Source: a virus. From it: a DNA stretch of 64,000 bases. Every line of letters starts with the position of its first letter. Positions within the stretch are counted from its first letter, which is position 1. Under the pieces are notes generated by a model. It made no database searches, was not told where the DNA came from, and was given only the letters and a program-made list of their open reading frames with translations. The DNA is taken from the IMG/VR virus record IMGVR_UViG_3300010389_000006, positions 21,160-85,159 of that record. One strand, given 5' to 3'. Positions 1 through 64,000 of this stretch are shown here, piece after piece. The position numbers and the translations under genes are program-made.

Positions 1-2
1 TT

Positions 3-341
3 GAAAATTATAAGATTCAATACGATCAAATATCAAAAATTAATCTGCAAACAATTGGTATCAAACTGCAAAAAACTCCTCCTGGTGGTGGGTATCATGT
101 TTGGCACTATGAAAACTCTAGTTTCAGAGCAGCAAATAGAGAATTAGCATGGATGGTTTACTTGAATGACATGCCAGAAGGTGAGGCAGAGACTGAGTTT
201 TTGTATCAGAAGAAGAGATACAGACCACAGACTGGCACGTTGTTAATTTGGCCTGCTGGTATGACACATGTACATCGTGGCAACACTGTTTTCACGCATG
301 ATAAATATATTACGACAGGCTGGTTCCTAAAACTCCCCTAA
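3..341 (+). CDS. 2OG-Fe(II) oxygenase, 5'-truncated by window edge
   Basis: Only the C-terminal 112 residues are inside the window; the open frame runs in from base 3 and stops at 339-341. The visible part is the double-stranded beta-helix core of a 2-oxoglutarate/Fe(II)-dependent dioxygenase. It has a proximal HYE (HxE-type) iron triad element in YHVWHYEN, a strand with AWMVYLNDM, the run GTLLIWPAGMTHVHRG with the distal histidine, and YITTGWFL at the end. Prolyl-hydroxylase-like members of this fold are common in T4-like cyanophages. The next gene starts 5 bases downstream, so the two are probably cotranscribed. The substrate cannot be read from sequence. Confidence 0.8.
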   Translation, partial: ENYKIQYDQISKINLQTIGIKLQKTPPGGGYHVWHYENSSFRAANRELAWMVYLNDMPEGEAETEFLYQKKRYRPQTGTLLIWPAGMTHVHRGNTVFTHDKYITTGWFLKLP

Positions 342-346
342 GAATA

Positions 347-1174
347 ATGGCAGACACTCGTGTAGTAATCCAAGTAAATGCACTAGAACGACTTATCATC
401 GTTGATGGTAAAGTTCAGGTGATTGGAGAAGACTATTGGAACGAAAATATTCAGAATGTATTGTTCCCATTCTGGTCATCAGATAGAGATCGTTTGATCT
501 ATCTGAATTATTTCTCTGATGGATCCTATGGTATTGAGAAGAAGAAATATGTTCTTGATCGTGCCAGCGGTGAAAGAAAGTGGAAGACTTATGATTGGAG
601 AGAACCAACGTCTGCACAAGTTGCTGAGGTCGCTGAGTTGCTTAAAGAGAAATACTTTGAGTATCAGGATACTGAACAAGAAGTAATCCAAGAGAAAATT
701 TACAACGAGTATGGTCGTTGGAATAAAGTATCATGGGAAGGAATCAGAATGATTCGTAACTTCATGCTTGATGATTGTGATTGGACACAAATGCCCGACG
801 CACAGTTAGATGATGCGACAAAGGCACAGTGGTCAGCATATAGACAGAAACTAAGGGACATTCCTACTGACTATGCTGGTCAAGATGCTGATGATGTAAG
901 ATTCCCAATTAATCCTATCTTCTTTGCTGGTACATATCAAAGAATGGAAGGAAAGTCTGAGAATGAGTATCTAGCGACACAAGATCAGTTTGGTGTATTC
1001 ACATCATCAACTTATGGTGAGTATGCAAAGAGAATTGTTGCTCAGATTGCAAACTACTATAAGATTAAGAATCCTGATGCTATCTTCCCACCTGCCGATA
1101 TTGTTGCATCTACTGCATCTAGCGAAGAAGAACTAGACCTAATCCTACAGAGAATTCAAGCAAATAACGTTTAA
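347..1174 (+). CDS. Tail assembly chaperone-like protein
   Basis: A 275-aa protein. Residues about 135-176 (RNFMLDDCDWTQMPDA, then QWSAYRQKLRDIP) match the small helical phage tail-assembly-chaperone motif (Phage_tail_APC type: R..LL..sDWTQ....W..YRq.LRdlp). The N-terminal 100 residues look like a separate beta-rich domain and the C-terminal 60 are acidic. Proteins with this motif usually sit next to tail fibre or tape-measure genes and help them fold. Here it lies inside the oxygenase cluster, which supports a link between that cluster and tail assembly. The start ATG is 5 bases after the previous stop. Confidence 0.6.
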   Translation: MADTRVVIQVNALERLIIVDGKVQVIGEDYWNENIQNVLFPFWSSDRDRLIYLNYFSDGSYGIEKKKYVLDRASGERKWKTYDWREPTSAQVAEVAELLKEKYFEYQDTEQEVIQEKIYNEYGRWNKVSWEGIRMIRNFMLDDCDWTQMPDAQLDDATKAQWSAYRQKLRDIPTDYAGQDADDVRFPINPIFFAGTYQRMEGKSENEYLATQDQFGVFTSSTYGEYAKRIVAQIANYYKIKNPDAIFPPADIVASTASSEEELDLILQRIQANNV

Positions 1175-1176
1175 TT

Positions 1177-1512
1177 ATGTCAACTGAACTTAATATTCTT
1201 ATCCTTACCCTTACAACGGGTGAGGAACTGATTGCTAATGTAAAAAAACATATCGAAAGAGTTGATGGACAAGACGTTGAAGTCTGTTACAATCTCGTGT
1301 ATCCATTTGTCATGAAAGAGCAAGGCAGAGAAGGAGACGTAGAGAAAGTATCCTTCATGCCATGGAAAAAATACTCTGGTGATACCCAGTTCTTGCTTGG
1401 GTACAATTATGTTATGAATATGTGCAGTCCTCTTCCAAATGTGCTAAACTCATACAAAGATTCTGTGAACAAGTACATTCAAACTTTGAGCGAGAGAGCA
1501 AATGATTTATGA
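1177..1512 (+). CDS. Sm-like small protein (putative)
   Basis: A 111-aa protein that opens with ILILTLTTGEELIANVK, followed by strands YNLVYPFVMK and KVSFMPWKKYS. This resembles the Sm1 half of LSm-fold proteins (short strands with a conserved TGEE.IA turn) carried by many marine phages. The role is unknown; RNA binding or a structural beta-barrel are both possible. It follows the chaperone-like gene by 2 bases and overlaps the next oxygenase gene by 11 bases, so it belongs to the same operon. The fold assignment is by eye only. Confidence 0.5.
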   Translation: MSTELNILILTLTTGEELIANVKKHIERVDGQDVEVCYNLVYPFVMKEQGREGDVEKVSFMPWKKYSGDTQFLLGYNYVMNMCSPLPNVLNSYKDSVNKYIQTLSERANDL

Positions 1513-2149
1513 ATATGATTTTCTAGATAAAAACAAATTGAGACAAATGCTCAGTTTGTTTGATGCTGGTAAGTTTGAAGATGGTGCTAAGTCTGGTCCA
1601 AAAGACAAAAAGTATAAGCACAACTCAGAGCAGAGTGATATTGAAATCGGCAAAATGGTAAATACTGCCGTTTACAAATTAATCAGAGAATCTGAAATTT
1701 CAAAAATTCATATTCTCAACAAATGTTCTCCATCTTTGATGCTCAAGTATGAGGTTGGCAATCACTATGCTGATCATAGTGATTTTTTTGACATGTGGGG
1801 AACTAGAACAGATTATACCTGTGTTGTTAATCTGAATGATGACTACGAAGGTGGTGAGCATTACATTCAGATTGGAACTGAGAGAATTGAGAAAAAAATA
1901 GAACCAGGCAAAGCACTCATTTATCCAACAGAATTCATTCATGGGGTCAATCCTGTCACCAGTGGTGTTCGTAAGTGCTTGACATTTTGGATGGAAAGTT
2001 CTATTGTAGATCCTACAATTAGATACTATCTTGCTGAATTAAATAAGTTCTACTACAAGATTGAAGGTAGTATGGATCGTGAAGATCTAGTCAATTTTGA
2101 TCTCATTAGAATGGGATTGATCAAGCGCAGCAGTATTTTGAGGAACTGA
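1502..2149 (+). CDS. 2OG-Fe(II) oxygenase
   Basis: A 215-aa dioxygenase of the jelly-roll (DSBH) type. The likely iron ligands are H92 and D94 (in ADHSDFFD) and distal H147 (FIHGVNPVTSG), and R157 would hold 2-oxoglutarate. GGEHYIQIG between them is the usual glycine-rich strand turn. The layout resembles PKHD-type prolyl hydroxylases. It overlaps the upstream gene by 11 bases and is followed after 1 base by another oxygenase. All three metal ligands and the arginine are present, so an active enzyme is expected; the substrate is unknown. Confidence 0.85.
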   Translation: MIYEYDFLDKNKLRQMLSLFDAGKFEDGAKSGPKDKKYKHNSEQSDIEIGKMVNTAVYKLIRESEISKIHILNKCSPSLMLKYEVGNHYADHSDFFDMWGTRTDYTCVVNLNDDYEGGEHYIQIGTERIEKKIEPGKALIYPTEFIHGVNPVTSGVRKCLTFWMESSIVDPTIRYYLAELNKFYYKIEGSMDREDLVNFDLIRMGLIKRSSILRN

Positions 2150-2150
2150 T

Positions 2151-2681
2151 ATGGCATTGCTAACTGATATTAAATCATACGATACTATTCTCACTATCAA
2201 TGAGATGAAAGAGATTGATAGGATTGCTAGTCGCCCCCGCTGGATGTTTGGTGCTGCTAGTGATACCACCACGCCATTTAAAAGATTCTGGAAGATGGAT
2301 GTCAAAGGAATTACTATGTTTGATAGTATTATTCCAGAGAAGATGAAGATCTTGATTCCATTTGAATTTGAGATCTTAGATTATTATTTGAATGGACACA
2401 CATATGGTTTGAATGGTGGAGCACACAAAGATGATGCTGACTACACATTTGTATTGTTCTGTAATCCTACATGGGATATTACATGGGGTGGCAAGACTAT
2501 GTTTGTTCAGGAAGATGGTAGATTTGATTCAGTTTTCCCTAAACCTGGGTCTGCTGTATTGTTCCCATCAGATATTCTACACTGGGCAGAAGAGACTGGA
2601 CGAGAGTTTTATGGTCTTAGAGTAACTGCTGCGTATAAATTAAAGAAAGTGGAGACACAAGATGAACATCCAGACTCTTGA
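2151..2681 (+). CDS. 2OG-Fe(II) oxygenase
   Basis: A 176-aa dioxygenase. Iron ligands H92 and D94 lie in GGAHKDDADYTFVLFC, GGKTMFV is the usual mid-core strand, distal H144 is in SDILHWAEE, and R157 (YGLRVTAAY) is the likely 2-oxoglutarate anchor. It differs strongly from the neighbouring oxygenase, so it is not a recent tandem duplicate. The start is 1 base after the previous stop and the end overlaps the next gene by 20 bases, indicating tight coupling. Confidence 0.85.
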   Translation: MALLTDIKSYDTILTINEMKEIDRIASRPRWMFGAASDTTTPFKRFWKMDVKGITMFDSIIPEKMKILIPFEFEILDYYLNGHTYGLNGGAHKDDADYTFVLFCNPTWDITWGGKTMFVQEDGRFDSVFPKPGSAVLFPSDILHWAEETGREFYGLRVTAAYKLKKVETQDEHPDS

Positions 2682-3054
2682 TTCTGCTGCAAATTGGGAC
2701 GATATTGAAGAGTATGCTGCTACACAATCAGGAGCAGTTGTATACTTTGAGAACCCAAGACTTGAAGCAGCAGATGAAGCAACCAAATCAACAGTATTAG
2801 ATTACTATAAGTTTGATGAAGACATGCCAGCAGAGCTGGTAGTAGAATTGGAAAGTAAGTTCTACGGTTACATTCAGTTTAGAAATCCAGATATTGCATT
2901 TGATTTTGTTGCTGACTATTTCCCTCGCAGAGATGAATTACCAGACGGTGATTCTGGTGAACCATATTGGTATCAATGCTATGTCATTAGACCAGATGGT
3001 GTTGTAGAGTACGATAACAAAGCATTACGACCAGGAAACAATAGACTCAAATGA
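2662..3054 (+). CDS. Hypothetical protein in oxygenase operon
   Basis: A 130-aa acidic soluble protein with no motif I can name. Tyr, Phe and Trp cluster in the second half (FYGYIQFRNPD, EPYWYQCYVIRPDG), suggesting a small folded domain. It overlaps the preceding oxygenase by 20 bases and ends in an ATGA overlap with the next oxygenase, so it is translated with them. A partner or substrate-adaptor role would fit this position, but nothing in the sequence shows it. Confidence 0.75.
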   Translation: MNIQTLDSAANWDDIEEYAATQSGAVVYFENPRLEAADEATKSTVLDYYKFDEDMPAELVVELESKFYGYIQFRNPDIAFDFVADYFPRRDELPDGDSGEPYWYQCYVIRPDGVVEYDNKALRPGNNRLK

Positions 3055-3584
3055 TGGAACAATTTGATGCATTTAACATTTCTTTCTTTCAGACGAAAGT
3101 AGAGAACTGGAGTGAACATAAAGATAGAATACTAGCATTATTAGATCTTGAAGAGTGCGAAGATCATTACACAGACTATCATAAAAACTATCAGAAACTG
3201 ATTGAAAGCAATGAGTTTGCTTCTTATGGTGAGGAAGTTATTGATGTGCTGCGTCCAGCACTAGAACAATTCAATGAAGTATACCCCAACAATATCAACA
3301 TTAAATTGATGTGGGCACAGAAATATGGTGCTGGTCATCTTCATCAATTACACAATCATGGTCCATTAGGATACAGTTCTATATTCTATGCACAGTTTGA
3401 TGGTACACATAAAGCGACATCATTTTATGCACCATATATTGGATTTATTGAAGGTAATGTGTTAGAGTATGTGCCTGAGGTATCTGAGGGAGACATTATA
3501 TTCTTCCCATCTGTACTCATGCACCAGTGTAAACCAGTACAATCTGATACAGAACGTATCATAATTTCTTTTAATATCTACTGA
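3051..3584 (+). CDS. 2OG-Fe(II) oxygenase (HxH type)
   Basis: A 177-aa dioxygenase of the phage 2OG-FeII_Oxy_5-like group. The core reads LHNHGPLGYSSIFYAQFD, then EGDIIFFPSVLMHQCKPV and ERIIISFNIY. The ligands appear to be H101/H103, distal H158 and R169; in this group the usual HxD carboxylate position is occupied by His. Start codons at 3051 and 3054 are adjacent; 3051 gives the ATGA overlap with the upstream gene. The stop codon lies inside the left arm of an inverted repeat at 3579-3632, and the transcription unit probably ends there. Confidence 0.85.
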   Translation: MMEQFDAFNISFFQTKVENWSEHKDRILALLDLEECEDHYTDYHKNYQKLIESNEFASYGEEVIDVLRPALEQFNEVYPNNINIKLMWAQKYGAGHLHQLHNHGPLGYSSIFYAQFDGTHKATSFYAPYIGFIEGNVLEYVPEVSEGDIIFFPSVLMHQCKPVQSDTERIIISFNIY

Positions 3585-3632
3585 CGCTTGACATGGTGTT
3601 GACACCTGTGCTATGGTAGCAAAGCGTCAGTA
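3579..3632 (+). repeat. Inverted repeat around a promoter
   Basis: Perfect 11-bp arms TACTGACGCTT (3579-3589) and AAGCGTCAGTA (3622-3632) enclose a second small hairpin, GGTGT-TG-ACACC. The left arm covers the stop codon of the upstream oxygenase and the first bases of the -35 box. Read-through RNA from upstream would carry both arms and fold; RNA starting at the internal promoter would carry only the right arm. Confidence 0.75.
3588..3617 (+). promoter_or_regulatory. Sigma70-type promoter
   Basis: TTGACA at 3588-3593, an 18-bp spacer and TATGGT at 3612-3617. It is placed to drive the DUF4385 gene at 3640 and marks the switch from the oxygenase cluster to the small-gene island. Confidence 0.65.
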
Positions 3633-3639
3633 GGACACC

Positions 3640-4191
3640 ATGCTTGAGTTTTGTTATGAACTTCCTTATGAGGACCTTGACTTTACAGATACAGAAACTC
3701 GCAAACTTTATCGTATTGGAAGGGGAGAGCAAGGAGTCCTATTGGTTCGCCCTTATACTAACGACATATGCGCTCATTGGAGATTCGTAAATGAAGATGC
3801 TGCTCGCAAATCTGCTGATAAAATTTACTCCATGTTCTGTGAATATAGAGAGCATGGAGACTTCATTGGTATGGACATGGCGAGGAAATTCCTTGAGATG
3901 GGGTTTACTCGCGCCCGCAGGTATGCAAATCATCATGACGGGAGAAAATACACTGAAACTGGTGAAGTTAGACCTCAGGAGACAGATGCATTACACTGTG
4001 AAAAGTCCGCTGCTGCTAAAGTTTTCAAAGGTATAAGAGATAAAGCCGCATATGACCCAGAATACCAAAGACAACGCAAACAATGGAGAAACAATGAAAG
4101 TTCCTACGCAGTACGAGTTGACACACTTGCAGCTACAAGCAATGTTACGCGATCACAATATTCCCGAAACCGAAATAAAGTATCTGGGTGA
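3640..4191 (+). CDS. DUF4385 family protein
   Basis: A 183-aa protein carrying the signature of the DUF4385 family: YRIGRGEQGVLLVRPY, then MDMARKFLEMGFTRARRYAN and GGRKY-like HDGRKY. The family occurs in cyanophages and bacteria and has no known biochemical role. Residues after about 150 (SSYAVRVDTLAATS and onward) do not resemble the family and overlap the next gene by 98 bases in another frame. The native stop may therefore have been lost, or the C-terminus may have been extended over the neighbour. Confidence 0.75.
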   Translation: MLEFCYELPYEDLDFTDTETRKLYRIGRGEQGVLLVRPYTNDICAHWRFVNEDAARKSADKIYSMFCEYREHGDFIGMDMARKFLEMGFTRARRYANHHDGRKYTETGEVRPQETDALHCEKSAAAKVFKGIRDKAAYDPEYQRQRKQWRNNESSYAVRVDTLAATSNVTRSQYSRNRNKVSG

Positions 4192-4327
4192 ATTTGAATA
4201 CACTGCTGAATATCAAGCACATCCAGAATACCATGGCTATATGATGCATTGGTATCGCATTGGTAATGAACATGAGGTGCCTGTCTGCGACATCGCATCC
4301 GTCGATCGAACCGACGAGGACGATTGA
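4094..4327 (+). CDS. Hypothetical protein
   Basis: A 77-aa protein beginning MKVPTQYELTHLQLQAML. The ATG at 4094 has a GGAGA ribosome-binding site five bases upstream, so I prefer it to an in-frame ATG further upstream at 4052. The middle (YLGEFEYTAEYQAHPEYHG) is aromatic-rich and the end is acidic (RTDEDD). No family is recognised. The first 98 bases overlap the tail of the DUF4385 gene. The stop codon is followed at once by a UUCG-loop terminator. Confidence 0.65.
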   Translation: MKVPTQYELTHLQLQAMLRDHNIPETEIKYLGEFEYTAEYQAHPEYHGYMMHWYRIGNEHEVPVCDIASVDRTDEDD

Positions 4328-4341
4328 AGAACTGTCACATG

Positions 4342-4363
4342 GGGGTCTTCGGACCCCTTTCTC
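4342..4363 (+). terminator. Rho-independent terminator with UUCG tetraloop
   Basis: A perfect 6-bp stem GGGGTC/GACCCC closed by a TTCG loop and followed by TTTCTC. It ends the DUF4385 transcription unit just before the helicase promoter. Confidence 0.75.
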
Positions 4364-4369
4364 ATGCCC

Positions 4370-4375
4370 TATACT
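4370..4375 (+). promoter_or_regulatory. -10 box (TATACT) of helicase gene
   Basis: CCTATACTATT lies 12 bases after the terminator hairpin and 22 bases before the helicase ATG. No convincing -35 is visible; that position is occupied by the terminator stem. The same CCTATACTA box precedes genes at 9134, 9596 and 9857. Confidence 0.5.
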
Positions 4376-4397
4376 ATTCTCATCAACAGCGCACCAC

Positions 4398-5648
4398 ATG
4401 ACCCTGACCCTTCGCCCTCACCAGCAGCGTATGCTCGATGCTCTGCAAGGTGCTGACCGTGGGCGTCTTACCTGCCCCACAGGCGGCGGTAAGACCCTTG
4501 TGATGATCCTAGACACTCTGCGCCGTCTCCAGCAGGCAGACCGCCCCCAGACCATCGTAGTGGTCTCTCCTCGCATCCTGCTGTCTGTCCAGTTGTATGA
4601 AGAGTTCTTTGCTGAACTCAATGGTAAGGTTGATGTTGCTGTGATGCATGTTCACAGCGGTGAGGTTGACTGCACCAGCACCACCAAGATCCAAGAGATC
4701 CAGTGTCATGCTGCTGTGTGTGCTGCTGCTAACACTCACCAACTGATCTTCACCACCTACAACTCTCTGCGTCGTATCAACGAGGCAGGTATTGATGTTG
4801 ACACCATCTATTACGATGAAGCACACAACTCTGTCCGCCGTGACTTCTTCAAAGAAGTTGCTGCTGCTTCGCTGACTGCTAAGCAAGCATACTATCTTAC
4901 TGCCACTCCTAAGTATCGTGGTGGTGCTATCAGTATGAACAACACTGATGTGTATGGTAGTGAGCTGATCAATGTTCCTGCTCCTGAACTGATTGCTAAC
5001 GGTAGCATCATTCCTCCTACCATTCAACCCCACGTTGTTGACATCGAGCGTCACAAGTCGCTGCTCGCTGCTGAGAATGACCGCCAGGTGCTCACTGACA
5101 TCGTTGCCAAACTTGATGGTGACGCTGCCCAGAAGATCCTGGTTGCTGCTCCTAACACTCGTGTGCTGTGGGCATTGCTGACTGGCACCAATGTGATGCA
5201 AGAGTTTGCTGATCGTGGTTATGATGTGCTCCACATCACCAGCAAGCATGGTGCTTATGTGAACAAGCGTAAGGTTGGTCGTCAAGAGTTCTTTGACACT
5301 CTTGATGCCTGGGGTAAAGATCCCAGCCGTAAGTTTATCATGTTCCACTATAGCATCCTGTCTGAAGGTATCAACGTGCCTGGTCTCACCCATACTATTC
5401 TCCTTCGCAATCTGCCTGTGATTGAGATGGCGCAAACCATCGGACGTGTGATCCGTCTTGACCGTCAGGATGCTGCTGACATCGCTGCTGGTAAGATTCC
5501 TGCTGGTCAGTGTCAGTTCTATCGTAAGAAGACTGGTTTCGTAACTGTTCCTGTCTTCACCAACTATGGTAAGCAGACTGAGAAGCGTCTCCAGCGTGTT
5601 GTGGATGCCATCTTTGTCAAAGGTGTCGCTGCCACTGAGTTTGCCTGA
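4398..5648 (+). CDS. SF2 DNA/RNA helicase (DEAH box)
   Basis: A 416-aa ATPase of helicase superfamily 2. Motif I is CPTGGGKT (26-33), motif II YYDEAHN (DEAH 140-143), motif III LTATPK (167-172), motif V SEGINVPG (322-329) and motif VI QTIGRVIRL (346-354). Both RecA-like domains are complete and there is almost no extra domain, giving a compact UvsW/type III restriction-subunit-like translocase. An upstream in-frame ATG at 4260 lies in the previous gene; 4398 follows the promoter, so it is the likely start. The codons are strikingly C/G-ending, unlike the AT-rich virion genes, which suggests host-adapted codon use. Probable roles are recombination or replication-fork remodelling. Confidence 0.85.
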   Translation: MTLTLRPHQQRMLDALQGADRGRLTCPTGGGKTLVMILDTLRRLQQADRPQTIVVVSPRILLSVQLYEEFFAELNGKVDVAVMHVHSGEVDCTSTTKIQEIQCHAAVCAAANTHQLIFTTYNSLRRINEAGIDVDTIYYDEAHNSVRRDFFKEVAAASLTAKQAYYLTATPKYRGGAISMNNTDVYGSELINVPAPELIANGSIIPPTIQPHVVDIERHKSLLAAENDRQVLTDIVAKLDGDAAQKILVAAPNTRVLWALLTGTNVMQEFADRGYDVLHITSKHGAYVNKRKVGRQEFFDTLDAWGKDPSRKFIMFHYSILSEGINVPGLTHTILLRNLPVIEMAQTIGRVIRLDRQDAADIAAGKIPAGQCQFYRKKTGFVTVPVFTNYGKQTEKRLQRVVDAIFVKGVAATEFA

Positions 5649-5723
5649 AATGTGAAGATAGTGTGAGGTTATACAGAAACCCACACAAAACAATCTAAAA
5701 TACTATTACTACGCTAGACTACC

Positions 5724-5903
5724 ATGGATGCTAAACACGACAAACGTAGAGATGCTCTGGGTCTGTTCTATGAAAGTGTATTGAAACCAGACAGCGAACT
5801 ACGTCAGTGTGCTCACAACCAAGAATGTTTCCATGAGTTGATGGAATGGCGCTCTGAAGTGCTAGAATACCTTGACCGTCGCCGTAATGAGGAGTTTAAC
5901 TGA
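5724..5903 (+). CDS. Small hypothetical protein
   Basis: A 59-aa, charged, mostly helical protein (MDAKHDKRRDALGLFY, then ELMEWRSEVLEYLDRRR). It starts just after a TAGACT box resembling the other island -10 elements. Its stop TGA overlaps the next ATG (TGATG), so the two are coupled. No family recognised. Confidence 0.65.
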   Translation: MDAKHDKRRDALGLFYESVLKPDSELRQCAHNQECFHELMEWRSEVLEYLDRRRNEEFN

Positions 5904-6205
5904 TGACTATTGAAGGACGCCCCGACATTAATGTTCCCAATGACTATTGGCAGAAAGAGTATGAAACGCAGCGCAAAGATCGTATGCAAGATTGCATCGA
6001 TGATTACCTCCAAGATGAGAAAGTCGATGCACGACGAGCGTATGAAGAGATTCTATCTTGCATCGATGATGTGATCAATTATCACAAAAAGCAACTAAAC
6101 AAGGCAGTTGAAGTTAAATCGCTTATGATGGGTAACCGTCCTGTCGATTTCGCAGATGAACTTGCTGAGAAATGGCAGTATGATAAACTACCTGAGCGTT
6201 TCTAA
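5903..6205 (+). CDS. Hypothetical protein
   Basis: A 100-aa helical, charged protein, with YDKLPERF at the C-terminus and a long predicted helix around RRAYEEILSCIDDVINYHKK. It is the second gene of a run of small coupled genes (5724-6874) and is joined to both neighbours by TGATG and TAATG overlaps. No family recognised. Confidence 0.7.
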   Translation: MTIEGRPDINVPNDYWQKEYETQRKDRMQDCIDDYLQDEKVDARRAYEEILSCIDDVINYHKKQLNKAVEVKSLMMGNRPVDFADELAEKWQYDKLPERF

Positions 6206-6450
6206 TGAATGAGAAAGAGCGTTTGCTGTTGGCATTGCAGCAAATAAATAATATCACCTCACTGCTGCAGGACAACAAGTATAAAAACTACCTGTACAGC
6301 AATCTTATCACCATTGAGGTAGAACTACAACGTCAACTCACGAACCTGACTTATCATGAACGAAGAAGATTTCAAGAAAGCAATGCAAAATGTTCTGATG
6401 ATGCAGAACAACAACGATCAGAACTTTCAGATCTTGCAAGCACAAATTGA
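6205..6450 (+). CDS. Hypothetical helical protein, possibly extended
   Basis: An 81-aa reading frame. The first 50 residues (LLLALQQINNITSLLQ, then TIEVELQRQLTNLTY) form a clean amphipathic helical protein. The last 30 residues (ERRRFQESNAKCSDDAE and onward) lie over the start of the next gene for 95 bases and look like out-of-frame sequence. The original stop near 6355 may have been lost. Start overlaps the previous stop (TAATG). Confidence 0.55.
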   Translation: MNEKERLLLALQQINNITSLLQDNKYKNYLYSNLITIEVELQRQLTNLTYHERRRFQESNAKCSDDAEQQRSELSDLASTN

Positions 6451-6553
6451 CAATCTACAGCGTCAGTTGAATGACTTAAATGATCTGAAAGAGATGTTCC
6501 GTCTCCCCAAACCAGAAAACAAAGATCGTAAACTCTTTGATACCGTTGACTGA
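6356..6553 (+). CDS. Small coiled-coil protein
   Basis: A 65-aa protein rich in Gln and Asn, with heptad-like spacing in ILQAQIDNLQRQLNDLND, so a short coiled coil is likely. It overlaps the previous frame by 95 bases and is joined to the next gene by TGATG. Function unknown. Confidence 0.65.
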   Translation: MNEEDFKKAMQNVLMMQNNNDQNFQILQAQIDNLQRQLNDLNDLKEMFRLPKPENKDRKLFDTVD

Positions 6554-6822
6554 TGAAGTTTGAGCATGGTATGATGGTCCAGTATCACCACACTGAAGGG
6601 TGGGTGAATTTCATTTGTGATGACTATATCACAATCTGTTTTATTGATCGACCAGACAAGCACAAGCGTAATGGTCGATACCAAGCAAACCTTTTAGTTT
6701 ATCGTGATTTTTGGCATGAAGTACGCAGTTGTGTGGATGAAAAGCAAGAAGAAGAGTCAAGCGAAACAACAAGCTATTTTCTACAATCTAGAGGATGCGA
6801 TTATGTGGGAGCAGCACATTAA
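6553..6822 (+). CDS. Hypothetical protein
   Basis: An 89-aa frame. The first 55 residues (GMMVQYHHTEGWVNFICDDY, then CFIDRPDKHKRNGRY) look like a folded beta-rich domain. The last 35 residues overlap the next gene by 107 bases in another frame and have a low-complexity look (EKQEEESSETTS). The true protein may be shorter in related phages. Confidence 0.6.
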   Translation: MKFEHGMMVQYHHTEGWVNFICDDYITICFIDRPDKHKRNGRYQANLLVYRDFWHEVRSCVDEKQEEESSETTSYFLQSRGCDYVGAAH

Positions 6823-6874
6823 CATGACTGAACACGCCAAGACTGAGATCCATCCCGTTTTCGGGGACAGTTGA
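6716..6874 (+). CDS. Small hypothetical protein
   Basis: A 52-aa basic-then-acidic protein: MKYAVVWMKSKKKSQAKQQA, then FYNLEDAIMWEQHI and the end HPVFGDS. The hydrophobic first strand, the helix LEDAIMWEQHI and the tidy stop inside a hairpin argue that it is real. It overlaps the previous frame by 107 bases. It is the last gene of the coupled run starting at 5724. Confidence 0.6.
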   Translation: MKYAVVWMKSKKKSQAKQQAIFYNLEDAIMWEQHINMTEHAKTEIHPVFGDS

Positions 6875-6884
6875 TGAACCGTCC
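6865..6884 (+). promoter_or_regulatory. Stop-codon hairpin (GACAGTT family)
   Basis: GGACAGTT-GATG-AACCGTCC forms an 8-bp stem with one A:C mismatch. The stop codon TGA is at the stem-loop junction. A perfect relative is at 15768-15785, and half copies occur at 4324 and 17333. It may end or stabilise the upstream mRNA. Confidence 0.55.
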
Positions 6885-6890
6885 ACTCTC

Positions 6891-6920
6891 TTGACACAGC
6901 GCCCCTGAGTGCTGTATGAT
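6891..6920 (+). promoter_or_regulatory. Sigma70-type promoter
   Basis: TTGACA at 6891-6896, an 18-bp spacer and TATGAT at 6915-6920. It drives the gene at 6944 and lies 6 bases after the stop-codon hairpin. Confidence 0.75.
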
Positions 6921-6943
6921 TACAAGGTAATCGAGAGACACCC

Positions 6944-7180
6944 ATGCAACTCCAAACCTCTGCCACCCAGGTTGATTTCTTCCCTGCTGCTGGTGGCAAG
7001 CGTTTCGTCAAGCGTGTGATCTGGCATCCTGGTGCTGAGAGCGAGATGATTTCCTTCAGCACTGTTGTTAAGACCGATGCTCTCTATTCTATCCGCAACC
7101 TGATTGCCAACGGTGCTGAAGTTACTGATTTCAACACTGAAGCGTATCAGGGGGTTGACTACGCTCCCGTTTACTGCTAA
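6944..7180 (+). CDS. Hypothetical protein
   Basis: A 78-aa protein (QLQTSATQVDFFPAAGGKRF, then WHPGAESEMISFSTVVKTDA) with alternating hydrophobic residues suggesting a small beta domain. It is a single-gene unit with its own promoter 24 bases upstream and C/G-ending codons like the helicase. No family recognised. Confidence 0.7.
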   Translation: MQLQTSATQVDFFPAAGGKRFVKRVIWHPGAESEMISFSTVVKTDALYSIRNLIANGAEVTDFNTEAYQGVDYAPVYC

Positions 7181-7224
7181 TCTAGATTCATGGGAACGGT
7201 AGCGCCCTAAAGACTCCAACATTG

Positions 7225-7230
7225 TATAAT
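7225..7230 (+). promoter_or_regulatory. -10 box (TATAAT)
   Basis: A consensus TATAAT with no clear -35. It lies 25 bases before the ATG at 7256, leaving room for the AGGTGG ribosome-binding site at 7242-7247. Confidence 0.6.
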
Positions 7231-7255
7231 CCCACCCATGTAGGTGGCAATCCTA

Positions 7256-7948
7256 ATGTTCCAATCCGATCTTTCCCAAATTCGTATCACCCGTCAGTTC
7301 AAGACCAACCGTGATCTTGCTGAGACTATTGCTCACACCGAGCATATGTCAGACAAAGATCTGAAGCGTTTGATCAACTTCAACTCGCTTGATCGTCTTG
7401 CTCAACTGCTCGGCACTGACCGTGAATACATTTTTGAGAAGTGCAAAGCGGACTATGAGTATGCTTTGACAGTTGCTCATGGTACTGCTATTCTTGCCTC
7501 TCGTCAAGGTTCCAAGGACGAATCTTACGTTCTTGATGAGATCAACCGTGTCTCCTCTGGTTATGGCATCTATGTTCAATCTCTGAACAACCAAGATCTC
7601 CGTCCTACGAAGGATGGTCGTCTTCTGAACAAGCGTGAGTTTGCTGAGTCTGGTCTCGACAAACTTGAGTGCTTGAAGTCTATCGACGGTGTTATCAACG
7701 GAGAAGTTGAAGGTTACATCTTTGCCAAGATCTGCTTTGGTGAAGGTGGACACCAAGACAACGTGTTCCATGAAGCAGCACACTTTGCTGATTGGGCAGA
7801 ACAATACGCTGAGGAAGGCAAAGTCTATGTCATTCTCATCGACACCGATCTGACCGACAAGTTCGATCGTCTCAAGTTTAACTACGATTCCGACAACGTT
7901 TGGGTCGTTGATCATGTAGAATTTCAAAAGCGTCTCGGTATTGCATGA
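7256..7948 (+). CDS. Probable restriction endonuclease
   Basis: A 230-aa soluble protein. The core LKSIDGVINGEVEGYIFAK, followed by FGEGGHQDNVFHEAAHF and VYVILIDTDLTD, has the acidic/Lys strand pattern and the GGHQDNV block seen in some PD-(D/E)xK restriction enzymes, but I cannot identify the catalytic triad with certainty. The strongest evidence is context: it ends in an ATGA overlap with an N6-adenine methyltransferase, the usual layout of a type II restriction-modification pair. A GTG at 7244 is in frame, but the ATG at 7256 has better spacing from AGGTGG. It might instead be a methyltransferase-linked accessory protein. Confidence 0.5.
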   Translation: MFQSDLSQIRITRQFKTNRDLAETIAHTEHMSDKDLKRLINFNSLDRLAQLLGTDREYIFEKCKADYEYALTVAHGTAILASRQGSKDESYVLDEINRVSSGYGIYVQSLNNQDLRPTKDGRLLNKREFAESGLDKLECLKSIDGVINGEVEGYIFAKICFGEGGHQDNVFHEAAHFADWAEQYAEEGKVYVILIDTDLTDKFDRLKFNYDSDNVWVVDHVEFQKRLGIA

Positions 7949-8919
7949 GCAAACAACTTCTGGGTCAGTATTATACTACAACTGATCCATTCAACAACTC
8001 TGGTGCATTCCGCTCCTGGTATCAAATGGTCCCCAAGACTACTATCTTGGAACCATTTGCAGGTGCGGGGCACCTTTTTTCTTACATAGATGCAGAGTGG
8101 AATGGATATGATATTGAACCCAATCACCCTGATGTAGAGTATAGAAATACATTTGAACAGTTTCCTACTGGGTACAGTGTGTGTATTACTAATCCACCAT
8201 ACCTTGCTAAGACTGTTGTGTCGCGCAAGAAACTACCAGTGCAACTGATACATGAGGACATGTATCTTGACGCACTCCAGTTGATGTTGGACAACTGCGA
8301 TTACGTCGCGGCAATTATACCCAGCACGTTCTGGAACCAGAGATTATTCAAGAATAGATTGTATGCATGGGATAAGTTTGATATGCAACTATTCAGTGAT
8401 ACTGATGCACCCGCAGGTGTTGCGTATTTTGTACCGCATAATGTAGAACACACGCGGACATTTGTCAATGGTGAGGAAATTGTGCTCACATCTGACAACA
8501 CACCAACAAAAACTGATTTTCCTGTGCGCTTCAACCCACATGACCTGGCACCCATCCTCGTCAATGGAATTGACACTAATACACAAAATAACATTCATCT
8601 CCGCATGTTACAGGACAATGACATACCATCACTCGTGAATAGTGCTGGTAAGTGTAAACCAACCAATAGAAATCACTTCCCGATTGAGTCAACAATTGTA
8701 AAAGAGGAAGATCTGCCTGCAATCAATGCTATGATAGACCAGTGGCGACATGAGACAAAGGATTTTTTCCTTACTAGTTTCAAGTCTCCCATGGTATCAG
8801 GCAAATACAGGAAACGGATCAGTTTCCTGGAAGTCAGGTGGTTGCTAGATCGCTTCTACTCTGATAAACTGCCTGAGAGGCGTCTAGAAGCGCCTGTAAG
8901 CGTCCTTAACTACCTTTGA
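7945..8919 (+). CDS. N6-adenine DNA methyltransferase
   Basis: A 324-aa SAM-dependent methyltransferase. GQYYTTTDPF near the N-terminus is the motif X-like segment, LEPFAGAGHLF (35-45) is the SAM-binding motif I, NGYDIEPN the acidic loop after strand 2, and TNPPYLAKT (NPPY 83-86) the catalytic motif IV of amino-methyltransferases. Residues 90-320 form a target-recognition region that I cannot assign to a DNA site. It overlaps the upstream probable endonuclease by 4 bases. Likely roles are self-protection of phage DNA from the coupled nuclease or from host enzymes. Confidence 0.85.
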   Translation: MSKQLLGQYYTTTDPFNNSGAFRSWYQMVPKTTILEPFAGAGHLFSYIDAEWNGYDIEPNHPDVEYRNTFEQFPTGYSVCITNPPYLAKTVVSRKKLPVQLIHEDMYLDALQLMLDNCDYVAAIIPSTFWNQRLFKNRLYAWDKFDMQLFSDTDAPAGVAYFVPHNVEHTRTFVNGEEIVLTSDNTPTKTDFPVRFNPHDLAPILVNGIDTNTQNNIHLRMLQDNDIPSLVNSAGKCKPTNRNHFPIESTIVKEEDLPAINAMIDQWRHETKDFFLTSFKSPMVSGKYRKRISFLEVRWLLDRFYSDKLPERRLEAPVSVLNYL

Positions 8920-8922
8920 CCT

Positions 8923-9099
8923 ATGAAGACCGCTGAAGTCCCCCTGACTGCCCCTGAACTGAAGTTTCTGATCGATCTGATGTGGGGTGCTCCCATCTCT
9001 ACTGTGCGTGAGACAGCATCGCGCCATGGTCTGTCAGATGCTGACATCGAAGGACACTTGGTAAAGTGTCTGGGCTACCTTGCCTGTGAGATGGATTGA
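8923..9099 (+). CDS. Small hypothetical protein
   Basis: A 58-aa helical protein (LTAPELKFLIDLMWGAPIST, then GLSDADIEGHLVKCLGYL) whose TVRETASRHGLSDADIE segment reads like a small helix-turn-helix. It follows the methyltransferase by 3 bases and could act as its regulator, but this is only inference from position and size. Confidence 0.6.
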   Translation: MKTAEVPLTAPELKFLIDLMWGAPISTVRETASRHGLSDADIEGHLVKCLGYLACEMD

Positions 9100-9108
9100 C
9101 CCTATACT
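9080..9108 (+). promoter_or_regulatory. Sigma70-type promoter
   Basis: TTGCCT at 9080-9085, a 17-bp spacer and TATACT at 9103-9108. It lies partly inside the end of the upstream gene and serves the gene at 9134. Confidence 0.6.
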
Positions 9109-9133
9109 ACTAAGGTAGTCAAGGGAACGACCC

Positions 9134-9292
9134 ATGCCTCTGATCTCAGACAACACTCTCGACCGTCAACTCCGTCGTACCATTCTCCAGAACATTGAAG
9201 AGATGGACATTGAGATGCTCAAGCGTATTGCTTACGAGTGCCGCTGTGAAGAGATGGGTCTGCTCCCTGACAATACTTACCTGAATTTCTAA
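9134..9292 (+). CDS. Small hypothetical protein
   Basis: A 52-aa acidic helical protein (MPLISDNTLDRQLRRTILQN, then MLKRIAYECRCEEMG). It is the first gene of a three-gene run (9134-9561) behind a promoter, and its stop TAA overlaps the next ATG (TAATG). No family recognised. Confidence 0.6.
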   Translation: MPLISDNTLDRQLRRTILQNIEEMDIEMLKRIAYECRCEEMGLLPDNTYLNF

Positions 9293-9432
9293 TGATTACC
9301 AAAGAAGATCGAGAGTTTGTTGACTTTCTCTTCGGCAAACTCCTCAAGCATGTTGACACTGACATGCTAGACCTGCAAGACGATGACTCTTGCTCTGACC
9401 ACATTAACTTTCAACAACTTACCCTTTTTTGA
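9292..9432 (+). CDS. Small hypothetical protein
   Basis: A 46-aa very acidic protein (DREFVDFLFGKLLKHVDTDM, then DLQDDDSCSDH). It is coupled to the previous gene by TAATG and followed after 3 bases by another small gene. No family recognised. Confidence 0.55.
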   Translation: MITKEDREFVDFLFGKLLKHVDTDMLDLQDDDSCSDHINFQQLTLF

Positions 9433-9435
9433 ACC

Positions 9436-9561
9436 ATGAATGAAGTTATGCTCGACCGCTGGCTCCTGGATCAACTCGATGAAGAATACGATGTGATCGA
9501 GATCGAACGCGACATGCCAGTTGAGGAACTGTCCCATGAGGTGCTCGAACTGCTCTCCTGA
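9436..9561 (+). CDS. Small hypothetical protein
   Basis: A 41-aa acidic protein (MNEVMLDRWLLDQLDEEYDV, then MPVEELSHEVLELLS), likely a helical hairpin. It is the last of the 9134 run and its stop lies 4 bases before the next promoter box. No family recognised. Confidence 0.55.
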   Translation: MNEVMLDRWLLDQLDEEYDVIEIERDMPVEELSHEVLELLS

Positions 9562-9562
9562 G

Positions 9563-9598
9563 CCCTATACTAAGTTCATCAGCAAACAACCCCCGATG
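9563..9598 (+). repeat. Duplicated promoter-leader, copy 1
   Basis: A -10 box (TATACT 9566-9571), then ATCAGCAAACAACCCC and the ATG at 9596. Nearly the same 35 bases recur at 9825-9859 in front of the next gene, differing at about three positions. Confidence 0.75.
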
Positions 9599-9811
9599 CC
9601 CAACGCTTACGAAGTCTCCATCGACAACAGCGACAACACCACCAGCATCTTCTACATCACTCGCCCTGCGACTAAGAGCATCCGTGGTCTGAACCGTCAG
9701 CACAACAACGTGGTGAATCAGGTGGTCAATGGTATCCGTGAGATCCGTGGATGGAAGCGCCTTGAGGTCAAGCGTGTGCCGCTTGAGCAAGTGGCACAGG
9801 GTTCGCTCTGA
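9596..9811 (+). CDS. Hypothetical protein
   Basis: A 71-aa protein (NAYEVSIDNSDNTTSIFYIT, then KSIRGLNRQHNNVVNQVVNG and EIRGWKRLEVKRVPLEQVAQ). The mixture of beta strands and one helix suggests a small alpha/beta domain. The ATG at 9596 follows the repeated promoter-leader; an in-frame ATG at 9521 lies inside the previous gene and before the promoter, so I reject it. Confidence 0.7.
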   Translation: MPNAYEVSIDNSDNTTSIFYITRPATKSIRGLNRQHNNVVNQVVNGIREIRGWKRLEVKRVPLEQVAQGSL

Positions 9812-9824
9812 TCCCTCCATTCCA

Positions 9825-9859
9825 CCCTATACTAAGGACATCAGCAAACAACCCCGATG
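9825..9859 (+). repeat. Duplicated promoter-leader, copy 2
   Basis: A second copy of the 9563-9598 element, with TATACT at 9828-9833 and the shared leader ATCAGCAAACAACCCC directly before the ATG at 9857. Confidence 0.75.
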
Positions 9860-10231
9860 ATCTCGCTTCCTAACCCCACCCGCCAAGAGTTCTCTCAGTT
9901 CTGTGCTGAGCAGGATGCTCGCAACACCATTCACCTCAACATCGTGAAGTATTGCCTGATGCTGTGTGATGCTCTCACTCAAGATGCTCCTGATGGTTAT
10001 GGTTATGAGTTGAACTCTGATGGTCGTAAGTATCACAAGATCTACATGACCATCAACGGCAAGCGTGATAGCATCCACGCTTTCATTGACAAGAAGACTG
10101 GTGAAGTGTACAAACCCGCTAACACCAAAGCGCCTGCTAAGCATGTTCGTTATAACATGCTCTCCATCACTTCCCGCGAAGAGATGTTTGAGAAGTGCGA
10201 CTGGGCAGGTGGTTATCTGTACATGCGTTGA
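9857..10231 (+). CDS. Conserved-type hypothetical phage protein
   Basis: A 124-aa protein. The core GRKYHKIYMTINGKRDSIHA, then FIDKKTGEVYKPANTKAPAK, and the end EKCDWAGGYLYMR have the high density of aromatic and glycine residues typical of a well-folded conserved domain. I recall similar proteins in many cyanophages but know of no function. It is monocistronic, with its own promoter-leader. Its TGA stop forms part of the -35 box of the next promoter. Confidence 0.75.
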   Translation: MISLPNPTRQEFSQFCAEQDARNTIHLNIVKYCLMLCDALTQDAPDGYGYELNSDGRKYHKIYMTINGKRDSIHAFIDKKTGEVYKPANTKAPAKHVRYNMLSITSREEMFEKCDWAGGYLYMR

Positions 10232-10256
10232 CATTCCGCGCTTTCTCTGCTAAATT
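10228..10256 (+). promoter_or_regulatory. Sigma70-type promoter
   Basis: TTGACA at 10228-10233 (overlapping the upstream stop codon), a 17-bp spacer and TAAATT at 10251-10256. It drives the long coupled run that begins at 10283. Confidence 0.7.
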
Positions 10257-10282
10257 ACTCTAGTTCATTCGATTCTCCTCCA

Positions 10283-10552
10283 ATGTCTGCTCCTCAGTTC
10301 TATCTTGTTGCTGATGACACTGCGTTTGCCATTGATGAAGATGGCAAATTCTTCTGTGCTCCTGTTTGTGACTTTGATAATACCGTAGATGGTATTGCCA
10401 AAGGTGAGGTATGTTGGGATGATTCTTGGGAATTGGATGACATCCGCCCCGAGTTTCAAGATTATGTTGAATATGTGGCGCACATGTGCTACTATCTAAA
10501 GCAAGCACAGCAACTTACTATCGAACACACCCAAGAGGTATTTGTCAAATGA
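10283..10552 (+). CDS. Hypothetical protein
   Basis: An 89-aa acidic protein (SAPQFYLVADDTAFAIDEDG, then DDSWELDDIRPEFQDYVEYV) with an N-terminal beta part and a C-terminal helix. It is the first gene of a long run of tightly spaced small genes reaching 12136 and beyond. It ends in an ATGA overlap with the next gene. No family recognised. Confidence 0.7.
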   Translation: MSAPQFYLVADDTAFAIDEDGKFFCAPVCDFDNTVDGIAKGEVCWDDSWELDDIRPEFQDYVEYVAHMCYYLKQAQQLTIEHTQEVFVK

Positions 10553-10797
10553 ACATGCTAGCAGAGCACATCCGCGACTACATCAACCCTTTCCCCAATC
10601 GTTATACTCGTGGTCAGTATGAGATTCGTGTTCTTCCGCATGAAGATCTAGATTACGATGGTATCCAGAAGTTCTGGCGCTTGTTTAAGAAGTTTCCTAA
10701 CGACTTCGCGGCAGCAGCAGTCTCTCTGCTACCTGATGATGTAGAATTCATTCAGTACGACCACCTCAACAACATTCTGTTCGCCAACAAACTTTGA
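10549..10797 (+). CDS. Hypothetical protein
   Basis: An 82-aa protein (MNMLAEHIRDYINPFPNRYT, then KFWRLFKKFPNDFAAAAVSL). The start at 10549 gives an ATGA overlap, whereas the longer in-frame start at 10486 is buried in the previous gene. No family recognised. Confidence 0.7.
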   Translation: MNMLAEHIRDYINPFPNRYTRGQYEIRVLPHEDLDYDGIQKFWRLFKKFPNDFAAAAVSLLPDDVEFIQYDHLNNILFANKL

Positions 10798-10799
10798 TC

Positions 10800-11027
10800 A
10801 TGAGCACTGACACCCAACGCCTTTCCTACCAGCGCGATCTTATCTACGATTGGTGTACCGATCGTTTCAAAGAACTGATGGTAGAAGAAGATCATGATAG
10901 TGCTCTCGCTATTGCTGACGAGTTCTTTGAATGGTTAGACCCCGAGCAACTAGAAGATGAAGAAACACTGTACTACAACGAACAAGAACTCCTCGAACTC
11001 TACACCCAAAGAGTATCTGATCAGTGA
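10800..11027 (+). CDS. Hypothetical acidic protein
   Basis: A 75-aa strongly acidic helical protein (LSYQRDLIYDWCTDRFKELM, then FFEWLDPEQLEDEETLYYNE). A TTG at 10794 is in frame, but the ATG at 10800 is the more likely start. Its length and charge recall small phage decoy or inhibitor proteins, although no specific resemblance is seen. Confidence 0.65.
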   Translation: MSTDTQRLSYQRDLIYDWCTDRFKELMVEEDHDSALAIADEFFEWLDPEQLEDEETLYYNEQELLELYTQRVSDQ

Positions 11028-11031
11028 TACG

Positions 11032-11151
11032 ATGCGTGACCTTATCATTCGCTACATGGAAGCATGTAATGAGGGTGATGAGGTCAAAGAAGCAGCATTG
11101 TTAGATGCTATCAAACAACAAGGCATTGCTGACCATGAAAGTTCAAATTGA
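11032..11151 (+). CDS. Very small hypothetical protein
   Basis: A 39-aa protein (MRDLIIRYMEACNEGDEVKE, then AALLDAIKQQGIADHESSN), a single helical hairpin. The ATG is 4 bases after the previous stop. The end overlaps the next gene by 17 bases. Supported mainly by its position in the run. Confidence 0.5.
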   Translation: MRDLIIRYMEACNEGDEVKEAALLDAIKQQGIADHESSN

Positions 11152-11311
11152 ATTAGGTGAAGATCTCCAACTAGAGTATCAGTCATGGTTGGATGTGAAA
11201 GAATCGCTAGGCATTGAGCGTAGCATCAACAATTTCCTTTATTACACATACAACTATGGCACGTTCGCTAATCCCCGCAATCCTGACGACAATGAGCCTA
11301 GCACTGAGTAG
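11135..11311 (+). CDS. Small hypothetical protein
   Basis: A 58-aa protein (MKVQIELGEDLQLEYQSWLD, then ERSINNFLYYTYNYGTFANP). The ATG at 11135 begins a beta-strand-like segment. The last 19 codons overlap the signal-peptide region of the next gene by 56 bases in another frame. Confidence 0.55.
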   Translation: MKVQIELGEDLQLEYQSWLDVKESLGIERSINNFLYYTYNYGTFANPRNPDDNEPSTE

Positions 11312-11936
11312 TGTTGCGCTTGCTAATGAAGACAAGATTACCAAAGGTTTCTATTCTTATGATGCCATGGGTTGTATGCTCATGCGTGAGTGTAAGAAAG
11401 ATGTGAAGGAAGTGTTCAGCATGTTAGACATCAGTTCTAACTATGAGAACATGGAAGCATTCACACCAGTAGCACAAGAGTTTAACAATATGCTTATGAC
11501 ACTCAATCAAATTGGTGTCAAAGTATATCTTGCTGATGAGAGATACTTTCCAGTTGGACATCGTGGTGTCTACCATACTGTCAGCAATGCATTCTTCTTG
11601 AACAAAGCATTCATGGGTCGCCCTAATGTGTTGATGAGTGTAATGCGTCATGAAGGATGGCACGCTGCACAAGATTGTATGGCAGGTAGCATCAAGAATA
11701 GCATGATTGCTATTATCATGCCAGAGGAGAAAGTACCACCTCTGTGGAGAGAAATGGTAGAGCGAACCTATCCAGCGTCAGCAGTGCCATGGGAGGCAGA
11801 GGCTACATGGGCAGGAAAGACCGCTGGGATGACCCAGAAGGCGCTTGAAGCATGTGCCAAGGGTAGCATGTGGGAGACCTATGAGCCAACCCCTCTCACG
11901 CGCCAATGGTTGGAGGAGGAAGGTTATATCAAATGA
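11256..11936 (+). CDS. Exported HEGWH metallopeptidase-like protein
   Basis: A 226-aa protein with a clear N-terminal signal peptide: MARS, a hydrophobic run, and an ALA cleavage site around residue 23. HEGWH (132-136) in SVMRHEGWHAAQDCM is an HExxH zinc-binding motif, and E180/E182 in PWEAEATWAG could supply the third ligand, as in gluzincins. Four cysteines (C40, C46, C141, C200) would suit an oxidising periplasm. Expected location is the host periplasm; proteolysis of envelope proteins or a lysis or superinfection-related role are possible but unproven. Start chosen because the signal peptide begins there; the longer frame from 11214 would bury it. The end makes an ATGA overlap with the next gene. 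Confidence 0.7.
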   Translation: MARSLIPAILTTMSLALSSVALANEDKITKGFYSYDAMGCMLMRECKKDVKEVFSMLDISSNYENMEAFTPVAQEFNNMLMTLNQIGVKVYLADERYFPVGHRGVYHTVSNAFFLNKAFMGRPNVLMSVMRHEGWHAAQDCMAGSIKNSMIAIIMPEEKVPPLWREMVERTYPASAVPWEAEATWAGKTAGMTQKALEACAKGSMWETYEPTPLTRQWLEEEGYIK

Positions 11937-12136
11937 CCTACACTAATGAAGAATTGATTGCTGCATTGGTCAAAGAGTATGAATGGTTATGCCATGATGA
12001 CTTTGACCCTGATGTAGACCCCACACCAGAAGAATACCTTGACAGCATCAAGGATCTATCCTATGATGAACTAGTAGAAGAGACACAGACTGATGATTTC
12101 TTCACCCTTGATCTATTCATGAGAGCATGGACATGA
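11933..12136 (+). CDS. Small acidic hypothetical protein
   Basis: A 67-aa very acidic protein (TNEELIAALVKEYEWLCHDD, then DPTPEEYLDSIKDLSYDELV). Coupled to the metallopeptidase-like gene by ATGA and to the next gene by another short overlap. No family recognised. Confidence 0.65.
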   Translation: MTYTNEELIAALVKEYEWLCHDDFDPDVDPTPEEYLDSIKDLSYDELVEETQTDDFFTLDLFMRAWT

Positions 12137-12564
12137 CTTACGAAGCAGAAGTTCAATTTAAATTTGATGCTACGTTCACTCCCACCTATGGGACATCATC
12201 CTGGACCAGTGATGATTACATTCCTGAAGAGCATTATCTGATCACAGCACCTGCTGCTGATCTCAATGCCAAGCAGTATTTCAAGTTATTTGAGAAATTC
12301 ATGCTATGTGTAGGCATGGACCCACAATCTATTCGCTCTGCTGCTATGTCATTGGTATTCAATGACTGTGTGCGTGAAGAAGATCAGCGTAAAGTATGTG
12401 CTGAGTATGAACTGACCATGGATGAAGATCTTGACAAGAAGTATGAACAGTGGAAAGAGCGTGATGCTCAATGGGCTAAGATGAATGCTCATTATGAGAA
12501 GAACTTTGGTAGTGAACCGAAGATCAAAGGTGATTTTGTTGATAGTGCCGATGGAGTAGCATGA
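12133..12564 (+). CDS. Hypothetical protein
   Basis: A 143-aa protein. The first half is strand-rich (TYEAEVQFKFDATFTPTYGT, then EEHYLITAPAADLNAKQYF); the second half is a long charged helix with KKYEQWKERDAQWAKMNAH. The ATG at 12133 gives the ATGA overlap that is usual here; the ATG at 12127 is an alternative. No family recognised. Confidence 0.7.
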   Translation: MTYEAEVQFKFDATFTPTYGTSSWTSDDYIPEEHYLITAPAADLNAKQYFKLFEKFMLCVGMDPQSIRSAAMSLVFNDCVREEDQRKVCAEYELTMDEDLDKKYEQWKERDAQWAKMNAHYEKNFGSEPKIKGDFVDSADGVA

Positions 12565-12776
12565 GTAATGAGTTTCGTAATGGTGTCGCATTTACTATTG
12601 CCATCACGGCATTTGCTTTTGTAGTAATTGCCATGGTTGTTGGTAATAATAATATACCAATCGCTGAACCATCTGCTGATGTAGTTGGCACATACAAAGA
12701 GTGTGATATAATTAGATGGACTAACAATCAACTCGCTGAATACAAGTATTTCCTTTATTGTGAGAAGAACAAATGA
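12561..12776 (+). CDS. Small single-pass membrane protein
   Basis: A 71-aa protein with one transmembrane helix at about residues 8-28 (hydrophobic run ending VVIAMVVG) and a 40-residue soluble tail holding two cysteines. ATGA overlaps on both sides place it in the same translational run. A host inner-membrane or thylakoid location is possible. No family recognised. Confidence 0.65.
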   Translation: MSNEFRNGVAFTIAITAFAFVVIAMVVGNNNIPIAEPSADVVGTYKECDIIRWTNNQLAEYKYFLYCEKNK

Positions 12777-12922
12777 CTAACTGGCCGTATAATCATAGAC
12801 ACACAACAGAACTATGGGATATTGCTGCTGAGATCCTCTCAGAACTGTCCCGTAGAGATGAAGTGACGTATCAAGTAAGAGCAACCCCTGAATCTGTTAA
12901 AGCAAAGGTAGAAGCACTATGA
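12773..12922 (+). CDS. Small hypothetical protein
   Basis: A 49-aa protein (MTNWPYNHRHTTELWDIAAE, then ILSELSRRDEVTYQVRATPE), mostly helical. It is held in place by ATGA overlaps with both neighbours, which is the main evidence that it is real. Confidence 0.6.
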   Translation: MTNWPYNHRHTTELWDIAAEILSELSRRDEVTYQVRATPESVKAKVEAL

Positions 12923-13302
12923 GTATCCCTGATTTTCAAACTGAAGAGCACCAACAAGAGTTTGAACTGTTGTTCGAACAAAAAGCAACTGTCTACATCA
13001 ACATGATGAACAAAGTGAAGGACATGATGTATGGCACTGGTGGTGGCAATTATGCTAATCTACCTGGCACATGTCAAGAAGTTCTCAGAGACATTACGCA
13101 ATCACTGATCTATGATACTGAGTATGCATTCAAGGATGCTCACCTAGAGTATAAGGGCTCAGAGGATGAGATCTTCATTCCTTATCGTTCATTCAAGGAG
13201 AATGTATTAGAAGCACTCAATGAGGCACTTACACCCTATGAGTTGCAATACAAGAATGAATGTGATACACTAGCATGTGCGGACCATTTGGGCGATGATT
13301 AA
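12919..13302 (+). CDS. Hypothetical protein
   Basis: A 127-aa acidic, helical protein (QEFELLFEQKATVYINMMNK, then RDITQSLIYDTEYAFKDAH). GTGGGNYANLPG makes a flexible loop in the middle. Start by ATGA overlap; end overlaps the next gene by 8 bases. No family recognised. Confidence 0.7.
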   Translation: MSIPDFQTEEHQQEFELLFEQKATVYINMMNKVKDMMYGTGGGNYANLPGTCQEVLRDITQSLIYDTEYAFKDAHLEYKGSEDEIFIPYRSFKENVLEALNEALTPYELQYKNECDTLACADHLGDD

Positions 13303-13696
13303 AGTAACTCAAGAAAATGACAACACGTTCACGATCTACTGGGACGAAAATGACCCAACAGAAAAAGTCTTCAACGACTACACAGAGGAAGACTTCATCA
13401 ACCTCATCCAGAACTACCTCAACACTCTCCAAGAATCTGGAGAAGTTGACATCAACCAAGTCGCAGAAGCAGTTAACCAAATCAACGACCACATCGAAGA
13501 AGAAATCATCGCAACCTGCGAAGAAACCTTCGGTGAAGACTGCTACGAAAAAGACACCACTCTCTACGAGTTCATCGACCAAACAGCAGAAGAACTCTTC
13601 GAAGACATCAGCAACGCGGAAAAGTTCACAGACTGGTACTCAGTCAAAGAAGAAGCAATCCGAGAGTATCAAGATACAGAACTCAAGGAAGATTGA
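13295..13696 (+). CDS. Acidic hypothetical protein
   Basis: A 133-aa highly acidic protein (IKVTQENDNTFTIYWDENDP, then EEDFINLIQNYLNTLQESGE), with roughly a third Asp/Glu. The order of strands then helices looks natural. A 175-codon reading frame rich in Ser, Thr and Lys overlaps it from 13317, but over this stretch that frame has the composition expected of a frame shadow of GAA/GAC codons. No family recognised. Confidence 0.65.
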   Translation: MIKVTQENDNTFTIYWDENDPTEKVFNDYTEEDFINLIQNYLNTLQESGEVDINQVAEAVNQINDHIEEEIIATCEETFGEDCYEKDTTLYEFIDQTAEELFEDISNAEKFTDWYSVKEEAIREYQDTELKED

Positions 13697-13844
13697 ACTC
13701 TTCCCCCACCTGACATCTTTCCCCTATTTCCTTGATGATCTAACTGAAAAGAAAAAATGTTGGTTTACCTGTGAAGAACATGCAAGAAAATACATTGAAC
13801 GATACAACCCACAATACAAACTATACTGTTACACTGGAGGGTGA
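13692..13844 (+). other. Protein-like open frame without a normal start
   Basis: The frame reads IELFPHLTSFPYFLDD, then KKCWFTCEEHARKYIERYNP and QYKLYCYTGG before a TGA at 13842. The last 35 residues look like a real, aromatic- and cysteine-rich protein with sensible codons, yet no ATG, GTG or TTG precedes them in frame except far upstream inside the acidic gene. It could be made by a frameshift near the end of the 13295 gene, from an unusual start, or be a remnant. The next gene starts inside it. Confidence 0.35.
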
Positions 13845-13965
13845 TGATGATGAATGTATTCTCCCATTACCAGATGAGATCCTAGATGAACTTGACTGGC
13901 AAGAAGGAGATGTGCTAGAATGGGTTGTCAACGATGACAACACCATAACAATACATAAAGTATAA
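13780..13965 (+). CDS. AbrB/MazE-like DNA-binding protein (putative)
   Basis: A 61-aa protein. The C-terminal two-thirds (YTVTLEGDDDECILPLPDEI, then LDELDWQEGDVLEWVVNDDN and TITIHKV) follows the swapped-hairpin AbrB pattern: strand, P.eil.elgw.eGD.lew, strand. The family includes transition regulators and antitoxins. No toxin gene is adjacent. A GTG at 13771 is in frame, but the ATG at 13780 is preferred. Confidence 0.55.
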   Translation: MQENTLNDTTHNTNYTVTLEGDDDECILPLPDEILDELDWQEGDVLEWVVNDDNTITIHKV

Positions 13966-13982
13966 CCAACACTCACACTATC

Positions 13983-14114
13983 ATGACTGTAGAAGAGTTC
14001 TATCAAGAAATGGAAGAACAAGCACTAGAGGACATCTTCCTAGGTTATATTGATGCGTCCTACTATGATGATGAACTATACACACTAGAAATAGATTACA
14101 CCACACAGTCATGA
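13983..14114 (+). CDS. Very small acidic hypothetical protein
   Basis: A 43-aa protein (MTVEEFYQEMEEQALEDIFL, then GYIDASYYDDELYTLEIDYT). Its stop TGA overlaps the next ATG by 4 bases. Supported by position and coupling only. Confidence 0.5.
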   Translation: MTVEEFYQEMEEQALEDIFLGYIDASYYDDELYTLEIDYTTQS

Positions 14115-14209
14115 TTAGTACACTCTTTGTTCTCTCATTTACTATTCTACTAGTAGCAACACTAGAATACACTTGGCCAGTAAAAGACGCAATTAAACGA
14201 TTCAAATGA
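14111..14209 (+). CDS. Tiny membrane peptide
   Basis: A 32-aa peptide with one hydrophobic helix (MISTLFVLSFTILLVATLEY) and a basic tail KDAIKRFK, giving an N-out/C-in or re-entrant topology. ATGA overlaps on both sides. Function unknown; such peptides often modulate membrane complexes. Confidence 0.5.
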   Translation: MISTLFVLSFTILLVATLEYTWPVKDAIKRFK

Positions 14210-14430
14210 CTGTACCATACTATGTTGAAGAACCTATCACATGGAAACAAGTTAAAGTTCCGTATGATATTGTTCAATACTGTGATGCCTTTACTCCACT
14301 CTCTGATCGTGAAGATCTAGAATATGTTGACTGTGTATGGATGCATATGGGATACTATGGTGTGCCCAAACACATAATGAAAGCAGTAAGAGAAGAGTGG
14401 AACCCTAACATTATCCCCGTATTCGAATGA
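14206..14430 (+). CDS. Hypothetical protein
   Basis: A 74-aa protein (MTVPYYVEEPITWKQVKVPY, then EYVDCVWMHMGYYGVPKHIM) rich in aromatic residues. Coupled at both ends by ATGA. No family recognised. Confidence 0.65.
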   Translation: MTVPYYVEEPITWKQVKVPYDIVQYCDAFTPLSDREDLEYVDCVWMHMGYYGVPKHIMKAVREEWNPNIIPVFE

Positions 14431-14609
14431 TAAAAGCATATCTACAACGAGTAAAAGAAAGAGCAGGTCCTATCCTACTCATGGGTAATATTATGATCAT
14501 GTTCTTCAATCTACTCTACATTGGTCACAAACTAGACAACCTAGCAAATAAACAAATATTTGTATGTGAACTCTCATCCTATACTACATCAGTATGCCTA
14601 GAGCAATAA
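14427..14609 (+). CDS. Small single-pass membrane protein
   Basis: A 60-aa protein with a basic start (MIKAYLQRVKERAG) and a hydrophobic helix at about 15-33 (ILLMGNIMIMFFNLLYIG), predicted as a single membrane span with a 27-residue tail. The last codons overlap the start of the next gene by 16 bases. Confidence 0.55.
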   Translation: MIKAYLQRVKERAGPILLMGNIMIMFFNLLYIGHKLDNLANKQIFVCELSSYTTSVCLEQ

Positions 14610-14803
14610 AAGAACATTTTACTCATGGAGGATTGCCACCTACAAGTATCAATATACTCAGACTAATCAGTGAACTAGAAGGATGCTATCAACTAACAAA
14701 GTATATGGCATTTGATGATGACAATACTATCATCAATGAAATGAAACAACGATACTACAAACTATACTACCAAACAGTTAAACAAGAGAAGAATAATGTA
14801 TAG
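14594..14803 (+). CDS. Hypothetical protein
   Basis: A 69-aa protein (MPRAIKEHFTHGGLPPTSIN, then ISELEGCYQLTKYMAFDDDN), helical and basic at both ends. A CCTATACTA box lies 8 bases before the ATG, inside the upstream gene, so it may also be transcribed separately. Confidence 0.6.
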   Translation: MPRAIKEHFTHGGLPPTSINILRLISELEGCYQLTKYMAFDDDNTIINEMKQRYYKLYYQTVKQEKNNV

Positions 14804-14957
14804 TGTACAAACATGGGATGAAGAATATCATATGGTAAGATACCACACAGTAGCAGATGCTATTGACTACGAAGATGCAGCACAAGTGGTAAAAGATCTC
14901 AACCCAGGGCAAAATGTAATAGGTGTGACAAAGCATCGTGCTAATGAGAATCAATAA
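14796..14957 (+). CDS. Small hypothetical protein
   Basis: A 53-aa protein (MYSVQTWDEEYHMVRYHTVA, then DAIDYEDAAQVVKDLNPGQN and VIGVTKHRANENQ) with a beta-alpha-beta look. It overlaps the upstream gene by 8 bases. Its stop codon lies in the first copy of a 13-bp direct repeat (TGAGAATCAATAA) whose second copy is at 15027-15039. It closes the long gene run. Confidence 0.6.
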   Translation: MYSVQTWDEEYHMVRYHTVADAIDYEDAAQVVKDLNPGQNVIGVTKHRANENQ

Positions 14958-15173
14958 GGAAATTATGTAGTTTTCAAGGTGCTTCCGCGCTAGTAATAGC
15001 AAGGGTTCTCAATAGTGTGTGCTAGTTGAGAATCAATAATAAGAAATGGTTAATTAAATAGGGGTAAGGTGCGCTGGAGATGTTGGCTTAGCACGCTACC
15101 TATCGAAAGTCAAGAACACATGTGCCAGTCCTCAAAGTGTCCTCAGAGACCCTCCCAGACCCCTCAGAGGGAC

Positions 15174-15179
15174 TATAAT
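15174..15179 (+). promoter_or_regulatory. -10 box (TATAAT)
   Basis: A consensus TATAAT with no clear -35, preceded by CCCCTCAGAGGG. Transcripts from here would begin about 155 bases before the ATG at 15341, giving an unusually long leader for this phage. Confidence 0.55.
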
Positions 15180-15208
15180 ACTGTCATGAGGCAAGGGGAG
15201 GACTTTTC

Positions 15209-15310
15209 AAGTTTTCTCTAAATCTCAAAAATCCAAAAAACTCACTTTTTTAAGATTTTGAAAAAATGAGAAAACTTAAATTCTTGTTTTTTTGAGTTTT
15301 TTGGATTTTT
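15209..15310 (+). promoter_or_regulatory. Structured leader with two crossing stems
   Basis: Stem A: AAGTTTTCTC (15209-15218) pairs with GAGAAAACTT (15268-15277), 10 perfect pairs. Stem B: the 18-base arm 15227-15244 pairs perfectly with 15293-15310 and is followed by AACC. The arms interleave, so the two stems must either form a pseudoknot or exclude each other. The layout resembles an attenuator or riboregulator for the gene at 15341. Confidence 0.65.
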
Positions 15311-15340
15311 AACCTTTAATAACAACAACAAACACTCAAA

Positions 15341-15586
15341 ATGTCTAAGAAGTACGACAATTTAATCTCTACTGCTATTAAAAGCGTAGAAATTGTCGAA
15401 AACACTGTTATAATTGTCTATAATAGCAATATAGACAAAGAATATACATTTAACTGTGAAAATGTAGAACAATTCCAAGAAGATTTGTGTAAAGAACTTA
15501 TCAGTATTGAACTGAAGACTGGAGGGAGTCTAGGTAAGTTTCTTTATACTCAAATCAAGAATTCTGTCTTGATTGAATCTAAATAA
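15341..15586 (+). CDS. Hypothetical protein behind structured leader
   Basis: An 81-aa protein (MSKKYDNLISTAIKSVEIVE, then NTVIIVYNSNIDKEYTFNCE and QFQEDLCKELISIELKTGGS). It reads as strand-strand-helix with a C-terminal strand, like a small domain that handles a ligand or partner, but no family is recognised. There is no Shine-Dalgarno sequence before the ATG. The long leader with crossing stems suggests that its expression is controlled after transcription starts. Confidence 0.7.
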   Translation: MSKKYDNLISTAIKSVEIVENTVIIVYNSNIDKEYTFNCENVEQFQEDLCKELISIELKTGGSLGKFLYTQIKNSVLIESK

Positions 15587-15620
15587 TACACACAGTTTGA
15601 GTTAACATTCACCACAAATC

Positions 15621-15779
15621 ATGGGCAAACGTTATAATCAGTCCGACAACCAAAAGTATCAACAATTCGATGAAGAATTCGAAGACTTTGGTTACGAAGT
15701 GAAGAACATTCGAAGGCAGACTAAAAAGAAAGTTACCAAATTCAAGAGGGAAGTGGACGAATACTATGACAGTTTCTGA
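15621..15779 (+). CDS. Small basic/acidic hypothetical protein
   Basis: A 52-aa protein (MGKRYNQSDNQKYQQFDEEF, then EVKNIRRQTKKKVTKFKREV), highly charged with a basic centre that could bind nucleic acid. The stop codon sits in the loop of the GACAGTT hairpin at 15768-15785. Confidence 0.6.
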   Translation: MGKRYNQSDNQKYQQFDEEFEDFGYEVKNIRRQTKKKVTKFKREVDEYYDSF

Positions 15780-15785
15780 ACTGTC
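15768..15785 (+). promoter_or_regulatory. Stop-codon hairpin (GACAGTT family)
   Basis: GACAGTT-TCTG-AACTGTC is a perfect 7-bp stem with a 4-base loop, with the TGA stop at the loop-stem junction. It is the cleanest copy of the element also seen at 6865-6884. Confidence 0.65.
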
Positions 15786-15804
15786 CACTTAATCCCCCAT
15801 TTGT

Positions 15805-15843
15805 CCCGTTAGCGTGTATTGTATACATGTTGACGGGATTTTT
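15805..15843 (+). terminator. Terminator with a -10-like loop
   Basis: CCCGTTA (15805-15811) pairs with TGACGGG (15831-15837), followed by ATTTTT. The loop contains GTATTGTATACA, a plausible -10, with TTGTCC upstream as -35. The U-run ends 1 base before the ATG at 15845, so stem formation should block that gene unless transcription starts inside. Confidence 0.55.
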
Positions 15844-15844
15844 C

Positions 15845-16054
15845 ATGACTTTCATCTTCTCCAAGGCAAACGAGTTAGTATACACATTGGATGGTAATCA
15901 CCAGCGAGTTTTGATGTATCACCCGCTGCTATCTGATGGGAGCGTTGAGTCTAACCGTGGTGCCTATGAGTATGTTGAATGGGATGAACTTGATGATAAA
16001 GAACTCGTAGAGGCAGATCGTTGCCACAAACTGTTGCTCGCTGAAGTTAACTAA
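15845..16054 (+). CDS. Hypothetical protein
   Basis: A 69-aa protein (MTFIFSKANELVYTLDGNHQ, then YEYVEWDELDDKELVEADRC) with an N-terminal beta hairpin and a C-terminal helix. An in-frame ATG at 15827 lies within the terminator stem-loop, so 15845 is preferred. No family recognised. Confidence 0.65.
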   Translation: MTFIFSKANELVYTLDGNHQRVLMYHPLLSDGSVESNRGAYEYVEWDELDDKELVEADRCHKLLLAEVN

Positions 16055-16067
16055 TTCATCCACAATC

Positions 16068-16268
16068 ATGCAATTCCAAGTTACACAAATTGAGTTTGAT
16101 TTTGAGGATAGTCTCTATCCTATGAGTGAGGAAGAATGTGCTGAGTTTTATGATGACTACATCGGCACATTTTGGGAGGCAGATGATGGTGATGATTTGG
16201 TAGAAGAGATTACATGTGCTGCAGGATATTGCGTCAAGACTATAGACTACCGTATCATCCTTGATTAA
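16068..16268 (+). CDS. Small acidic hypothetical protein
   Basis: A 66-aa acidic protein (MQFQVTQIEFDFEDSLYPMS, then GTFWEADDGDDLVEEITCAA and GYCVKTIDYRIILD). The strand-helix-strand order and the ending CVKTIDY resemble a small protein I recall from several cyanophages; its function is unknown. It follows the previous gene by 13 bases. Confidence 0.7.
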   Translation: MQFQVTQIEFDFEDSLYPMSEEECAEFYDDYIGTFWEADDGDDLVEEITCAAGYCVKTIDYRIILD

Positions 16269-16332
16269 TACAAACTACTGTGCCAGTCGGGGCAGTGTCC
16301 ACTTTGCCTCGCAGATCGTCCCCACCCGTGCC

Positions 16333-16338
16333 TATAAT
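16333..16338 (+). promoter_or_regulatory. -10 box (TATAAT) just before a start codon
   Basis: A consensus TATAAT only 6 bases before the ATG at 16345. If used, transcription would start at or next to the A of ATG, giving a leaderless mRNA. The upstream TGTGCCAGTC...AGTGTCC block also occurs upstream of the 15174 box. Confidence 0.5.
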
Positions 16339-16344
16339 GTCAGC

Positions 16345-16536
16345 ATGAACAACTTCACTATCACCTGCCCTGCTCTGGGCGAGACCGAGACCACGACCGA
16401 CCTGGATCGTGCCATGGATATCTGCTTCGCTATGCATGACGAGTCCGACTCCTATGCCTACATCCGAGACGCCTTCGGTGATATCGTGGGCGAGTATGGC
16501 GACGTTATGGAGGCAGTCGCTGACCAGTTGATCTAG
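16345..16536 (+). CDS. Small hypothetical protein, possibly leaderless
   Basis: A 63-aa acidic protein (MNNFTITCPALGETETTTDL, then AFGDIVGEYGDVMEAVADQL) with C/G-ending codons. An upstream in-frame ATG at 16261 precedes the promoter and overlaps the previous gene, so 16345 is preferred. No family recognised. Confidence 0.65.
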   Translation: MNNFTITCPALGETETTTDLDRAMDICFAMHDESDSYAYIRDAFGDIVGEYGDVMEAVADQLI

Positions 16537-16545
16537 TGTCACACA

Positions 16546-16579
16546 GGGGGTTGCAATTGCCCCCAATCTCCTCCATACT
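16546..16579 (+). promoter_or_regulatory. G-run hairpin next to a -10 box
   Basis: GGGGG (16546-16550) pairs with CCCCC (16560-16564), and CATACT (16574-16579) follows 9 bases later. It is the same layout as at 4342-4375, 18350-18383 and 18809-18841. Confidence 0.5.
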
Positions 16580-16605
16580 AACCAAAGTTCAAACAACCGC
16601 TTCAC

Positions 16606-16968
16606 ATGACCCGCAAGATCGAACGTGAGATGAATGCTGCTATCAGCAACAATCTTAACTGGTCTAAAGCAAACACTCGTGTAGAGTTTGACGCTGACAC
16701 TAACGAGTCTAAAGTGTATCTGCACGGCAACCACATTGCAGACGTAGGTGAGAACTATGTGCGTCTGTTTGATGGTGGTTGGCAATCTAACACCACCAAA
16801 TCTCGCATCAATGCTATTCTCGGTGAGCATGGTATTTCTGGTGAGGGTATCTTTCAAAAGAACTATCAGTGGTTCATTCGTCTCTACAATGGCACTGAAT
16901 TCTTTGTGACTGAGTTTCGCAATGGTATGAAATTGGGTGATCTGCCCTACTCTCTGCTGCTCGCCTGA
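16606..16968 (+). CDS. Conserved-type hypothetical phage protein
   Basis: A 120-aa protein (MTRKIEREMNAAISNNLNWS, then VYLHGNHIADVGENYVRLFD and WQSNTTKSRINAILGEHGIS). Strands followed by the NTTKSRINAIL helix and a closing strand with QWFIRLYNGTEFFVTEF give the look of a well-folded alpha/beta domain that I recall from many cyanophages. Function unknown. It is monocistronic, with its own -10 box and a hairpin upstream. Confidence 0.7.
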   Translation: MTRKIEREMNAAISNNLNWSKANTRVEFDADTNESKVYLHGNHIADVGENYVRLFDGGWQSNTTKSRINAILGEHGISGEGIFQKNYQWFIRLYNGTEFFVTEFRNGMKLGDLPYSLLLA

Positions 16969-17007
16969 GCATAACTTAGTCCACACATTCACCATTGCAT
17001 TCTTAAC

Positions 17008-17211
17008 ATGAACGACGCTGAACTCTTCGCTCTCAAAGAGAACTATTGCAACCATATCATCGATGGCATGGATATGGATACGCTGTGCCAAATGGCATAC
17101 GATTTGCTACTCGATGCATACAAGGATTGCAGTGAGGATGAGATGATTGAAGAGATCAAAGATCTGTATGATGAGGATACTTTGATCAGTTTAATCCCTG
17201 AGGCGATGTAA
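17008..17211 (+). CDS. Small acidic helical protein
   Basis: A 67-aa acidic, all-helical protein (MNDAELFALKENYCNHIIDG, then SEDEMIEEIKDLYDEDTLIS). Length and charge fit a small binding or inhibitor protein, but no family is recognised. It is 39 bases after the previous gene with no clear promoter between them. Confidence 0.65.
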   Translation: MNDAELFALKENYCNHIIDGMDMDTLCQMAYDLLLDAYKDCSEDEMIEEIKDLYDEDTLISLIPEAM

Positions 17212-17233
17212 CACTTAGCACCTCTAATCTGTT

Positions 17234-17261
17234 ATTCTCAATAGACTTTCTTATTGAGAAT
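17234..17261 (+). repeat. Perfect inverted repeat ATTCTCAATA
   Basis: ATTCTCAATA (17234-17243) and TATTGAGAAT (17252-17261) are perfect 10-bp arms with an 8-base loop. It shares TTCTCAATAG and TTGAGAATC with the hairpin at 15004-15034. It lies about 20 bases after a gene end without a U-run, so it is either a weak terminator or an operator. Confidence 0.65.
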
Positions 17262-17289
17262 CGCGGCTCAAACTAGTACGTCTGAACTC

Positions 17290-17421
17290 ATGGCACATTT
17301 TACGATGCCCCATCTGCCTGTCGTCAAGGCATCGGGGACAGTCGATGAACTGGCATGGAATGCCGCCAAACGTGCCCTAGGGGTGCTTATAATGACTTCA
17401 GTTCAAAGGAAACGCAATTGA
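17290..17421 (+). CDS. Doubtful small open frame
   Basis: A 43-codon frame (MAHFTMPHLPVVKASGTVDE, then LAWNAAKRALGVLIMTSVQR). Its stop TGA overlaps the TTG start of the next gene (TTGA), an arrangement typical of coupling. However, it also runs through the -10 box at 17388 and a GACAGT hairpin relic, so it may be chance. Confidence 0.25.
   Translation: MAHFTMPHLPVVKASGTVDELAWNAAKRALGVLIMTSVQRKRN
17388..17393 (+). promoter_or_regulatory. -10 box (TATAAT)
   Basis: A consensus TATAAT 24 bases before the TTG start at 17418. No good -35. The AAAGGA ribosome-binding site lies between them. Confidence 0.55.
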
Positions 17422-17633
17422 CCAACGCCATCGCAGTTCAACCCAGCGCCTGGGGAAAGTTCGATCCTAACGGGTGCGACTGGGCGACCGACATGAACCA
17501 CGCTTTCAGGATCGGTAAACTGTGGGGAGAGGAGTGCATGATCTGGATGTGCCCTCCCTCTGGTGAACCCATCCGCTGGTGTCGCACCGATGCCAACACC
17601 AACGCCATCGCTGATCTGGTGTTCGGTTGCTAA
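17418..17633 (+). CDS. Hypothetical protein, probable TTG start
   Basis: A 71-aa protein (MTNAIAVQPSAWGKFDPNGC, then DWATDMNHAFRIGKLWGEEC) rich in Trp and Cys, with GC-rich codons. No ATG follows the promoter in frame before residue 28, but a TTG at 17418 has AAAGGA 7 bases upstream. The in-frame ATG at 17355 precedes the promoter. No family recognised. Confidence 0.55.
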   Translation: MTNAIAVQPSAWGKFDPNGCDWATDMNHAFRIGKLWGEECMIWMCPPSGEPIRWCRTDANTNAIADLVFGC

Positions 17634-17683
17634 GGTGTCCACCATTTCCCCCAAAGCGCCTCAAGACCTGCCATACTAGTCTC

Positions 17684-17866
17684 ATGACAAACGAAACCAA
17701 CTTCAACCGCTTCTCCTTCGCTTCCATCGCTGGCAAGGCAGGGCAGCAACCCGCCAACTATGCCACCGACATGGGCGACGGCGACTTCGATGATTACTTC
17801 ACCGCTGAGGACATCGACCGCCGCCGCTACGAAACCGAGATGCGCCGCCAACGCTACGGGTACTGA
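17684..17866 (+). CDS. Small hypothetical protein
   Basis: A 60-aa protein (MTNETNFNRFSFASIAGKAG, then ADMGDGDFDDYFTAEDIDRR-like acidic centre, and ETEMRRQRYGY end). The GC content is high. A CATACT box lies about 10 bases before the ATG, suggesting a very short leader. It appears unstructured apart from a C-terminal basic helix. Confidence 0.6.
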   Translation: MTNETNFNRFSFASIAGKAGQQPANYATDMGDGDFDDYFTAEDIDRRRYETEMRRQRYGY

Positions 17867-17916
17867 TGCTGGCATCCCTTACTAAACCCCGTTCCCCATC
17901 CTACCACAGGCAGACC

Positions 17917-18030
17917 ATGTTTCGACTGATCATCCTAGCAGCGGTTGGCGTTCTCTTCTGGACCAGCACCCCTGCCCGTACTGTGACGGCGGATGCACTG
18001 TCCACCATAGAGCAGGCAGTGCGCCCCTGA
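17917..18030 (+). CDS. Tiny membrane or exported peptide
   Basis: A 37-aa peptide with one hydrophobic segment (LIILAAVGVLFWTS) and a polar tail (RTVTADALSTIEQAVRP). It could be a single-pass membrane peptide or a signal-anchor with a short periplasmic tail. I recall a similar short peptide in marine Synechococcus and its phages, but know no function. The frame stops exactly at 18030 with GC-rich codons throughout. Confidence 0.55.
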   Translation: MFRLIILAAVGVLFWTSTPARTVTADALSTIEQAVRP

Positions 18031-18068
18031 CCCTGTAGAATAACCACATCAACACAACACACAACGAC

Positions 18069-18338
18069 ATGACCAGCACCCTCTCCACTTACAACGGTTG
18101 GGCAACCTACGAGACTTGGAACGCTGCCCTCTGGATTGGCAACGATGAATTTCTTTACAACACCGCTAAGGCGTGTGTCGAGTTCTGTGCCCCTTGGGAG
18201 ACCCCCTGGGAGAAGTTCGTGCGCTGCATGACCGAAGGGCAGATCGGTCGCCACCTCGTCAAGACTGGCGACGGCGTGGCATGGGATTCTCCTGCCATCG
18301 ATGCAGACGAGATGAACGAGATGATGGGCGATCTCTGA
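18069..18338 (+). CDS. YNGWxxYETWN-motif hypothetical protein
   Basis: An 89-aa protein. YNGWATYETWNAALWIGNDE near the N-terminus is the hallmark of a widespread small phage and bacterial protein group of unknown function (usual form YNGWTNYETWNVALWI.ND). The rest (GEVRALHDR is only a shadow frame; the true frame gives TPWEKFVRCMTEGQIGRHLV) is helical. It is GC-rich, with a TAGAAT box upstream. Confidence 0.7.
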   Translation: MTSTLSTYNGWATYETWNAALWIGNDEFLYNTAKACVEFCAPWETPWEKFVRCMTEGQIGRHLVKTGDGVAWDSPAIDADEMNEMMGDL

Positions 18339-18349
18339 ACCGCACACCA

Positions 18350-18383
18350 GGGGGGTCTCTACTGCCCCCCTTGCCTGTAGACT
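18350..18383 (+). promoter_or_regulatory. G-run hairpin next to a -10 box
   Basis: GGGGGG (18350-18355) pairs with CCCCCC (18365-18370), and TAGACT (18378-18383) follows 7 bases later. It separates the genes at 18069 and 18406. Confidence 0.5.
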
Positions 18384-18405
18384 AACCACAACAACACAGC
18401 ACAGC

Positions 18406-18579
18406 ATGACCAAGCGCAACCCCACCTGCTTCCGCCTCGCCTCTGACATCACCACCCGCCAGACAGGATGGGTCAGCAGCAACACCCTGCAGGGCACAGC
18501 ACACAGCGCCTACATGATCGCAGGCGTCTTTGCAGAGCACCATGCACAGGAAGCGATCGACCGCCTGCCCACGTGGTGA
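18406..18579 (+). CDS. Small hypothetical protein
   Basis: A 57-aa protein (MTKRNPTCFRLASDITTRQT, then GWVSSNTLQGTAHSAYMIAG and EHHAQEAIDRLPTW). It is GC-rich. A -10-like box and G-run hairpin precede it. No family recognised. Confidence 0.55.
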   Translation: MTKRNPTCFRLASDITTRQTGWVSSNTLQGTAHSAYMIAGVFAEHHAQEAIDRLPTW

Positions 18580-18617
18580 TCCATCCTAGCACCTAGGCAT
18601 TTCTCTACACTAACACC

Positions 18618-18794
18618 ATGACAGATAAGCAACTCAAACGCCTTGCACTTGCACACGGTTGGATTAAAGAACGCAATGGCAGTAAGCATGAGAAATGGAT
18701 ACACAAATCAGGTAATGTGATGACTATTCCATACAGACCTAAGGAACACACAGCACGACACATTGCGAGGCGATTGGTGACACTTAGCGCCTGA
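18618..18794 (+). CDS. HicA-like dsRNA-binding-fold protein
   Basis: A 58-aa protein matching the HicA/YcfA layout: helix LKRLALAHGW, strand IKERNGSKHEKW (the GS.H position of the catalytic histidine), strand NVMTIPYRP, and helix ARHIARRLV. HicA proteins are mRNA interferases in toxin-antitoxin pairs, but no HicB antitoxin is adjacent here. It could be a solo phage RNase or an inactive relative. A TACACT box 6 bases before the ATG suggests a leaderless transcript. Confidence 0.6.
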   Translation: MTDKQLKRLALAHGWIKERNGSKHEKWIHKSGNVMTIPYRPKEHTARHIARRLVTLSA

Positions 18795-18808
18795 CAGTTA
18801 GTGACAGT

Positions 18809-18841
18809 GGGGGCAGTTAATTATGCCCCCTATGTTATACT
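18809..18841 (+). promoter_or_regulatory. G-run hairpin next to a -10 box
   Basis: GGGGGCA (18809-18815) pairs perfectly with TGCCCCC (18824-18830), and TATACT (18836-18841) follows. No gene of normal size starts downstream; the only ATG (18871) opens 16 codons. Confidence 0.55.
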
Positions 18842-18906
18842 TAAGGTCGCCAAGCGGTTTCCAAAAACGCATGACTCCCCTAACCTACAAAAGTATCCAG
18901 ACGACC

Positions 18907-18914
18907 GATAAATA
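18907..18914 (+). promoter_or_regulatory. T4-type late promoter
   Basis: GATAAATA, a one-base variant of TATAAATA, 60 bases before the ATG at 18974. It marks the return to late virion genes after the island. Confidence 0.55.
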
Positions 18915-18973
18915 TTTTTGAAAATGGTTTTTTGAAAACCTCAAAACGAAAAAAATTTCCCGCCAAAAAAATC

Positions 18974-19222
18974 ATGCAAAAACCTTTTGATAACTTTGAA
19001 GCAATTCTGAATGACTTTGACGGATTTTGCGATGAGTTCGAAACACGCGCCGCTGAGGCATTTATGAAAGGAGACAGTAATAATGGAAACATCGTCAGAG
19101 CAGCTACAGACAAACTTGGAGGAGAAACTCCTAGTGTTGTTACAGAGATTAGAGAACCTGGAGATGAGGGTTTCGGCGCTGGAGAGACCCACGTTAGCGT
19201 ATCGCAGACCGAGTGCGAATGA
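18974..19222 (+). CDS. Hypothetical protein, possibly extended
   Basis: An 82-aa frame. The first 35 residues (MQKPFDNFEAILNDFDGFCD, then EFETRAAEAFMKGD) are a convincing acidic helix. The last 47 overlap the next gene by 140 bases in another frame and look unnatural (GETPSVVTEIREPGDEG). The authentic product may end near 19082. The longer in-frame start at 18932 is upstream of any ribosome-binding site. Confidence 0.5.
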   Translation: MQKPFDNFEAILNDFDGFCDEFETRAAEAFMKGDSNNGNIVRAATDKLGGETPSVVTEIREPGDEGFGAGETHVSVSQTECE

Positions 19223-19313
19223 ATACGAAACACTCTCAGACACTCTAGACTATCTTCATAATAACGTTGAGGGGATTAAGAGAGACCTTCTAAGAGTTGC
19301 AAAAGCAGTCTAA
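19083..19313 (+). CDS. Small coiled-coil protein
   Basis: A 76-aa protein with strong heptads in NLEEKLLVLLQRLENLEMRV and again in LHNNVEGIKRDLLRVAKAV. AAAGGAG lies upstream of the ATG. It is coupled to the 417-aa virion gene by a TAATG overlap, so it may be a small baseplate or assembly factor for it. Confidence 0.65.
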   Translation: METSSEQLQTNLEEKLLVLLQRLENLEMRVSALERPTLAYRRPSANEYETLSDTLDYLHNNVEGIKRDLLRVAKAV

Positions 19314-20566
19314 TGGCAATACCCTTCATAAACATCTTAGCACCCTCCCTGGGCGGTATAGGACCCATAGAACTCGCAGACTTCAATAGGTTAACGAGGT
19401 TAAATGGGAATGGTATCCCATTTTATGCTGGGAGATTTTATCCCAAAGATTCGACGGGTCTTTGGATCGATCGCGGTAATCTCAAAGATCAGATTGGATT
19501 TATTGCAGAGATCCCGCCGTGGTTGTGCTGGGAGAATATTGACCCTACGCAGATCTGGATGATTTCTGCTACACCCGAAGAGCAGATCATTTCAACCACT
19601 ACGAGTATTGCTAGGATTGATTGGTGGCCTAGGGAGGAAGAAGATGGTTTGCCAGAAAACCCCCAAGCTACAAATGGTTGGGATTACACTCCCGATGAAT
19701 GGGAGAAGTCCCGTGCCCGTGCAGGTTGGGGGTGGGGCAGCACTGGTGCAAATAACATTGGTGCATCCCTTGACATTACCTCTCTGGATCCCCTGGTGGA
19801 GGTGCAGCAGAATCTTAACATGCCAATCTTGTTTAACCAGCGGGTCGCCATCAGTGGCATTCAGGGGCGATGCTCCGAGTATGCATTCTTCGACCAGGAG
19901 TTGAGGTATATGAATGGTACGGGGTTGAATCAGAATGAATTTGAGAATGCGTTTTACGCCGAGAACTATCCAGATGGTTATAGAGACTATTGGAGGTTAC
20001 GTTCTGATGGTGCATGGAAGAAACGTAATCAACCTGTTCCAGTGGACTATGATGATGTTGATTGGGGTAATACATTGATTGATGAGCGTTTCCAAGGCAC
20101 TCAGTCTGGATATATGCCTACAGGATGGGTGAGGGATAGCGCCGACGAACTTGATTACCTTACAACCGCGATCACCGACCCGCTGCTAGCAAATAGGTAT
20201 GGAACCGAGTTTTGGAATGAGTATACAAAATATAATGAACCAGGCGGCAGCGCACGTATGGGACAACTGTTAGAGATTGTTCCGAGTGCTTTTGATACAG
20301 TAGTATACACGATTAAGGTTTCTTGTGTCACCATAGTTGGTCAAAATGTAGAAGATCCTGCTATAGCAGATGAACCATTAGGTCCATTTGACGTTACCTT
20401 GGGTGATGCACGAATCAACCTTGCTGATAATGTCGCTCAGAACTTATTTGCAAATGATTGGTATTTCTATTGGCCAGTAAGGTATGATACGAGGTATGCT
20501 GAATTTAGAAATGAGTTCCTTCTAAATAGAGCAGGCATTGCTTTTGAAGGGGCGATCCCACCATGA
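19313..20566 (+). CDS. Putative virion structural protein
   Basis: A 417-aa protein of mixed beta type, rich in Trp and Tyr (IDRGNLKDQIGFIAEIPPWL, then WKKRNQPVPVDYDDVDWGNT), with no transmembrane segment and no enzyme motif. It lies directly before the PAAR spike-tip gene (4-base overlap) and two genes before gp25, which points to the central hub or wedge of the baseplate. I cannot match it to a named T4 protein. Confidence 0.65.
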   Translation: MAIPFINILAPSLGGIGPIELADFNRLTRLNGNGIPFYAGRFYPKDSTGLWIDRGNLKDQIGFIAEIPPWLCWENIDPTQIWMISATPEEQIISTTTSIARIDWWPREEEDGLPENPQATNGWDYTPDEWEKSRARAGWGWGSTGANNIGASLDITSLDPLVEVQQNLNMPILFNQRVAISGIQGRCSEYAFFDQELRYMNGTGLNQNEFENAFYAENYPDGYRDYWRLRSDGAWKKRNQPVPVDYDDVDWGNTLIDERFQGTQSGYMPTGWVRDSADELDYLTTAITDPLLANRYGTEFWNEYTKYNEPGGSARMGQLLEIVPSAFDTVVYTIKVSCVTIVGQNVEDPAIADEPLGPFDVTLGDARINLADNVAQNLFANDWYFYWPVRYDTRYAEFRNEFLLNRAGIAFEGAIPP

Positions 20567-20955
20567 CGGTAAGACAAATTGGATTAGCGGGAGTACCATT
20601 AAGTCCCCATGCTGATCACCAACCACCAATTCCACTTCCAGCACCAGTTGGATTTGCTGCTAATGTGGTAGTGAATGGTCGTCCAGTGCATCATGTTGGC
20701 AACACCATGATTCTCCACCCCATTCCTGGTACATTTCCTCCAGTTTTCCACATTCCACCTGATGTAATTGTAGAAGGGTTTGGAAGGGTCTTCTGTAATG
20801 GTACACCACTTGCTAGGTTCATGAGTAAGACACAATACGGTTCTCAGGTCATGCAGGGCAGTATTAACGTCTTTGTGAACTCTGGTTTAACCACATGGCT
20901 GTCTAGTGGTGGAGAAGAACCAACAGTTAGTCCTCCACCTGAACCATCTGCCTGA
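20563..20955 (+). CDS. PAAR-repeat baseplate spike-tip protein
   Basis: A 130-aa protein of the PAAR fold. The blocks VVVNGRPVHHVGNTMILHPI, then VEGFGRVFCNGTPLARFMSK and GSINVFVNS show the repeated G.p....D..... pattern of alternating His, Pro and Gly. PAAR proteins (gp5.4 in T4) cap the membrane-piercing spike and often bind a metal through His residues near the apex; several His are present. The acidic/proline-rich tail EEPTVSPPPEPSA is unusual. Overlaps the upstream structural gene by 4 bases. Confidence 0.75.
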   Translation: MTVRQIGLAGVPLSPHADHQPPIPLPAPVGFAANVVVNGRPVHHVGNTMILHPIPGTFPPVFHIPPDVIVEGFGRVFCNGTPLARFMSKTQYGSQVMQGSINVFVNSGLTTWLSSGGEEPTVSPPPEPSA

Positions 20956-20993
20956 TTATATGCTATAATATTGGAGTCAATTGATAGAACACT

Positions 20994-21140
20994 ATGGCAC
21001 GAGCAAAAGTTGGTCTTAGCGGTAAGAAGATCATTGAGTCGAAACCCAAAACCACGCGACAGGGCAGCAGCAAGAACACGAAATATTCTGCTACCAGTCG
21101 TAATTCTGCTAAGAAGCGTTATCGCGGACAAGGAAAGTAA
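20994..21140 (+). CDS. Small basic protein
   Basis: A 48-aa extremely basic protein (MARAKVGLSGKKIIESKPKT, then TRQGSSKNTKYSATSRNSAK and KRYRGQGK). It has no hydrophobic core and is probably disordered or nucleic-acid binding. I recall similar peptides in related cyanophage baseplate regions. TATAAT lies about 25 bases upstream. The stop overlaps the next ATG (TAATG). Confidence 0.65.
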   Translation: MARAKVGLSGKKIIESKPKTTRQGSSKNTKYSATSRNSAKKRYRGQGK

Positions 21141-21643
21141 TGAAAGATTTACTGTTCATCTCACAGGATAAAGAGATGGCACTCATTCAGGAGATGTCAT
21201 ACAAGATCAAGATGTCAAACTGGGATATTCATCCTAGTAAGACTTGTTTCTTGTGCGTGTCTCCTGATTACTCTAGTATTGTAACTCAGCATCTCTCGCA
21301 TTCATTGTCAATGGATCGGGAGATTTTTCATATTGAGGCAGTTAATGTGCCGTTTCCCGATGAAAACCCCACTCAATATCAAGTTAACTTTGAGTTAGAC
21401 TTTGCTGAGTGGGTATTGGATTGGGATAACTTTGTGTTATGCGAAGCAGGAGTAATCAGAGGTGGCAATTATACTTGGATTACTAAAGTAATGGAAAAGT
21501 TTGTAGACAAGAATTACTACACTTTATCATTATGTGAAAATATCCATAGTAAATATAAGAGTGATCTGGTTTCACTTTATTATGATGATACCATCGAAGA
21601 TTTACATTTTTGGTGGGAACGACCAAATAATCATTGGACATAG
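21140..21643 (+). CDS. Hypothetical protein, phosphoribosyltransferase-like hints
   Basis: A 167-aa alpha/beta protein. FVLCEAGVIRGGNYTWITKV has the look of the acidic-loop turn that binds phosphoribosyl pyrophosphate in PRTase-fold proteins, and the end LHFWWERPNNHW also recalls some of them. The evidence is weak and the catalytic acids are not clear. It lies in a late region between the basic peptide and gp25. Confidence 0.4.
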   Translation: MKDLLFISQDKEMALIQEMSYKIKMSNWDIHPSKTCFLCVSPDYSSIVTQHLSHSLSMDREIFHIEAVNVPFPDENPTQYQVNFELDFAEWVLDWDNFVLCEAGVIRGGNYTWITKVMEKFVDKNYYTLSLCENIHSKYKSDLVSLYYDDTIEDLHFWWERPNNHWT

Positions 21644-21692
21644 GGATAGCAACCCCAAAAAAAGTTCTAATCAAACTTTTCAAAGGAGAACT

Positions 21693-21908
21693 ATGGGATT
21701 ATTTCCAGTAGACAAAGGCGAAGAATTTTTGGAAGAAGGTATGACACTGATCACCGAGACAGACAGTGATCGCCTTCTAGATGCCGCTGCAAAGCGTCGT
21801 AGGTCAAAGATGAAGGAAGAACTATACCCACTGCCCGAAGATCGCCTTGAGCGCCCTTGTGGGGGAGCAGGTGGTTTTGACGACTTTGTAGAGCGTTGGC
21901 ACGAGTGA
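21693..21908 (+). CDS. Small hypothetical protein
   Basis: A 71-aa protein (MGLFPVDKGEEFLEEGMTLI, then DRLLDAAAKRRRSKMKEELY). AAGGAG stands 6 bases before the ATG; an in-frame ATG at 21534 lies inside the previous gene and is rejected. It ends just before the gp25 late promoter. No family recognised. Confidence 0.65.
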   Translation: MGLFPVDKGEEFLEEGMTLITETDSDRLLDAAAKRRRSKMKEELYPLPEDRLERPCGGAGGFDDFVERWHE

Positions 21909-21915
21909 ATAAATA
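21908..21915 (+). promoter_or_regulatory. T4-type late promoter
   Basis: AATAAATA overlapping the upstream stop codon, 25 bases before the gp25 ATG at 21940. Confidence 0.6.
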
Positions 21916-21939
21916 ATAGCAGCCTACTGCTGTGTCTAA

Positions 21940-22332
21940 ATGCCAACCTTTCAGACATTCAAAGATTTGAGTGTTACGTTTAAGAAGCACCCCGTCTCTG
22001 ATGACCTCGTCACAGTGAAGGATAAGGCAGCTATTGTGCAGTCAATCTCCAACTTGCTTCTTACAAATAAAGGTGAAAGACCATTTCAACCAGATCTAGG
22101 GTGTGGACTACGAAATGTATTGTTCGAACCACTAGATTTTGCGTCTGCTGGTATTATCCGTTCAGAGATTACGGATACACTTAAGAAGTATGAACCAAGA
22201 ATCACGGTTAATACAATTCGTGTTTATCCTGATCAGTTGAATAATGGTTATGATGTGGAGATTACTTATACCATCGTCGGTAGAGACGACGCACCAGTAA
22301 CTGTAGACATCTTTCTAGAGCGTACACGATAA
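21940..22332 (+). CDS. gp25: Baseplate wedge protein gp25
   Basis: A 130-aa homologue of T4 gp25 (132 aa), the sheath-initiating, lysozyme-like wedge protein. Diagnostic segments are VKDKAAIVQSISNLLLTNKG, then ERPFQPDLGCGLRNVLFEPL, where the RPF.P..G.GL block is the family hallmark. It binds gp6 in the wedge; the gp6 gene follows with a 1-base overlap. Transcribed from the late promoter at 21908. Confidence 0.9.
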   Translation: MPTFQTFKDLSVTFKKHPVSDDLVTVKDKAAIVQSISNLLLTNKGERPFQPDLGCGLRNVLFEPLDFASAGIIRSEITDTLKKYEPRITVNTIRVYPDQLNNGYDVEITYTIVGRDDAPVTVDIFLERTR

Positions 22333-24128
22333 TGCCTTATACTCAGGTTGCCAACTTAGACTTTGAAGATATCAAAGCTGCTCTAAAAGACTATCTTAGA
22401 GCACAGACAGATTTTACTGACTATGACTTTGATGGTTCGGTACTATCGACGCTAATTGATACTCTTGCCTACAACACGTACTACACGGCGTTTAACACCA
22501 ACATGGTAGTCAATGAACTATTCATTGATTCTGCCACCTTGAGGGACAACGTAGTGGCGATTGCGAAGCAATTAGGTTATAGACCCAAGAGTATCACTTC
22601 GCCAACTGCATATATTGACTTTACAGTTACCTACACAAATCCAACAACTGATACAGCACTGTATCTGAAGAAAGGAACTGGATTTATTGCTAACTATGAC
22701 AATACAATCTATCAGTATGTTGTCGCTGATGATGTAAAGGCACAAGTATCAAACAACACTGCAATTTTTACAGAAGTTCCTCTACAGGAGGGTAATCTTC
22801 TTATTAATACCTTTACAGTAAATACTTCTCTCAAGTCGCAGAGATTTATTTTAGACAACACCAATATTGATACAAACACAATTAGAGTTAAGGTTTACCC
22901 AACTGGTGGATCCTTTAGCGAACCATACCTTGTAGCAGATAATATTTTAGGTATTGATGCAAACTCTAAAGTCTTCTACTTAGAAGAGATTGAAGACGAG
23001 AGATATGAATTGATCTTTGGAGATGGTGTTTTAGGAAAGAAACTAGAGAATGGTTCTAGAGTTGAAGTTTCATATATTAGAACATCTGGTCCAGATTCAA
23101 ATGGAGTAAAAACTTTTGTCTTTACTGGTGTTCTAGAAAACGGACTTGGCGTTTCTCCGTCTGGATTTAATGTTGTCATTAATAAGACTACACCATCTTC
23201 TGGTGGTGAAGCAATGGAAACCACAAAGAACATTAAGTATAATGCACCCAAGGCATACGGCACTCAGGACCGTGCTGTGACCGCCTCTGACTACGCTTCG
23301 ATCGTTCGTAATGTATATCCTGCCACAAGCGATATCATCATCTTTGGAGGCGAAGATCAGGACCCACCAGAGTATGGTAAGGTATTCATTGTACTAAAAC
23401 CAAAAGATGCTACTTATCTAACATCTATAACAAAGCAACAAATTATTAGCGAACTTGAGAAATACGTTGTTGCTTCTGTAGAACCAGTCATTGTAGATCC
23501 CTCAGTATTGTTTGTAGAGATCACAAGTAAAATTTATTATAATAGATCGATTACAGATCAAACACCAGCACAGATTAGAGACAAAGTTATCGGTGCTGTG
23601 CAATCTTATATTGATAATTCTGATACAGAAAAGTTCAATGGCAAGTTTAGATACAGTAAATTTGTTGGTGTTATTGATGATGCAGACAGATCAATCAATT
23701 CGAACTTAACAGAAGTTACCATGAGAAAGGATTTTTATCCTCAACTCAATGCAACTTTCTATTATGAGATTTGTTTCCAGAATTCGTTTGACATTGATTG
23801 CGACGAATCCGTACTTTCATCTACAAAATTTAGAGTCACTGAGTATCCTAATTTTGATGTCTATATCGAAGATAGGGATGGCAAAATTGTCCTATATAGA
23901 CTAGACGCTGTAACTGGCGAGAAAGTTGTTCTCGACAAGGAAGTTGGGGATATTGATTATGTAAAAGGCGAATTGAGATTGTACAATATGACTATCATTA
24001 AAGGTAGTTTCTTTGATAACAGAATCTCAGTTAGAGTAAAACCTTTATCTAATGATATTCAGGCACTCCGCGAGGTTTATCTGGACGTTGATGTAGCGAA
24101 TTCAAGTTTCACCGCATATAAAGAGTAA
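22332..24128 (+). CDS. gp6: Baseplate wedge protein gp6
   Basis: A 598-aa protein of the baseplate J / T4 gp6 type (T4 660 aa). The N-terminus FDGSVLSTLIDTLAYNTYYT, then NELFIDSATLRDNVVAIAKQ and LGYRPKS is highly characteristic of the gp6 dimerisation region. The middle KAYGTQDRAVTASDYASIVR is the conserved J-domain segment. gp6 forms the inter-wedge ring that drives baseplate expansion. It sits between gp25 and the gp7-like gene, as expected for a wedge operon. Confidence 0.9.
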   Translation: MPYTQVANLDFEDIKAALKDYLRAQTDFTDYDFDGSVLSTLIDTLAYNTYYTAFNTNMVVNELFIDSATLRDNVVAIAKQLGYRPKSITSPTAYIDFTVTYTNPTTDTALYLKKGTGFIANYDNTIYQYVVADDVKAQVSNNTAIFTEVPLQEGNLLINTFTVNTSLKSQRFILDNTNIDTNTIRVKVYPTGGSFSEPYLVADNILGIDANSKVFYLEEIEDERYELIFGDGVLGKKLENGSRVEVSYIRTSGPDSNGVKTFVFTGVLENGLGVSPSGFNVVINKTTPSSGGEAMETTKNIKYNAPKAYGTQDRAVTASDYASIVRNVYPATSDIIIFGGEDQDPPEYGKVFIVLKPKDATYLTSITKQQIISELEKYVVASVEPVIVDPSVLFVEITSKIYYNRSITDQTPAQIRDKVIGAVQSYIDNSDTEKFNGKFRYSKFVGVIDDADRSINSNLTEVTMRKDFYPQLNATFYYEICFQNSFDIDCDESVLSSTKFRVTEYPNFDVYIEDRDGKIVLYRLDAVTGEKVVLDKEVGDIDYVKGELRLYNMTIIKGSFFDNRISVRVKPLSNDIQALREVYLDVDVANSSFTAYKE

Positions 24129-24132
24129 ATAA

Positions 24133-27100
24133 ATGGCTGCTGTTAAGACTAAGAGAATTTCAACTCTAATTGAGTCCCAGCTTCCTGAATTCATTGCTAC
24201 TGAATATGAACTGTTTGCTAAGTTCGTTCAGAAGTATTACGAAGCACAGGAAGTCCAAGGTGGAACTTTGGATATCATCAGCAATATCCAAAAATATGCA
24301 GACATCGATTTCTATGAGAAAAATCTTCTCAAACAGAATGATACTCTTGCTGTATCTATTTCTGATACAGATACCACAATTGTTGTAAATGATGCGAGTT
24401 CATTTCCAGCAAAAAATGGATATATTAGAATTAATGATGAGATTATCTTTTATTCTAATAGAACAGACACAGAATTTTTAAATTGTTCTAGAGGTGTAAG
24501 TGGTAATACTACCTTAGGAGATCTATACACCGAGTCAAATTTTACAAGTACAGAAGCGACATCTCATAATGCTAATGTAAAAGTATATAATGTCAGCAAT
24601 CTTTTCCTATATGCTTTTGTAAAAAACTTTGAGTCTCAGTATCTTGGTTCATTTCCAGAGAAGTATCTTCGTGGTGAAGTTGACAAGAGAACTCTTATCA
24701 AGAACATTAACAAGTTCTACAAGGCAAAAGGAACTGATAGTTCTATTAAGTTCATCTTTAACACCATTGTTTCTCAAGATGTAACTAATAAACCAGAAGT
24801 ATACAAACCAAAAGACTTTACATATAAAGTATCAAAGTCCGATTGGGTTAATGTCTATGCACTAAAAGTAAAGGTAATCTCTGGAGACCCAACAGATCTT
24901 ATTGGTAAGCAGATTGTTCAACCAGAAACGGAAGAATATGGTTATGTTTCTGCTACTGTAGATAATGCAAGAGCAGAGGGTACATTTGATGGCGAGAAAA
25001 TTTGGAACATTGTTCTTGCTCCAGAAACTGTCACTGGTGAGTTTGCAATCTCCACAAAGACTCGTCTAGAGAAAAATATTTCTCAGGCGGATAGTGTTGG
25101 CAAGAGAATCAATGTTTTCTCGACTATTGGGTGGGGTAAGACTGGAGAAGTTTTAATTGGCGAAGAAACCATCAAGTTTGATGATAAGAACGTAACTCAA
25201 TTTACTATTAGTAAAAGAGGAAATATCACATATAACCATGAGGCAGGTGCTTCTGTATACAAACCAGTTGTTATTAGTGGTTCTAATGTAAAACTTTTAA
25301 CTTTGGGTGTTGTATATAACTTTGAGATCAATGATTCTCATCCATATTCTGCAGTAGATGATACTATTGAAATTTCAAATCCTGGATTTGAGAGTGCAGA
25401 TCCTAAGATTGTCAATACTGGATCAAACCAGACAAGATGGATTTTAAATAGAAATCTTCCAATCAATGCACCAACAGTTCCTTATGTTGGCACGCAACTT
25501 GGTCAAACATCAACAGATGTATCTGCTATTTTTGCAGATGATCAATACTATTACATTACTTCTTCTGGATATCCTTCATACAAAATTCTAGATGGTTCAG
25601 ATGTTTCTCAGACTGTAGAGGATCAGAAACTTCTTCGTATCATCAGAAGACTTGCAACCAGAACAACTGAGAAGTATAAGACACCAAAGACTGAAGTCGG
25701 TATCCTTCTCAATGGTGTTCGTCTATATGGATATAAAGATACAGATAGCATCCGTTATGGAACGTTAGAGCAAATTGTTCCTGATAGACAGGGTAGTGGA
25801 TATGTAAAACCACCATTTGTTCTTTTAGACGGTGCTCCAAACAAAGCAAGAGCGGTTCTATCTGGTTCTGTTGTAGAAAGATATATTGTAGATACTAACA
25901 ACATCTTCCCAAGAACACCTGTTGTTGAGGTAACTTCTGGTAGAGGAGCATCTGTTCGTGCTGTTGTTACTGGAGACAAAATTACTAGTTTAGTAGTTGA
26001 AAACCCAGGAGAGTATTATTCTTCCCCTCCCATTGTTCGTATTACAGATAGCAATGGTAAAGGAAGATTTGCAGAGTACAACGCTATTGTAGATACTGAT
26101 GGTAAATTAGTTGATTTTGAAAAAATTGCAGAAGGAAACTTCTACGATCAAAGAACCGTCAAAGTTGATATCATTGCTGTTGGTAATGGTGCTATTGGAA
26201 CGCCTCTACTAAAAGAATGGAATTTCAACAGATATGAAAAACTCAAGACCGTTCTTGATACAGAGAATGGATATCTTTTTCCAAATTACAATATAACCTT
26301 TGAGAATGGTTATGGTCAAGTTGCTAATCCTAAGGCACTGAGGGTTGCATTAAATGATAACTTGAGTGCTGCTGGTCTAGAACCATCAACTAAGACTCAC
26401 TCACCAATCCTTGGATTTGCTTATGATGGCAATCCAATCTATGGACCATTTGCACATCAGAACCCACTAGATTCACAATCTCCTATTGTAAGGATGACAT
26501 CTAGTTATGTTCGCAACTCTTCCAGATCTGGCGGTCCTTCCGTTTCAGACTATCCTTTAGGTACATTCACAAATGATTATACCTATAAGCACAAGAATGG
26601 TTCACTAGACGAAAACAATGGACGTTTTTGCATTACCCCCGAATTTCCAGAGGGAGTTTATGCTTATTTCCTTACTATTGATAGCAATCAAGTACCACAA
26701 TATCCATACATTCTAGGTGAAAACTTCTATTCTCTACCAGTAGATAGTAATTATAATTCCGATATTAATCAGAATGATATTCCAAAGGCATCCAAGAGAC
26801 TATTTACTCTTGGTATGCAGGGTAATGGATCTGGCGTGTTTGCTAAGATCAATGAAGTAAAGCCTGGAACCGTTGATAATATTACAATTGAAAACTCTTC
26901 TAGTAACTTCTCTGTTAATTCAAAAGTTTATTTTGATAATAAGGGAACAAATGGTTCGGAAGCAGAAGCACTTGTAAACTCTGTAAAAGGAAAACCAGTA
27001 AGTTATATTGACAGTTATGAGAATAAAGTTGTCAAGTTGACAACTATTCAAAATGCTTATCTATTTACCGATGACATTCTAAGACAACCATCTTCTAATG

Positions 27101-30100
27101 CATCTGGTCAGATTGTCGGAAATGTCAGAAACGATAATGAAATTGTTCTAAAAAATGTTGTTGGAACGTTTGACAACACTGGAACGTTCTCTGCAGACAT
27201 CAAGACATTCTTCATTCTTCTAGATCAAGACAGTTCTTATTCTGAGGGAGCAATCTTGAGTCTAACTGATGGTATCAATCCAACAGTAGCTAAAGGTGAA
27301 GTATTGAATGGTACAAGCAACCAGAACGTTGTTGAAATCAAAGTTGTACCACTAAACCCAGAAGATGATCCACAAGATTGGGATCTTGGTGATTGGTTCC
27401 AATTCAACCAAGGAGAATACTTCTTACAATCAAACAACTTCTTTAATACGTCTGGTACTAGACCAGTAACGCTAACTTCTTTGAGCGACAACCTAGAACC
27501 ATTTGAAGTTAATCAAAGTGTCGCTTTGGTGGAGACTTTAGGCAACCATGGTCTAGGAATTGACGACAAGGTAGATATTACTATCTTACCAAGTGATAGC
27601 ACAAAAACTAAGACCTATTATCTAAGAAAGCGTTTATATCAAAACGTAGTATTTAAGGCACCAAAATATTCTTCTACTATTTCTGATACTGGAGTTGGAA
27701 GATTCCAAATCCTTAACGGTGGTGCAGATTATGCTCCTGGTACATATACTAATGTTCCATTCACTGGTGGATCTGGAACTGGCGCAACTGCTATCATTAC
27801 AGTATCTGATGCTGGTGTAGTATCATCTATTTCCATCCAGGATAAAGGAACTGGATATAGAAAAGCAGATTATCTAGGAATTGATGATGAGTCTCTATCA
27901 AGATCTGTCGCTTCACAGAGCACACAGAGATTAACTTTGTATGTTGATCACGTTGGTTTTGCTGCTGGATCTACGAGACTTAATGTAAGTAGTGCAAATG
28001 GACTTGCAGAAGGAGACACTGTTCTAATTGGTGAAGAAGTAATTGAGATTGCATCTATCAGTGGTAATACACTCACTGTTTTGAGAGGAAGAGAAGGAAC
28101 TGTTGATAAAGATCACTATGACAAGCAACCAGTAGATATCTACAAACCAAAACTCAATTTTGTTGATAATTTCCAATTAGGTGCTGGAAACTCTGCATAC
28201 ATTGCTTCTTACAATCCTTCTACTCAGGAAGCAACACTTGTTTATGACTATCAAGTAGAATTAAACACTGCGGTGTCTGTAACAATCAGTACATCTTTCT
28301 TTGATAGTAGTGTTCCTTCTAGACTGGTAGCAATTCAGTCATTAGAACCAATTGCATACAAGTTTGAATTTTCCGAAGATAACGTAAACTTCACACCAAA
28401 TCCAAACATTGATATTCAAGAACTATATCGCTATGTGTTTGATACATCACACCCATCTTTGACTGGAACTTACTTTGATCTAAGTCCAAGTAAGAATTTT
28501 AATCTTATCACAGGTGAGAAACTAGCATCTAATACTCTTCCTGGAAATGCTGGTGCATTTACAGAAGTTAAGTTTGGTTTTGGTTCTAGAATAGCAGCAA
28601 ATGATTATTCTACAGAAAGAGGAACAGACTTTACCAATTTCTATTATTTTGATAAGAATGGTATTGTAAATGCAGAAGGTTCTTTCCTTAAAATTGTAAA
28701 AGATCCTCTACAGGGCGAAAAGCGTGTAATTTATGTAACACCAAACAGATTTGTTTATAACGTATCCTCTGAACCACTCTGGGATGGATCTGGTGATATT
28801 TCTTACACCACCACAGGTCAGTTTGCTATTGGAGAAATTAAAGACTTTAAGATTACCAACCTCGGTCTAAACTATAAGAAAGTTCCTATTATCACTGGAG
28901 TTGCTCCCACACAAAACTACAGAGCATCTGCTACTGTTTTGTTTGACTTAGAATCTAAACTAATTACTTCAGTTGAAGTTAATGAAAGAGGATCGAATTA
29001 TTCAAATCCAAAGGTTGTTATAACTGATGGAGATGGCATTGATGCGAAATTCAATGTAGTTCTAAGGGGAGGAGAAATATTCTCTATTACTGTTGCAAAT
29101 CCTGGATCTGGATATACATATGCCCCTACAATTGAAATTGTAGAATCTGATGTTGAGGCATATGTTGACAGTAATACTATCGGTATTCCACAAAGCGTTA
29201 GCATCATTAGAAATGGTGGAGCATTCCACTTAGATAAGACAGTTGCATCTAACTTCACATCTAAGTATACGCTAGCATTACTATCTCCTGAAGGAAGATT
29301 TAGAAAAGGTGAGACTGTAGTACAAAAAGTTGGTGCTACTGAGGTAATGAGAGCAAAAGTAGCAGAATGGCGTCAAGGAACTAATCTATTAAAACTGGAG
29401 TCTGTAACAGGAATCGTTAGACAAAACTTGGAAGTCCAAGGTCTTATCTCTAAATCAACAGGAACGGTAAAGGCAATTTATGCTACAACCTTCAAGGAAA
29501 AAATCACTTCTTTCTTTGACAACATTGGTTATTATAGTTCCGATAGAGGAAAGTTAGGTGTATCAAACCAAAAGATTACTGATAGTTTCTTCTATCAAGA
29601 TTATTCTTATGTTGTCAAGTCTAAGACTCCTATTGATCAGTGGCGTGAGTTAATTAAGTCAACGACACACCCTGCTGGATTCAAGTTATTTGGTCAAGTA
29701 GATATTGAAACGGATGCTCCTGTTGAAATGCCAGCAGAAGCGCCAAAGGCGTCTCACTTTACTGTTATCCAACTTTGGGATCCTAATAAGAATAAGATTA
29801 CAGTTGAGAACACCAGAAGAACTATCACTCAGACAGTTCAAAAGATTGAAAATCAGAGAATCAAGAAAGGTGTTGGTTCTGCTGCTACTTCCGAATTTAA
29901 CTTTAATGAGTCAAGAGCGTTTACAGTTACTTTAAGTGCTCCTTTTGATGGTTATTTTGATAATGATGGAAGACTTCAGGGAACTACAACATTCCAACTG
30001 TTGAATGATGGAGCATTGTTCTCTCCTGCCAGTGCTAAGAATTTGGTTATTACACTTAATGGAGTTTTACAAGAACCCGAAGTAGCATATACTGTTTCTG

Positions 30101-33100
30101 GTGATACTATTACTTTTGCTGCTCCTCCACTCGGACCAGGACAAAAGTTAACAGGAAATAATCTATCAGAACTCTCTGATTATTCTGGAACTATTTTCTA
30201 CGGAAGATATTTTGCTTTCAAGGACAATCAGTATAACACAAGATATTTCAAAAAACTCAGAAATATTTTCCAGAGAAATGGAAGATGGTTAGATTCTGCA
30301 AATCAGATTGAAAGAAACAGAACTTTCATTGTTGAAGAGACAATCGGTTATGGTAGAGAGAAGTATCCATCTCTTGATTGGAGTACAAAGCAAGATGATT
30401 ATGAGAGAGATCTAGGTTATGTTCTAGATGCATATGAGCATGATATTAGATTTGGCGGTAACGTCAAGACTGTTGATTATATCAATTTGTTTGGTGATGA
30501 CTCAGATTATGATTATATTACAAAGAATAAAACAGAGTCTCTAGGTATTATAAAGTATGCTACAAACTTAGCAAATCTTGCTATCAGAAATTGGGACATT
30601 GTTGAAAGTGGTGTAAGCTACATTCAAGGTTCTAGACAGATGACTGTCTCTGATACTAACAGACTTGCAGTTGGTATGCATGTAAGTTCTGGTAGAGCAT
30701 ATCCAGAAGAAACTAAGATTGTTTCTATTGACAGTGATACACAAATCACACTTTCAAGAGCAGCACTTGCAAACTCAGGTGGTGGCGGTGGTGCTCCACA
30801 AGGAACAACATCTTATAGTGGAACTAGTGGTGGTGATATTGCATCTCCAACAAACACTGTTGCCATTGAACCTGGAGATACCTTTGCTGTAGAACCTGGA
30901 GATACCTTCACTGCTTCAATTTCTTTCTCTGGAAATGATGTTGCTACATTCTTCTTCAGTGGTATTAATAGTGGAACATTCTATGATGCTGCTAATTTGA
31001 TTGCTGGTAATAAACTCTATCTACAAGAAGAGATTAGCGAATACATTTATGATACTTACACTCTTCCCCAAGGTGACAAAGCAAAGTGCTACAGAGATCT
31101 TGGATATTTGATTGATGCTATTGTCTATCACCTCAAACTTGGCGGTAATCAACAGGTTGTGGAATTTGCTCGTTTGTACTATACAAACACTGGATATCCT
31201 TATGGAGAAGAATTAACATATATCAACAGATCTGCAGAAGAAACCACTGCTGCAATTGATGCTTGGGAAAAACTAGGCGAGAAGATGATTCTTGCTATGA
31301 GAAATACTCTTGGAGCAGGAACTTATACATCTATTACTCCATATACAGATCTTAGTATTTCTCCAGATTCTCAAGTTCCAGAGTGTGCTGAAGTAGCATC
31401 TGCAATTAATTCATTTGTTGACATTGTTAAGGATATTATTGCAAATGGAACAGGAGCGGTTGATACTGTTAGCATCAATGCCAGTAAACCTGGAAACTGG
31501 ACAGATACAAAACCATACACAGATTATAACCTAATTCCAGATACAGATCTTCCTTACAATGGTGAGTGTGATGATGTTGTATCTTCTATCAATTCACTTT
31601 ATGACAATGTATCTGATATCCTCAATAATTCATCTGCGGTAAGAACTCTGCCCGATTATGTTGATGGTGAGAACAAAATCTTTGAGATGTATTGGGAAGA
31701 TGGTAGTGAAGTTAATACTGAAGAGGATGAAGATCTCTTCTTGACTATCAATGCTGTACTACAACGTCCAAAGTATAACGCAGATTATCCTGGTGAAGAT
31801 TCTTACTACATTGATAGAACTACAATTCCAAACAAATTAGTATTTGATGTCGCTCCTATCTGGGATCAAGATTTTGGTGCTAAGAGCATTGGTGAACCAA
31901 CTGCGGTTGAAAAAGTTGTTGGTATTGGCGTTGGTAACTATAAGAGATTAACAATTGATAAGAATTTGGTTGATGGTTCTAGGACTGGTCCATTCCTGAT
32001 TCTTGATGTAGAAGACGGCACTGTACAAAGTATTGAAGACAAAGAGTTCTTATATGTCTTCCTAGATGGCGTCCTGCAGAGAGAAGGATATAGTTATACA
32101 ATTTCTGGTCCAAACATTTACTTCAATGTTCCTATTAAAAAGGAAATGAAGATTGATATGAGATATCTCTATGGTAGAGATGTCGGACAGATCCTCAATC
32201 TCTATGATTTTGCACCAGATCAGTTCTATGCAAAAGCATCTGTTGTTTTAGATGTTTCTTCTGGACTATCAAATTTAGTTTCATATACTTGGATGGGAGA
32301 CAAAATTGGAACTCCAATTCATGCTTGGCAAGTTAGACCAAATGGAACAAAAAATATTCTTGGACAAGTATCAAATATTACTCCATATAATTCTACATCA
32401 CAGGTAGCATTTGGTGTATTTGGATTTAAGTGCGATTTAGATACATCATTACCTCTCACATTTGCGTCTTCAGCAGATTACTCTAAGACTGTATCTATTG
32501 ATATTTCTGACTATACTATTATATACGAAACTGATGAGTTTGGAAGAACTATTCTATCAGATAATAGTCAAATTTGGTCTGGATCTTACTTAAGAAAAAC
32601 ATATAGAAATCCATTCTTAAGTCTTTCCAATGGAGACAACATTAGAGTTGAAGGTGAAGATAAGTTTAGAAGAATTAAGACTCTTCCAAGCAGAACAACA
32701 AGTAAGGAACAAAGACTACAAGAACAAGTATCAAACTCGTTGTTTGGTTCTGTTGATGTGGAAAGATACAATGGCATCACACGAGGTGAAGGTCTTAGTG
32801 TTGTTGCGATTATTGAAAATGGATCAGTAGTTAGACTTGAGTGGAACCAGCGTAGTTATGAACCACTTACACAACCAACAGCATATCAATACTATACTCC
32901 ACCTGTACTTCACTTCATTCCTCTAGATGGAAATGGTGGTGGTGCAAGAGCGAACGTTCTTGTAAGTAAAGGTCAGGTAATTAGTGTTGACTTAATTGAT
33001 GGTGGTTCTGGATATACAGAAGCTCCAAAAGTAGAAGTTGCGAGAAGATATGATGTTCTTTCTGATAGAGACATTGGTGTTTCCTTAATTAATGTCTCTG

Positions 33101-34674
33101 TCAATCCTGTAGTAGAAATGCAAGGATTGATCTCTCAATCAACTGTTGATGTTATTACTTTACCACCACCATTAGCATTTACATCTACTGCTGTTGTAGT
33201 TGATAGTCCAAAGAGAGTTGATATTGATCTGGAAGCAGAGATTCAACTTCTTCGTGAAGTTAGTGAAAATCTTGCTGGATCTACTTCAGAAATTCGTTCT
33301 AGCAGACCAAATCCAGACAAGTTTGCTATTATTGATATGTTCACTGCAACAAATCAATATCTATCTCAAGTTTCTGGTCGCGTTGATAACATTATTTCTA
33401 GCTCTGTTGTAACTGCTAATAGGCAGATTACTAGCACTGTACATAATATCATTCAAAATACTTCGCTATCTAACATTAACTACTATGAAGTTGGCGCGTT
33501 CCTTGAAGTTGATGCAGATGTAGCAGATACTATTATCTACATTTCCGATACATCCAAGTTTAAGACAAATGGATTCTTACTAATTGGTGATGAAGTTGTA
33601 CGCTACATGCGTAAACTTTCTGATAGATTCTTAATGGTCCAGAGGGGTCAAGAAGGAACTACAGCGAAGTTCTGGCCAGCTGGAACATTTATTCGTCAGA
33701 TTCCTGATCCAGTATCTGTTGCTCCTGGTGGTATTATCTCTATTGAGTCTGAGGCAAGTGTTTCTATCGTTGGTGCCGCCGCAGGTCTTGATGGTAGAAC
33801 TGGTCAGGATAGAATCAGATATGAGCAGATTGAAACTCCCGATGTAACTCTAACAACAACTTCTAGAGAAATCATTGCAGAGATTCAACCCGAGTTGAAT
33901 GTAGAATCTGTATCCACTATTAGTTCAAAAGTATTCTATAGACTCGAAGTTCCATTTAATATAACTCCAGTAGCTACTGTTAAAGAAGTAGAAATTGCTC
34001 AAATTAAATGTGAAATTCAAACTGTACAAACAGAATTTAATATCAGAAAAGAAGCACTTGAAGTTGTACTAATTCCACCTCCATCTGGTGTTGTTGATGG
34101 ATATCAAGAAAGTGCATTTATTTCAGATCCAATTAAAACTAGATTAAATGGATTCGTAGATCTCTTAGATGATTATGGAGTTGTACAAAGAAATGGTAAT
34201 GTAATTTACGTAAGAAATTCCGTTTTTGGAACTGGTTCGGAATATATTGGTCAATACACAAAGACTAATGCTGGTCATACAATTAGTCATTTTAATGGAA
34301 TTTTTGATACTGGAGTTTGTAATGTTTCTGGTGTGTCATTCCTAGAAATAGATCTACATTTCTCTTCTTTGACACTTAGAGATTTTGAGTTGAGAGGAAA
34401 TTCAAGTTATACTCTGAATGGAGATAAATTTACTCTGATGCCTCCATCAATTCAAAATCCTGTTGCTATTAGCTCTTCTTCTGGAACAATAGGAGGTCCA
34501 ATTGTTGTACAAGATACAACATACTTCCCAGATGAAGGTTATCTCTTCACCAGTGGCGGTACTGTTGTACAATACACAAGCAAGACTACCACAACATTTG
34601 AAGGATGTACATTGTATAGTGGACCAGATTCTATCAGCAATGGTGATGAATTAGTTCCATTCTCAATTGTCTAA
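24133..34674 (+). CDS. Giant baseplate wedge protein (gp7-like, 3513 aa)
   Basis: A 3513-aa protein, over three times T4 gp7 (1032 aa). Residues 174-213 (YLRGEVDKRTLIKNINKFYK, then AKGTDSSIKFIFNTI) resemble the T4 gp7 segment with FYSTKGIEASYKFLF, and gene order (after gp6, before gp8) agrees. The rest is a mosaic. Four RG..GT units occur at about 99-125, 342-372, 1298-1330 and 3149-3185. There are GSGY-type beta repeats, and a YHYH-like domain at about 756-880 (GFAYDGNPIYGPF, then LDENNGRF). HPAGF follows near 1850, and three LNGVLQ-type beta units near 1980, 2540 and 2640. Helical modules lie at about 2091-2170 and 2281-2440. It probably forms the wedge scaffold and its peripheral arms. The codons are AT-rich throughout and no frameshift was seen. 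Confidence 0.6.
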   Translation: MAAVKTKRISTLIESQLPEFIATEYELFAKFVQKYYEAQEVQGGTLDIISNIQKYADIDFYEKNLLKQNDTLAVSISDTDTTIVVNDASSFPAKNGYIRINDEIIFYSNRTDTEFLNCSRGVSGNTTLGDLYTESNFTSTEATSHNANVKVYNVSNLFLYAFVKNFESQYLGSFPEKYLRGEVDKRTLIKNINKFYKAKGTDSSIKFIFNTIVSQDVTNKPEVYKPKDFTYKVSKSDWVNVYALKVKVISGDPTDLIGKQIVQPETEEYGYVSATVDNARAEGTFDGEKIWNIVLAPETVTGEFAISTKTRLEKNISQADSVGKRINVFSTIGWGKTGEVLIGEETIKFDDKNVTQFTISKRGNITYNHEAGASVYKPVVISGSNVKLLTLGVVYNFEINDSHPYSAVDDTIEISNPGFESADPKIVNTGSNQTRWILNRNLPINAPTVPYVGTQLGQTSTDVSAIFADDQYYYITSSGYPSYKILDGSDVSQTVEDQKLLRIIRRLATRTTEKYKTPKTEVGILLNGVRLYGYKDTDSIRYGTLEQIVPDRQGSGYVKPPFVLLDGAPNKARAVLSGSVVERYIVDTNNIFPRTPVVEVTSGRGASVRAVVTGDKITSLVVENPGEYYSSPPIVRITDSNGKGRFAEYNAIVDTDGKLVDFEKIAEGNFYDQRTVKVDIIAVGNGAIGTPLLKEWNFNRYEKLKTVLDTENGYLFPNYNITFENGYGQVANPKALRVALNDNLSAAGLEPSTKTHSPILGFAYDGNPIYGPFAHQNPLDSQSPIVRMTSSYVRNSSRSGGPSVSDYPLGTFTNDYTYKHKNGSLDENNGRFCITPEFPEGVYAYFLTIDSNQVPQYPYILGENFYSLPVDSNYNSDINQNDIPKASKRLFTLGMQGNGSGVFAKINEVKPGTVDNITIENSSSNFSVNSKVYFDNKGTNGSEAEALVNSVKGKPVSYIDSYENKVVKLTTIQNAYLFTDDILRQPSSNASGQIVGNVRNDNEIVLKNVVGTFDNTGTFSADIKTFFILLDQDSSYSEGAILSLTDGINPTVAKGEVLNGTSNQNVVEIKVVPLNPEDDPQDWDLGDWFQFNQGEYFLQSNNFFNTSGTRPVTLTSLSDNLEPFEVNQSVALVETLGNHGLGIDDKVDITILPSDSTKTKTYYLRKRLYQNVVFKAPKYSSTISDTGVGRFQILNGGADYAPGTYTNVPFTGGSGTGATAIITVSDAGVVSSISIQDKGTGYRKADYLGIDDESLSRSVASQSTQRLTLYVDHVGFAAGSTRLNVSSANGLAEGDTVLIGEEVIEIASISGNTLTVLRGREGTVDKDHYDKQPVDIYKPKLNFVDNFQLGAGNSAYIASYNPSTQEATLVYDYQVELNTAVSVTISTSFFDSSVPSRLVAIQSLEPIAYKFEFSEDNVNFTPNPNIDIQELYRYVFDTSHPSLTGTYFDLSPSKNFNLITGEKLASNTLPGNAGAFTEVKFGFGSRIAANDYSTERGTDFTNFYYFDKNGIVNAEGSFLKIVKDPLQGEKRVIYVTPNRFVYNVSSEPLWDGSGDISYTTTGQFAIGEIKDFKITNLGLNYKKVPIITGVAPTQNYRASATVLFDLESKLITSVEVNERGSNYSNPKVVITDGDGIDAKFNVVLRGGEIFSITVANPGSGYTYAPTIEIVESDVEAYVDSNTIGIPQSVSIIRNGGAFHLDKTVASNFTSKYTLALLSPEGRFRKGETVVQKVGATEVMRAKVAEWRQGTNLLKLESVTGIVRQNLEVQGLISKSTGTVKAIYATTFKEKITSFFDNIGYYSSDRGKLGVSNQKITDSFFYQDYSYVVKSKTPIDQWRELIKSTTHPAGFKLFGQVDIETDAPVEMPAEAPKASHFTVIQLWDPNKNKITVENTRRTITQTVQKIENQRIKKGVGSAATSEFNFNESRAFTVTLSAPFDGYFDNDGRLQGTTTFQLLNDGALFSPASAKNLVITLNGVLQEPEVAYTVSGDTITFAAPPLGPGQKLTGNNLSELSDYSGTIFYGRYFAFKDNQYNTRYFKKLRNIFQRNGRWLDSANQIERNRTFIVEETIGYGREKYPSLDWSTKQDDYERDLGYVLDAYEHDIRFGGNVKTVDYINLFGDDSDYDYITKNKTESLGIIKYATNLANLAIRNWDIVESGVSYIQGSRQMTVSDTNRLAVGMHVSSGRAYPEETKIVSIDSDTQITLSRAALANSGGGGGAPQGTTSYSGTSGGDIASPTNTVAIEPGDTFAVEPGDTFTASISFSGNDVATFFFSGINSGTFYDAANLIAGNKLYLQEEISEYIYDTYTLPQGDKAKCYRDLGYLIDAIVYHLKLGGNQQVVEFARLYYTNTGYPYGEELTYINRSAEETTAAIDAWEKLGEKMILAMRNTLGAGTYTSITPYTDLSISPDSQVPECAEVASAINSFVDIVKDIIANGTGAVDTVSINASKPGNWTDTKPYTDYNLIPDTDLPYNGECDDVVSSINSLYDNVSDILNNSSAVRTLPDYVDGENKIFEMYWEDGSEVNTEEDEDLFLTINAVLQRPKYNADYPGEDSYYIDRTTIPNKLVFDVAPIWDQDFGAKSIGEPTAVEKVVGIGVGNYKRLTIDKNLVDGSRTGPFLILDVEDGTVQSIEDKEFLYVFLDGVLQREGYSYTISGPNIYFNVPIKKEMKIDMRYLYGRDVGQILNLYDFAPDQFYAKASVVLDVSSGLSNLVSYTWMGDKIGTPIHAWQVRPNGTKNILGQVSNITPYNSTSQVAFGVFGFKCDLDTSLPLTFASSADYSKTVSIDISDYTIIYETDEFGRTILSDNSQIWSGSYLRKTYRNPFLSLSNGDNIRVEGEDKFRRIKTLPSRTTSKEQRLQEQVSNSLFGSVDVERYNGITRGEGLSVVAIIENGSVVRLEWNQRSYEPLTQPTAYQYYTPPVLHFIPLDGNGGGARANVLVSKGQVISVDLIDGGSGYTEAPKVEVARRYDVLSDRDIGVSLINVSVNPVVEMQGLISQSTVDVITLPPPLAFTSTAVVVDSPKRVDIDLEAEIQLLREVSENLAGSTSEIRSSRPNPDKFAIIDMFTATNQYLSQVSGRVDNIISSSVVTANRQITSTVHNIIQNTSLSNINYYEVGAFLEVDADVADTIIYISDTSKFKTNGFLLIGDEVVRYMRKLSDRFLMVQRGQEGTTAKFWPAGTFIRQIPDPVSVAPGGIISIESEASVSIVGAAAGLDGRTGQDRIRYEQIETPDVTLTTTSREIIAEIQPELNVESVSTISSKVFYRLEVPFNITPVATVKEVEIAQIKCEIQTVQTEFNIRKEALEVVLIPPPSGVVDGYQESAFISDPIKTRLNGFVDLLDDYGVVQRNGNVIYVRNSVFGTGSEYIGQYTKTNAGHTISHFNGIFDTGVCNVSGVSFLEIDLHFSSLTLRDFELRGNSSYTLNGDKFTLMPPSIQNPVAISSSSGTIGGPIVVQDTTYFPDEGYLFTSGGTVVQYTSKTTTTFEGCTLYSGPDSISNGDELVPFSIV

Positions 34675-34695
34675 ATAACTGCATAAATATAAATA
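34671..34695 (+). promoter_or_regulatory. Tandem late promoters
   Basis: CTAAATAA at 34671, ATAAATA at 34683 and a perfect T4 consensus TATAAATA at 34688-34695, the last 32 bases before the gp8 ATG. Three boxes in 25 bases suggest very strong late transcription of gp8. Confidence 0.7.
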
Positions 34696-34727
34696 ACTCA
34701 GGCACAACACTACGTCGGAAAAAACCA

Positions 34728-36575
34728 ATGGCTGCTATTATCTCTGATAAGTTTAGAATTTTTAATGCGAAGCAATTCCTGGAATCGCTTACTGAGGGTG
34801 CTACCGATGATAGCCCCGAAAAAACTAGAATGTATTTCTTTGTGGGTCGCCCACAACCATGGAGAGCATACTTAGAAGTATACTCCAAATCTTCAACCAA
34901 CTTCACTGTTGGCAATGAAGTTTATATTGGAACATATGGAACAACAGCGTTCCGTGCCACTGTTGCTGCTGTTTATGATAGTGCCCTTCTTCTAACCGAC
35001 GTTTTTGGCAGCAACGGTGTCAACTCCGCTCCTCCTCTTGGTAGCACCCTAAAAGAGACTGCAGACGGTGGTTCTACCGATACTCTTGCTACAGCAACGA
35101 CTGGTGTTTATCGCTACGCTACCGAGGACGTTCCACCCCTCCCTCTAGATAATCAGAGAGAAAAAATTGCACTATATGATGAAATCATCGCTGCTAAGCG
35201 TATTTCCGATGCTTTTGCAAGAACAGTAATTCGTCGTTATAACTGGAACTTGGTTGCTAACCCCAAGTTTGACATGTGGAAGCCTGACTACTCTGCTACT
35301 CCTGGTGGCGGTGGTCAAATTGGTAAGCAAACCGCAACTGGTGCAGACAGCATCTCTGATGCTAAGTTCTATGTAATGAACAGCAACTACGAAGTATTCA
35401 AGTGCCTCTACAACGGTGAAGGTCCTGGAAATCCAACTGGTGTAGATGCTGTTGAAGAACCAACCACTTCAGGTGGTAACTACGACGCTGGAACTGGTCT
35501 TTACACCGAGACTACAAATGTAAATGGTAATTACATTTGGAAGTACATGTACACCATTCCAACCGATGATGTTCTGAAGTTCCTATCTTCTGACTTCATG
35601 CCAATCGTTCTTCCTGCTAACCCATCACGTACAACTGTTGTTGGACAAGCAGTTGCTGGAGCAATTGACGTTGTTCTAATTGAAGACGCTGGTAGCGGTC
35701 TTCCTGCAAACAGAGGTGTTGGCAACGAACTCTATGCTGGTATCAAGGGAGATGGTGCTGGTGGTGTTGTTAAGATGACTACCGATGGTAGTGGTTCAAT
35801 CCTAACTGCTGAAGTTGAAGTTCGCGGTTCTGGATACACCTATGCTAATGTTCTTCTCGGCAACGGCAATCTGTTCACCGATCCTGGTCTAGCACCTGGC
35901 GATGCAATTGCAACTCCTGGTGGTTGGAGTGGTGCTCTAGAAGCAATCCTACCTCCTCAGGGCGGTCATGGTTCAGATCACGAAACCGAACTCAACGGTA
36001 AGCGTGTTATGACAAACATCCGTCTAACATATGATGAAGGTTCAGGCGACTTCCCCGTTGACAACGACTTCCGTAGAATCGGTATTATCAAGGACCCATA
36101 TGCATGGGGAACTACCGATTTCCTACTTTCAGACACAGTTTCTGGTCTAAGAGCACTCAAGCTTCAAGGATCACAAGCAGATTACATCCCTGATGAGACA
36201 ATCACTCAGTCTGTAACTGGTGGTACTGCTTATGGTACTGTTGTTTCTTGGGTACTAGATTCTGGTTCTACTACAGACGGTGTTCTCAAGTACATCCAAA
36301 CCAACGATGCACACACCGATCAGGGTGTTGTAAGAGCATTTGAAAGCACTGGTGCTACAGTTGCTGGTGGTCAGTCTGGTGGAGACGGAACTGTACTTAC
36401 TACCTACAACACTGGTGGTGCTGTTCTTCCTCTCCTAGGTCATTCATTCACTAATGGTCTTTCAAATCCAGAGATTGAGAACAACTCTGGCGATGTAATC
36501 TACATTGAGAACCGTCGTCTAATCACCCGTGCTCCTGACCAGATTGAAGACATCAAACTTGTAATTGAATTCTGA
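34728..36575 (+). CDS. gp8: Baseplate wedge protein gp8
   Basis: A 615-aa protein resembling T4 gp8 (334 aa) at both ends. The N-terminus SDKFRIFNAKQFLESL, with MYFFVGRPQPW nearby, fits the TF.gR..pW strand. The centre YIWKYMYTIPTDDVLKFLSS is the YvWeYlfeIP segment, and the C-terminus NSGDVIYIENRRLITRAPDQ matches the T4 end HSGEMIYMENRPPI. The extra 280 residues include a GSGY beta unit near 365 and Gly/Thr-rich insertions. gp8 is the wedge dimer linking gp7 and gp10 in T4. Confidence 0.85.
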   Translation: MAAIISDKFRIFNAKQFLESLTEGATDDSPEKTRMYFFVGRPQPWRAYLEVYSKSSTNFTVGNEVYIGTYGTTAFRATVAAVYDSALLLTDVFGSNGVNSAPPLGSTLKETADGGSTDTLATATTGVYRYATEDVPPLPLDNQREKIALYDEIIAAKRISDAFARTVIRRYNWNLVANPKFDMWKPDYSATPGGGGQIGKQTATGADSISDAKFYVMNSNYEVFKCLYNGEGPGNPTGVDAVEEPTTSGGNYDAGTGLYTETTNVNGNYIWKYMYTIPTDDVLKFLSSDFMPIVLPANPSRTTVVGQAVAGAIDVVLIEDAGSGLPANRGVGNELYAGIKGDGAGGVVKMTTDGSGSILTAEVEVRGSGYTYANVLLGNGNLFTDPGLAPGDAIATPGGWSGALEAILPPQGGHGSDHETELNGKRVMTNIRLTYDEGSGDFPVDNDFRRIGIIKDPYAWGTTDFLLSDTVSGLRALKLQGSQADYIPDETITQSVTGGTAYGTVVSWVLDSGSTTDGVLKYIQTNDAHTDQGVVRAFESTGATVAGGQSGGDGTVLTTYNTGGAVLPLLGHSFTNGLSNPEIENNSGDVIYIENRRLITRAPDQIEDIKLVIEF

Positions 36576-36592
36576 TTTATCAGACTTCTAAG

Positions 36593-36622
36593 AATCCCCC
36601 GAGAGATCGGGGGATTTTTTTT
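36593..36622 (+). terminator. Strong Rho-independent terminator
   Basis: AATCCCCCGA-GAGA-TCGGGGGATT, a perfect 10-bp stem with a GAGA loop, followed by a run of eight T. It closes the gp25-gp8 transcription unit. Confidence 0.9.
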
Positions 36623-36629
36623 ATCCTTA

Positions 36630-36636
36630 CTAAATA
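36630..36636 (+). promoter_or_regulatory. Late promoter (CTAAATA)
   Basis: CTAAATA directly after the terminator and 41 bases before the next ATG. It is partly inside an inverted repeat with arms AAATACTAG (36632-36640) and CTAGTATTT (36651-36659). Confidence 0.6.
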
Positions 36637-36670
36637 CTAGGGACTAGATACTAGTATTTGGCGGAGTACG

Positions 36671-39600
36671 ATGCCTCAGAAGACGAACCTAAATGTAAAT
36701 CCTTATTACGAGGACTTTGACGCGAGTAAGAATTTTTATAAAATTCTATTCCGTCCTGGATACTCCATTCAAGGTAGAGAATTAACACAAGTTCAGTCAA
36801 TCCTCCAAAACCAGATTGAGAGTTTTGGTAGATATGCATTTAAGCAAGGAGAACTTGTAATTCCTGGAGAGGTTGGTTTAAATACCAAACTAGATTATGT
36901 AAAGTTATCTTCTGTATCTGAAGTTGCAGTAAACGATGGAAACGATATCGTTTATAAGAAATATGATATTACTCAACTAGTAGGTCAACAACTAAGAGGT
37001 TTAACTTCTGGTGTTATTGCTAATGTTCTAGCAGCAAATCTGTCAACCGAGGCAACGGCAGATACTCTATACGTTAGCTATATCAATAGTGGTAATTCTA
37101 ATACAGAGTCCACATTCAGACAAGGCGAGACTTTAGAAGTTATTGATGGTGTAAACACTCCATTAATGGTTGTTGGAACAGATGGTAGTGTATTACCTAC
37201 CAGTATCAATGTAACTAACCCAGATACTGGAGATACTACATCACTAGAAAGTCCTGCAATGGGATACGCTTCTGCTGTTAAGGTAGAAGAAGGTATCTAT
37301 TTTGTCAATGGATATTTTGTTCGCAATGAAGCAGCTCTGCTCGTCATTGATGAATACTATGATAAACCATCTGCAAAAGTTGGTTTTACCATTAAGGAAG
37401 AAATTATTAGTCCAGAAGAAGATTCAAGTCTATACGATAATGCAATTGGATCTTCTAACTACACCGCACCTGGAGCACATAGACTAAAAATTAGTCTTGA
37501 ATTAAAAGAGTTTGCTCTAGATGCAATTACAGATAAGAATTTTATTCAACTTATCACTGTCAAAAGAGGTCAAGTACAGAGAAAGGTAACTGCCGCTGAC
37601 TATTCACTCATTGAGCAAACACTTGCAAGAAGAACATTTGACGAGAGTGGTGATTATGTTGTAGATGATTTTGCAATTGATATCAGAGAGTTTGCACAGA
37701 AGGATAGCAATCGCGGTATCTACTCTGCTGATGAATTTGGTCTTTATAATGGATATACTGCTGGCGAAGCTGCCAGAAAAATGGTTGCCAGTGTTGGTCC
37801 TGGTAAGGCATATATCAAAGGATATGAAATTGTCAATAAGGAAACTAAGTATCTTGAGATTAACAAAGCAAGAGAAAGTCTCACCAGCGACAATGTAACT
37901 CTCAAAACAAGAGGACTACCTACATTCAGTATTACTAATACCTACGGTAGTGTTCCTCTCAACAAAGAAGGTTCACAATTAACAGCATATCCAACTCTAT
38001 ATCTCTCATCTTTGTTCAATGATGGATATGTTGGTCTTAACAATACAGAGGCAAGCAACAACTATCGTCAAACAATTACAAGAAGAGGTCAGTTCTTAGA
38101 TTCTAATAAAGGTGTTAGAACGATCACTCTTGAGGTAGTTGATGTCAATATTCCAATTGCATCAATTGTTGCATCAGATTTGACAGATACATTCAACAAA
38201 CTATGGTATGTCAAGACAAGAGCAGGCACGAACGTAGTTGATTACGTTGATGTTCTATCATATAGTAAAGTATTCAAACCAGCAAAGAATCCTGGTACTA
38301 CTGAAGAGTCCAGATTCCTAGAAGTAACAGTAACTGGATTGAAGAGCGACCTTGAAAACATTTTCATTGAGTACGACGAAGGATCTGAAGAAGGTAAAAA
38401 GAGAAAGCTCTTCCTAACAGAAGCAGATGCTAGAGGAGATGAGAAAGAAGATCTTTCATCAACTGTATTTGCTAACATCATTGATTATAGCGAGACAATT
38501 ACTCCAGTAATCGGTACTGCAAAACCAAGCAACTTCTTCCTACAGGAAAGAGGAACTGGATTCAACTCTGACTCGGACATCGTTCTTTCTAAAGGTGTTG
38601 AAGCAGACGGAACCCAGTCTTACAATGCTGTATTCGGTCTCTCATATTTTGATCCTCAATTCTTCACCAAGATCAAACTAGAAACTCAACCACCTTCACA
38701 ATCATATGGTGTTGGTACATATGTTTATGGTTTGACCAGTGGAGCATACGGTGTTGTTGAGGGCGGTCCATCTGGAGTCTATTCAACAGGAAGAATCTTG
38801 TTTGTGAAGACTCTTTCTGGAAAGTTTGCACCAGGAGAGACACTCAAAGATGAGGGTGGAAACCTAGTCAAGATTGCTCAGGAGAACACAATTTCTCACT
38901 TTGTTGTTCAAGAAAGAGGTTTGGGATATCCAACAACCTCAACAATTAAGATTGATGGTGTTTCATTTGATCAAGGTAAGATTGAATTGGGATTCTTAGG
39001 TCAGGGAATCTATAGAGTAGATATTCTTGACAGAACTGCGGTATCTAATACTTACTCCAGACCACCAGTAGTATCAATTGATGCGGGAGAAGCAACTCCA
39101 ACTACTGCTGCGGTAATCATTCCTGTTCTCAACAGAAACACTGTTATTACATACACACCTCAAAATGTTAAGTCCATTGGAACTTCATATGGTTCAGGTG
39201 GAGCAAATACTTTCACAGCAGATATCCTAGTTGATGACAGAAATTATGCTGATCTATACGATGTAACCGACTTTACTTTCTTCGGAAAGAAAGGAACTAA
39301 GTTCCTTGAGTCTACTAGCTTCAGTGCAGATGCAAGTTCCGTAGTTCAACAGGGAGATCTAATTCAATTCTCTGATGATTCTAATAATGTTATTAGAGCG
39401 GTTGTACAATATGCAACAATTCAGAAAGGATCATCAAAAACAAGAATCTATCTAGACGAAACTCTATATGATGATGTTGCTAGCACAAGCGTAGTAAGAT
39501 TCCGTCCTGTAATTCAGAATGCAAACTCAGGAACTTTACTATTCCCAACTGGAAGCAGATCTGTACAAAGTGTATCCGCTGGTCCAGATGATAGCAAGAT

Positions 39601-42600
39601 TGTATACTATTTCCGTAGAGACTTTGTAACTGCTGGTTCTACTGGTGGCGGACTTATTACTTTTGCTGCTCAGTTGCCATTCGGTACTCAAAGATTTACA
39701 ACATTCAACGAGAAGAACTATGTAATTACTGTTCTTAATAAGAATGATGCAGACAAGGTAGAAACTGGAGATATTGTATACATTGACGAAGATAATGTAG
39801 AGATCACATCTGCAACCGATACCGCCAGTGGATTGGTATCTGGAAGCATCCAGTTCAATCTGCCAAGTTCATACTTCAATACTGGTTCTATTGAAGGAAT
39901 TGCAAATTATACTGCTCCCGAATTAAAACTAACTGCAACTCTTGAAGTTGAGAACGCTAAACCAAGACTAAAAACTGCTGTTAGAAACAAGAGAATTGTA
40001 GTTGATTCTTCTGGTGATAGAGTCATTCCTTTCAGAGGAACCGATTATGATAGTGATGTTGTTGAGACACTATCTTACTCAGATGCATTTAAGTTAAGAT
40101 ACGTTTATGAAGGAACTAGCACACAACCACCCGAGATTGATAGTGCTGGCAATCTTGTTTCTGGATCAGACGTAACTAATAGATTTACATTTGACAATGG
40201 TCAAAGAGACACAATCTATGATGTATCTAGAATTGTAATCAAACCAGGATATGAAGCACCAACTGGTCAACTAGTAATTGCATTTGATTACTTTGAGCAA
40301 TCACAAGGAGACTTCTGTACTATTGATAGTTATCTACATGATGCAGGTGTTCCTGAAGATGAGATTCCAACATTCAACTCATCTGTACTTGGAAATGTAG
40401 AACTCAAGAATGTAATTGACTTTAGACCTAAAGTTAACACTGCTACCATTGTTCCTGGTTTCCAAGATACTTCTTCACTAGAAGTCATCACCAGCAACTT
40501 TACTGGTTCTGGTTCTGTATTTGCTGCAACTCCTGCTCCAGATTCAAATCTTGAGTATACCTTCAAGTTCAGTCAAGTTCAGTACCTAGACCGCATTGAC
40601 GGAATCTTCCTCAATAAGAATGGTGAGTTTATTGTTAAAGAAGGCAACTCATCACTCAATCCTTCCAAACCAGATCCTGTTAAGGATGCTATTCCTCTAT
40701 TCTATGCATATGTTCCTGCTTATACAAATACAAGCAAGGATGTGAGGATCACTCCTGTTGAGCATCGTAGATATACGATGAAGGACATTGGCAAACTTGA
40801 GAAGCGTATTGAGCGTCTTGAGTATTACACCACTCTCAGCATTCTAGAGCAACAGGCTCTCAATATGCAGGTTAAGGATGAAGTTGGTCTTGACAGATTC
40901 AAGTCTGGATTTTTTGTTGATAACTTTGAATCACACAGCATTGGTAATCTAGTGTCTGTGGATTATAAGTGTTCTATTGATAGCAGACAATCAGTTCTAA
41001 GACCACAGTCAAAAGAAGATTCATTTACTCTAAAAGAAGTCTACACAAGACAAGATCAAAGATCAGTAGCTGGATATCAGAAGACTGGAAGTGTAATCAC
41101 ACTACCTTACTCTAAGTTAAGTCTACTTGGCAACAACTTTGCATCTAAAACAATCAATCCAAATCCATTTGTTGTAGTTCAATATGTTGGAGATGGCGCA
41201 GTTTCTCCCGCTATTGATCAGTGGTATGATCAAAGTGTAGAACCACTAGTTGTAGATACTAACACAAGTATCTTTAATATCTTCTTAGCAAAAGAAAATG
41301 TTAAAGAAAGTTTCTCCAGTTTACATGATTCCTTCATTGTCAACTGGGTTGGATCTTCACCATCTTTCACAGCGATTAATTCGCTTGGAGAACTCAACAC
41401 TACCCAGGCAAATGCTGGTGTTAAGGCAGCATCTGTAGGAAGTTCCTCAAATATTAGTCCACAAAACAATGAGATTGGTAAGGGAGTAAGAACTAAGACT
41501 GTTGGAGAGAACGTTGTCTCTACAGCACTACAGTTCTTTGCTAGAACAAAACCAATCAAGTTTGTAATTGGTAGACTAAAACCAAATACAAAAATTTCAG
41601 TATTCCTAGAAGGCAGAGACATTAGTCGTTGGGTCAATCCAGATCTCAGATTTACTGGAACTGCTGGAAACTCACTGTCTGCTTTCAATGGTGAGATTGT
41701 AACCGATGAAAATGGTAATGCTAGTGGTCTAATTCTACTTCCCGCTGGTAAACCACCAAGAGAGAATGCTACTTGGACAGGTGATGCAACTACTGTGGAG
41801 TATGATGACTCGGCAGAAGAAGTACGTTTCACGACTGGAGAACTTACATTTAGATTTACTTCCAGTGCTACAAATGCAGATAAGGCAACTGTAGATACAT
41901 ATGCAGAGGTTAAGTATTATGCTACTGGTGTTCTACCACAGAACCCTGCAAGCATTGTTTCCACAAGACCATCTTACTTCAAGTCAAATGAGGGTGTTCA
42001 GTTTGTAGATAGCAACACCGATAACCCAATCAGACCAAATCCACTTGCACAAACATTCAAGATTGAAAACTTTGAGGGTGGACTATTTGTAACTGGACTA
42101 GATCTCTTCTTCAGTAAGAAGAGCACCAATATTCCCGTTAAGGCATACATCACTAACGTAGACTTTGATAAACCAAGCAAGAACATTGTTCCTGGAACAG
42201 AGAGAACTCTATCTCCAGATACTTACCTCAAGTGCTACAGTAATGGAAACGTACTTATTAGTAGAGGTGAGTATGTTGTAGGAAAGAGTTCTGCTGCTTC
42301 TGGTCCAATTTCAAGAGTCGTTGATAAGAATGGCGTTGAGGTAACTCCTTCTTCTACAGGTGTTTTTGCTCTAACCAATGAGCAAGTCTATACACTCATC
42401 CTAAGCAATCATAACGGTCGTTCATTCATCCAGAATGAAGAGTTGGAAATTCCATCTGTTGAGTTGGCAAATGATAAAGATGGCACAAGTCTTGCTCTGA
42501 CAATTGCTAAAGACAGCGGAAGAGTTTCTGACATTAGAATTAAGAATCCTGGTGCAAACTATGATAGCGCAGTTCTAACAATTGAAAGTCCACAACTTCC

Positions 42601-44827
42601 TGGTGGTTCTGTTGCTACTGCAAAAGTTAATGTCTCTGGTGGAAAGATCTATAACGTTGATGTTTCAATTTCTGGATTTGGATACACCGAATCTCCATCA
42701 GTTGTCGTCAAAGGCGTCGGAAATGGCGCTGGAGGATGCGAAGTTGAGACTTTCATAGAGATTGATACCCCAGCAGTTAGAATGGGCGTAGCGACCGATT
42801 TTGAGGGTCTCACAGCATCTACAACACCAACCAGATTTGAGTTTGAATATCCTGTATATCTACAAAACGATACCGAGTATGCTCTAGTTGTAGAGACAGA
42901 CTCTAGCGATTTTGAGATGTGGGCATCACGTCTTGGTGAGACTGATCTTGCTACAAGCACAGTTATCACAACCCAACCAGCACTTGGATCTGTTTACAAG
43001 TCTCAAAACACCGAGAATTGGACAGAAGATAATTTTGAAGATCTGAAGTTTACTCTTTACAGAGCAGAATTTGATATTACTAGATCAGCAGAATTGCTTG
43101 TTAGAAATGAAGATCTTGGTTATGAACTACTAGATGCAGACCCAATTGAGACTAACGCAACTGCTGAGTCTATTGCTACTTCTAAGTTGTTCAAGAATAA
43201 CAACAGCGTTATCAAGTTTAACCACAGAGACAATGGATTTGAGGATAGTGGCAAGTCTTATGTCTTCTTCAGAGGAGTTAAGGATGTTGGTGGTGTAAAC
43301 TCAGAAGTATTCAACACCAACCTGTATCAAGTTTCCAACTCTGGTATTGACTCATATAACATTAGAACTATCACTAGTGCTTCCAGAAACTCTTTTGGTG
43401 GCGGTAGTTCCGTATATGCTACTTACAACAGAAAGTATGAGGTTCTATATCCACAGGTTCACTACCTAACAGTAACTGGAACCAAGATTGATACGTCTGT
43501 CAAGACAACTAACATTATTCCTGTTGATTCTTCAACAACCAACTACACCTCATACTCCGAGTCTGCATATGAAAAGACTTTCTTGAATGAAGCACACTAC
43601 TTTGATAATCAGAAAGTTCTTGCTTCTCAGATCAACGAGACTCTCAATAATCTGAGCAGATCTCTTACTTATAAGATGGCATTGTCTTCCACAGTGTCTT
43701 ACTTGTCTCCTGTCATTGATCTTTCTAGTGCTTCTGTCAAGACTGTTTCTAACAGAATTGAGAATGCTGGTGGTCAAGAAAACAGATATGGAAGAAGAGA
43801 TCAAATTCTAGAGTTCTATCCAGTATATACTTTCCAACTTTCTACCACAACTCCAGATGTTACTTACCAAAACAACCAGAGTGTAAAAGGAAAGACATCA
43901 TCTGCAACAGGAACCGTTTCTAAGGTAGATGGAAATACTGTTTGGGTCAGAGTCAGAACCAAGCAAGGTTTTGAAATCAACGAAGAACTTGACATGACAC
44001 AGTTCACTAATGTTCAGAGTGCTCCAACTATTACAGTTGGTTCTACTCCATCTCTAGTAACTCCTGTCATTAACAGTTCCACCCAGTCAGCAGCGGGTGA
44101 GTCTATTACAATTGTCGCTAGAAATCCCGTTGAGTCTAAGATTCTAGAGACATATGACAATAGAATCACTGGTAAGTCTATTATCTGGAATAGAACTACA
44201 AGACAACTAACTCTAAGAACCGACCAGCAACCAATTAATGATGATTACACTGCTAGAGTAATTGATAGCAATCTCTATGCTAGAGCAAACGAAGTGACAG
44301 ATCAGATTGCTGATATCTTCCGTGTTGGTGATATTATTTCATATCCAAACCAACCAGATGATGAAGCACTGTTTATGGAAGTTCAAAGAGTTTCTTATAC
44401 CAATGGTGTTGACTTTGTTGCCGAAGATACTTCTAAGAACAGTTCTTCTGCTGCCAAGTATGTAACCAAAGAGATCTACATTACAAATCCTGCCACTGCA
44501 ATTGATGTTCATCTACTTGCAAACATGAAGGATATCTCAAACGTACAAGTTCTTTACAAGTATAAGAGATCTTCCAGTCAGGAGAACTTTGAAGATGCTG
44601 AGTGGTTCTACTTCAATGAGTCTGGAGAACCAGATTCTCTAGAAATTGCTACCGCTGATAATAGCATTTCAAGCATCGTTGAAAAGCAGTCTGCATATCA
44701 AGATCTCAAGTATAGCGTTGCAGGTCTTCCCGAATTCTCATCTTTTGCAATCAAAGTTGTTATGAAGGGTGTTGATCCAGCATACGTTCCTAAGATTCAA
44801 GATATTAGAGCTGTCGCCGCATTCTAA
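36671..44827 (+). CDS. Giant virion structural protein, DUF4815-type (2718 aa)
   Basis: A 2718-aa protein. The N-terminus NPYYEDFDASKNFYKILFRP, then GYSIQGRELTQVQSILQNQI carries the DUF4815 signature (NPyyddFd..knf.kiLF.PG...Q.rELtq.Q) found in tail or baseplate structural proteins. A conserved coiled segment KDIGKLEKRIERLEYYTTLS begins near 1363. GSGY-type beta units occur near 745, 1956 and 1998. The rest is beta-rich and Thr/Ser-rich, typical of a large tail appendage or short-fibre connector. It replaces T4 gp9/gp10/gp11 in gene order and may serve in that position, but this is inference. Confidence 0.65.
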   Translation: MPQKTNLNVNPYYEDFDASKNFYKILFRPGYSIQGRELTQVQSILQNQIESFGRYAFKQGELVIPGEVGLNTKLDYVKLSSVSEVAVNDGNDIVYKKYDITQLVGQQLRGLTSGVIANVLAANLSTEATADTLYVSYINSGNSNTESTFRQGETLEVIDGVNTPLMVVGTDGSVLPTSINVTNPDTGDTTSLESPAMGYASAVKVEEGIYFVNGYFVRNEAALLVIDEYYDKPSAKVGFTIKEEIISPEEDSSLYDNAIGSSNYTAPGAHRLKISLELKEFALDAITDKNFIQLITVKRGQVQRKVTAADYSLIEQTLARRTFDESGDYVVDDFAIDIREFAQKDSNRGIYSADEFGLYNGYTAGEAARKMVASVGPGKAYIKGYEIVNKETKYLEINKARESLTSDNVTLKTRGLPTFSITNTYGSVPLNKEGSQLTAYPTLYLSSLFNDGYVGLNNTEASNNYRQTITRRGQFLDSNKGVRTITLEVVDVNIPIASIVASDLTDTFNKLWYVKTRAGTNVVDYVDVLSYSKVFKPAKNPGTTEESRFLEVTVTGLKSDLENIFIEYDEGSEEGKKRKLFLTEADARGDEKEDLSSTVFANIIDYSETITPVIGTAKPSNFFLQERGTGFNSDSDIVLSKGVEADGTQSYNAVFGLSYFDPQFFTKIKLETQPPSQSYGVGTYVYGLTSGAYGVVEGGPSGVYSTGRILFVKTLSGKFAPGETLKDEGGNLVKIAQENTISHFVVQERGLGYPTTSTIKIDGVSFDQGKIELGFLGQGIYRVDILDRTAVSNTYSRPPVVSIDAGEATPTTAAVIIPVLNRNTVITYTPQNVKSIGTSYGSGGANTFTADILVDDRNYADLYDVTDFTFFGKKGTKFLESTSFSADASSVVQQGDLIQFSDDSNNVIRAVVQYATIQKGSSKTRIYLDETLYDDVASTSVVRFRPVIQNANSGTLLFPTGSRSVQSVSAGPDDSKIVYYFRRDFVTAGSTGGGLITFAAQLPFGTQRFTTFNEKNYVITVLNKNDADKVETGDIVYIDEDNVEITSATDTASGLVSGSIQFNLPSSYFNTGSIEGIANYTAPELKLTATLEVENAKPRLKTAVRNKRIVVDSSGDRVIPFRGTDYDSDVVETLSYSDAFKLRYVYEGTSTQPPEIDSAGNLVSGSDVTNRFTFDNGQRDTIYDVSRIVIKPGYEAPTGQLVIAFDYFEQSQGDFCTIDSYLHDAGVPEDEIPTFNSSVLGNVELKNVIDFRPKVNTATIVPGFQDTSSLEVITSNFTGSGSVFAATPAPDSNLEYTFKFSQVQYLDRIDGIFLNKNGEFIVKEGNSSLNPSKPDPVKDAIPLFYAYVPAYTNTSKDVRITPVEHRRYTMKDIGKLEKRIERLEYYTTLSILEQQALNMQVKDEVGLDRFKSGFFVDNFESHSIGNLVSVDYKCSIDSRQSVLRPQSKEDSFTLKEVYTRQDQRSVAGYQKTGSVITLPYSKLSLLGNNFASKTINPNPFVVVQYVGDGAVSPAIDQWYDQSVEPLVVDTNTSIFNIFLAKENVKESFSSLHDSFIVNWVGSSPSFTAINSLGELNTTQANAGVKAASVGSSSNISPQNNEIGKGVRTKTVGENVVSTALQFFARTKPIKFVIGRLKPNTKISVFLEGRDISRWVNPDLRFTGTAGNSLSAFNGEIVTDENGNASGLILLPAGKPPRENATWTGDATTVEYDDSAEEVRFTTGELTFRFTSSATNADKATVDTYAEVKYYATGVLPQNPASIVSTRPSYFKSNEGVQFVDSNTDNPIRPNPLAQTFKIENFEGGLFVTGLDLFFSKKSTNIPVKAYITNVDFDKPSKNIVPGTERTLSPDTYLKCYSNGNVLISRGEYVVGKSSAASGPISRVVDKNGVEVTPSSTGVFALTNEQVYTLILSNHNGRSFIQNEELEIPSVELANDKDGTSLALTIAKDSGRVSDIRIKNPGANYDSAVLTIESPQLPGGSVATAKVNVSGGKIYNVDVSISGFGYTESPSVVVKGVGNGAGGCEVETFIEIDTPAVRMGVATDFEGLTASTTPTRFEFEYPVYLQNDTEYALVVETDSSDFEMWASRLGETDLATSTVITTQPALGSVYKSQNTENWTEDNFEDLKFTLYRAEFDITRSAELLVRNEDLGYELLDADPIETNATAESIATSKLFKNNNSVIKFNHRDNGFEDSGKSYVFFRGVKDVGGVNSEVFNTNLYQVSNSGIDSYNIRTITSASRNSFGGGSSVYATYNRKYEVLYPQVHYLTVTGTKIDTSVKTTNIIPVDSSTTNYTSYSESAYEKTFLNEAHYFDNQKVLASQINETLNNLSRSLTYKMALSSTVSYLSPVIDLSSASVKTVSNRIENAGGQENRYGRRDQILEFYPVYTFQLSTTTPDVTYQNNQSVKGKTSSATGTVSKVDGNTVWVRVRTKQGFEINEELDMTQFTNVQSAPTITVGSTPSLVTPVINSSTQSAAGESITIVARNPVESKILETYDNRITGKSIIWNRTTRQLTLRTDQQPINDDYTARVIDSNLYARANEVTDQIADIFRVGDIISYPNQPDDEALFMEVQRVSYTNGVDFVAEDTSKNSSSAAKYVTKEIYITNPATAIDVHLLANMKDISNVQVLYKYKRSSSQENFEDAEWFYFNESGEPDSLEIATADNSISSIVEKQSAYQDLKYSVAGLPEFSSFAIKVVMKGVDPAYVPKIQDIRAVAAF

Positions 44828-44836
44828 TTTCCGCAT

Positions 44837-45043
44837 ATGGGTTACATCAAAGTTAAAGGGCATGATGGTCTTGTCAGAGACGAGACCACAGGTGCCATCT
44901 TGAATCACAACGATTCTGCCATACAAGCTCGCCGTAAACAAAAACATCTGAGTTCCGCGTTAGACGACATAAATATGTTGAAGGATGAAATCTCTGAAAT
45001 CAAATCCCTACTTAGAGAGTTAGTAAAAAATGCCAGCAATTAA
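44837..45043 (+). CDS. Small coiled-coil virion-cluster protein
   Basis: A 68-aa protein: MGYIKVKGHDGLVRDETTGA, then a basic stretch and a C-terminal coiled coil DINMLKDEISEIKSLLRELV. The KV.GH.GLVRDE.tGAI opening is one I recall from cyanophage fibre clusters. It starts 9 bases after the 2718-aa gene and overlaps the next fibre gene by 14 bases, so it may be an assembly aid or connector. Confidence 0.6.
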   Translation: MGYIKVKGHDGLVRDETTGAILNHNDSAIQARRKQKHLSSALDDINMLKDEISEIKSLLRELVKNASN

Positions 45044-48000
45044 CGTCGCCAGAACAGACACCTTTGAAACTCAAAGGCAAAAAATTAACCAAATTGGTGA
45101 TCAGATTTTTAACATCTCTCAAGGTGGCAGCGATCTTGCTACTGGCAATTTGAAGTTGGGTGATGGAACTAGGATTGCTCCATCATTAGCATTTACTACA
45201 GATGCTTCACTTGGAATTTACAAAACTACTGATTCTGAGTTTGGATATGTTTATAATGGCAAAGAGTTATTAAACATTGGCATTGAGGGTATAAATTTAT
45301 TTAAAAATTTAAATTTACAAAGAAGATTTTTATATACAGAAGGATTAACTACATTAAACCCAGGTCAAAATTATGATCCAGGATCATATTCCAGTATTTT
45401 ACTAAATGGCGGAACTGGAAATGATGCTTCTTTAGACATTACCGTTACAGAATTTGTTGGAACTATTACTAATTCTGGTGTTGGATATTTTCCTGGAGAA
45501 TATCAGGGAGTAGTATTGACTGGAGGAAGTGGTTCTGGTGCTACAGTTTCTTTTGATGTTGATGGAATTGAAGGAAATATTACCAATGCTGGATCTGGGT
45601 ATATTCCAGGATCATACTCAAATATTCCTCTTGCTGGAGGATCTGGAAATGGTGCTACTGCTGATTTAGAAATCTTAGGATCATCAGAATTAACAGGAAC
45701 CATAACTAATTCTGGATCTGGATATACAAATGGAAGTTATCAGTTAGTTGGATTTTTTAACACACCAACTACAACATTTGTAGTAACAACAACTTCAAAT
45801 CCAGGAACACCTCCACCCGATAATGTGTATGTTATTGATGGAAACGTTCAGCAAGTATTGAGCTTAGAAAAAGGAAATACTTATAGGTTTGATACTTCTG
45901 ATGCATCAATGGTTGGTCATCCATTAGTATTTGATTTTGGTGGAAATGCTCTTCCTGGAGCAGAATTTGTAACAAGACAAAGTTCCGCTCAACTTGGAAC
46001 TCCAGGATCTTTTATTGATTTAATTATCAAACCAAATGCTTCTTTTAGCACCATCCAGTACAGATGCTCCGTTCATTCTGGAATGGGAGCAAGTATTAAT
46101 ATTACAACTGGAACAACGGGATCTTACGGATCTGGAGCTAATGCCAATATCACAGTTTCTGGTGGTTCTGTATCTATCGATTCTTGGGGAACCGCTGGAA
46201 ATGGATATCAGAATGGTGATGTACTTACTATTGACACCCTAGGTGGAACTGGAAGTGGTTTTAGTTTTACTGTTTCTGGTATTGCGTACACTGGAGTAAT
46301 TGATACTTTTACCATTGTAGAAAGTGGATCTGGGTATGTAAATGGCGATATCTTAGGTATCAATAATGCTGATGTTGGCGGGTCTGGATCTAATTTTGCT
46401 TTTACTATTAATAACAATCCAGGGAGAATTGATGAGGTTATTTTCTTTTCAAAGGGAATTGGTTATCAAACAAATGATGTTTTGGAATTACCAAAATCAA
46501 CATCTAGATCATCGGTAACTTTGCGTGGTAGAGTTCAAGGTGTTTCTACTACTCTTAGTATTTCATCTGCAACAATAACCATTGCTGATACTGATGGAAT
46601 TATTGCTGGTATGCAGGTAACTGCTGACCTCAATCAACCAGGACAGGTAGCACAAGGAACTACAGTTCAAAGCGTAGATAGTTCTACTCAGATTACACTA
46701 TCAGCAAATCCAACATCTGATGGATCTGCTTTACTAACTTTTCAATCTCCTGGATCTTTAACTGGAATAACTGTTTCATCAACCACAGGAATTTCAAATG
46801 GTTATAGAGTGTTTGTTTCTTCGGGATCTGGAGTTTTAGATTCAAACACCGTTATTTCTGGTGTAAACGAGCAGACTAACGAAATTATTATTTCCCCCCA
46901 ACCAATAAAAGCTGGTGTTGTTGATTTATTAATTACACCTCCATTTGGAGATCCAACAGTAGATTTTCAGTATGTTGTTGGAAATCTAGGAGTTGTTTCT
47001 GATTATTCTATTTCATATGGTGGTAGCGGATATATTATTGGAGATAATTTATCTGTCAATCCATCAGATTTAACACAACCAGAAGAAATTGATGTTATTT
47101 CTAGGGAAGTAGTGGAGATTTCTTTTTCTAATACAATTTCTTCTGGTGTTTTTAGCGTAGGAGATACGATTAGAAATAGAGATGGGGAAATTGAATCATT
47201 CTCTACTGGAAATACAACTTCAATTCCAGCAGCTGCTGGAAATTCATATACTGGTATTTCTGCTTCTGGTGGAAATGGAACAGGTGCTACTTTTAATGCT
47301 ATAAGAGATCAGCAAGGCGGAATTTCATTTACAATAAACTCCCCAGGATATTTTTATCAAGATAGTGATGTTCTGACTATTCAGGGATCTGATATTGGTG
47401 GAGCATCTCCTACAGACAATGTTCAAATAACTGTTTCATCTGCTTCATCTTCTCCATCTAGAGAAGTTTACAAAGTAAACTTGGATGGATCTAATAATCT
47501 CTCTAGTTTAATAGTTCAAAGTAGTTCAGAAGAACTTTTAGTTTCTGGAGATCAAATTTATCTAGACGGAACTACAACATTATATGAGCTAGATTCAAAC
47601 GGATCTTCTGGATTTAGATTCTTTTTTGTTATTGATGGAGGACCTCAAATTACTCCAGATCTAACATTTTATGTTGGAAACTCATATCAATTTAATTTAA
47701 CAAGTTCTTCTTTATCTGGAATTACATTTTTACTAAGTAAATTTAGAGATGGTATTTGGGATCCAAGTTATATTCAAAATATATCTACCACTTTATCTAC
47801 ATCATCAAAGCAAATTACAGTTTCTTCCACTGCAGGAATAGAAGAAGGGATGATCGTATCCCAAGCGCAAAATCCTGGAGACACTGGCAATATTTCTCCA
47901 TCATCTTTTGTAGAATCCGTTGATGGTCCAACAACACTAACATTATCAGAATTTCCTGATACTGATGGAACAGCAACATTAAACTTTAGGGGACAAGAAT

Positions 48001-50159
48001 ATAGTGATGGTGTAGAAAAAGAATCTACAACATTAACAGTAAAGATTACAGAAAATACTCCCACTCTTTACTACTACTCCTCCACATATCAGAATATGGG
48101 TGGATCGGATAATGTTGAGGCATCTATAACAATTGATCCAAATAACCCAAAAGTTTTTGGTAGTGGATTTTTAGTAGAAGCATCTGAAATTAATATTTCT
48201 GATAATATTAATGGAAATACGGAGACTGGCGTTTTTGAATGTGTAACTCTCAATTCAGAAACAGCAAATGTAACTGAAGCGATTGTTACTGGATCTCTTA
48301 CTTCCCCTGCTATTTCAACAACCACTTTAACCACAACAACAATTTCAGCAACACCGCAACTTACTGTAAATTCTCCTACGACTAGATTTAGTGGAAATGT
48401 AAATATTGGAACTAATATTCAAATTTCCCAAAGTAATGGAAATATTACAACTTCAGGTATTCTGAAAACTACTGGATCATTTAACGTAAATGATCATATC
48501 ACTATTTCCGATAATATTATTGGATCTACTCCCACAAATGATATTGTATTGTCTCCAGCAACTGGACAACTTACAGAAATTATTTCCAACAAAGCATTGA
48601 TTATTCCTGTTGGTGATAATTTGGAAAGACCAGCATTTACTCCTGGAAACGGAGATGGTGCTATTCGTTTTAATACAGAAACTAGTCAATATGAAGGTTA
48701 TAATTCTTCAACCACTTCTTGGTCATCTCTAGGTGGAGTTCGTGATATTGATGGAAACACTTATATCTTGGCAGAACTTACTGCTGGAGCTAATGATAAC
48801 ACTCTATGGTTTTATAATGATGGTTTAAATACTCTAAGATTGGATAGAGAATTTTTAGATTTTAGAAACACAAAGAAAATTTCGTCTGGAAGATTGGGTC
48901 TTCCATCCTTTACATTATGGACAGCAAATACTCCAGTGTTGATTGGTCAATTTATTAAGTATAGAAATAATCTTTATGAGGTAACTGGATCTGGAACAAC
49001 AGCAACAGTTGGAAACGAACCAGTTCATGTTTCTGGAGCTCTTAATAATGGAACTGCTCAGTTAACTTGGTATTCTTCTGCCGTATCTCCACTTACATTT
49101 ACAGAAATTGAAGAACTAAGAGTTGCTCCGAATAAAGATGCTGCTCTTGTCGTCAATGGTGGACTAAAATTAGGCGGAACTACATCCGAAGATTGGAATA
49201 CTATTTCAACTCTGGTAGAAGATCTAACTATTGCTCCAAACCCTGGTAAAAAAGTAGTAATTAAATCATACACTCACCTTGCTATTCCTGCTGGTAATAA
49301 CAACCAGAAGAATACTGCTTCTGCTGTACCTGGATCAATTAGATTCAATACAGAAATTCAACAATTTGAAGGTTATAGCGGAACTAACTGGTCTTCTCTT
49401 GGTGGCGTAAGAGACGTTGATGGCAATACTTACATCATTCCAGAAACCGCACCAGCGGCAAACGAGAATATCTTGTATTTCTACAATGATAATCTCAACA
49501 CAATGCAGTTGACGAGGACTTCGTTAGACTTTACAAACATTGACACAATTACCACATCTGGTCTCAGTAATCTCTCTATTGACACTCCTCTTGTAACTCT
49601 AAATTCAAATGACACCACCATTGATAATAGAGATGTAGACAGAACCTTTATTAGCACAAGTAAGCAGTTCTTAGATCTAGGTCTCTCTTCTGGTTTAGTT
49701 GTTGATCCTGTATTAAGACTAGATGATCAGGGCGATGTTTATTTGAACACCACGTTTGGATCAGGAACTTTCAATGGTGTCAAAGTTCTCGATGGTCAAC
49801 TAAAAGAATTTGAGTTGGCAGATTATGCTATAAGGACAACAACATTCCAGTTAGCAAAAGGTGGTGCCGAAACTGGATCGTTTGTTTTATATGATTCTGG
49901 ATCTAGAAAAGGATGTAAAGTAACAGTGGTTTCTAAGTCTTCTTCTGGAAAAAGATCAATGACGGAGTATTCTGTTATAGATAATGGAACTGATATTTTC
50001 CACAATGAGTTTGGATCGTTGAATACATCTCTTGATCAATATTCAGCATCATTTGATTTCAACGCCATCAATGAGACCAGAATTTCTCTAACTCTTTCAA
50101 ATGATCATGCCAATGGCGACATTATTACGTTCACAATTCTCGTACAGGTAATTAAGTAA
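45030..50159 (+). CDS. Tail fibre-like protein with cupredoxin-like domains (1709 aa)
   Basis: A 1709-aa beta-rich protein. Residues 1-250 hold a phage fibre head-like segment and GSGY units (NSGVGYFPGEYQ, NAGSGYIPGSYS, NSGSGYTNGSYQ). Residues about 264-355 form a cupredoxin-like domain: GNTYRFDTSDASMVGHPLVF (H297), then C346, H349 and M352 in YRCSVHSGMG, the Cys/His/Met set of a type 1 copper site. Residues about 900-1025 form a second copy with the same spacing but lacking the ligands (I for H297, S1017, Y1020, with M1023 kept). Two RFNTE..QFEGY..WSSLGGVRD modules begin near 1209 and 1435. The end is a beta domain. Likely a tail appendage with possible metal binding; function unproven. Confidence 0.65.
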   Translation: MPAINVARTDTFETQRQKINQIGDQIFNISQGGSDLATGNLKLGDGTRIAPSLAFTTDASLGIYKTTDSEFGYVYNGKELLNIGIEGINLFKNLNLQRRFLYTEGLTTLNPGQNYDPGSYSSILLNGGTGNDASLDITVTEFVGTITNSGVGYFPGEYQGVVLTGGSGSGATVSFDVDGIEGNITNAGSGYIPGSYSNIPLAGGSGNGATADLEILGSSELTGTITNSGSGYTNGSYQLVGFFNTPTTTFVVTTTSNPGTPPPDNVYVIDGNVQQVLSLEKGNTYRFDTSDASMVGHPLVFDFGGNALPGAEFVTRQSSAQLGTPGSFIDLIIKPNASFSTIQYRCSVHSGMGASINITTGTTGSYGSGANANITVSGGSVSIDSWGTAGNGYQNGDVLTIDTLGGTGSGFSFTVSGIAYTGVIDTFTIVESGSGYVNGDILGINNADVGGSGSNFAFTINNNPGRIDEVIFFSKGIGYQTNDVLELPKSTSRSSVTLRGRVQGVSTTLSISSATITIADTDGIIAGMQVTADLNQPGQVAQGTTVQSVDSSTQITLSANPTSDGSALLTFQSPGSLTGITVSSTTGISNGYRVFVSSGSGVLDSNTVISGVNEQTNEIIISPQPIKAGVVDLLITPPFGDPTVDFQYVVGNLGVVSDYSISYGGSGYIIGDNLSVNPSDLTQPEEIDVISREVVEISFSNTISSGVFSVGDTIRNRDGEIESFSTGNTTSIPAAAGNSYTGISASGGNGTGATFNAIRDQQGGISFTINSPGYFYQDSDVLTIQGSDIGGASPTDNVQITVSSASSSPSREVYKVNLDGSNNLSSLIVQSSSEELLVSGDQIYLDGTTTLYELDSNGSSGFRFFFVIDGGPQITPDLTFYVGNSYQFNLTSSSLSGITFLLSKFRDGIWDPSYIQNISTTLSTSSKQITVSSTAGIEEGMIVSQAQNPGDTGNISPSSFVESVDGPTTLTLSEFPDTDGTATLNFRGQEYSDGVEKESTTLTVKITENTPTLYYYSSTYQNMGGSDNVEASITIDPNNPKVFGSGFLVEASEINISDNINGNTETGVFECVTLNSETANVTEAIVTGSLTSPAISTTTLTTTTISATPQLTVNSPTTRFSGNVNIGTNIQISQSNGNITTSGILKTTGSFNVNDHITISDNIIGSTPTNDIVLSPATGQLTEIISNKALIIPVGDNLERPAFTPGNGDGAIRFNTETSQYEGYNSSTTSWSSLGGVRDIDGNTYILAELTAGANDNTLWFYNDGLNTLRLDREFLDFRNTKKISSGRLGLPSFTLWTANTPVLIGQFIKYRNNLYEVTGSGTTATVGNEPVHVSGALNNGTAQLTWYSSAVSPLTFTEIEELRVAPNKDAALVVNGGLKLGGTTSEDWNTISTLVEDLTIAPNPGKKVVIKSYTHLAIPAGNNNQKNTASAVPGSIRFNTEIQQFEGYSGTNWSSLGGVRDVDGNTYIIPETAPAANENILYFYNDNLNTMQLTRTSLDFTNIDTITTSGLSNLSIDTPLVTLNSNDTTIDNRDVDRTFISTSKQFLDLGLSSGLVVDPVLRLDDQGDVYLNTTFGSGTFNGVKVLDGQLKEFELADYAIRTTTFQLAKGGAETGSFVLYDSGSRKGCKVTVVSKSSSGKRSMTEYSVIDNGTDIFHNEFGSLNTSLDQYSASFDFNAINETRISLTLSNDHANGDIITFTILVQVIK

Positions 50160-50160
50160 A

Positions 50161-50661
50161 ATGGCAAGTAATCTAAAAGAGTTTGATTCTTTGGGTGGAT
50201 TCTCTATTGATCAAGTATCAGTAATTGATGAAGATAGAAATGCCAAAGATCTAAACACATTAGAAATCAAGAATAGTTTTTATTCTGATAGTAAGACAAC
50301 ACAATATATTTTAAGAGGAATTAATACAGCAACTCTGCAGTTGGATGATGTTGGAACAACCATTCCATTAGAAAATTCAACTATCAATTTTATTACTGGA
50401 CATTTTCTAGCAGCAAATCCAAGTGGTGTTGTATATACAGGAAAGATTGAAAGTTCTGTTTTATGTGGACCAATTGGAAACACTACTGTTCAATCTAGTA
50501 TGTTGACAATTATCAAGCACGATGTTCCTGTTGGAGAGGCGTGGGAAATTGATACATTTTCAGCAGCAAATAGATTCAGTTATAATGTTGTGAGAACAGG
50601 AACAACACAGACAATCAAATGGGTTGTATCAACACAGGTTGTTAGTATTGCGTGGGCATAG
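50161..50661 (+). CDS. Small beta-rich virion protein
   Basis: A 166-aa protein (MASNLKEFDSLGGFSIDQVS, then NTLEIKNSFYSDSKTTQYIL and SAWEIDTF-like strands WEIDTFSAANRF). It is built of regular beta strands with no enzyme motif, and its start is 1 base after the fibre gene. It probably decorates or caps the fibre or serves as a tail-fibre connector. No named homologue. Confidence 0.6.
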   Translation: MASNLKEFDSLGGFSIDQVSVIDEDRNAKDLNTLEIKNSFYSDSKTTQYILRGINTATLQLDDVGTTIPLENSTINFITGHFLAANPSGVVYTGKIESSVLCGPIGNTTVQSSMLTIIKHDVPVGEAWEIDTFSAANRFSYNVVRTGTTQTIKWVVSTQVVSIAWA

Positions 50662-50664
50662 GTG

Positions 50665-50671
50665 CTAAATA
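50665..50671 (+). promoter_or_regulatory. Late promoter (CTAAATA)
   Basis: CTAAATA 38 bases before the ATG at 50709, with GGGAG in the leader as part of the ribosome-binding region. Confidence 0.6.
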
Positions 50672-50708
50672 TAACTGAGGATAATAACGGCGGGAGCTAG
50701 AAGGCACC

Positions 50709-53700
50709 ATGAGTTTTCATATTAATTCCGATAAAGAAAAGATTAGAGGCGTAAACCCTAAACTCATCGGTGATAATGAAGCTACTATTAGAGTTGGTAC
50801 TGGAACTGACGAGCGAGAAGTATTTCGTGCTCAGTTAGATCCAAATACCAATTTGCCCAGAATTGGTATTAACAGAACTGGTCAAAGAGTAAATAACATT
50901 GAGATTACTCAAGGTGGTACTGGATATACTCAAGTTCCTCTTGTAGAACTTTCTGCTCCACCAGCTGGCGGAACTCAAGCACTTGCATCTGCTTTTATTT
51001 TCAATGGAAGAATTTCTTCTATTGCTGTAAATGATCCTGGCAGTGGATACACTTCACCCCCATTAGTAACTATCACTGGCGGTAATGGTGCTGGTGCTGC
51101 TGCCGAAGCGTTCCTTGATACAGTTGACTTTGAACTTGATATCAATGGTGCTATTAGAACTTCTACATCTATCATTTCTGATACTGCTAGAGTTCTAAAC
51201 CTTGATATTGAAAACTTTGTTACTCCAGACTTAGCACTCAGAGGTCCAAGTCTAAAAACATACATGAATGGAACTGGAACCATTTGGAGTTCCAATGTAA
51301 TCCTTCAAAAAGGAGATTACAGATATTTTGGTCAAAACGTTTATGAGGCACTTAACTCTGGTCAAACTGGAGTTCTTGGACCTGAACATAGTGATGGCAT
51401 TGAACTGAATGGAGAAGTAAGATTTAAGCATATTGGTTTTAGAGTTGTAGATCCAAATAATGAACTGTATCTACAAACTGGAGAAGCAGGATTATTCCCA
51501 CGTTCAATTACACCTCAACTTGGTGATAGATCAGATAGAATTGCTACAACAGAATACGTCCTCAACCTAGCAACGAATGACGTTGGTGGTCGTATCTATG
51601 TTTCCGAACAGATTGGTTCCGATCTAAACGATGGTCGTTCAGCTGTAAACCCAGTTAGAACCATCAAGAAAGCGGCGCAACTTGCTTGGGAAACGGTTGG
51701 CGTAAAAGAAACTATTATTGTTTCTGGTGGTGATTATGTAGAAGATAACCCAATTTCACTCCCACCAGATGCTTCGGTTGTTGGTGATAACTTGCGTCTT
51801 GTTATCATTAGACCAGGAAATCCAAACAAGCACATCTTTAAGTTTGGTGATAAAAACTATGTAACTGGTGTTACGTATAGAGACCAAGTTGATTCAAACG
51901 GAGACCCAGTAGCAACTTGGGACTTTGCTATGGTCTTTGACGACAAGCAAAGAATTTCTATTGACTATGATGCTAATGGCGATTTTGGAACATCATTCCC
52001 AATTGGTCATCAAATTTTTGGTCCAAACAGATTTAGAGTTACTTTCCAGAATAACACAGGTCTTTCAGATCTACAGACTGGCGTTGAAGTTGTTGGTGTC
52101 AACACTGGTGCTAGAGCAAATGTTCTAGATGTCATATTCAACTCAACAACTGGAGCAAATGCGTATGTTTCTGGAACACTTGATGTTGAACTATCATCTG
52201 GTTCTTTCGTTGAGGGTGAGCAATACGACTACCTTATATCATCAACAACTGGACCAGCAATTGCTCTAACTATTTCTCAGACTGCTGGGGAAAACACTCT
52301 TAGATTTACTGATGATCCAGAATCAACCATTCCAGCTGGAACATATGTTTTCCTAGATGATACAACTGATGCTAATTTTACTCAAGGTTATTATCAGGTA
52401 GGATCTATTGATGACGCCAATGCTCCAACATACTGGGATGTAAACTTTGTTCCTGTTTTAGGATCTCCTGGATGGGATAGTTCCACTTCAGCATCAATTA
52501 CTATCAATGAAGCATCTCCTGATATTGAAACGTTTGATACAACCAGACTAAGATCAATTAGAGCTGAAGGTGAGGTTGTTTCTGTTGATGAGGATATTAC
52601 AACAACTTTACCAATTGTAAGACTTGACTTCTCACTACAAGGAGATCCCAGTATTGCTACTGGTGGTTTCCAAGAAGCACAGTTTGGTAGTGCTGAAGAT
52701 CTTGGTGGTGTTGTTTTCTACACCAGTGATCTTGTAGGAAGAACCAATACCCACGAGTTCAAAGAGGGTCAGGAAATCATCATCACTGGAATGCCAGTGG
52801 CAAACCCAGACCTTTCTGCGTTGAATGGTAAGCAAAGAATTTATAAAGTTCTTGAGGATGCTGACGGTAGAGCAAGAAGATTTGTTATTCCTAAGAAGTT
52901 TCCATCAATTGCTAATCCAGATCTAGATCCTGGTGAATTTGCCACGGTTCAGTCTTACTCAAAAGTAATTACACTTTCACTACTAAACTCACCAAACAAG
53001 TTCCAACTTACAACTCCAACTGATAGAAGATATCAGGATGCTTGTCAACTCATCAGAAACAACAGAGATTTTATTGCTGATGAAGTTGTAGGACGTATCA
53101 ACGATGAGTTCAAGAAAGAATATTACTCAGCATATAACATTGATACGGTAAACAACACTTTTGATATTTTCCTAGGAACAAGCAACTTTGCTCATACTTA
53201 TGTAAGTGGCGGAACTGTATACTTTGGAGCAACTCCATACACGATCACGGATTTTGTTTGGGACAATCTTAGCACTGGTGTTGCTACTATTACTCTAAGC
53301 ACTGCTCCTGGTTTTGTTGAAGATGATATTATTAGAATAGAAGATATTCTAGTTTCATGTGCTAATGGCGAAAAGTTATATCCAAGTTTTAGCATCCCCG
53401 TAGATGATGATCAGTGCCGTCAAGACATTGTTCACTTCTTGAATGCTCTAGTAAGAGACCTTGAGTTTGGAAGCAACCACAACGTCTTAGAAGCAGGTTC
53501 TAAGTATATCACTGGAGCTAAGATTGGATATGTAGAGAATGAGATTGTTCAAACCGTCCGTGCTATTGAGTATGCCAGAGAGTTGGCAATCTATGCGATG
53601 TGTAATTGGAGAATTGGAAACAGAACTCCTGGTGATCCTCTATATGCTCCACAGTATTCTACACTTGACAGATATTTTGATGATACTGTTATTACAGCAA

Positions 53701-56700
53701 CTGCTGGAACACCAGCTTGTTCTAACGTAGCATCTGCTATTACAACACTATCATATTTGTTTATTGATGTTGTTGCCAACAACACAAGTGGAACTTATCT
53801 AGACGCAGCATACCTAATCGCAAGAAACAAAGATCTCATTGCTCATCAGGCACTCCTAGATACCCAATCACAGTATCCTACACTAGGTCTTTCAAATACA
53901 CACGAAAGAAAGTGCCTCAGAGACATTGGATATGTTCTAAGAGGTCTCATCAGGGATCTGTGCCTTGGTGGAAACGCTGGAACAGTTACAGCAGCAAAAG
54001 CGTACTTTACTGCTAATGTTCTATCTGGTGTTGATGTAGATCAGATTGAAGAAACAAGATACGCTTATACCAAGGTAAGAGATTACGCTATTGACGCAAT
54101 GCGTAATTGGACTGATGGTGCTGGAACACCAGTAACAACATCATCAGATATTCCACAATTCACAGATGGAACTATTCTGGCAGATCCAGGAAGTCCAGAT
54201 TGCGCCAATGTAGCATCATCAATTGGCACTCTGATGGGAATTCTTGATGCAATTCTTGAGTATGGTGAAGATAGCGAAAGTCCAACTGCTACTGCTCCAA
54301 CATCTGTAATTGAGAATTATGGAACTCTATATGATATTTCAGAAATTATTACTTACCCAGATAGCTATCTTACTGATTTTAATAATCAAGTAGTAGCAAT
54401 TCGTGGCGACTATGATGACTATCCAATTATTGAAGCCTCACCTTATACACAGAATGCATCTGTCATTTCATTCTTAGGGGGTGGCGGCGCTAGAGTTGAT
54501 GGTTCTAAGGTCAAACAACCCAACTGTCCTTTCCCTGGTCTAGAATTAGATGGAACAGCATCATTCCCCAACCAAGGTAAGTCCATGGTTGCTGCTGCTT
54601 TCACCATTGTATCTTTTGGTGGAACGGGATATGAAATTATCAATGATGGTTATACTCAGTTAGTTTCTGTCTTCGTTATCTTCTGTGCTGACGGTGTTCT
54701 TGCCGAATCTGGTGGATATGCTTCTATCACAAACTCAGCAACAAACTTTGGACAATATGCTTTAAGAGCAACTGGATATAGAGACGAAGCATATGAATTT
54801 GACGTTGCTACTGTAGATGTTGTATCTCAGACAGCAACTGGAAGAACTACACTTACTATTTCTGGTATAGGAAGAGAACCACTTGAGCACTATGTCTGTA
54901 AGTTTGATGGTTTCTCCAATTTTGATGACGAAACAGAATACTTTATTGATTCTGTAAGTCAGGTTTCTGTTGGACCTCCTTTCTCCGCTACTATCACCAT
55001 TGATGATGGAACTGGAACTCCACTAGAACTTATCAGAGATTCTGATGGTGCTGTAATTACTGGTCTAACAAACTTACAGAATGCTCTAACACCACAAGGT
55101 CAGAACGCTACAATTAGACTACACAGACCATCTATTGTTAATAGTTCTTCTCACACTTGGGAATATGCTGGTTCTGGTACTAACTACCTTGCTCTTCCAG
55201 AGAACGGTGGTACTAAGATAGAAGCATTTGAGCAAGTATCTGAGAACTATGGTAGAGTCTATTGTTCTGGTACGGACGAACTTGGTGACTTCAAAGTTGG
55301 TACTTTTGCTAGAATTGAAAACAGAACTGGTAATATTACCTTTACTGGTACAGTTACGATCTCGGAAGTTGAATTCCTCAAACTGAAGGGTGGAGACGTT
55401 GTTGTTACTGGTTTTGACGCATCCAATACTCTTGGTGGTGCTAACGCAACCGACTCCAAACTACCAACTCAAAAAGCAGTTAGAGATTACATCACCAACA
55501 ACCTTGGTCCATACATCAACAAACCATATTCAACCAACGCTGTTCCTAGAGCACTAGTCGAACTTACTGATTCTGGTAAGATTTCTCTAGATCAGATTCC
55601 CGCTCTAAGACCATTCAGTGTCTACACTGTTGCTGATGAAGCAGAAAGACTTTCGATTGAAGGGGCACTTGCTGGTGATATTGCTATTCAGCAAGACACA
55701 TCAACATCGTTTATTCTAAACAACGATCTCGATAGTCTATTCCTTGGTTTTGCTGTAGACCCAACGCTACAATTTACCAATCAAAATATTTACACTGGAA
55801 CACCTTCTACGGGAAGAATTCAAGCAACTGAATACAGAGAAGGTGTTGTATATCAAATCAATATCACTGATGGTGGATCTGGTTATACAGTAGCACCAAC
55901 GGTTACAATTTCTGGTGGTAGTCCAGACCCCAATGGATCAGTTCCTGCTACAGCATCATGTACCATTGCAAATGGTGAAGTTGTTACAGTAACTATTACT
56001 GAGAATGCTGGATATAGGGGTGGTTATGGATACACAGCACAACCTATTGTAACCTTTACTGCTCCTCCTGGTGCTGGAACACAAGCAACTGGTAATGCTT
56101 TTATAGAAAGCAGACTATATGGTGATGTTGTCAACAGAATCAAAATGCTTGACACAGATAATTTTGATGACGATCTCGGAAATACAATTAATATTACTCG
56201 TGTTGTAAATACTTCTGCTTCCGATATCAACAACTGGGTATCTCTATCTAGTGATTCTGTTTCTGTTGGAACTCTTGTTGGTCCTGGTGTTATTTCCACA
56301 ACCTTACTTGGTACTGGAGCAGCAAACTCATTCACATTCCTTAGAGGCGACGAAAGTTATGCTCTAGCAGTTCAATCTCTCAAGGGTGCTGAATCTAGAT
56401 ACTTTGCTCAACTATATTCAACTGCTACTGTAGGATCTGCTCAACTTATCTTTACAACAAACTCCAATACTCTAATTGGACACGAAGTTAAACCAACGGT
56501 TGCTGGTATTGCTAACGACACCTCAATCAATGGTGTTGTAACTACTGGAGGTTTGACAACTGTATCAATCAATAATCCACTAACAGCAGAAATACCTGCG
56601 GGAACTGTTATTGAATTTGAAAGAGGATCTTCTCCACTACTATTTGAATCTTCATATACTCAGGGTGGATTTATTGATCAATTAGTTATTGGAAATGGTG

Positions 56701-59696
56701 GTACTAATTATACCGATGGTCAGTATTTTGATGTTGGAATTGATGGTGGTGCTGGAACTGGACTAAGAGCAAATATTGTTGTTTCTGGTGGAACAGTTAC
56801 TGAAATTACTGTTACAAACTCTGGAACTGGATACACAAATGACTTTACCGTCAATCCAAATCCAGCAGATATTGGTGCTGGATCTAACCTAGTTTTACTA
56901 GCAAAAACTAGCACAGTAAACAGACAGTATGCGAACGTATCTCTTGACATTCAGAGAGTTTCCGATCTTACTATTTCTGCCGATGAATATGGAACTATTG
57001 GTGTTGCTAGATTCCTCAAGTCTCAGTTCAAAATTGGAGAATCTGGAAACGGATCTATTGACATTAGAACAGGTCCTGATAGTGGACTAGATGCTGACTT
57101 ACTTGACGGCGCACAAGGCGCTTTCTATACAAACGCATCCAACATTAGTTCTGGAACTTTAGATTCTGATCGTCTATCTGGAACATATAACATCTCAATT
57201 TCTGGTCAATCGGCAAACACGATTCGTCTATTGACTGGTACATCAAACCCATCTTCAAACCCACTACCCAAGGATTTTGCTCAAGGTATTGTTCTAAACA
57301 GTGTCTTCAATAGTTCAAATGGACTATCAACTGCATATCCATCTGTAACAGGTATTGATCCTAACGATCCAAACTCAACTCCCACATCGACAAAACATCT
57401 TGTAATGTCGATCAGAACTGAGGGTAGCGGTATTTCAACTGCTGCTGGTGTTAGACAACTAGCATTTGCTGATGATGATAGCATCTACACTCGTGGTTCT
57501 GGAAGTGAAGCAGGACAATCAACTACATTTGGATCATGGAATAAGATTTGGAGTTCTGGAAACCATGGTCTAGATAGTGGACTTGATGCTGATAAACTTG
57601 ATAACAAGCAAGGTCTTTGGTATCAAGATGGTTGGAACATCAAAACAAATGAGTTGTTTGATACCAGAATGCCACGCTGGTTAAGCCCAACTAAGTTCAG
57701 AAATCAACTAGAAATTAAATCGTATTCTGGAACAGATACTTATTATAGAATTCTTGTAAGAGAGAATCTTCCTATTGATCCAGGTGGAGATTATGAACCA
57801 AACTCCCAAATTAATGTTTATGATGCTAACTTCCAAGACATTAGTGATTTCTTCATTACCGATGCCTTCCGAAATGTAGATATTGATGATCCAACAAATA
57901 CTTACACAATGCTTATCGGAAGACTTCCTTCTGGTGGTGATATTACTCTTGCTAAGTATATTGGTTTCGCTGGCGAAGAAAAAGTATTTGAAAACTATGA
58001 AATCTATGATACAAATACTTACACCGTATCAAAACTAGGAAATGATAGTGGAGATGCATTTTTACAGTTAGGAAGAAGAGATGGTGTAGCATCTTCACAA
58101 CCATACATTTGGTTTAATTCTTCATTATTCCCAGCACTAGATGGAAATGGAGATCCATCATATAATGCTGCCATTGTTGCTAGTGGAGGAGATGCCACTA
58201 CAGGATCAGGAACACTAGAATTCCTAGTAGCAAATGAAAATGCGGTAGAGATCAATGGTTCTGTTATCTGGAACGCATCAAACGTAGCGTTTAACAATAC
58301 AAACGTTGTTACAACATATCTAGAAGATGGAACTACTCCAAACCTAAGATCAGCAGTAATGCGCGATGGTTTTGGAAACTTCTCTGCTGGAACAATTACT
58401 GCTTCTCTAACTGGTGCCGCTTCACTCAACGTGTTGAAGACTGGAGACACCATGACTGGTGCTCTGCTAATTACGAATGTCGGTGCTACAACAACTGCTC
58501 TTAGTGTTTCTGGTAAAGGTGTATTCCTTGCTGGTGCTACCGTTGCCGCTGACTTTGCCGTTGATACTGGAACACTCTATGTGAATTCCACAAACAACAG
58601 AGTAAGCATCAACACTCCAGTTGATGGTGGAACAGGCGCATTTATTGAAACCAATCCACTGAAGTTGAATGTTTATGATGCTAACCAATCACTAGCATTC
58701 CAGAGTGATACGGCGCTTACAGCAAATACAAGTTTCTATCAATTCTCTATCTTCAATAAGGTTGATGGTGGCGAATCTGGATTGATTCTACAACATGGCG
58801 ATGGAGAAGTAGCACAGTGGGGTATTTCTACTGTAAGAACTGGAAATTATGTTGGCGATCTTATCTTTAGAACGAGAGTTGCTAATTCACAAAATTCCAA
58901 GAGACTTACTCTTACAAATGGTGGCAATCTAATTCCAGCGACAACAAATGCTCAATCTGTTGGTAGCAGCACGAATAAGTGGCAAGAGATTTATACACAC
59001 ATTTCTCTAGTTCAAGATAGTGTAAGAATTGGAGATGCTTCCGCTAATGCCGAGGCAGATGTTCAATTCAAGGGTGCTAGTGCTTCTCCTGGTGGCGGTA
59101 GAAACTTCCGTATTGGTAATAACATCGGTGCTGGTGTTGATGTATTTGCTATCTATTCTTCTGGAACTGATGGTGGTATTGACTGGAAGAATACTCTCGG
59201 AACTCCAGAAGCTCCAGCATTAGCAATTCAAGGTGCTAATAATAGAATTGGTATTAATACCACAGAATTTAGTGGAATTGATAATTCGGATGAAGAAAAT
59301 CCAATTACAAGAAACTATATTCTAAACGTTCAGGGAGATATGAACCTGAATGGTATTCTTTATCAAAACAATGAGGAATTTGTAACTTCAAGATGGACAG
59401 AATCTAGCGATTTTGATGGAGCAAATATTTACAGATTGTCTTATGTTGGTATCAACAAAGAAGATCCACAATATGCTCTGGATGTTTCTGGTGATCTTAA
59501 TATGACTGGCGTTCTAAGAGTTAATGGAACTGCTCAGTGGTTAGATTCTTATGGCATTATTAAAGTTACTAATTCACTCATCGCAGAAGACGTAACAATT
59601 CCATCTGGAACAATTGCATATAGTAATGGTCCAATTGACATTGCGGATACATTTGCGATAACCGTAGAAGATGGTGCCGTCTGGTCTATTGTTTGA
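50709..59696 (+). CDS. Giant tail fibre protein (2995 aa)
   Basis: A 2995-aa protein. Residues 65-130 hold GSGY units (GGTGYTQVPLVEL, PGSGYTSPPLVTI). Residues about 318-370 (NPVRTIKKAAQLAWETVGVK, then TIIVSGGDYVEDNPISLPPD) look like the start of a right-handed beta-helix. Two helical modules lie at about 776-977 and 1030-1194. From about 1570 the sequence is typical long-tail-fibre shaft: LPTQKAVRDYI, then DADLLDGAQGAFY near 2126 and DADKLDNKQGLWY near 2292. The C-terminus (YVGINKEDPQYALDVSGDLN near 2912) is the GIN..P...LDV.G repeat of fibre tips. It probably forms a trimeric receptor-reaching fibre, tipped by the next gene product. Confidence 0.8.
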   Translation: MSFHINSDKEKIRGVNPKLIGDNEATIRVGTGTDEREVFRAQLDPNTNLPRIGINRTGQRVNNIEITQGGTGYTQVPLVELSAPPAGGTQALASAFIFNGRISSIAVNDPGSGYTSPPLVTITGGNGAGAAAEAFLDTVDFELDINGAIRTSTSIISDTARVLNLDIENFVTPDLALRGPSLKTYMNGTGTIWSSNVILQKGDYRYFGQNVYEALNSGQTGVLGPEHSDGIELNGEVRFKHIGFRVVDPNNELYLQTGEAGLFPRSITPQLGDRSDRIATTEYVLNLATNDVGGRIYVSEQIGSDLNDGRSAVNPVRTIKKAAQLAWETVGVKETIIVSGGDYVEDNPISLPPDASVVGDNLRLVIIRPGNPNKHIFKFGDKNYVTGVTYRDQVDSNGDPVATWDFAMVFDDKQRISIDYDANGDFGTSFPIGHQIFGPNRFRVTFQNNTGLSDLQTGVEVVGVNTGARANVLDVIFNSTTGANAYVSGTLDVELSSGSFVEGEQYDYLISSTTGPAIALTISQTAGENTLRFTDDPESTIPAGTYVFLDDTTDANFTQGYYQVGSIDDANAPTYWDVNFVPVLGSPGWDSSTSASITINEASPDIETFDTTRLRSIRAEGEVVSVDEDITTTLPIVRLDFSLQGDPSIATGGFQEAQFGSAEDLGGVVFYTSDLVGRTNTHEFKEGQEIIITGMPVANPDLSALNGKQRIYKVLEDADGRARRFVIPKKFPSIANPDLDPGEFATVQSYSKVITLSLLNSPNKFQLTTPTDRRYQDACQLIRNNRDFIADEVVGRINDEFKKEYYSAYNIDTVNNTFDIFLGTSNFAHTYVSGGTVYFGATPYTITDFVWDNLSTGVATITLSTAPGFVEDDIIRIEDILVSCANGEKLYPSFSIPVDDDQCRQDIVHFLNALVRDLEFGSNHNVLEAGSKYITGAKIGYVENEIVQTVRAIEYARELAIYAMCNWRIGNRTPGDPLYAPQYSTLDRYFDDTVITATAGTPACSNVASAITTLSYLFIDVVANNTSGTYLDAAYLIARNKDLIAHQALLDTQSQYPTLGLSNTHERKCLRDIGYVLRGLIRDLCLGGNAGTVTAAKAYFTANVLSGVDVDQIEETRYAYTKVRDYAIDAMRNWTDGAGTPVTTSSDIPQFTDGTILADPGSPDCANVASSIGTLMGILDAILEYGEDSESPTATAPTSVIENYGTLYDISEIITYPDSYLTDFNNQVVAIRGDYDDYPIIEASPYTQNASVISFLGGGGARVDGSKVKQPNCPFPGLELDGTASFPNQGKSMVAAAFTIVSFGGTGYEIINDGYTQLVSVFVIFCADGVLAESGGYASITNSATNFGQYALRATGYRDEAYEFDVATVDVVSQTATGRTTLTISGIGREPLEHYVCKFDGFSNFDDETEYFIDSVSQVSVGPPFSATITIDDGTGTPLELIRDSDGAVITGLTNLQNALTPQGQNATIRLHRPSIVNSSSHTWEYAGSGTNYLALPENGGTKIEAFEQVSENYGRVYCSGTDELGDFKVGTFARIENRTGNITFTGTVTISEVEFLKLKGGDVVVTGFDASNTLGGANATDSKLPTQKAVRDYITNNLGPYINKPYSTNAVPRALVELTDSGKISLDQIPALRPFSVYTVADEAERLSIEGALAGDIAIQQDTSTSFILNNDLDSLFLGFAVDPTLQFTNQNIYTGTPSTGRIQATEYREGVVYQINITDGGSGYTVAPTVTISGGSPDPNGSVPATASCTIANGEVVTVTITENAGYRGGYGYTAQPIVTFTAPPGAGTQATGNAFIESRLYGDVVNRIKMLDTDNFDDDLGNTINITRVVNTSASDINNWVSLSSDSVSVGTLVGPGVISTTLLGTGAANSFTFLRGDESYALAVQSLKGAESRYFAQLYSTATVGSAQLIFTTNSNTLIGHEVKPTVAGIANDTSINGVVTTGGLTTVSINNPLTAEIPAGTVIEFERGSSPLLFESSYTQGGFIDQLVIGNGGTNYTDGQYFDVGIDGGAGTGLRANIVVSGGTVTEITVTNSGTGYTNDFTVNPNPADIGAGSNLVLLAKTSTVNRQYANVSLDIQRVSDLTISADEYGTIGVARFLKSQFKIGESGNGSIDIRTGPDSGLDADLLDGAQGAFYTNASNISSGTLDSDRLSGTYNISISGQSANTIRLLTGTSNPSSNPLPKDFAQGIVLNSVFNSSNGLSTAYPSVTGIDPNDPNSTPTSTKHLVMSIRTEGSGISTAAGVRQLAFADDDSIYTRGSGSEAGQSTTFGSWNKIWSSGNHGLDSGLDADKLDNKQGLWYQDGWNIKTNELFDTRMPRWLSPTKFRNQLEIKSYSGTDTYYRILVRENLPIDPGGDYEPNSQINVYDANFQDISDFFITDAFRNVDIDDPTNTYTMLIGRLPSGGDITLAKYIGFAGEEKVFENYEIYDTNTYTVSKLGNDSGDAFLQLGRRDGVASSQPYIWFNSSLFPALDGNGDPSYNAAIVASGGDATTGSGTLEFLVANENAVEINGSVIWNASNVAFNNTNVVTTYLEDGTTPNLRSAVMRDGFGNFSAGTITASLTGAASLNVLKTGDTMTGALLITNVGATTTALSVSGKGVFLAGATVAADFAVDTGTLYVNSTNNRVSINTPVDGGTGAFIETNPLKLNVYDANQSLAFQSDTALTANTSFYQFSIFNKVDGGESGLILQHGDGEVAQWGISTVRTGNYVGDLIFRTRVANSQNSKRLTLTNGGNLIPATTNAQSVGSSTNKWQEIYTHISLVQDSVRIGDASANAEADVQFKGASASPGGGRNFRIGNNIGAGVDVFAIYSSGTDGGIDWKNTLGTPEAPALAIQGANNRIGINTTEFSGIDNSDEENPITRNYILNVQGDMNLNGILYQNNEEFVTSRWTESSDFDGANIYRLSYVGINKEDPQYALDVSGDLNMTGVLRVNGTAQWLDSYGIIKVTNSLIAEDVTIPSGTIAYSNGPIDIADTFAITVEDGAVWSIV

Positions 59697-59697
59697 T

Positions 59698-59705
59698 TAT
59701 AAATA
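59698..59705 (+). promoter_or_regulatory. Consensus late promoter
   Basis: A perfect TATAAATA beginning 2 bases after the fibre stop codon and 34 bases before the ATG at 59740. Confidence 0.75.
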
Positions 59706-59739
59706 CATCAAGAAAAGTCCAACTTCAAACTTATAAACC

Positions 59740-60897
59740 ATGTCAATTATTAGAGTAAATTCCATTGAAAATAATAATGGAGTTCCAGTTTTGAACTTTG
59801 ACCTAAATGGCAACTTAGTTGTTCAAAATGGTTTAGGATTGCCAGTTGTCAATGATTCAACTCGACCAGCGGCACCCGCTGTTGGAACAGTTGTTTATAA
59901 TACTGATGATAGAGTTACTCAGGTATATACTGGTGCTGAAGTTGGATGGGTTGATTTAGGAACTCCTGCTGTTCCATTTGAAGCAACATTTACTTCACTA
60001 TTATCTTCTTGGAGTAGAACTGGTCCAACTTCTATTGGATCTGCATATGCAGGAACACCATTAGACGGTCAAGTAACTTTAAGTGCTGGTCAACAGTTGT
60101 GGACTGTTCCCTATAGCGGAATTTACCGAATAAAGGCATATGGTGCTCAGGGAGGATGTTCATCCAATTGTAGAGGTGGTGGTGGAGCTGTAATCCAAGG
60201 TGATTTTTCACTTGCAGAAGGTGAGATAATTAAAATTCTAGTTGGATCCAGTGGTCCTCTGAGTCCAAATGATTGTGATACTGGTGGTGGCGGCGGAACT
60301 TATGTAGTCAAATCTCCATACAATACACAAGCATCTATTCTGTGTATTGCTGCTGGCGGTGGAGGTGGAAGTAACTCAGGTCATAACAGTCAAGGATGTG
60401 GAGACAGAACAAACCTAACTGGAAACGGAGCTGGTGGTAAAGATGGTCAGATTGGAAATGCTGGTGTAAATGGTGCTGGTGGAAATGCTGGAACTGGTGG
60501 ATATGCTGGTGATAGATCAAACAGCAGCTCCAACAGAGGAAATCCTGGTGGTGGTTTCTTCTCTGGTGGTAATAGTGGATCAAGTAATCCAACATGGGGC
60601 GAAACTACTGCTGGATACTCATATCTAGATGGTGGTAATGGTGGAACATCTAACGATACCACCAATTCCTACGGTGGATTTGGTGGTGGCGGCGGCGGTC
60701 ACGGCAACTGCTTCATCTCTGGCGGTGGCGGCGGTGGATATAATGGCGGAGGATGCCAAGTTCAGTATACTGATCGCCACGGCGGATGTGGTGGCGGATC
60801 GTTTAACTCTGGTTCGAACCAAGTTGGAACTGCTGGTGGAAATTTTGTAGAATCTGGTCCACCAGCAATGGGCAAAGTTGAAGTAGCTCTGGTATAA
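59740..60897 (+). CDS. Glycine-rich adhesin-like tail tip protein
   Basis: A 385-aa protein. Residues 1-80 are a fibre-attachment-like segment (MSIIRVNSIENNNGVPVLNF, then RPAAPAVGTVVYNTDDR). Residues about 115-385 are glycine-rich: the strand YRIKAYGAQGG, then GGGGAVIQGDFSLAEGEIIK, ILVGSSG and GGGGGTYVV, followed by dense Gly runs. The first part matches the ALK/LTK-type glycine-rich domain; the runs would form packed polyglycine II helices, as in the gp38 adhesins of T-even phages such as S16. At least nine cysteines are scattered in the Gly region. Position behind the giant fibre supports a role as its receptor-binding tip. Confidence 0.65.
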   Translation: MSIIRVNSIENNNGVPVLNFDLNGNLVVQNGLGLPVVNDSTRPAAPAVGTVVYNTDDRVTQVYTGAEVGWVDLGTPAVPFEATFTSLLSSWSRTGPTSIGSAYAGTPLDGQVTLSAGQQLWTVPYSGIYRIKAYGAQGGCSSNCRGGGGAVIQGDFSLAEGEIIKILVGSSGPLSPNDCDTGGGGGTYVVKSPYNTQASILCIAAGGGGGSNSGHNSQGCGDRTNLTGNGAGGKDGQIGNAGVNGAGGNAGTGGYAGDRSNSSSNRGNPGGGFFSGGNSGSSNPTWGETTAGYSYLDGGNGGTSNDTTNSYGGFGGGGGGHGNCFISGGGGGGYNGGGCQVQYTDRHGGCGGGSFNSGSNQVGTAGGNFVESGPPAMGKVEVALV

Positions 60898-60923
60898 TAT
60901 CAGTATCTTATAAATTATTTGGC

Positions 60924-61577
60924 GTGAAATTTGAAGCAACGTTTGATTCTTTGTTATACCAAAACAATAATATTGAATGGGTTTCTCCATTCATTCTAAA
61001 AAACAAATTACCTTTTGATGTTTTTGACGAACTAAGTCGAGCATCAAAGGGTAATCTTTATGTTGATAAATTAGTAGGATTATTCCCAGATCAGTATCAA
61101 ATAGACCTGAAAGAGTGTCCTTTATTTGAAAAACATGCTTTGAGTGTTTCTGATTTTTTTGCTGAGAAATGTGGAAAGACTCCAATATTTACAGAAATAA
61201 GACAAAATGTTCCATATGGTTCTAGTGTTTATGTGAAAGACCTATGGGTAAATGAAATGTATTCTGGGTCATATAATAAATTACACAGACACGATGGTCT
61301 AATGAGTTTTATTATTTTTATTGATGTTCCATATACACACGAGGATCAGGTAAAAGAAGAACAATATATTGATGATCCACAAAAGGTAATGAATGGATGT
61401 ACTGAGTTCTTAGATCCATACACCCAATCTCTTTACAAACTAAGAGTAGAAAGAGGAATAGAAGGTAATATGTTCTTATTTCCTTCTTGGATTTATCATG
61501 TAGTATACCCATTCAAAAATGTAGATAAACCCAGGGTGAGTATGGCAGGAAACATTTCATTTGATTATAGAAAATGA
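60924..61577 (+). CDS. 2OG-Fe(II) oxygenase (HxH type), GTG start
   Basis: A 217-aa dioxygenase. YNKLHRHDGLMSFIIFIDVP (H121, H123), GNMFLFPSWIYHVVYPF (distal H192) and KPRVSMAGNISF (R204) give the DSBH core of the phage 2OG-FeII_Oxy_5-like group. There is no ATG near the N-terminus; the GTG at 60924 gives the full domain. It lies 26 bases after the adhesin-like gene and ends in an ATGA overlap with the next oxygenase gene. Confidence 0.8.
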   Translation: MKFEATFDSLLYQNNNIEWVSPFILKNKLPFDVFDELSRASKGNLYVDKLVGLFPDQYQIDLKECPLFEKHALSVSDFFAEKCGKTPIFTEIRQNVPYGSSVYVKDLWVNEMYSGSYNKLHRHDGLMSFIIFIDVPYTHEDQVKEEQYIDDPQKVMNGCTEFLDPYTQSLYKLRVERGIEGNMFLFPSWIYHVVYPFKNVDKPRVSMAGNISFDYRK

Positions 61578-62239
61578 CAAATATATTAAATTGGAATTCT
61601 AATATTCCACAGACATCATTTGCTCCCAATTGGTCGATACCATTTTATCATAATATCGTTCTCAATAATTCAGAAATATCTGATATTAAAAAGGTCATTC
61701 TGGAAAGAGAACAAAGTATTATTAATTATTTTTCAGAAACCACAAATGATGGTGGAACTGGATTGGGTCCAAATAGTTTAACATCAAAGTTTAGAAAATT
61801 TAATATTCTTACTTGGAATTATTCGTGGGTTGATAAAATAAAATCTTCTATCATTTCTGGAATTTTATCTTTAGAGAATTCAGATTCTCCGCCATCTCCA
61901 ATATATGCTCAGTGCTGGGCTAATGTTATGAGAAAAGGTCAAAAAATTCATCCACATTGGCATAGTTCGTTTGAATATAGTTATCTTGGGGCTCATATAA
62001 CAATAGCAGCAGAAGACACAAAAACATATTATGAAAATCCTTTTAATAAATTTAACGTTCAAGCATTTGATAATATCCCAGGATCGTTGACAATATTTCC
62101 AAGTTACCTTGTTCATTGGACTGACGTTCACGATGGCAATGATGAAAGAATTACATTAGCAATGGACTTCATAACAAAAGAGTATTATGATATAACCAAT
62201 GAAGAAGATATAAAAAATAATTTTTGCTTGTTAGTATAA
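61574..62239 (+). CDS. 2OG-Fe(II) oxygenase (HxH type)
   Basis: A 221-aa dioxygenase. MRKGQKIHPHWHSSFEYSYL (H126, H128, H130), GSLTIFPSYLVHWTDVH (distal H181) and ERITLAMDF (R192) match the same general core as the preceding enzyme but with low identity. The N-terminal 100 residues form a helical cap. Coupled to both neighbours by ATGA and TAATG overlaps. Confidence 0.8.
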   Translation: MTNILNWNSNIPQTSFAPNWSIPFYHNIVLNNSEISDIKKVILEREQSIINYFSETTNDGGTGLGPNSLTSKFRKFNILTWNYSWVDKIKSSIISGILSLENSDSPPSPIYAQCWANVMRKGQKIHPHWHSSFEYSYLGAHITIAAEDTKTYYENPFNKFNVQAFDNIPGSLTIFPSYLVHWTDVHDGNDERITLAMDFITKEYYDITNEEDIKNNFCLLV

Positions 62240-62886
62240 TGTATCCAGTAGTTATTCACGACAATTTTTTCCCCGATCCAGATAAAGTAGTAAAGTTTGC
62301 TCTGGAACAAGAGTATTTCTCTGATAGTAAGGGATATTGGCCAGGAAAAAGAACCAAACAATTACATGAATTAGATAACGATTTGTTTGTTTTTGTTGGT
62401 AATAAAATTCATAATATATTTTACGAATCAACTCCTAGGTTTTGGGAAATGGAAATATCATTTCAATTAATATCTCCATTACATTCAGATCCAAACAATA
62501 AGAAAAATTATGGTTGGGTCCATAAAGACGTAAATAGTTTTTTTGGTGGTGTTATTTACTTGAATAAAGATACTCAAGAAAATACAGGAACAAGTATTTT
62601 TAGTCCAGTAAAAGGATATTCTCAGGATGTATCTTCTTTTTTAAAAGCAAAAGAAAATTTATATCTGGGAAATAATATTTCAGATGATGAGTATAATGAT
62701 AGTTATGATTCATATCACTCACAATACAAAAAAACCGTATCTATTGAGAATGTTTACAATAGAATGGTTTTATTTGGAGGAGATATTCACCACGCCGCTC
62801 AATCTTTTGGAAGAAATCAAGACAGGTTAACTATTTCTTTTTTCTCAAAAGGATTGGTCGGTTCTTACCCACCTCTCATAAGATAA
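62239..62886 (+). CDS. 2OG-oxygenase-fold protein (DUF6445-like)
   Basis: A 215-aa protein. SKGYWPGKRTKQL near residue 35 and YGWVHKDVNSFFGGVIYLNK (H95, D97), with TGTSIFSPV, follow the DUF6445 pattern; VLFGGDIHHAAQSFGRN has the distal H184 or H185, and R196 follows in QDRLTISFF. An ATG at 62239 overlapping the upstream stop (TAATG) is preferred to a TTG-type start at 62224. All metal ligands are present, so an active dioxygenase is likely. Confidence 0.75.
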   Translation: MYPVVIHDNFFPDPDKVVKFALEQEYFSDSKGYWPGKRTKQLHELDNDLFVFVGNKIHNIFYESTPRFWEMEISFQLISPLHSDPNNKKNYGWVHKDVNSFFGGVIYLNKDTQENTGTSIFSPVKGYSQDVSSFLKAKENLYLGNNISDDEYNDSYDSYHSQYKKTVSIENVYNRMVLFGGDIHHAAQSFGRNQDRLTISFFSKGLVGSYPPLIR

Positions 62887-62889
62887 ATA
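62882..62889 (+). promoter_or_regulatory. Late promoter (GATAAATA)
   Basis: GATAAATA overlapping the stop codon of the oxygenase gene, 24 bases before the ATG at 62913. Confidence 0.55.
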
Positions 62890-62912
62890 TACTTAGCATT
62901 ATTTCTAGAAAA

Positions 62913-63227
62913 ATGATTAAAAAATTTGATGACTTTGCTGATGTGAAAGAATGGGTTTCTGCAAGATCAAAACGTTTTGTCTTTATTTTAGATAAGCAAT
63001 GTGATGCATGTAGAAGAAATTTTGTGGATGTAAAAGAAGAAGTTGTAAAGCATTTTCCTGATTGGGAATTTTGTCAGATCTATATTCATGATTGGTGTGC
63101 TACACAAAGATTGGAAGACATGCTACACCCAGATAACCAAACTGGAGGATTTTATCGGATTGGTTTAGTAGCGACACGTATCGATCAGACAGAATATACA
63201 ATCAATTACATCAGAAATTGTAAGTGA
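62913..63227 (+). CDS. Thioredoxin-like CxxC protein (putative)
   Basis: A 104-aa protein. The opening strand RFVFILDKQCDACRRNFVDV, with CDAC at a helix N-terminus, then a helix and strand FPDWEFCQIYIHDWC, are the beta-alpha-beta start of the thioredoxin fold with a dithiol active site. The usual cis-proline region is not obvious, so the redox function is uncertain. It could support disulphide or metal chemistry in the neighbouring Cys-rich tail proteins. It has its own late promoter. Confidence 0.5.
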   Translation: MIKKFDDFADVKEWVSARSKRFVFILDKQCDACRRNFVDVKEEVVKHFPDWEFCQIYIHDWCATQRLEDMLHPDNQTGGFYRIGLVATRIDQTEYTINYIRNCK

Positions 63228-63234
63228 ATAAATA
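63228..63234 (+). promoter_or_regulatory. Late promoter (ATAAATA)
   Basis: AATAAATA overlapping the upstream stop, 28 bases before the ATG at 63263. Confidence 0.55.
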
Positions 63235-63262
63235 ACAACACACACCATTACATGTGATAACT

Positions 63263-63451
63263 ATGGATCCCGCAGCACTAAAGAAAAACTTTGAAGAGCA
63301 AATTGCTACTACCGTAAAGCAAATTGCTGAACTAGAAGAGAACCTCCAGAAAGCAAAAGAGTATAAGATCAAACTACAAGGTGGTCTTGAAACTCTTGGA
63401 CTTCTAGAAGGAGAACCAGAAGCACCAGCAGAAGAGGCACCTGCTGAATAA
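63263..63451 (+). CDS. Small coiled-coil protein
   Basis: A 62-aa protein: MDPAALKKNFEEQIATTVKQ, then IAELEENLQKAKEYKIKLQG and a Pro/Glu-rich acidic tail EAPAEEAPAE. The heptads predict a coiled coil. I recall very similar peptides next to neck genes in cyanophages, so it may be a head-neck assembly factor. The ATG at 63263 is preferred over an in-frame GTG at 63254. Confidence 0.7.
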   Translation: MDPAALKKNFEEQIATTVKQIAELEENLQKAKEYKIKLQGGLETLGLLEGEPEAPAEEAPAE

Positions 63452-63456
63452 ATACT

Positions 63457-63495
63457 AAATCCCTTCTTCCTAAATAGGTAAGAAGGGATTTTTTG
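63457..63495 (+). terminator. Strong terminator with a promoter in its loop
   Basis: AAATCCCTTCTT (63457-63468) pairs with AAGAAGGGATTT (63480-63491), with inner CCTA/TAGG pairs and a T-rich tail. The loop holds CTAAATA (63470-63476), a late-promoter box correctly spaced for the ATG at 63502. Confidence 0.85.
63470..63476 (+). promoter_or_regulatory. Late promoter (CTAAATA) for gp13
   Basis: CTAAATA in the terminator loop, 26 bases before the gp13 ATG. A second box, ATAAATA, lies at 63448-63454 across the upstream stop codon. Confidence 0.6.
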
Positions 63496-63501
63496 TGTGT
63501 A

Positions 63502-64000
63502 ATGGCATCTCCAAGTTCTAGGGCTGATCTTATCACTTATTGTAAGAGGCAGCTTGGTGAGCCTGTCCTCCAAGTTAATATTGACGACGAGCAGGTCAAT
63601 AATGTTATCGACGATACCATCCAGTTCTTTCAGGAGAACTGCTACAATGGTATGGAGAGATGTTATTTGTTCCACGAAATCAATGCTGATGATAAAACCA
63701 GATTTGAAAGTAGTGTAACTACTTCAAGTGGAACAACGGATTGGAAAGAAACTACTAACTATATTCCAATTCCAGATCATGTTGTAGGTGTCACTAGAGT
63801 ATTCGGTCTAGTCAGCAACTCAATCCGTTCAAACCTTTTTGGTGTTGAGTATCAGTTGTATCTGAATGACTTGTATGCGTTCGGATCACTTGATATCCTC
63901 AACTACTATATGAATAAGCAGTATCTAGAAACTCTGGATATGGTACTCAACAATGGATCATTCCAGCAGTTCAGATACACAATGCGTCGTGATCGTTTGT
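63502..64000 (+). CDS. gp13: Neck protein gp13, 3'-truncated by window edge
   Basis: 166 residues are visible and the frame is open to the edge; T4 gp13 has 309 aa. The opening SRADLITYCKRQLGEPVLQV, then NIDDEQVNNVIDDTIQFFQE is characteristic of gp13 (neck/head completion), and YQLYLNDLYAFGSLDILNYY, with MNKQYLETLDMVL, matches its central conserved segment. gp13 closes the filled head and, with gp14, joins head and tail. Confidence 0.9.
   Translation, partial: MASPSSRADLITYCKRQLGEPVLQVNIDDEQVNNVIDDTIQFFQENCYNGMERCYLFHEINADDKTRFESSVTTSSGTTDWKETTNYIPIPDHVVGVTRVFGLVSNSIRSNLFGVEYQLYLNDLYAFGSLDILNYYMNKQYLETLDMVLNNGSFQQFRYTMRRDRL

Follow-up and report, generated by a model that had tools for sequence, protein, structure and literature searches.

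The DNA analysed here, hereafter called the window, is a stretch of 64,000 nucleotides within an 85,159-base viral record, and represents a fragment of a T4-like cyanophage (a marine cyanobacterial virus) near Synechococcus phage S-RSM4. It carries seven genes with a 2OG-Fe(II) oxygenase fold, OX1 to OX7 (Table 1). The first-pass annotation had described four of them in one tight operon with a tail-chaperone gene and a second cluster of three, and family matches bore out all these genes, the tail (fibre) assembly chaperone included. Adjacent genes of cluster 1 overlap by at most 20 bases or are separated by at most 5 bases. No further match to PF13640 or PF13759 was found in the complete record. 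OX1 is truncated by the window edge (whole gene at L007:2881-3501); its ATG overlaps the stop of the preceding gene, and it is positioned between the last of the short-tail-fibre genes and the chaperone. The fibre immediately upstream is a Gly-rich protein of 1405 aa. The view that the oxygenases bracket the tail genes is right insofar as cluster 1 directly follows the short-fibre genes, which fall outside the window, but a non-tail plastic region (~4-19 kb) bearing a helicase, a restriction enzyme and a methyltransferase also lies between the two clusters.

Table 1. Coordinates of the oxygenase genes and of associated features in the window
Feature	Position	Strand	Characteristics
OX1	3..341	+	C-terminal 112 aa of 206-aa HxE...H...K oxygenase; phrog_61 1.4e-46, PF13640 3.6e-9
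Tail (fibre) assembly chaperone	347..1174	+	phrog_4697 3.6e-74, PF16778 2.5e-13
H111	1177..1512	+	DUF6561/phrog_431; conserved cassette member
OX2	1502..2149	+	PKHD-like (PiuC/YbiX-like) 2OG oxygenase, HxD...H...R; PDB 3dkq E=2.6e-27
OX3	2151..2681	+	PF13640 oxygenase, HxD...H...R
H130	2662..3054	+	Conserved protein; homologue retained in S-WAM2, which is without oxygenases there
OX4	3051..3584	+	PF13759 oxygenase-fold protein, HxH...H...R
Long-tail-fibre-like protein, 2995 aa	50709..59696	+	
TATAAATA, T4-type late-promoter motif	59698..59705	+	42 bases upstream of gene at 59740
Gly-rich protein, 385 aa, candidate adhesin	59740..60897	+	Up to 45% Gly per 60 aa; heads OX5-OX7 unit
OX5	60924..61577	+	PF13759, HxH...H...R
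OX6	61574..62239	+	PF13759, HxH...H...R
OX7	62224..62886	+	PF20043/phrog_1644 (label 'minor coat protein'), candidate HxD

Pfam matches above the cut-off were obtained for six proteins with PF13640 (OX1, OX2 and OX3) or PF13759 (OX4, OX5 and OX6), while OX7 matched PF20043 above and PF13759 below the cut-off. Membership of the 2OG-Fe(II) oxygenase superfamily is given by sequence for OX1 to OX6, together with the DSBH fold for OX1 and OX4, and by PF20043 and sub-threshold matches for OX7. The metal ligands had been described as intact. This is true of OX1 (HxE; H129, E131, H183, K195), OX2 (HxD; H92, D94, H147, R157) and OX3 (HxD; H92, D94, H144, R157), which possess the 2-His-1-carboxylate triad and a distal R or K, and OX7 has a candidate HxD triad. 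It does not apply to OX4, OX5 and OX6, in which the triad is absent and an invariant H-x-H...H with a nearly invariant R is found. The same motif and family are shared by structures 2rg4 and 3bvc from marine roseobacters; unlike these, the phage members of PF13759 are encoded in linkage with fibre genes or with other late genes.

The nearest solved folds of the predicted OX1 model (mean pLDDT 79) in Foldseek were PHD2, the viral collagen prolyl 4-hydroxylase vCPH of PBCV-1 (PDB 5c5t) and P. putida P4H, with the caveat that the PDB contains disproportionately many PHD2 structures and that the same fold class includes other chemistries. According to this model, OX1 folds like protein prolyl hydroxylases (P4H/PHD), and it also matched vCPH in a profile comparison (E=0.0022). 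Both proteins are virus-encoded; vCPH belongs to an algal virus and has collagen-like substrates, whereas OX1 has an HxE motif and lies in a phage fibre operon. No OX1 relatives were found in bacterial and archaeal genomes, and single-sequence PDB searches gave chance hits only. OX2 aligns over its full length, C-terminal part included, with the PKHD-type hydroxylases PiuC, YbiX and Sbal_3634, and is linked to fibre genes rather than to a TonB receptor. Since it falls below every NCBIfam equivalog cut-off for this type (best 101.9 bits vs 143), it is called PKHD-like here and not PiuC/YbiX. OX3 has a weak match, far under the cut-off, to NCBIfam 'FlmC', for which a literature search found no oxygenase paper. 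In RefSeq and PHROGs, OX3 carries the name 'DNA endonuclease V'.

Conservation of the linkage to tail genes across cyanophages had been proposed as a check, and was found. In 80 viral contigs the order fibre-OX1-chaperone-H111-OX2-OX3-H130 is kept almost without change, such synteny among related phages being partly due to common descent. The order persists where OX1 identity falls to ~52% and that of the fibres to 30-49%. Gene order varies outside this cassette and is constant within it. The arrangement fibre-OX1-chaperone-OX2 was found in eight cyanophage genera (S-RSM4, ACG-2014j, S-H9-1, Syn1, S-CAM3, S-RIM32, S-CAM1 and S-PM2), and S-RSM4 (NC_013085, SRSM4_204-210) has the same cassette with 97.5% DNA identity. 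Of the 9 genomes that have a strong phrog_4591 short fibre, 8 contain OX1 and OX2; none of the 8 genomes lacking such a fibre does (p=0.0004, the genomes not being independent). The dN/dS values of OX1 to OX4, between 0.05 and 0.27, indicate purifying selection. S-WAM2 retains the fibre, the chaperone and H130 with no oxygenase at that locus; the oxygenases are therefore accessory, and fibre assembly does not depend on modification.

The genomes of 17 cyanophages contain from 5 to 21 PF13640/PF13759 oxygenase genes, and tail linkage is not a property of the whole family. The coupling put forward in the first-pass annotation stands for OX1, OX2 and OX3, each of which forms a clade of tail-cassette members only, with near-invariant order, above-chance fibre linkage and late-promoter motifs ahead of both clusters. 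Homologues linked to DNA genes, named there as evidence to the contrary, do occur in part: in the same phages, sister subfamilies hold fixed positions beside uvsX-g41, uvsY-uvsW and g23-g3, and OX7 relatives lie beside gp55. The uvsX- and uvsY-linked oxygenases of syn9 and S-RIM2 share the superfamily and Pfam family but form separate clades locked to recombination genes.

Both clusters lie behind the late-promoter motif, as do T4-like late operons; the two sites are 44 bases ahead of a 4482-aa gene (record position 688) and at 59698 in the window. The window contains no more motifs than expected by chance, and the argument is one of position and strand. In ten genomes the main coding strand carries 90 sites and the opposite one 4, a bias to which strand base composition may contribute. 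Motif-headed operons include 40 of 90 oxygenase genes, 112 of 220 head/tail genes and 23 of 140 DNA genes, the oxygenases being close to head/tail genes in this frequency and above DNA genes.

Across nine whole genomes, a fibre or chaperone homologue is found within three genes of 18 of the 68 oxygenase clusters, compared with 7.0 expected (0/4000 randomisations); this fibre category was narrowed after the broader result for tail genes as a whole (29 vs 19.5 expected, p=0.011) had been seen. No excess was found near DNA-replication genes (20 vs 20.7 expected), and the neighbourhood of auxiliary metabolic genes (AMGs) was depleted (14 vs 21.4). A circular-shift form of the linkage test, applied to the first five genomes, gave weaker results, with 21 vs 5.5 for fibres within three genes (p=0.0012) and 12 vs 8.1 for directly adjacent tail genes (p=0.21).

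Cluster 2 differs from its counterpart in S-RSM4. The array there, near SRSM4_133-142, occupies the same place, next to g13, but it comprises eight oxygenases, not three, and does not resemble OX5-OX7 at the DNA level; the distal long fibre differs too. DNA similarity to S-RSM4, 90% in the baseplate region, mostly ends at ~57.3 kb within the long-fibre gene, and the divergent stretch continues through OX5-OX7, for which no close relatives were found in viral-contig scans. The 385-aa Gly-rich protein has a weak, below-cut-off similarity to the ALK/LTK Gly-rich domain. Classical collagen was rejected as a substrate, the Gly-rich tracts having only short G-x-y runs.

The recurring gene order suggests, though it does not prove, chemical modification by the virus of the fibres with which it grips its host. 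The analysis establishes this order and its conservation, the position of the late-promoter motif, the fold class, purifying selection and the above-chance fibre linkage; we infer catalysis, a protein substrate, the type of residue and a benefit in stability or receptor contact. In the reading that we favour, and to which we give an even chance, the late-made OX1-OX4 hydroxylate short-fibre proteins or the chaperone-fibre complex, and OX5-OX7 likewise the long fibre or the adhesin-like protein. As late-expressed cytoplasmic 2OG/Fe(II) hydroxylases sharing an operon with the short fibres and their assembly chaperone, OX1-OX4 would act on newly made fibre proteins, the first candidate being the 1405-aa fibre, or alternatively on the chaperone-fibre complex, before or during fibre trimerisation and attachment. 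OX5-OX7 would act on the long fibre or the Gly-rich protein heading their unit. Counted against fibre hydroxylation were the arrangement in S-WAM2, the subfamilies locked to recombination genes, the lack of classical collagen repeats in the Gly-rich tracts, the location of the OX5-like genes of S-RIM12 (~131 kb, perhaps not near fibres), the adjacency of OX7 relatives to gp55, and the siderophore link of PiuC/YbiX. A broader scheme is rather doubtful: T4-like cyanophages would run a dedicated hydroxylation of virion proteins, with OX1, OX2 and OX3 matched to the Gly-rich short fibre and a fast-changing array of 3-8 enzymes, several of them three-histidine, that is swapped along with the distal long fibre or the adhesin and tunes host attachment.

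The targets of the oxygenases during infection might instead be host molecules or metabolites: the enzymes would hydroxylate host proteins, or deplete 2-oxoglutarate and so shift nitrogen or energy metabolism. The high copy number per genome is in line with such a role, as is the fact that the nearest folds of OX1 include the EF-Tu complex of P. putida P4H, an enzyme that hydroxylates EF-Tu. A host or metabolite role has already been proposed in print (PMC3037559, PMC9602691); it leaves unexplained why OX1-OX3 are locked around a fibre chaperone in late operons, the depletion near AMGs also speaks against it, and we consider it possible but improbable. It is less probable still that small molecules or surface components of adsorption, such as a siderophore or a glycan, are modified rather than protein. 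Speaking for it are the full-length likeness of OX2 to PiuC and the link of the bacterial relatives PiuC/YbiX to (catecholate-)siderophore receptors, whose imported compounds they are suspected to act on (PMC12004947); against it, the nearest folds of OX1 are protein hydroxylases and the linked genes are structural, not for transport or glycans.

Repair or modification of nucleic acid by AlkB- or Tet-like activity is the usual published suggestion, as cited in PMC9146016, and other subfamilies in the same phages do adjoin uvsX, uvsY and uvsW. For the seven proteins considered here it appears very unlikely, given that AlkB-family Pfam matches are absent (E<=0.1 for OX2-OX7, E<=0.5 for OX1), that a sub-threshold Tet_JBP match exists for OX2 only, that DNA genes are not in excess near oxygenases in the nine genomes, and that the genes belong to a late operon. 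We also think it unlikely that these are hitch-hiking accessory genes of a plastic region beside the fibres and functionally unrelated to them. The lack of close relatives of OX5-OX7 in the viral-contig scans, the differing array sizes in related phages and the loss of the metal-ligand histidines from one OX3 copy (L174) would fit such a history; the near-invariant cassette order in an otherwise varying setting, the low dN/dS and the nesting of OX1 between two co-operating genes argue against it.

The genes themselves are not new, since S-RSM4 is annotated with them and their abundance in cyanophages has been published. A 2022 paper mentioned abundant virus P4HA genes alongside tail-fibre collagen of viruses, and described the use of these genes as cryptic (PMC9301287); as cited there, 4-hydroxyproline in viral proteins was reported by Eriksson in 1999. 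Our literature search for hydroxylated phage fibres found no paper. The role of cyanophage oxygenases is usually answered as 'DNA repair' or '2OG metabolism', and the position-locked cassette makes part of this question directly testable on particular fibre proteins. Hydroxylated fibres, if confirmed, would mean that phage attachment organelles undergo post-translational modification, and would help to explain the many diverged enzyme copies. As a lead only, Gly-rich genes lie within three genes of 12 of the 68 oxygenase clusters (3.5 expected, p=0.0003, threshold and distance having been chosen after the fact), and directly adjacent to one (1.2 expected).

The window covers bases 21160-85159 of the virus record. 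Synechococcus phage S-RSM4 (Kyanoviridae) is its closest named relative: the DNA is 97.5% identical over the fibre operon and onward to window position 3625, and 90% identical in the baseplate region. All seven oxygenase-fold genes proposed in the first-pass annotation were confirmed, OX1-OX4 in a first cluster and OX5-OX7 in a second, and no further PF13640 or PF13759 matches were found in the 85,159-base record. The tight operon with a tail (fibre) assembly chaperone also held: OX1, chaperone, H111, OX2, OX3, H130 and OX4 follow each other, neighbours either overlapping or standing no more than 5 bases apart. Upstream of OX1 the operon encodes a giant of 4482 aa, two short-fibre proteins with collar domains and a protein of 1405 aa that contains Gly-rich tracts. 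The gene of the giant (L006:732-14180), the first of the fibre operon, contains internal DNA repeats, and beside its homologues in other genera there is often an oxygenase of a separate clade.

Features of the window and copies of the late-promoter motif
Feature	Position	Remarks
OX1	3-341	3' end only of a 206-aa gene; start ATG overlaps stop of upstream fibre gene
Chaperone	347-1174	
H111	1177-1512	DUF6561
OX3	2151-2681	public label 'DNA endonuclease V'
H130	2662-3054	conserved 130-aa protein
OX4	3051-3584	PF13759
Restriction endonuclease-like gene (phrog_18366), then DNA methyltransferase (phrog_18657)	7244-8919	both also in S-RSM4
Gly-rich protein, 385 aa	59740-60897	
OX5, OX6	60924-62239	PF13759
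OX7	62224-62886	PF20043; public label 'minor coat protein'
TATAAATA copy 1	44 bases 5' of 4482-aa gene	heads fibre-OX1-OX4 operon
TATAAATA copy 2	40 bases 5' of baseplate gene at 34728	
TATAAATA copy 3	42 bases 5' of Gly-rich gene	heads OX5-OX7

The two public labels in the table, and that of 'ferrochelatase' for a gene adjoining an S-RSM4 oxygenase array (L204), look like transferred misannotations.

The oxygenase cassette linked to the fibre genes, with a late-promoter motif ahead of the operon, is real and conserved. Across 80 OX1-carrying viral contigs, the gene order fibre genes-OX1-chaperone-H111-OX2-OX3-H130 hardly varies; some have two small extra ORFs ahead of OX2, the two most distant (L176 and L177) miss OX2 and OX3, and 45 OX4-like ORFs were found across these loci. 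On conservation of the tail-gene linkage across cyanophages, a check proposed in the first-pass annotation, fibre-OX1-chaperone-OX2 recurs in 8 of 17 complete cyanophages, each of another genus according to its record and together carrying 166 oxygenase genes (5-21 per genome). In a tree of 172 sequences OX1, OX2 and OX3 each cluster solely with tail-cassette members, and 49 context changes were counted versus a mean of 74 with shuffled labels (minimum 66). The dN/dS values of OX1-OX4 (0.05-0.27) indicate purifying selection on these sequences. In S-WAM2 fibre, chaperone and H130 keep the same order and the oxygenases are naturally absent there, which shows that the cassette enzymes are accessory. 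H130 is kept with fibre and chaperone even without oxygenases.

The record contains three copies of TATAAATA, the T4-type late-promoter motif, always on the coding strand; these sites are predicted late promoters, i.e. motif matches as distinct from transcription data. In ten genomes, operons headed by this motif contain 40/90 oxygenase and 112/220 head/tail genes, 23/140 DNA genes and 210/1397 other genes.

The ligands, described at first as intact, are so in OX1 (HxE: H129, E131, with H183 and K195) and OX2 (H92, D94, H147, R157), both invariant in 24 homologues, and in OX3 (HxD: H92, D94, H144, R157), where they are present in all of 17 sequences except the most distant. The latter (L174:10450-10959) lacks the metal-ligand histidines inside an otherwise intact cassette and is probably an inactive enzyme. 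The description did not hold for OX4-OX6, and OX7 has a candidate HxD only. In an alignment of 30 PF13759 sequences H101, H103 and H158 show no variation and R169 almost none, implying three histidines instead of HxD; solved relatives (PDB 3bvc and 2rg4) have the same motif, and PF13759 may represent a subfamily of the 2OG oxygenase fold with three histidines. The AlphaFold model of OX1 (mean pLDDT 79, pTM 0.82) is closest to PHD2, PBCV-1 vCPH and P. putida P4H, that of OX4 (pLDDT 87) to 3bvc/2rg4, followed by prolyl hydroxylases and enzymes related to them, and OX2 aligns over its full length with PKHD hydroxylases.

The abundance of oxygenase genes in cyanophages has been published (PMC3037559), with 24 in S-SCSM1 (PMC9602691), and DNA repair, 2OG/nitrogen metabolism and host reprogramming were proposed as roles. 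Virus P4HA genes have been called abundant and their use 'cryptic', with mention of collagen in viral tail fibres (PMC9301287). The cassette is already annotated in S-RSM4; our literature search, with most subscription papers outside its reach, found no description of fibre-linked oxygenases as a system.

Linkage was evaluated on 68 oxygenase clusters of nine whole genomes by random slot placement (4000 trials, distance up to three genes). A fibre or chaperone gene lay at most three genes away from 18 clusters versus 7.0 expected (0/4000 trials), and tail genes overall near 29 versus 19.5 (p = 0.011). DNA genes showed no excess in these genomes (20 versus 20.7), and AMGs were near 14 clusters versus 21.4 expected. 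All these values serve as a guide, since the fibre subset was picked after the tail test, labels came from S-RSM4 homology and the genomes are related. The argument for DNA repair, cited in PMC9146016, is that cyanophage oxygenase genes are always next to uvs genes; this fits other subfamilies, not the cassette. The proposed coupling to tail genes stands above chance for fibre and chaperone genes and does not extend to these other subfamilies or to relatives of OX7, which adjoin gp55 in P-HM1, P-HM2 and MED4-213. On the reading that explains the data best, the cassette enzymes would hydroxylate the proteins of the fibres, or the complex that these form with the chaperone, during synthesis; catalysis, substrate, residue and benefit are what we infer, and the virion protein modification suggested initially is plausible and testable. 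As the main alternative, the targets of the enzymes may instead be host proteins or small molecules (PiuC-type).

OX5-OX7 are preceded by a long-fibre-like giant and the 385-aa Gly-rich protein, with g13 next downstream. The region from 57.3 to 63.2 kb has almost no DNA similarity to S-RSM4, while its flanks are 71-90% identical. At this place S-RSM4 has instead eight diverged oxygenases in a row with two other ORFs interspersed (L207, ~89.3-95.0 kb); this array and its two Gly-rich flanking proteins have a 2921-aa fibre gene on one side and g13 on the other. Viral contigs yielded no close relatives of OX5-OX7, and the position of OX7 relatives beside gp55 indicates that the second cluster draws from a pool not restricted to tails. 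The 385-aa Gly-rich protein, with only three partial matches among phage records and a weak likeness to the ALK/LTK Gly-rich domain, is a candidate adhesin, placed like T-even gp38.
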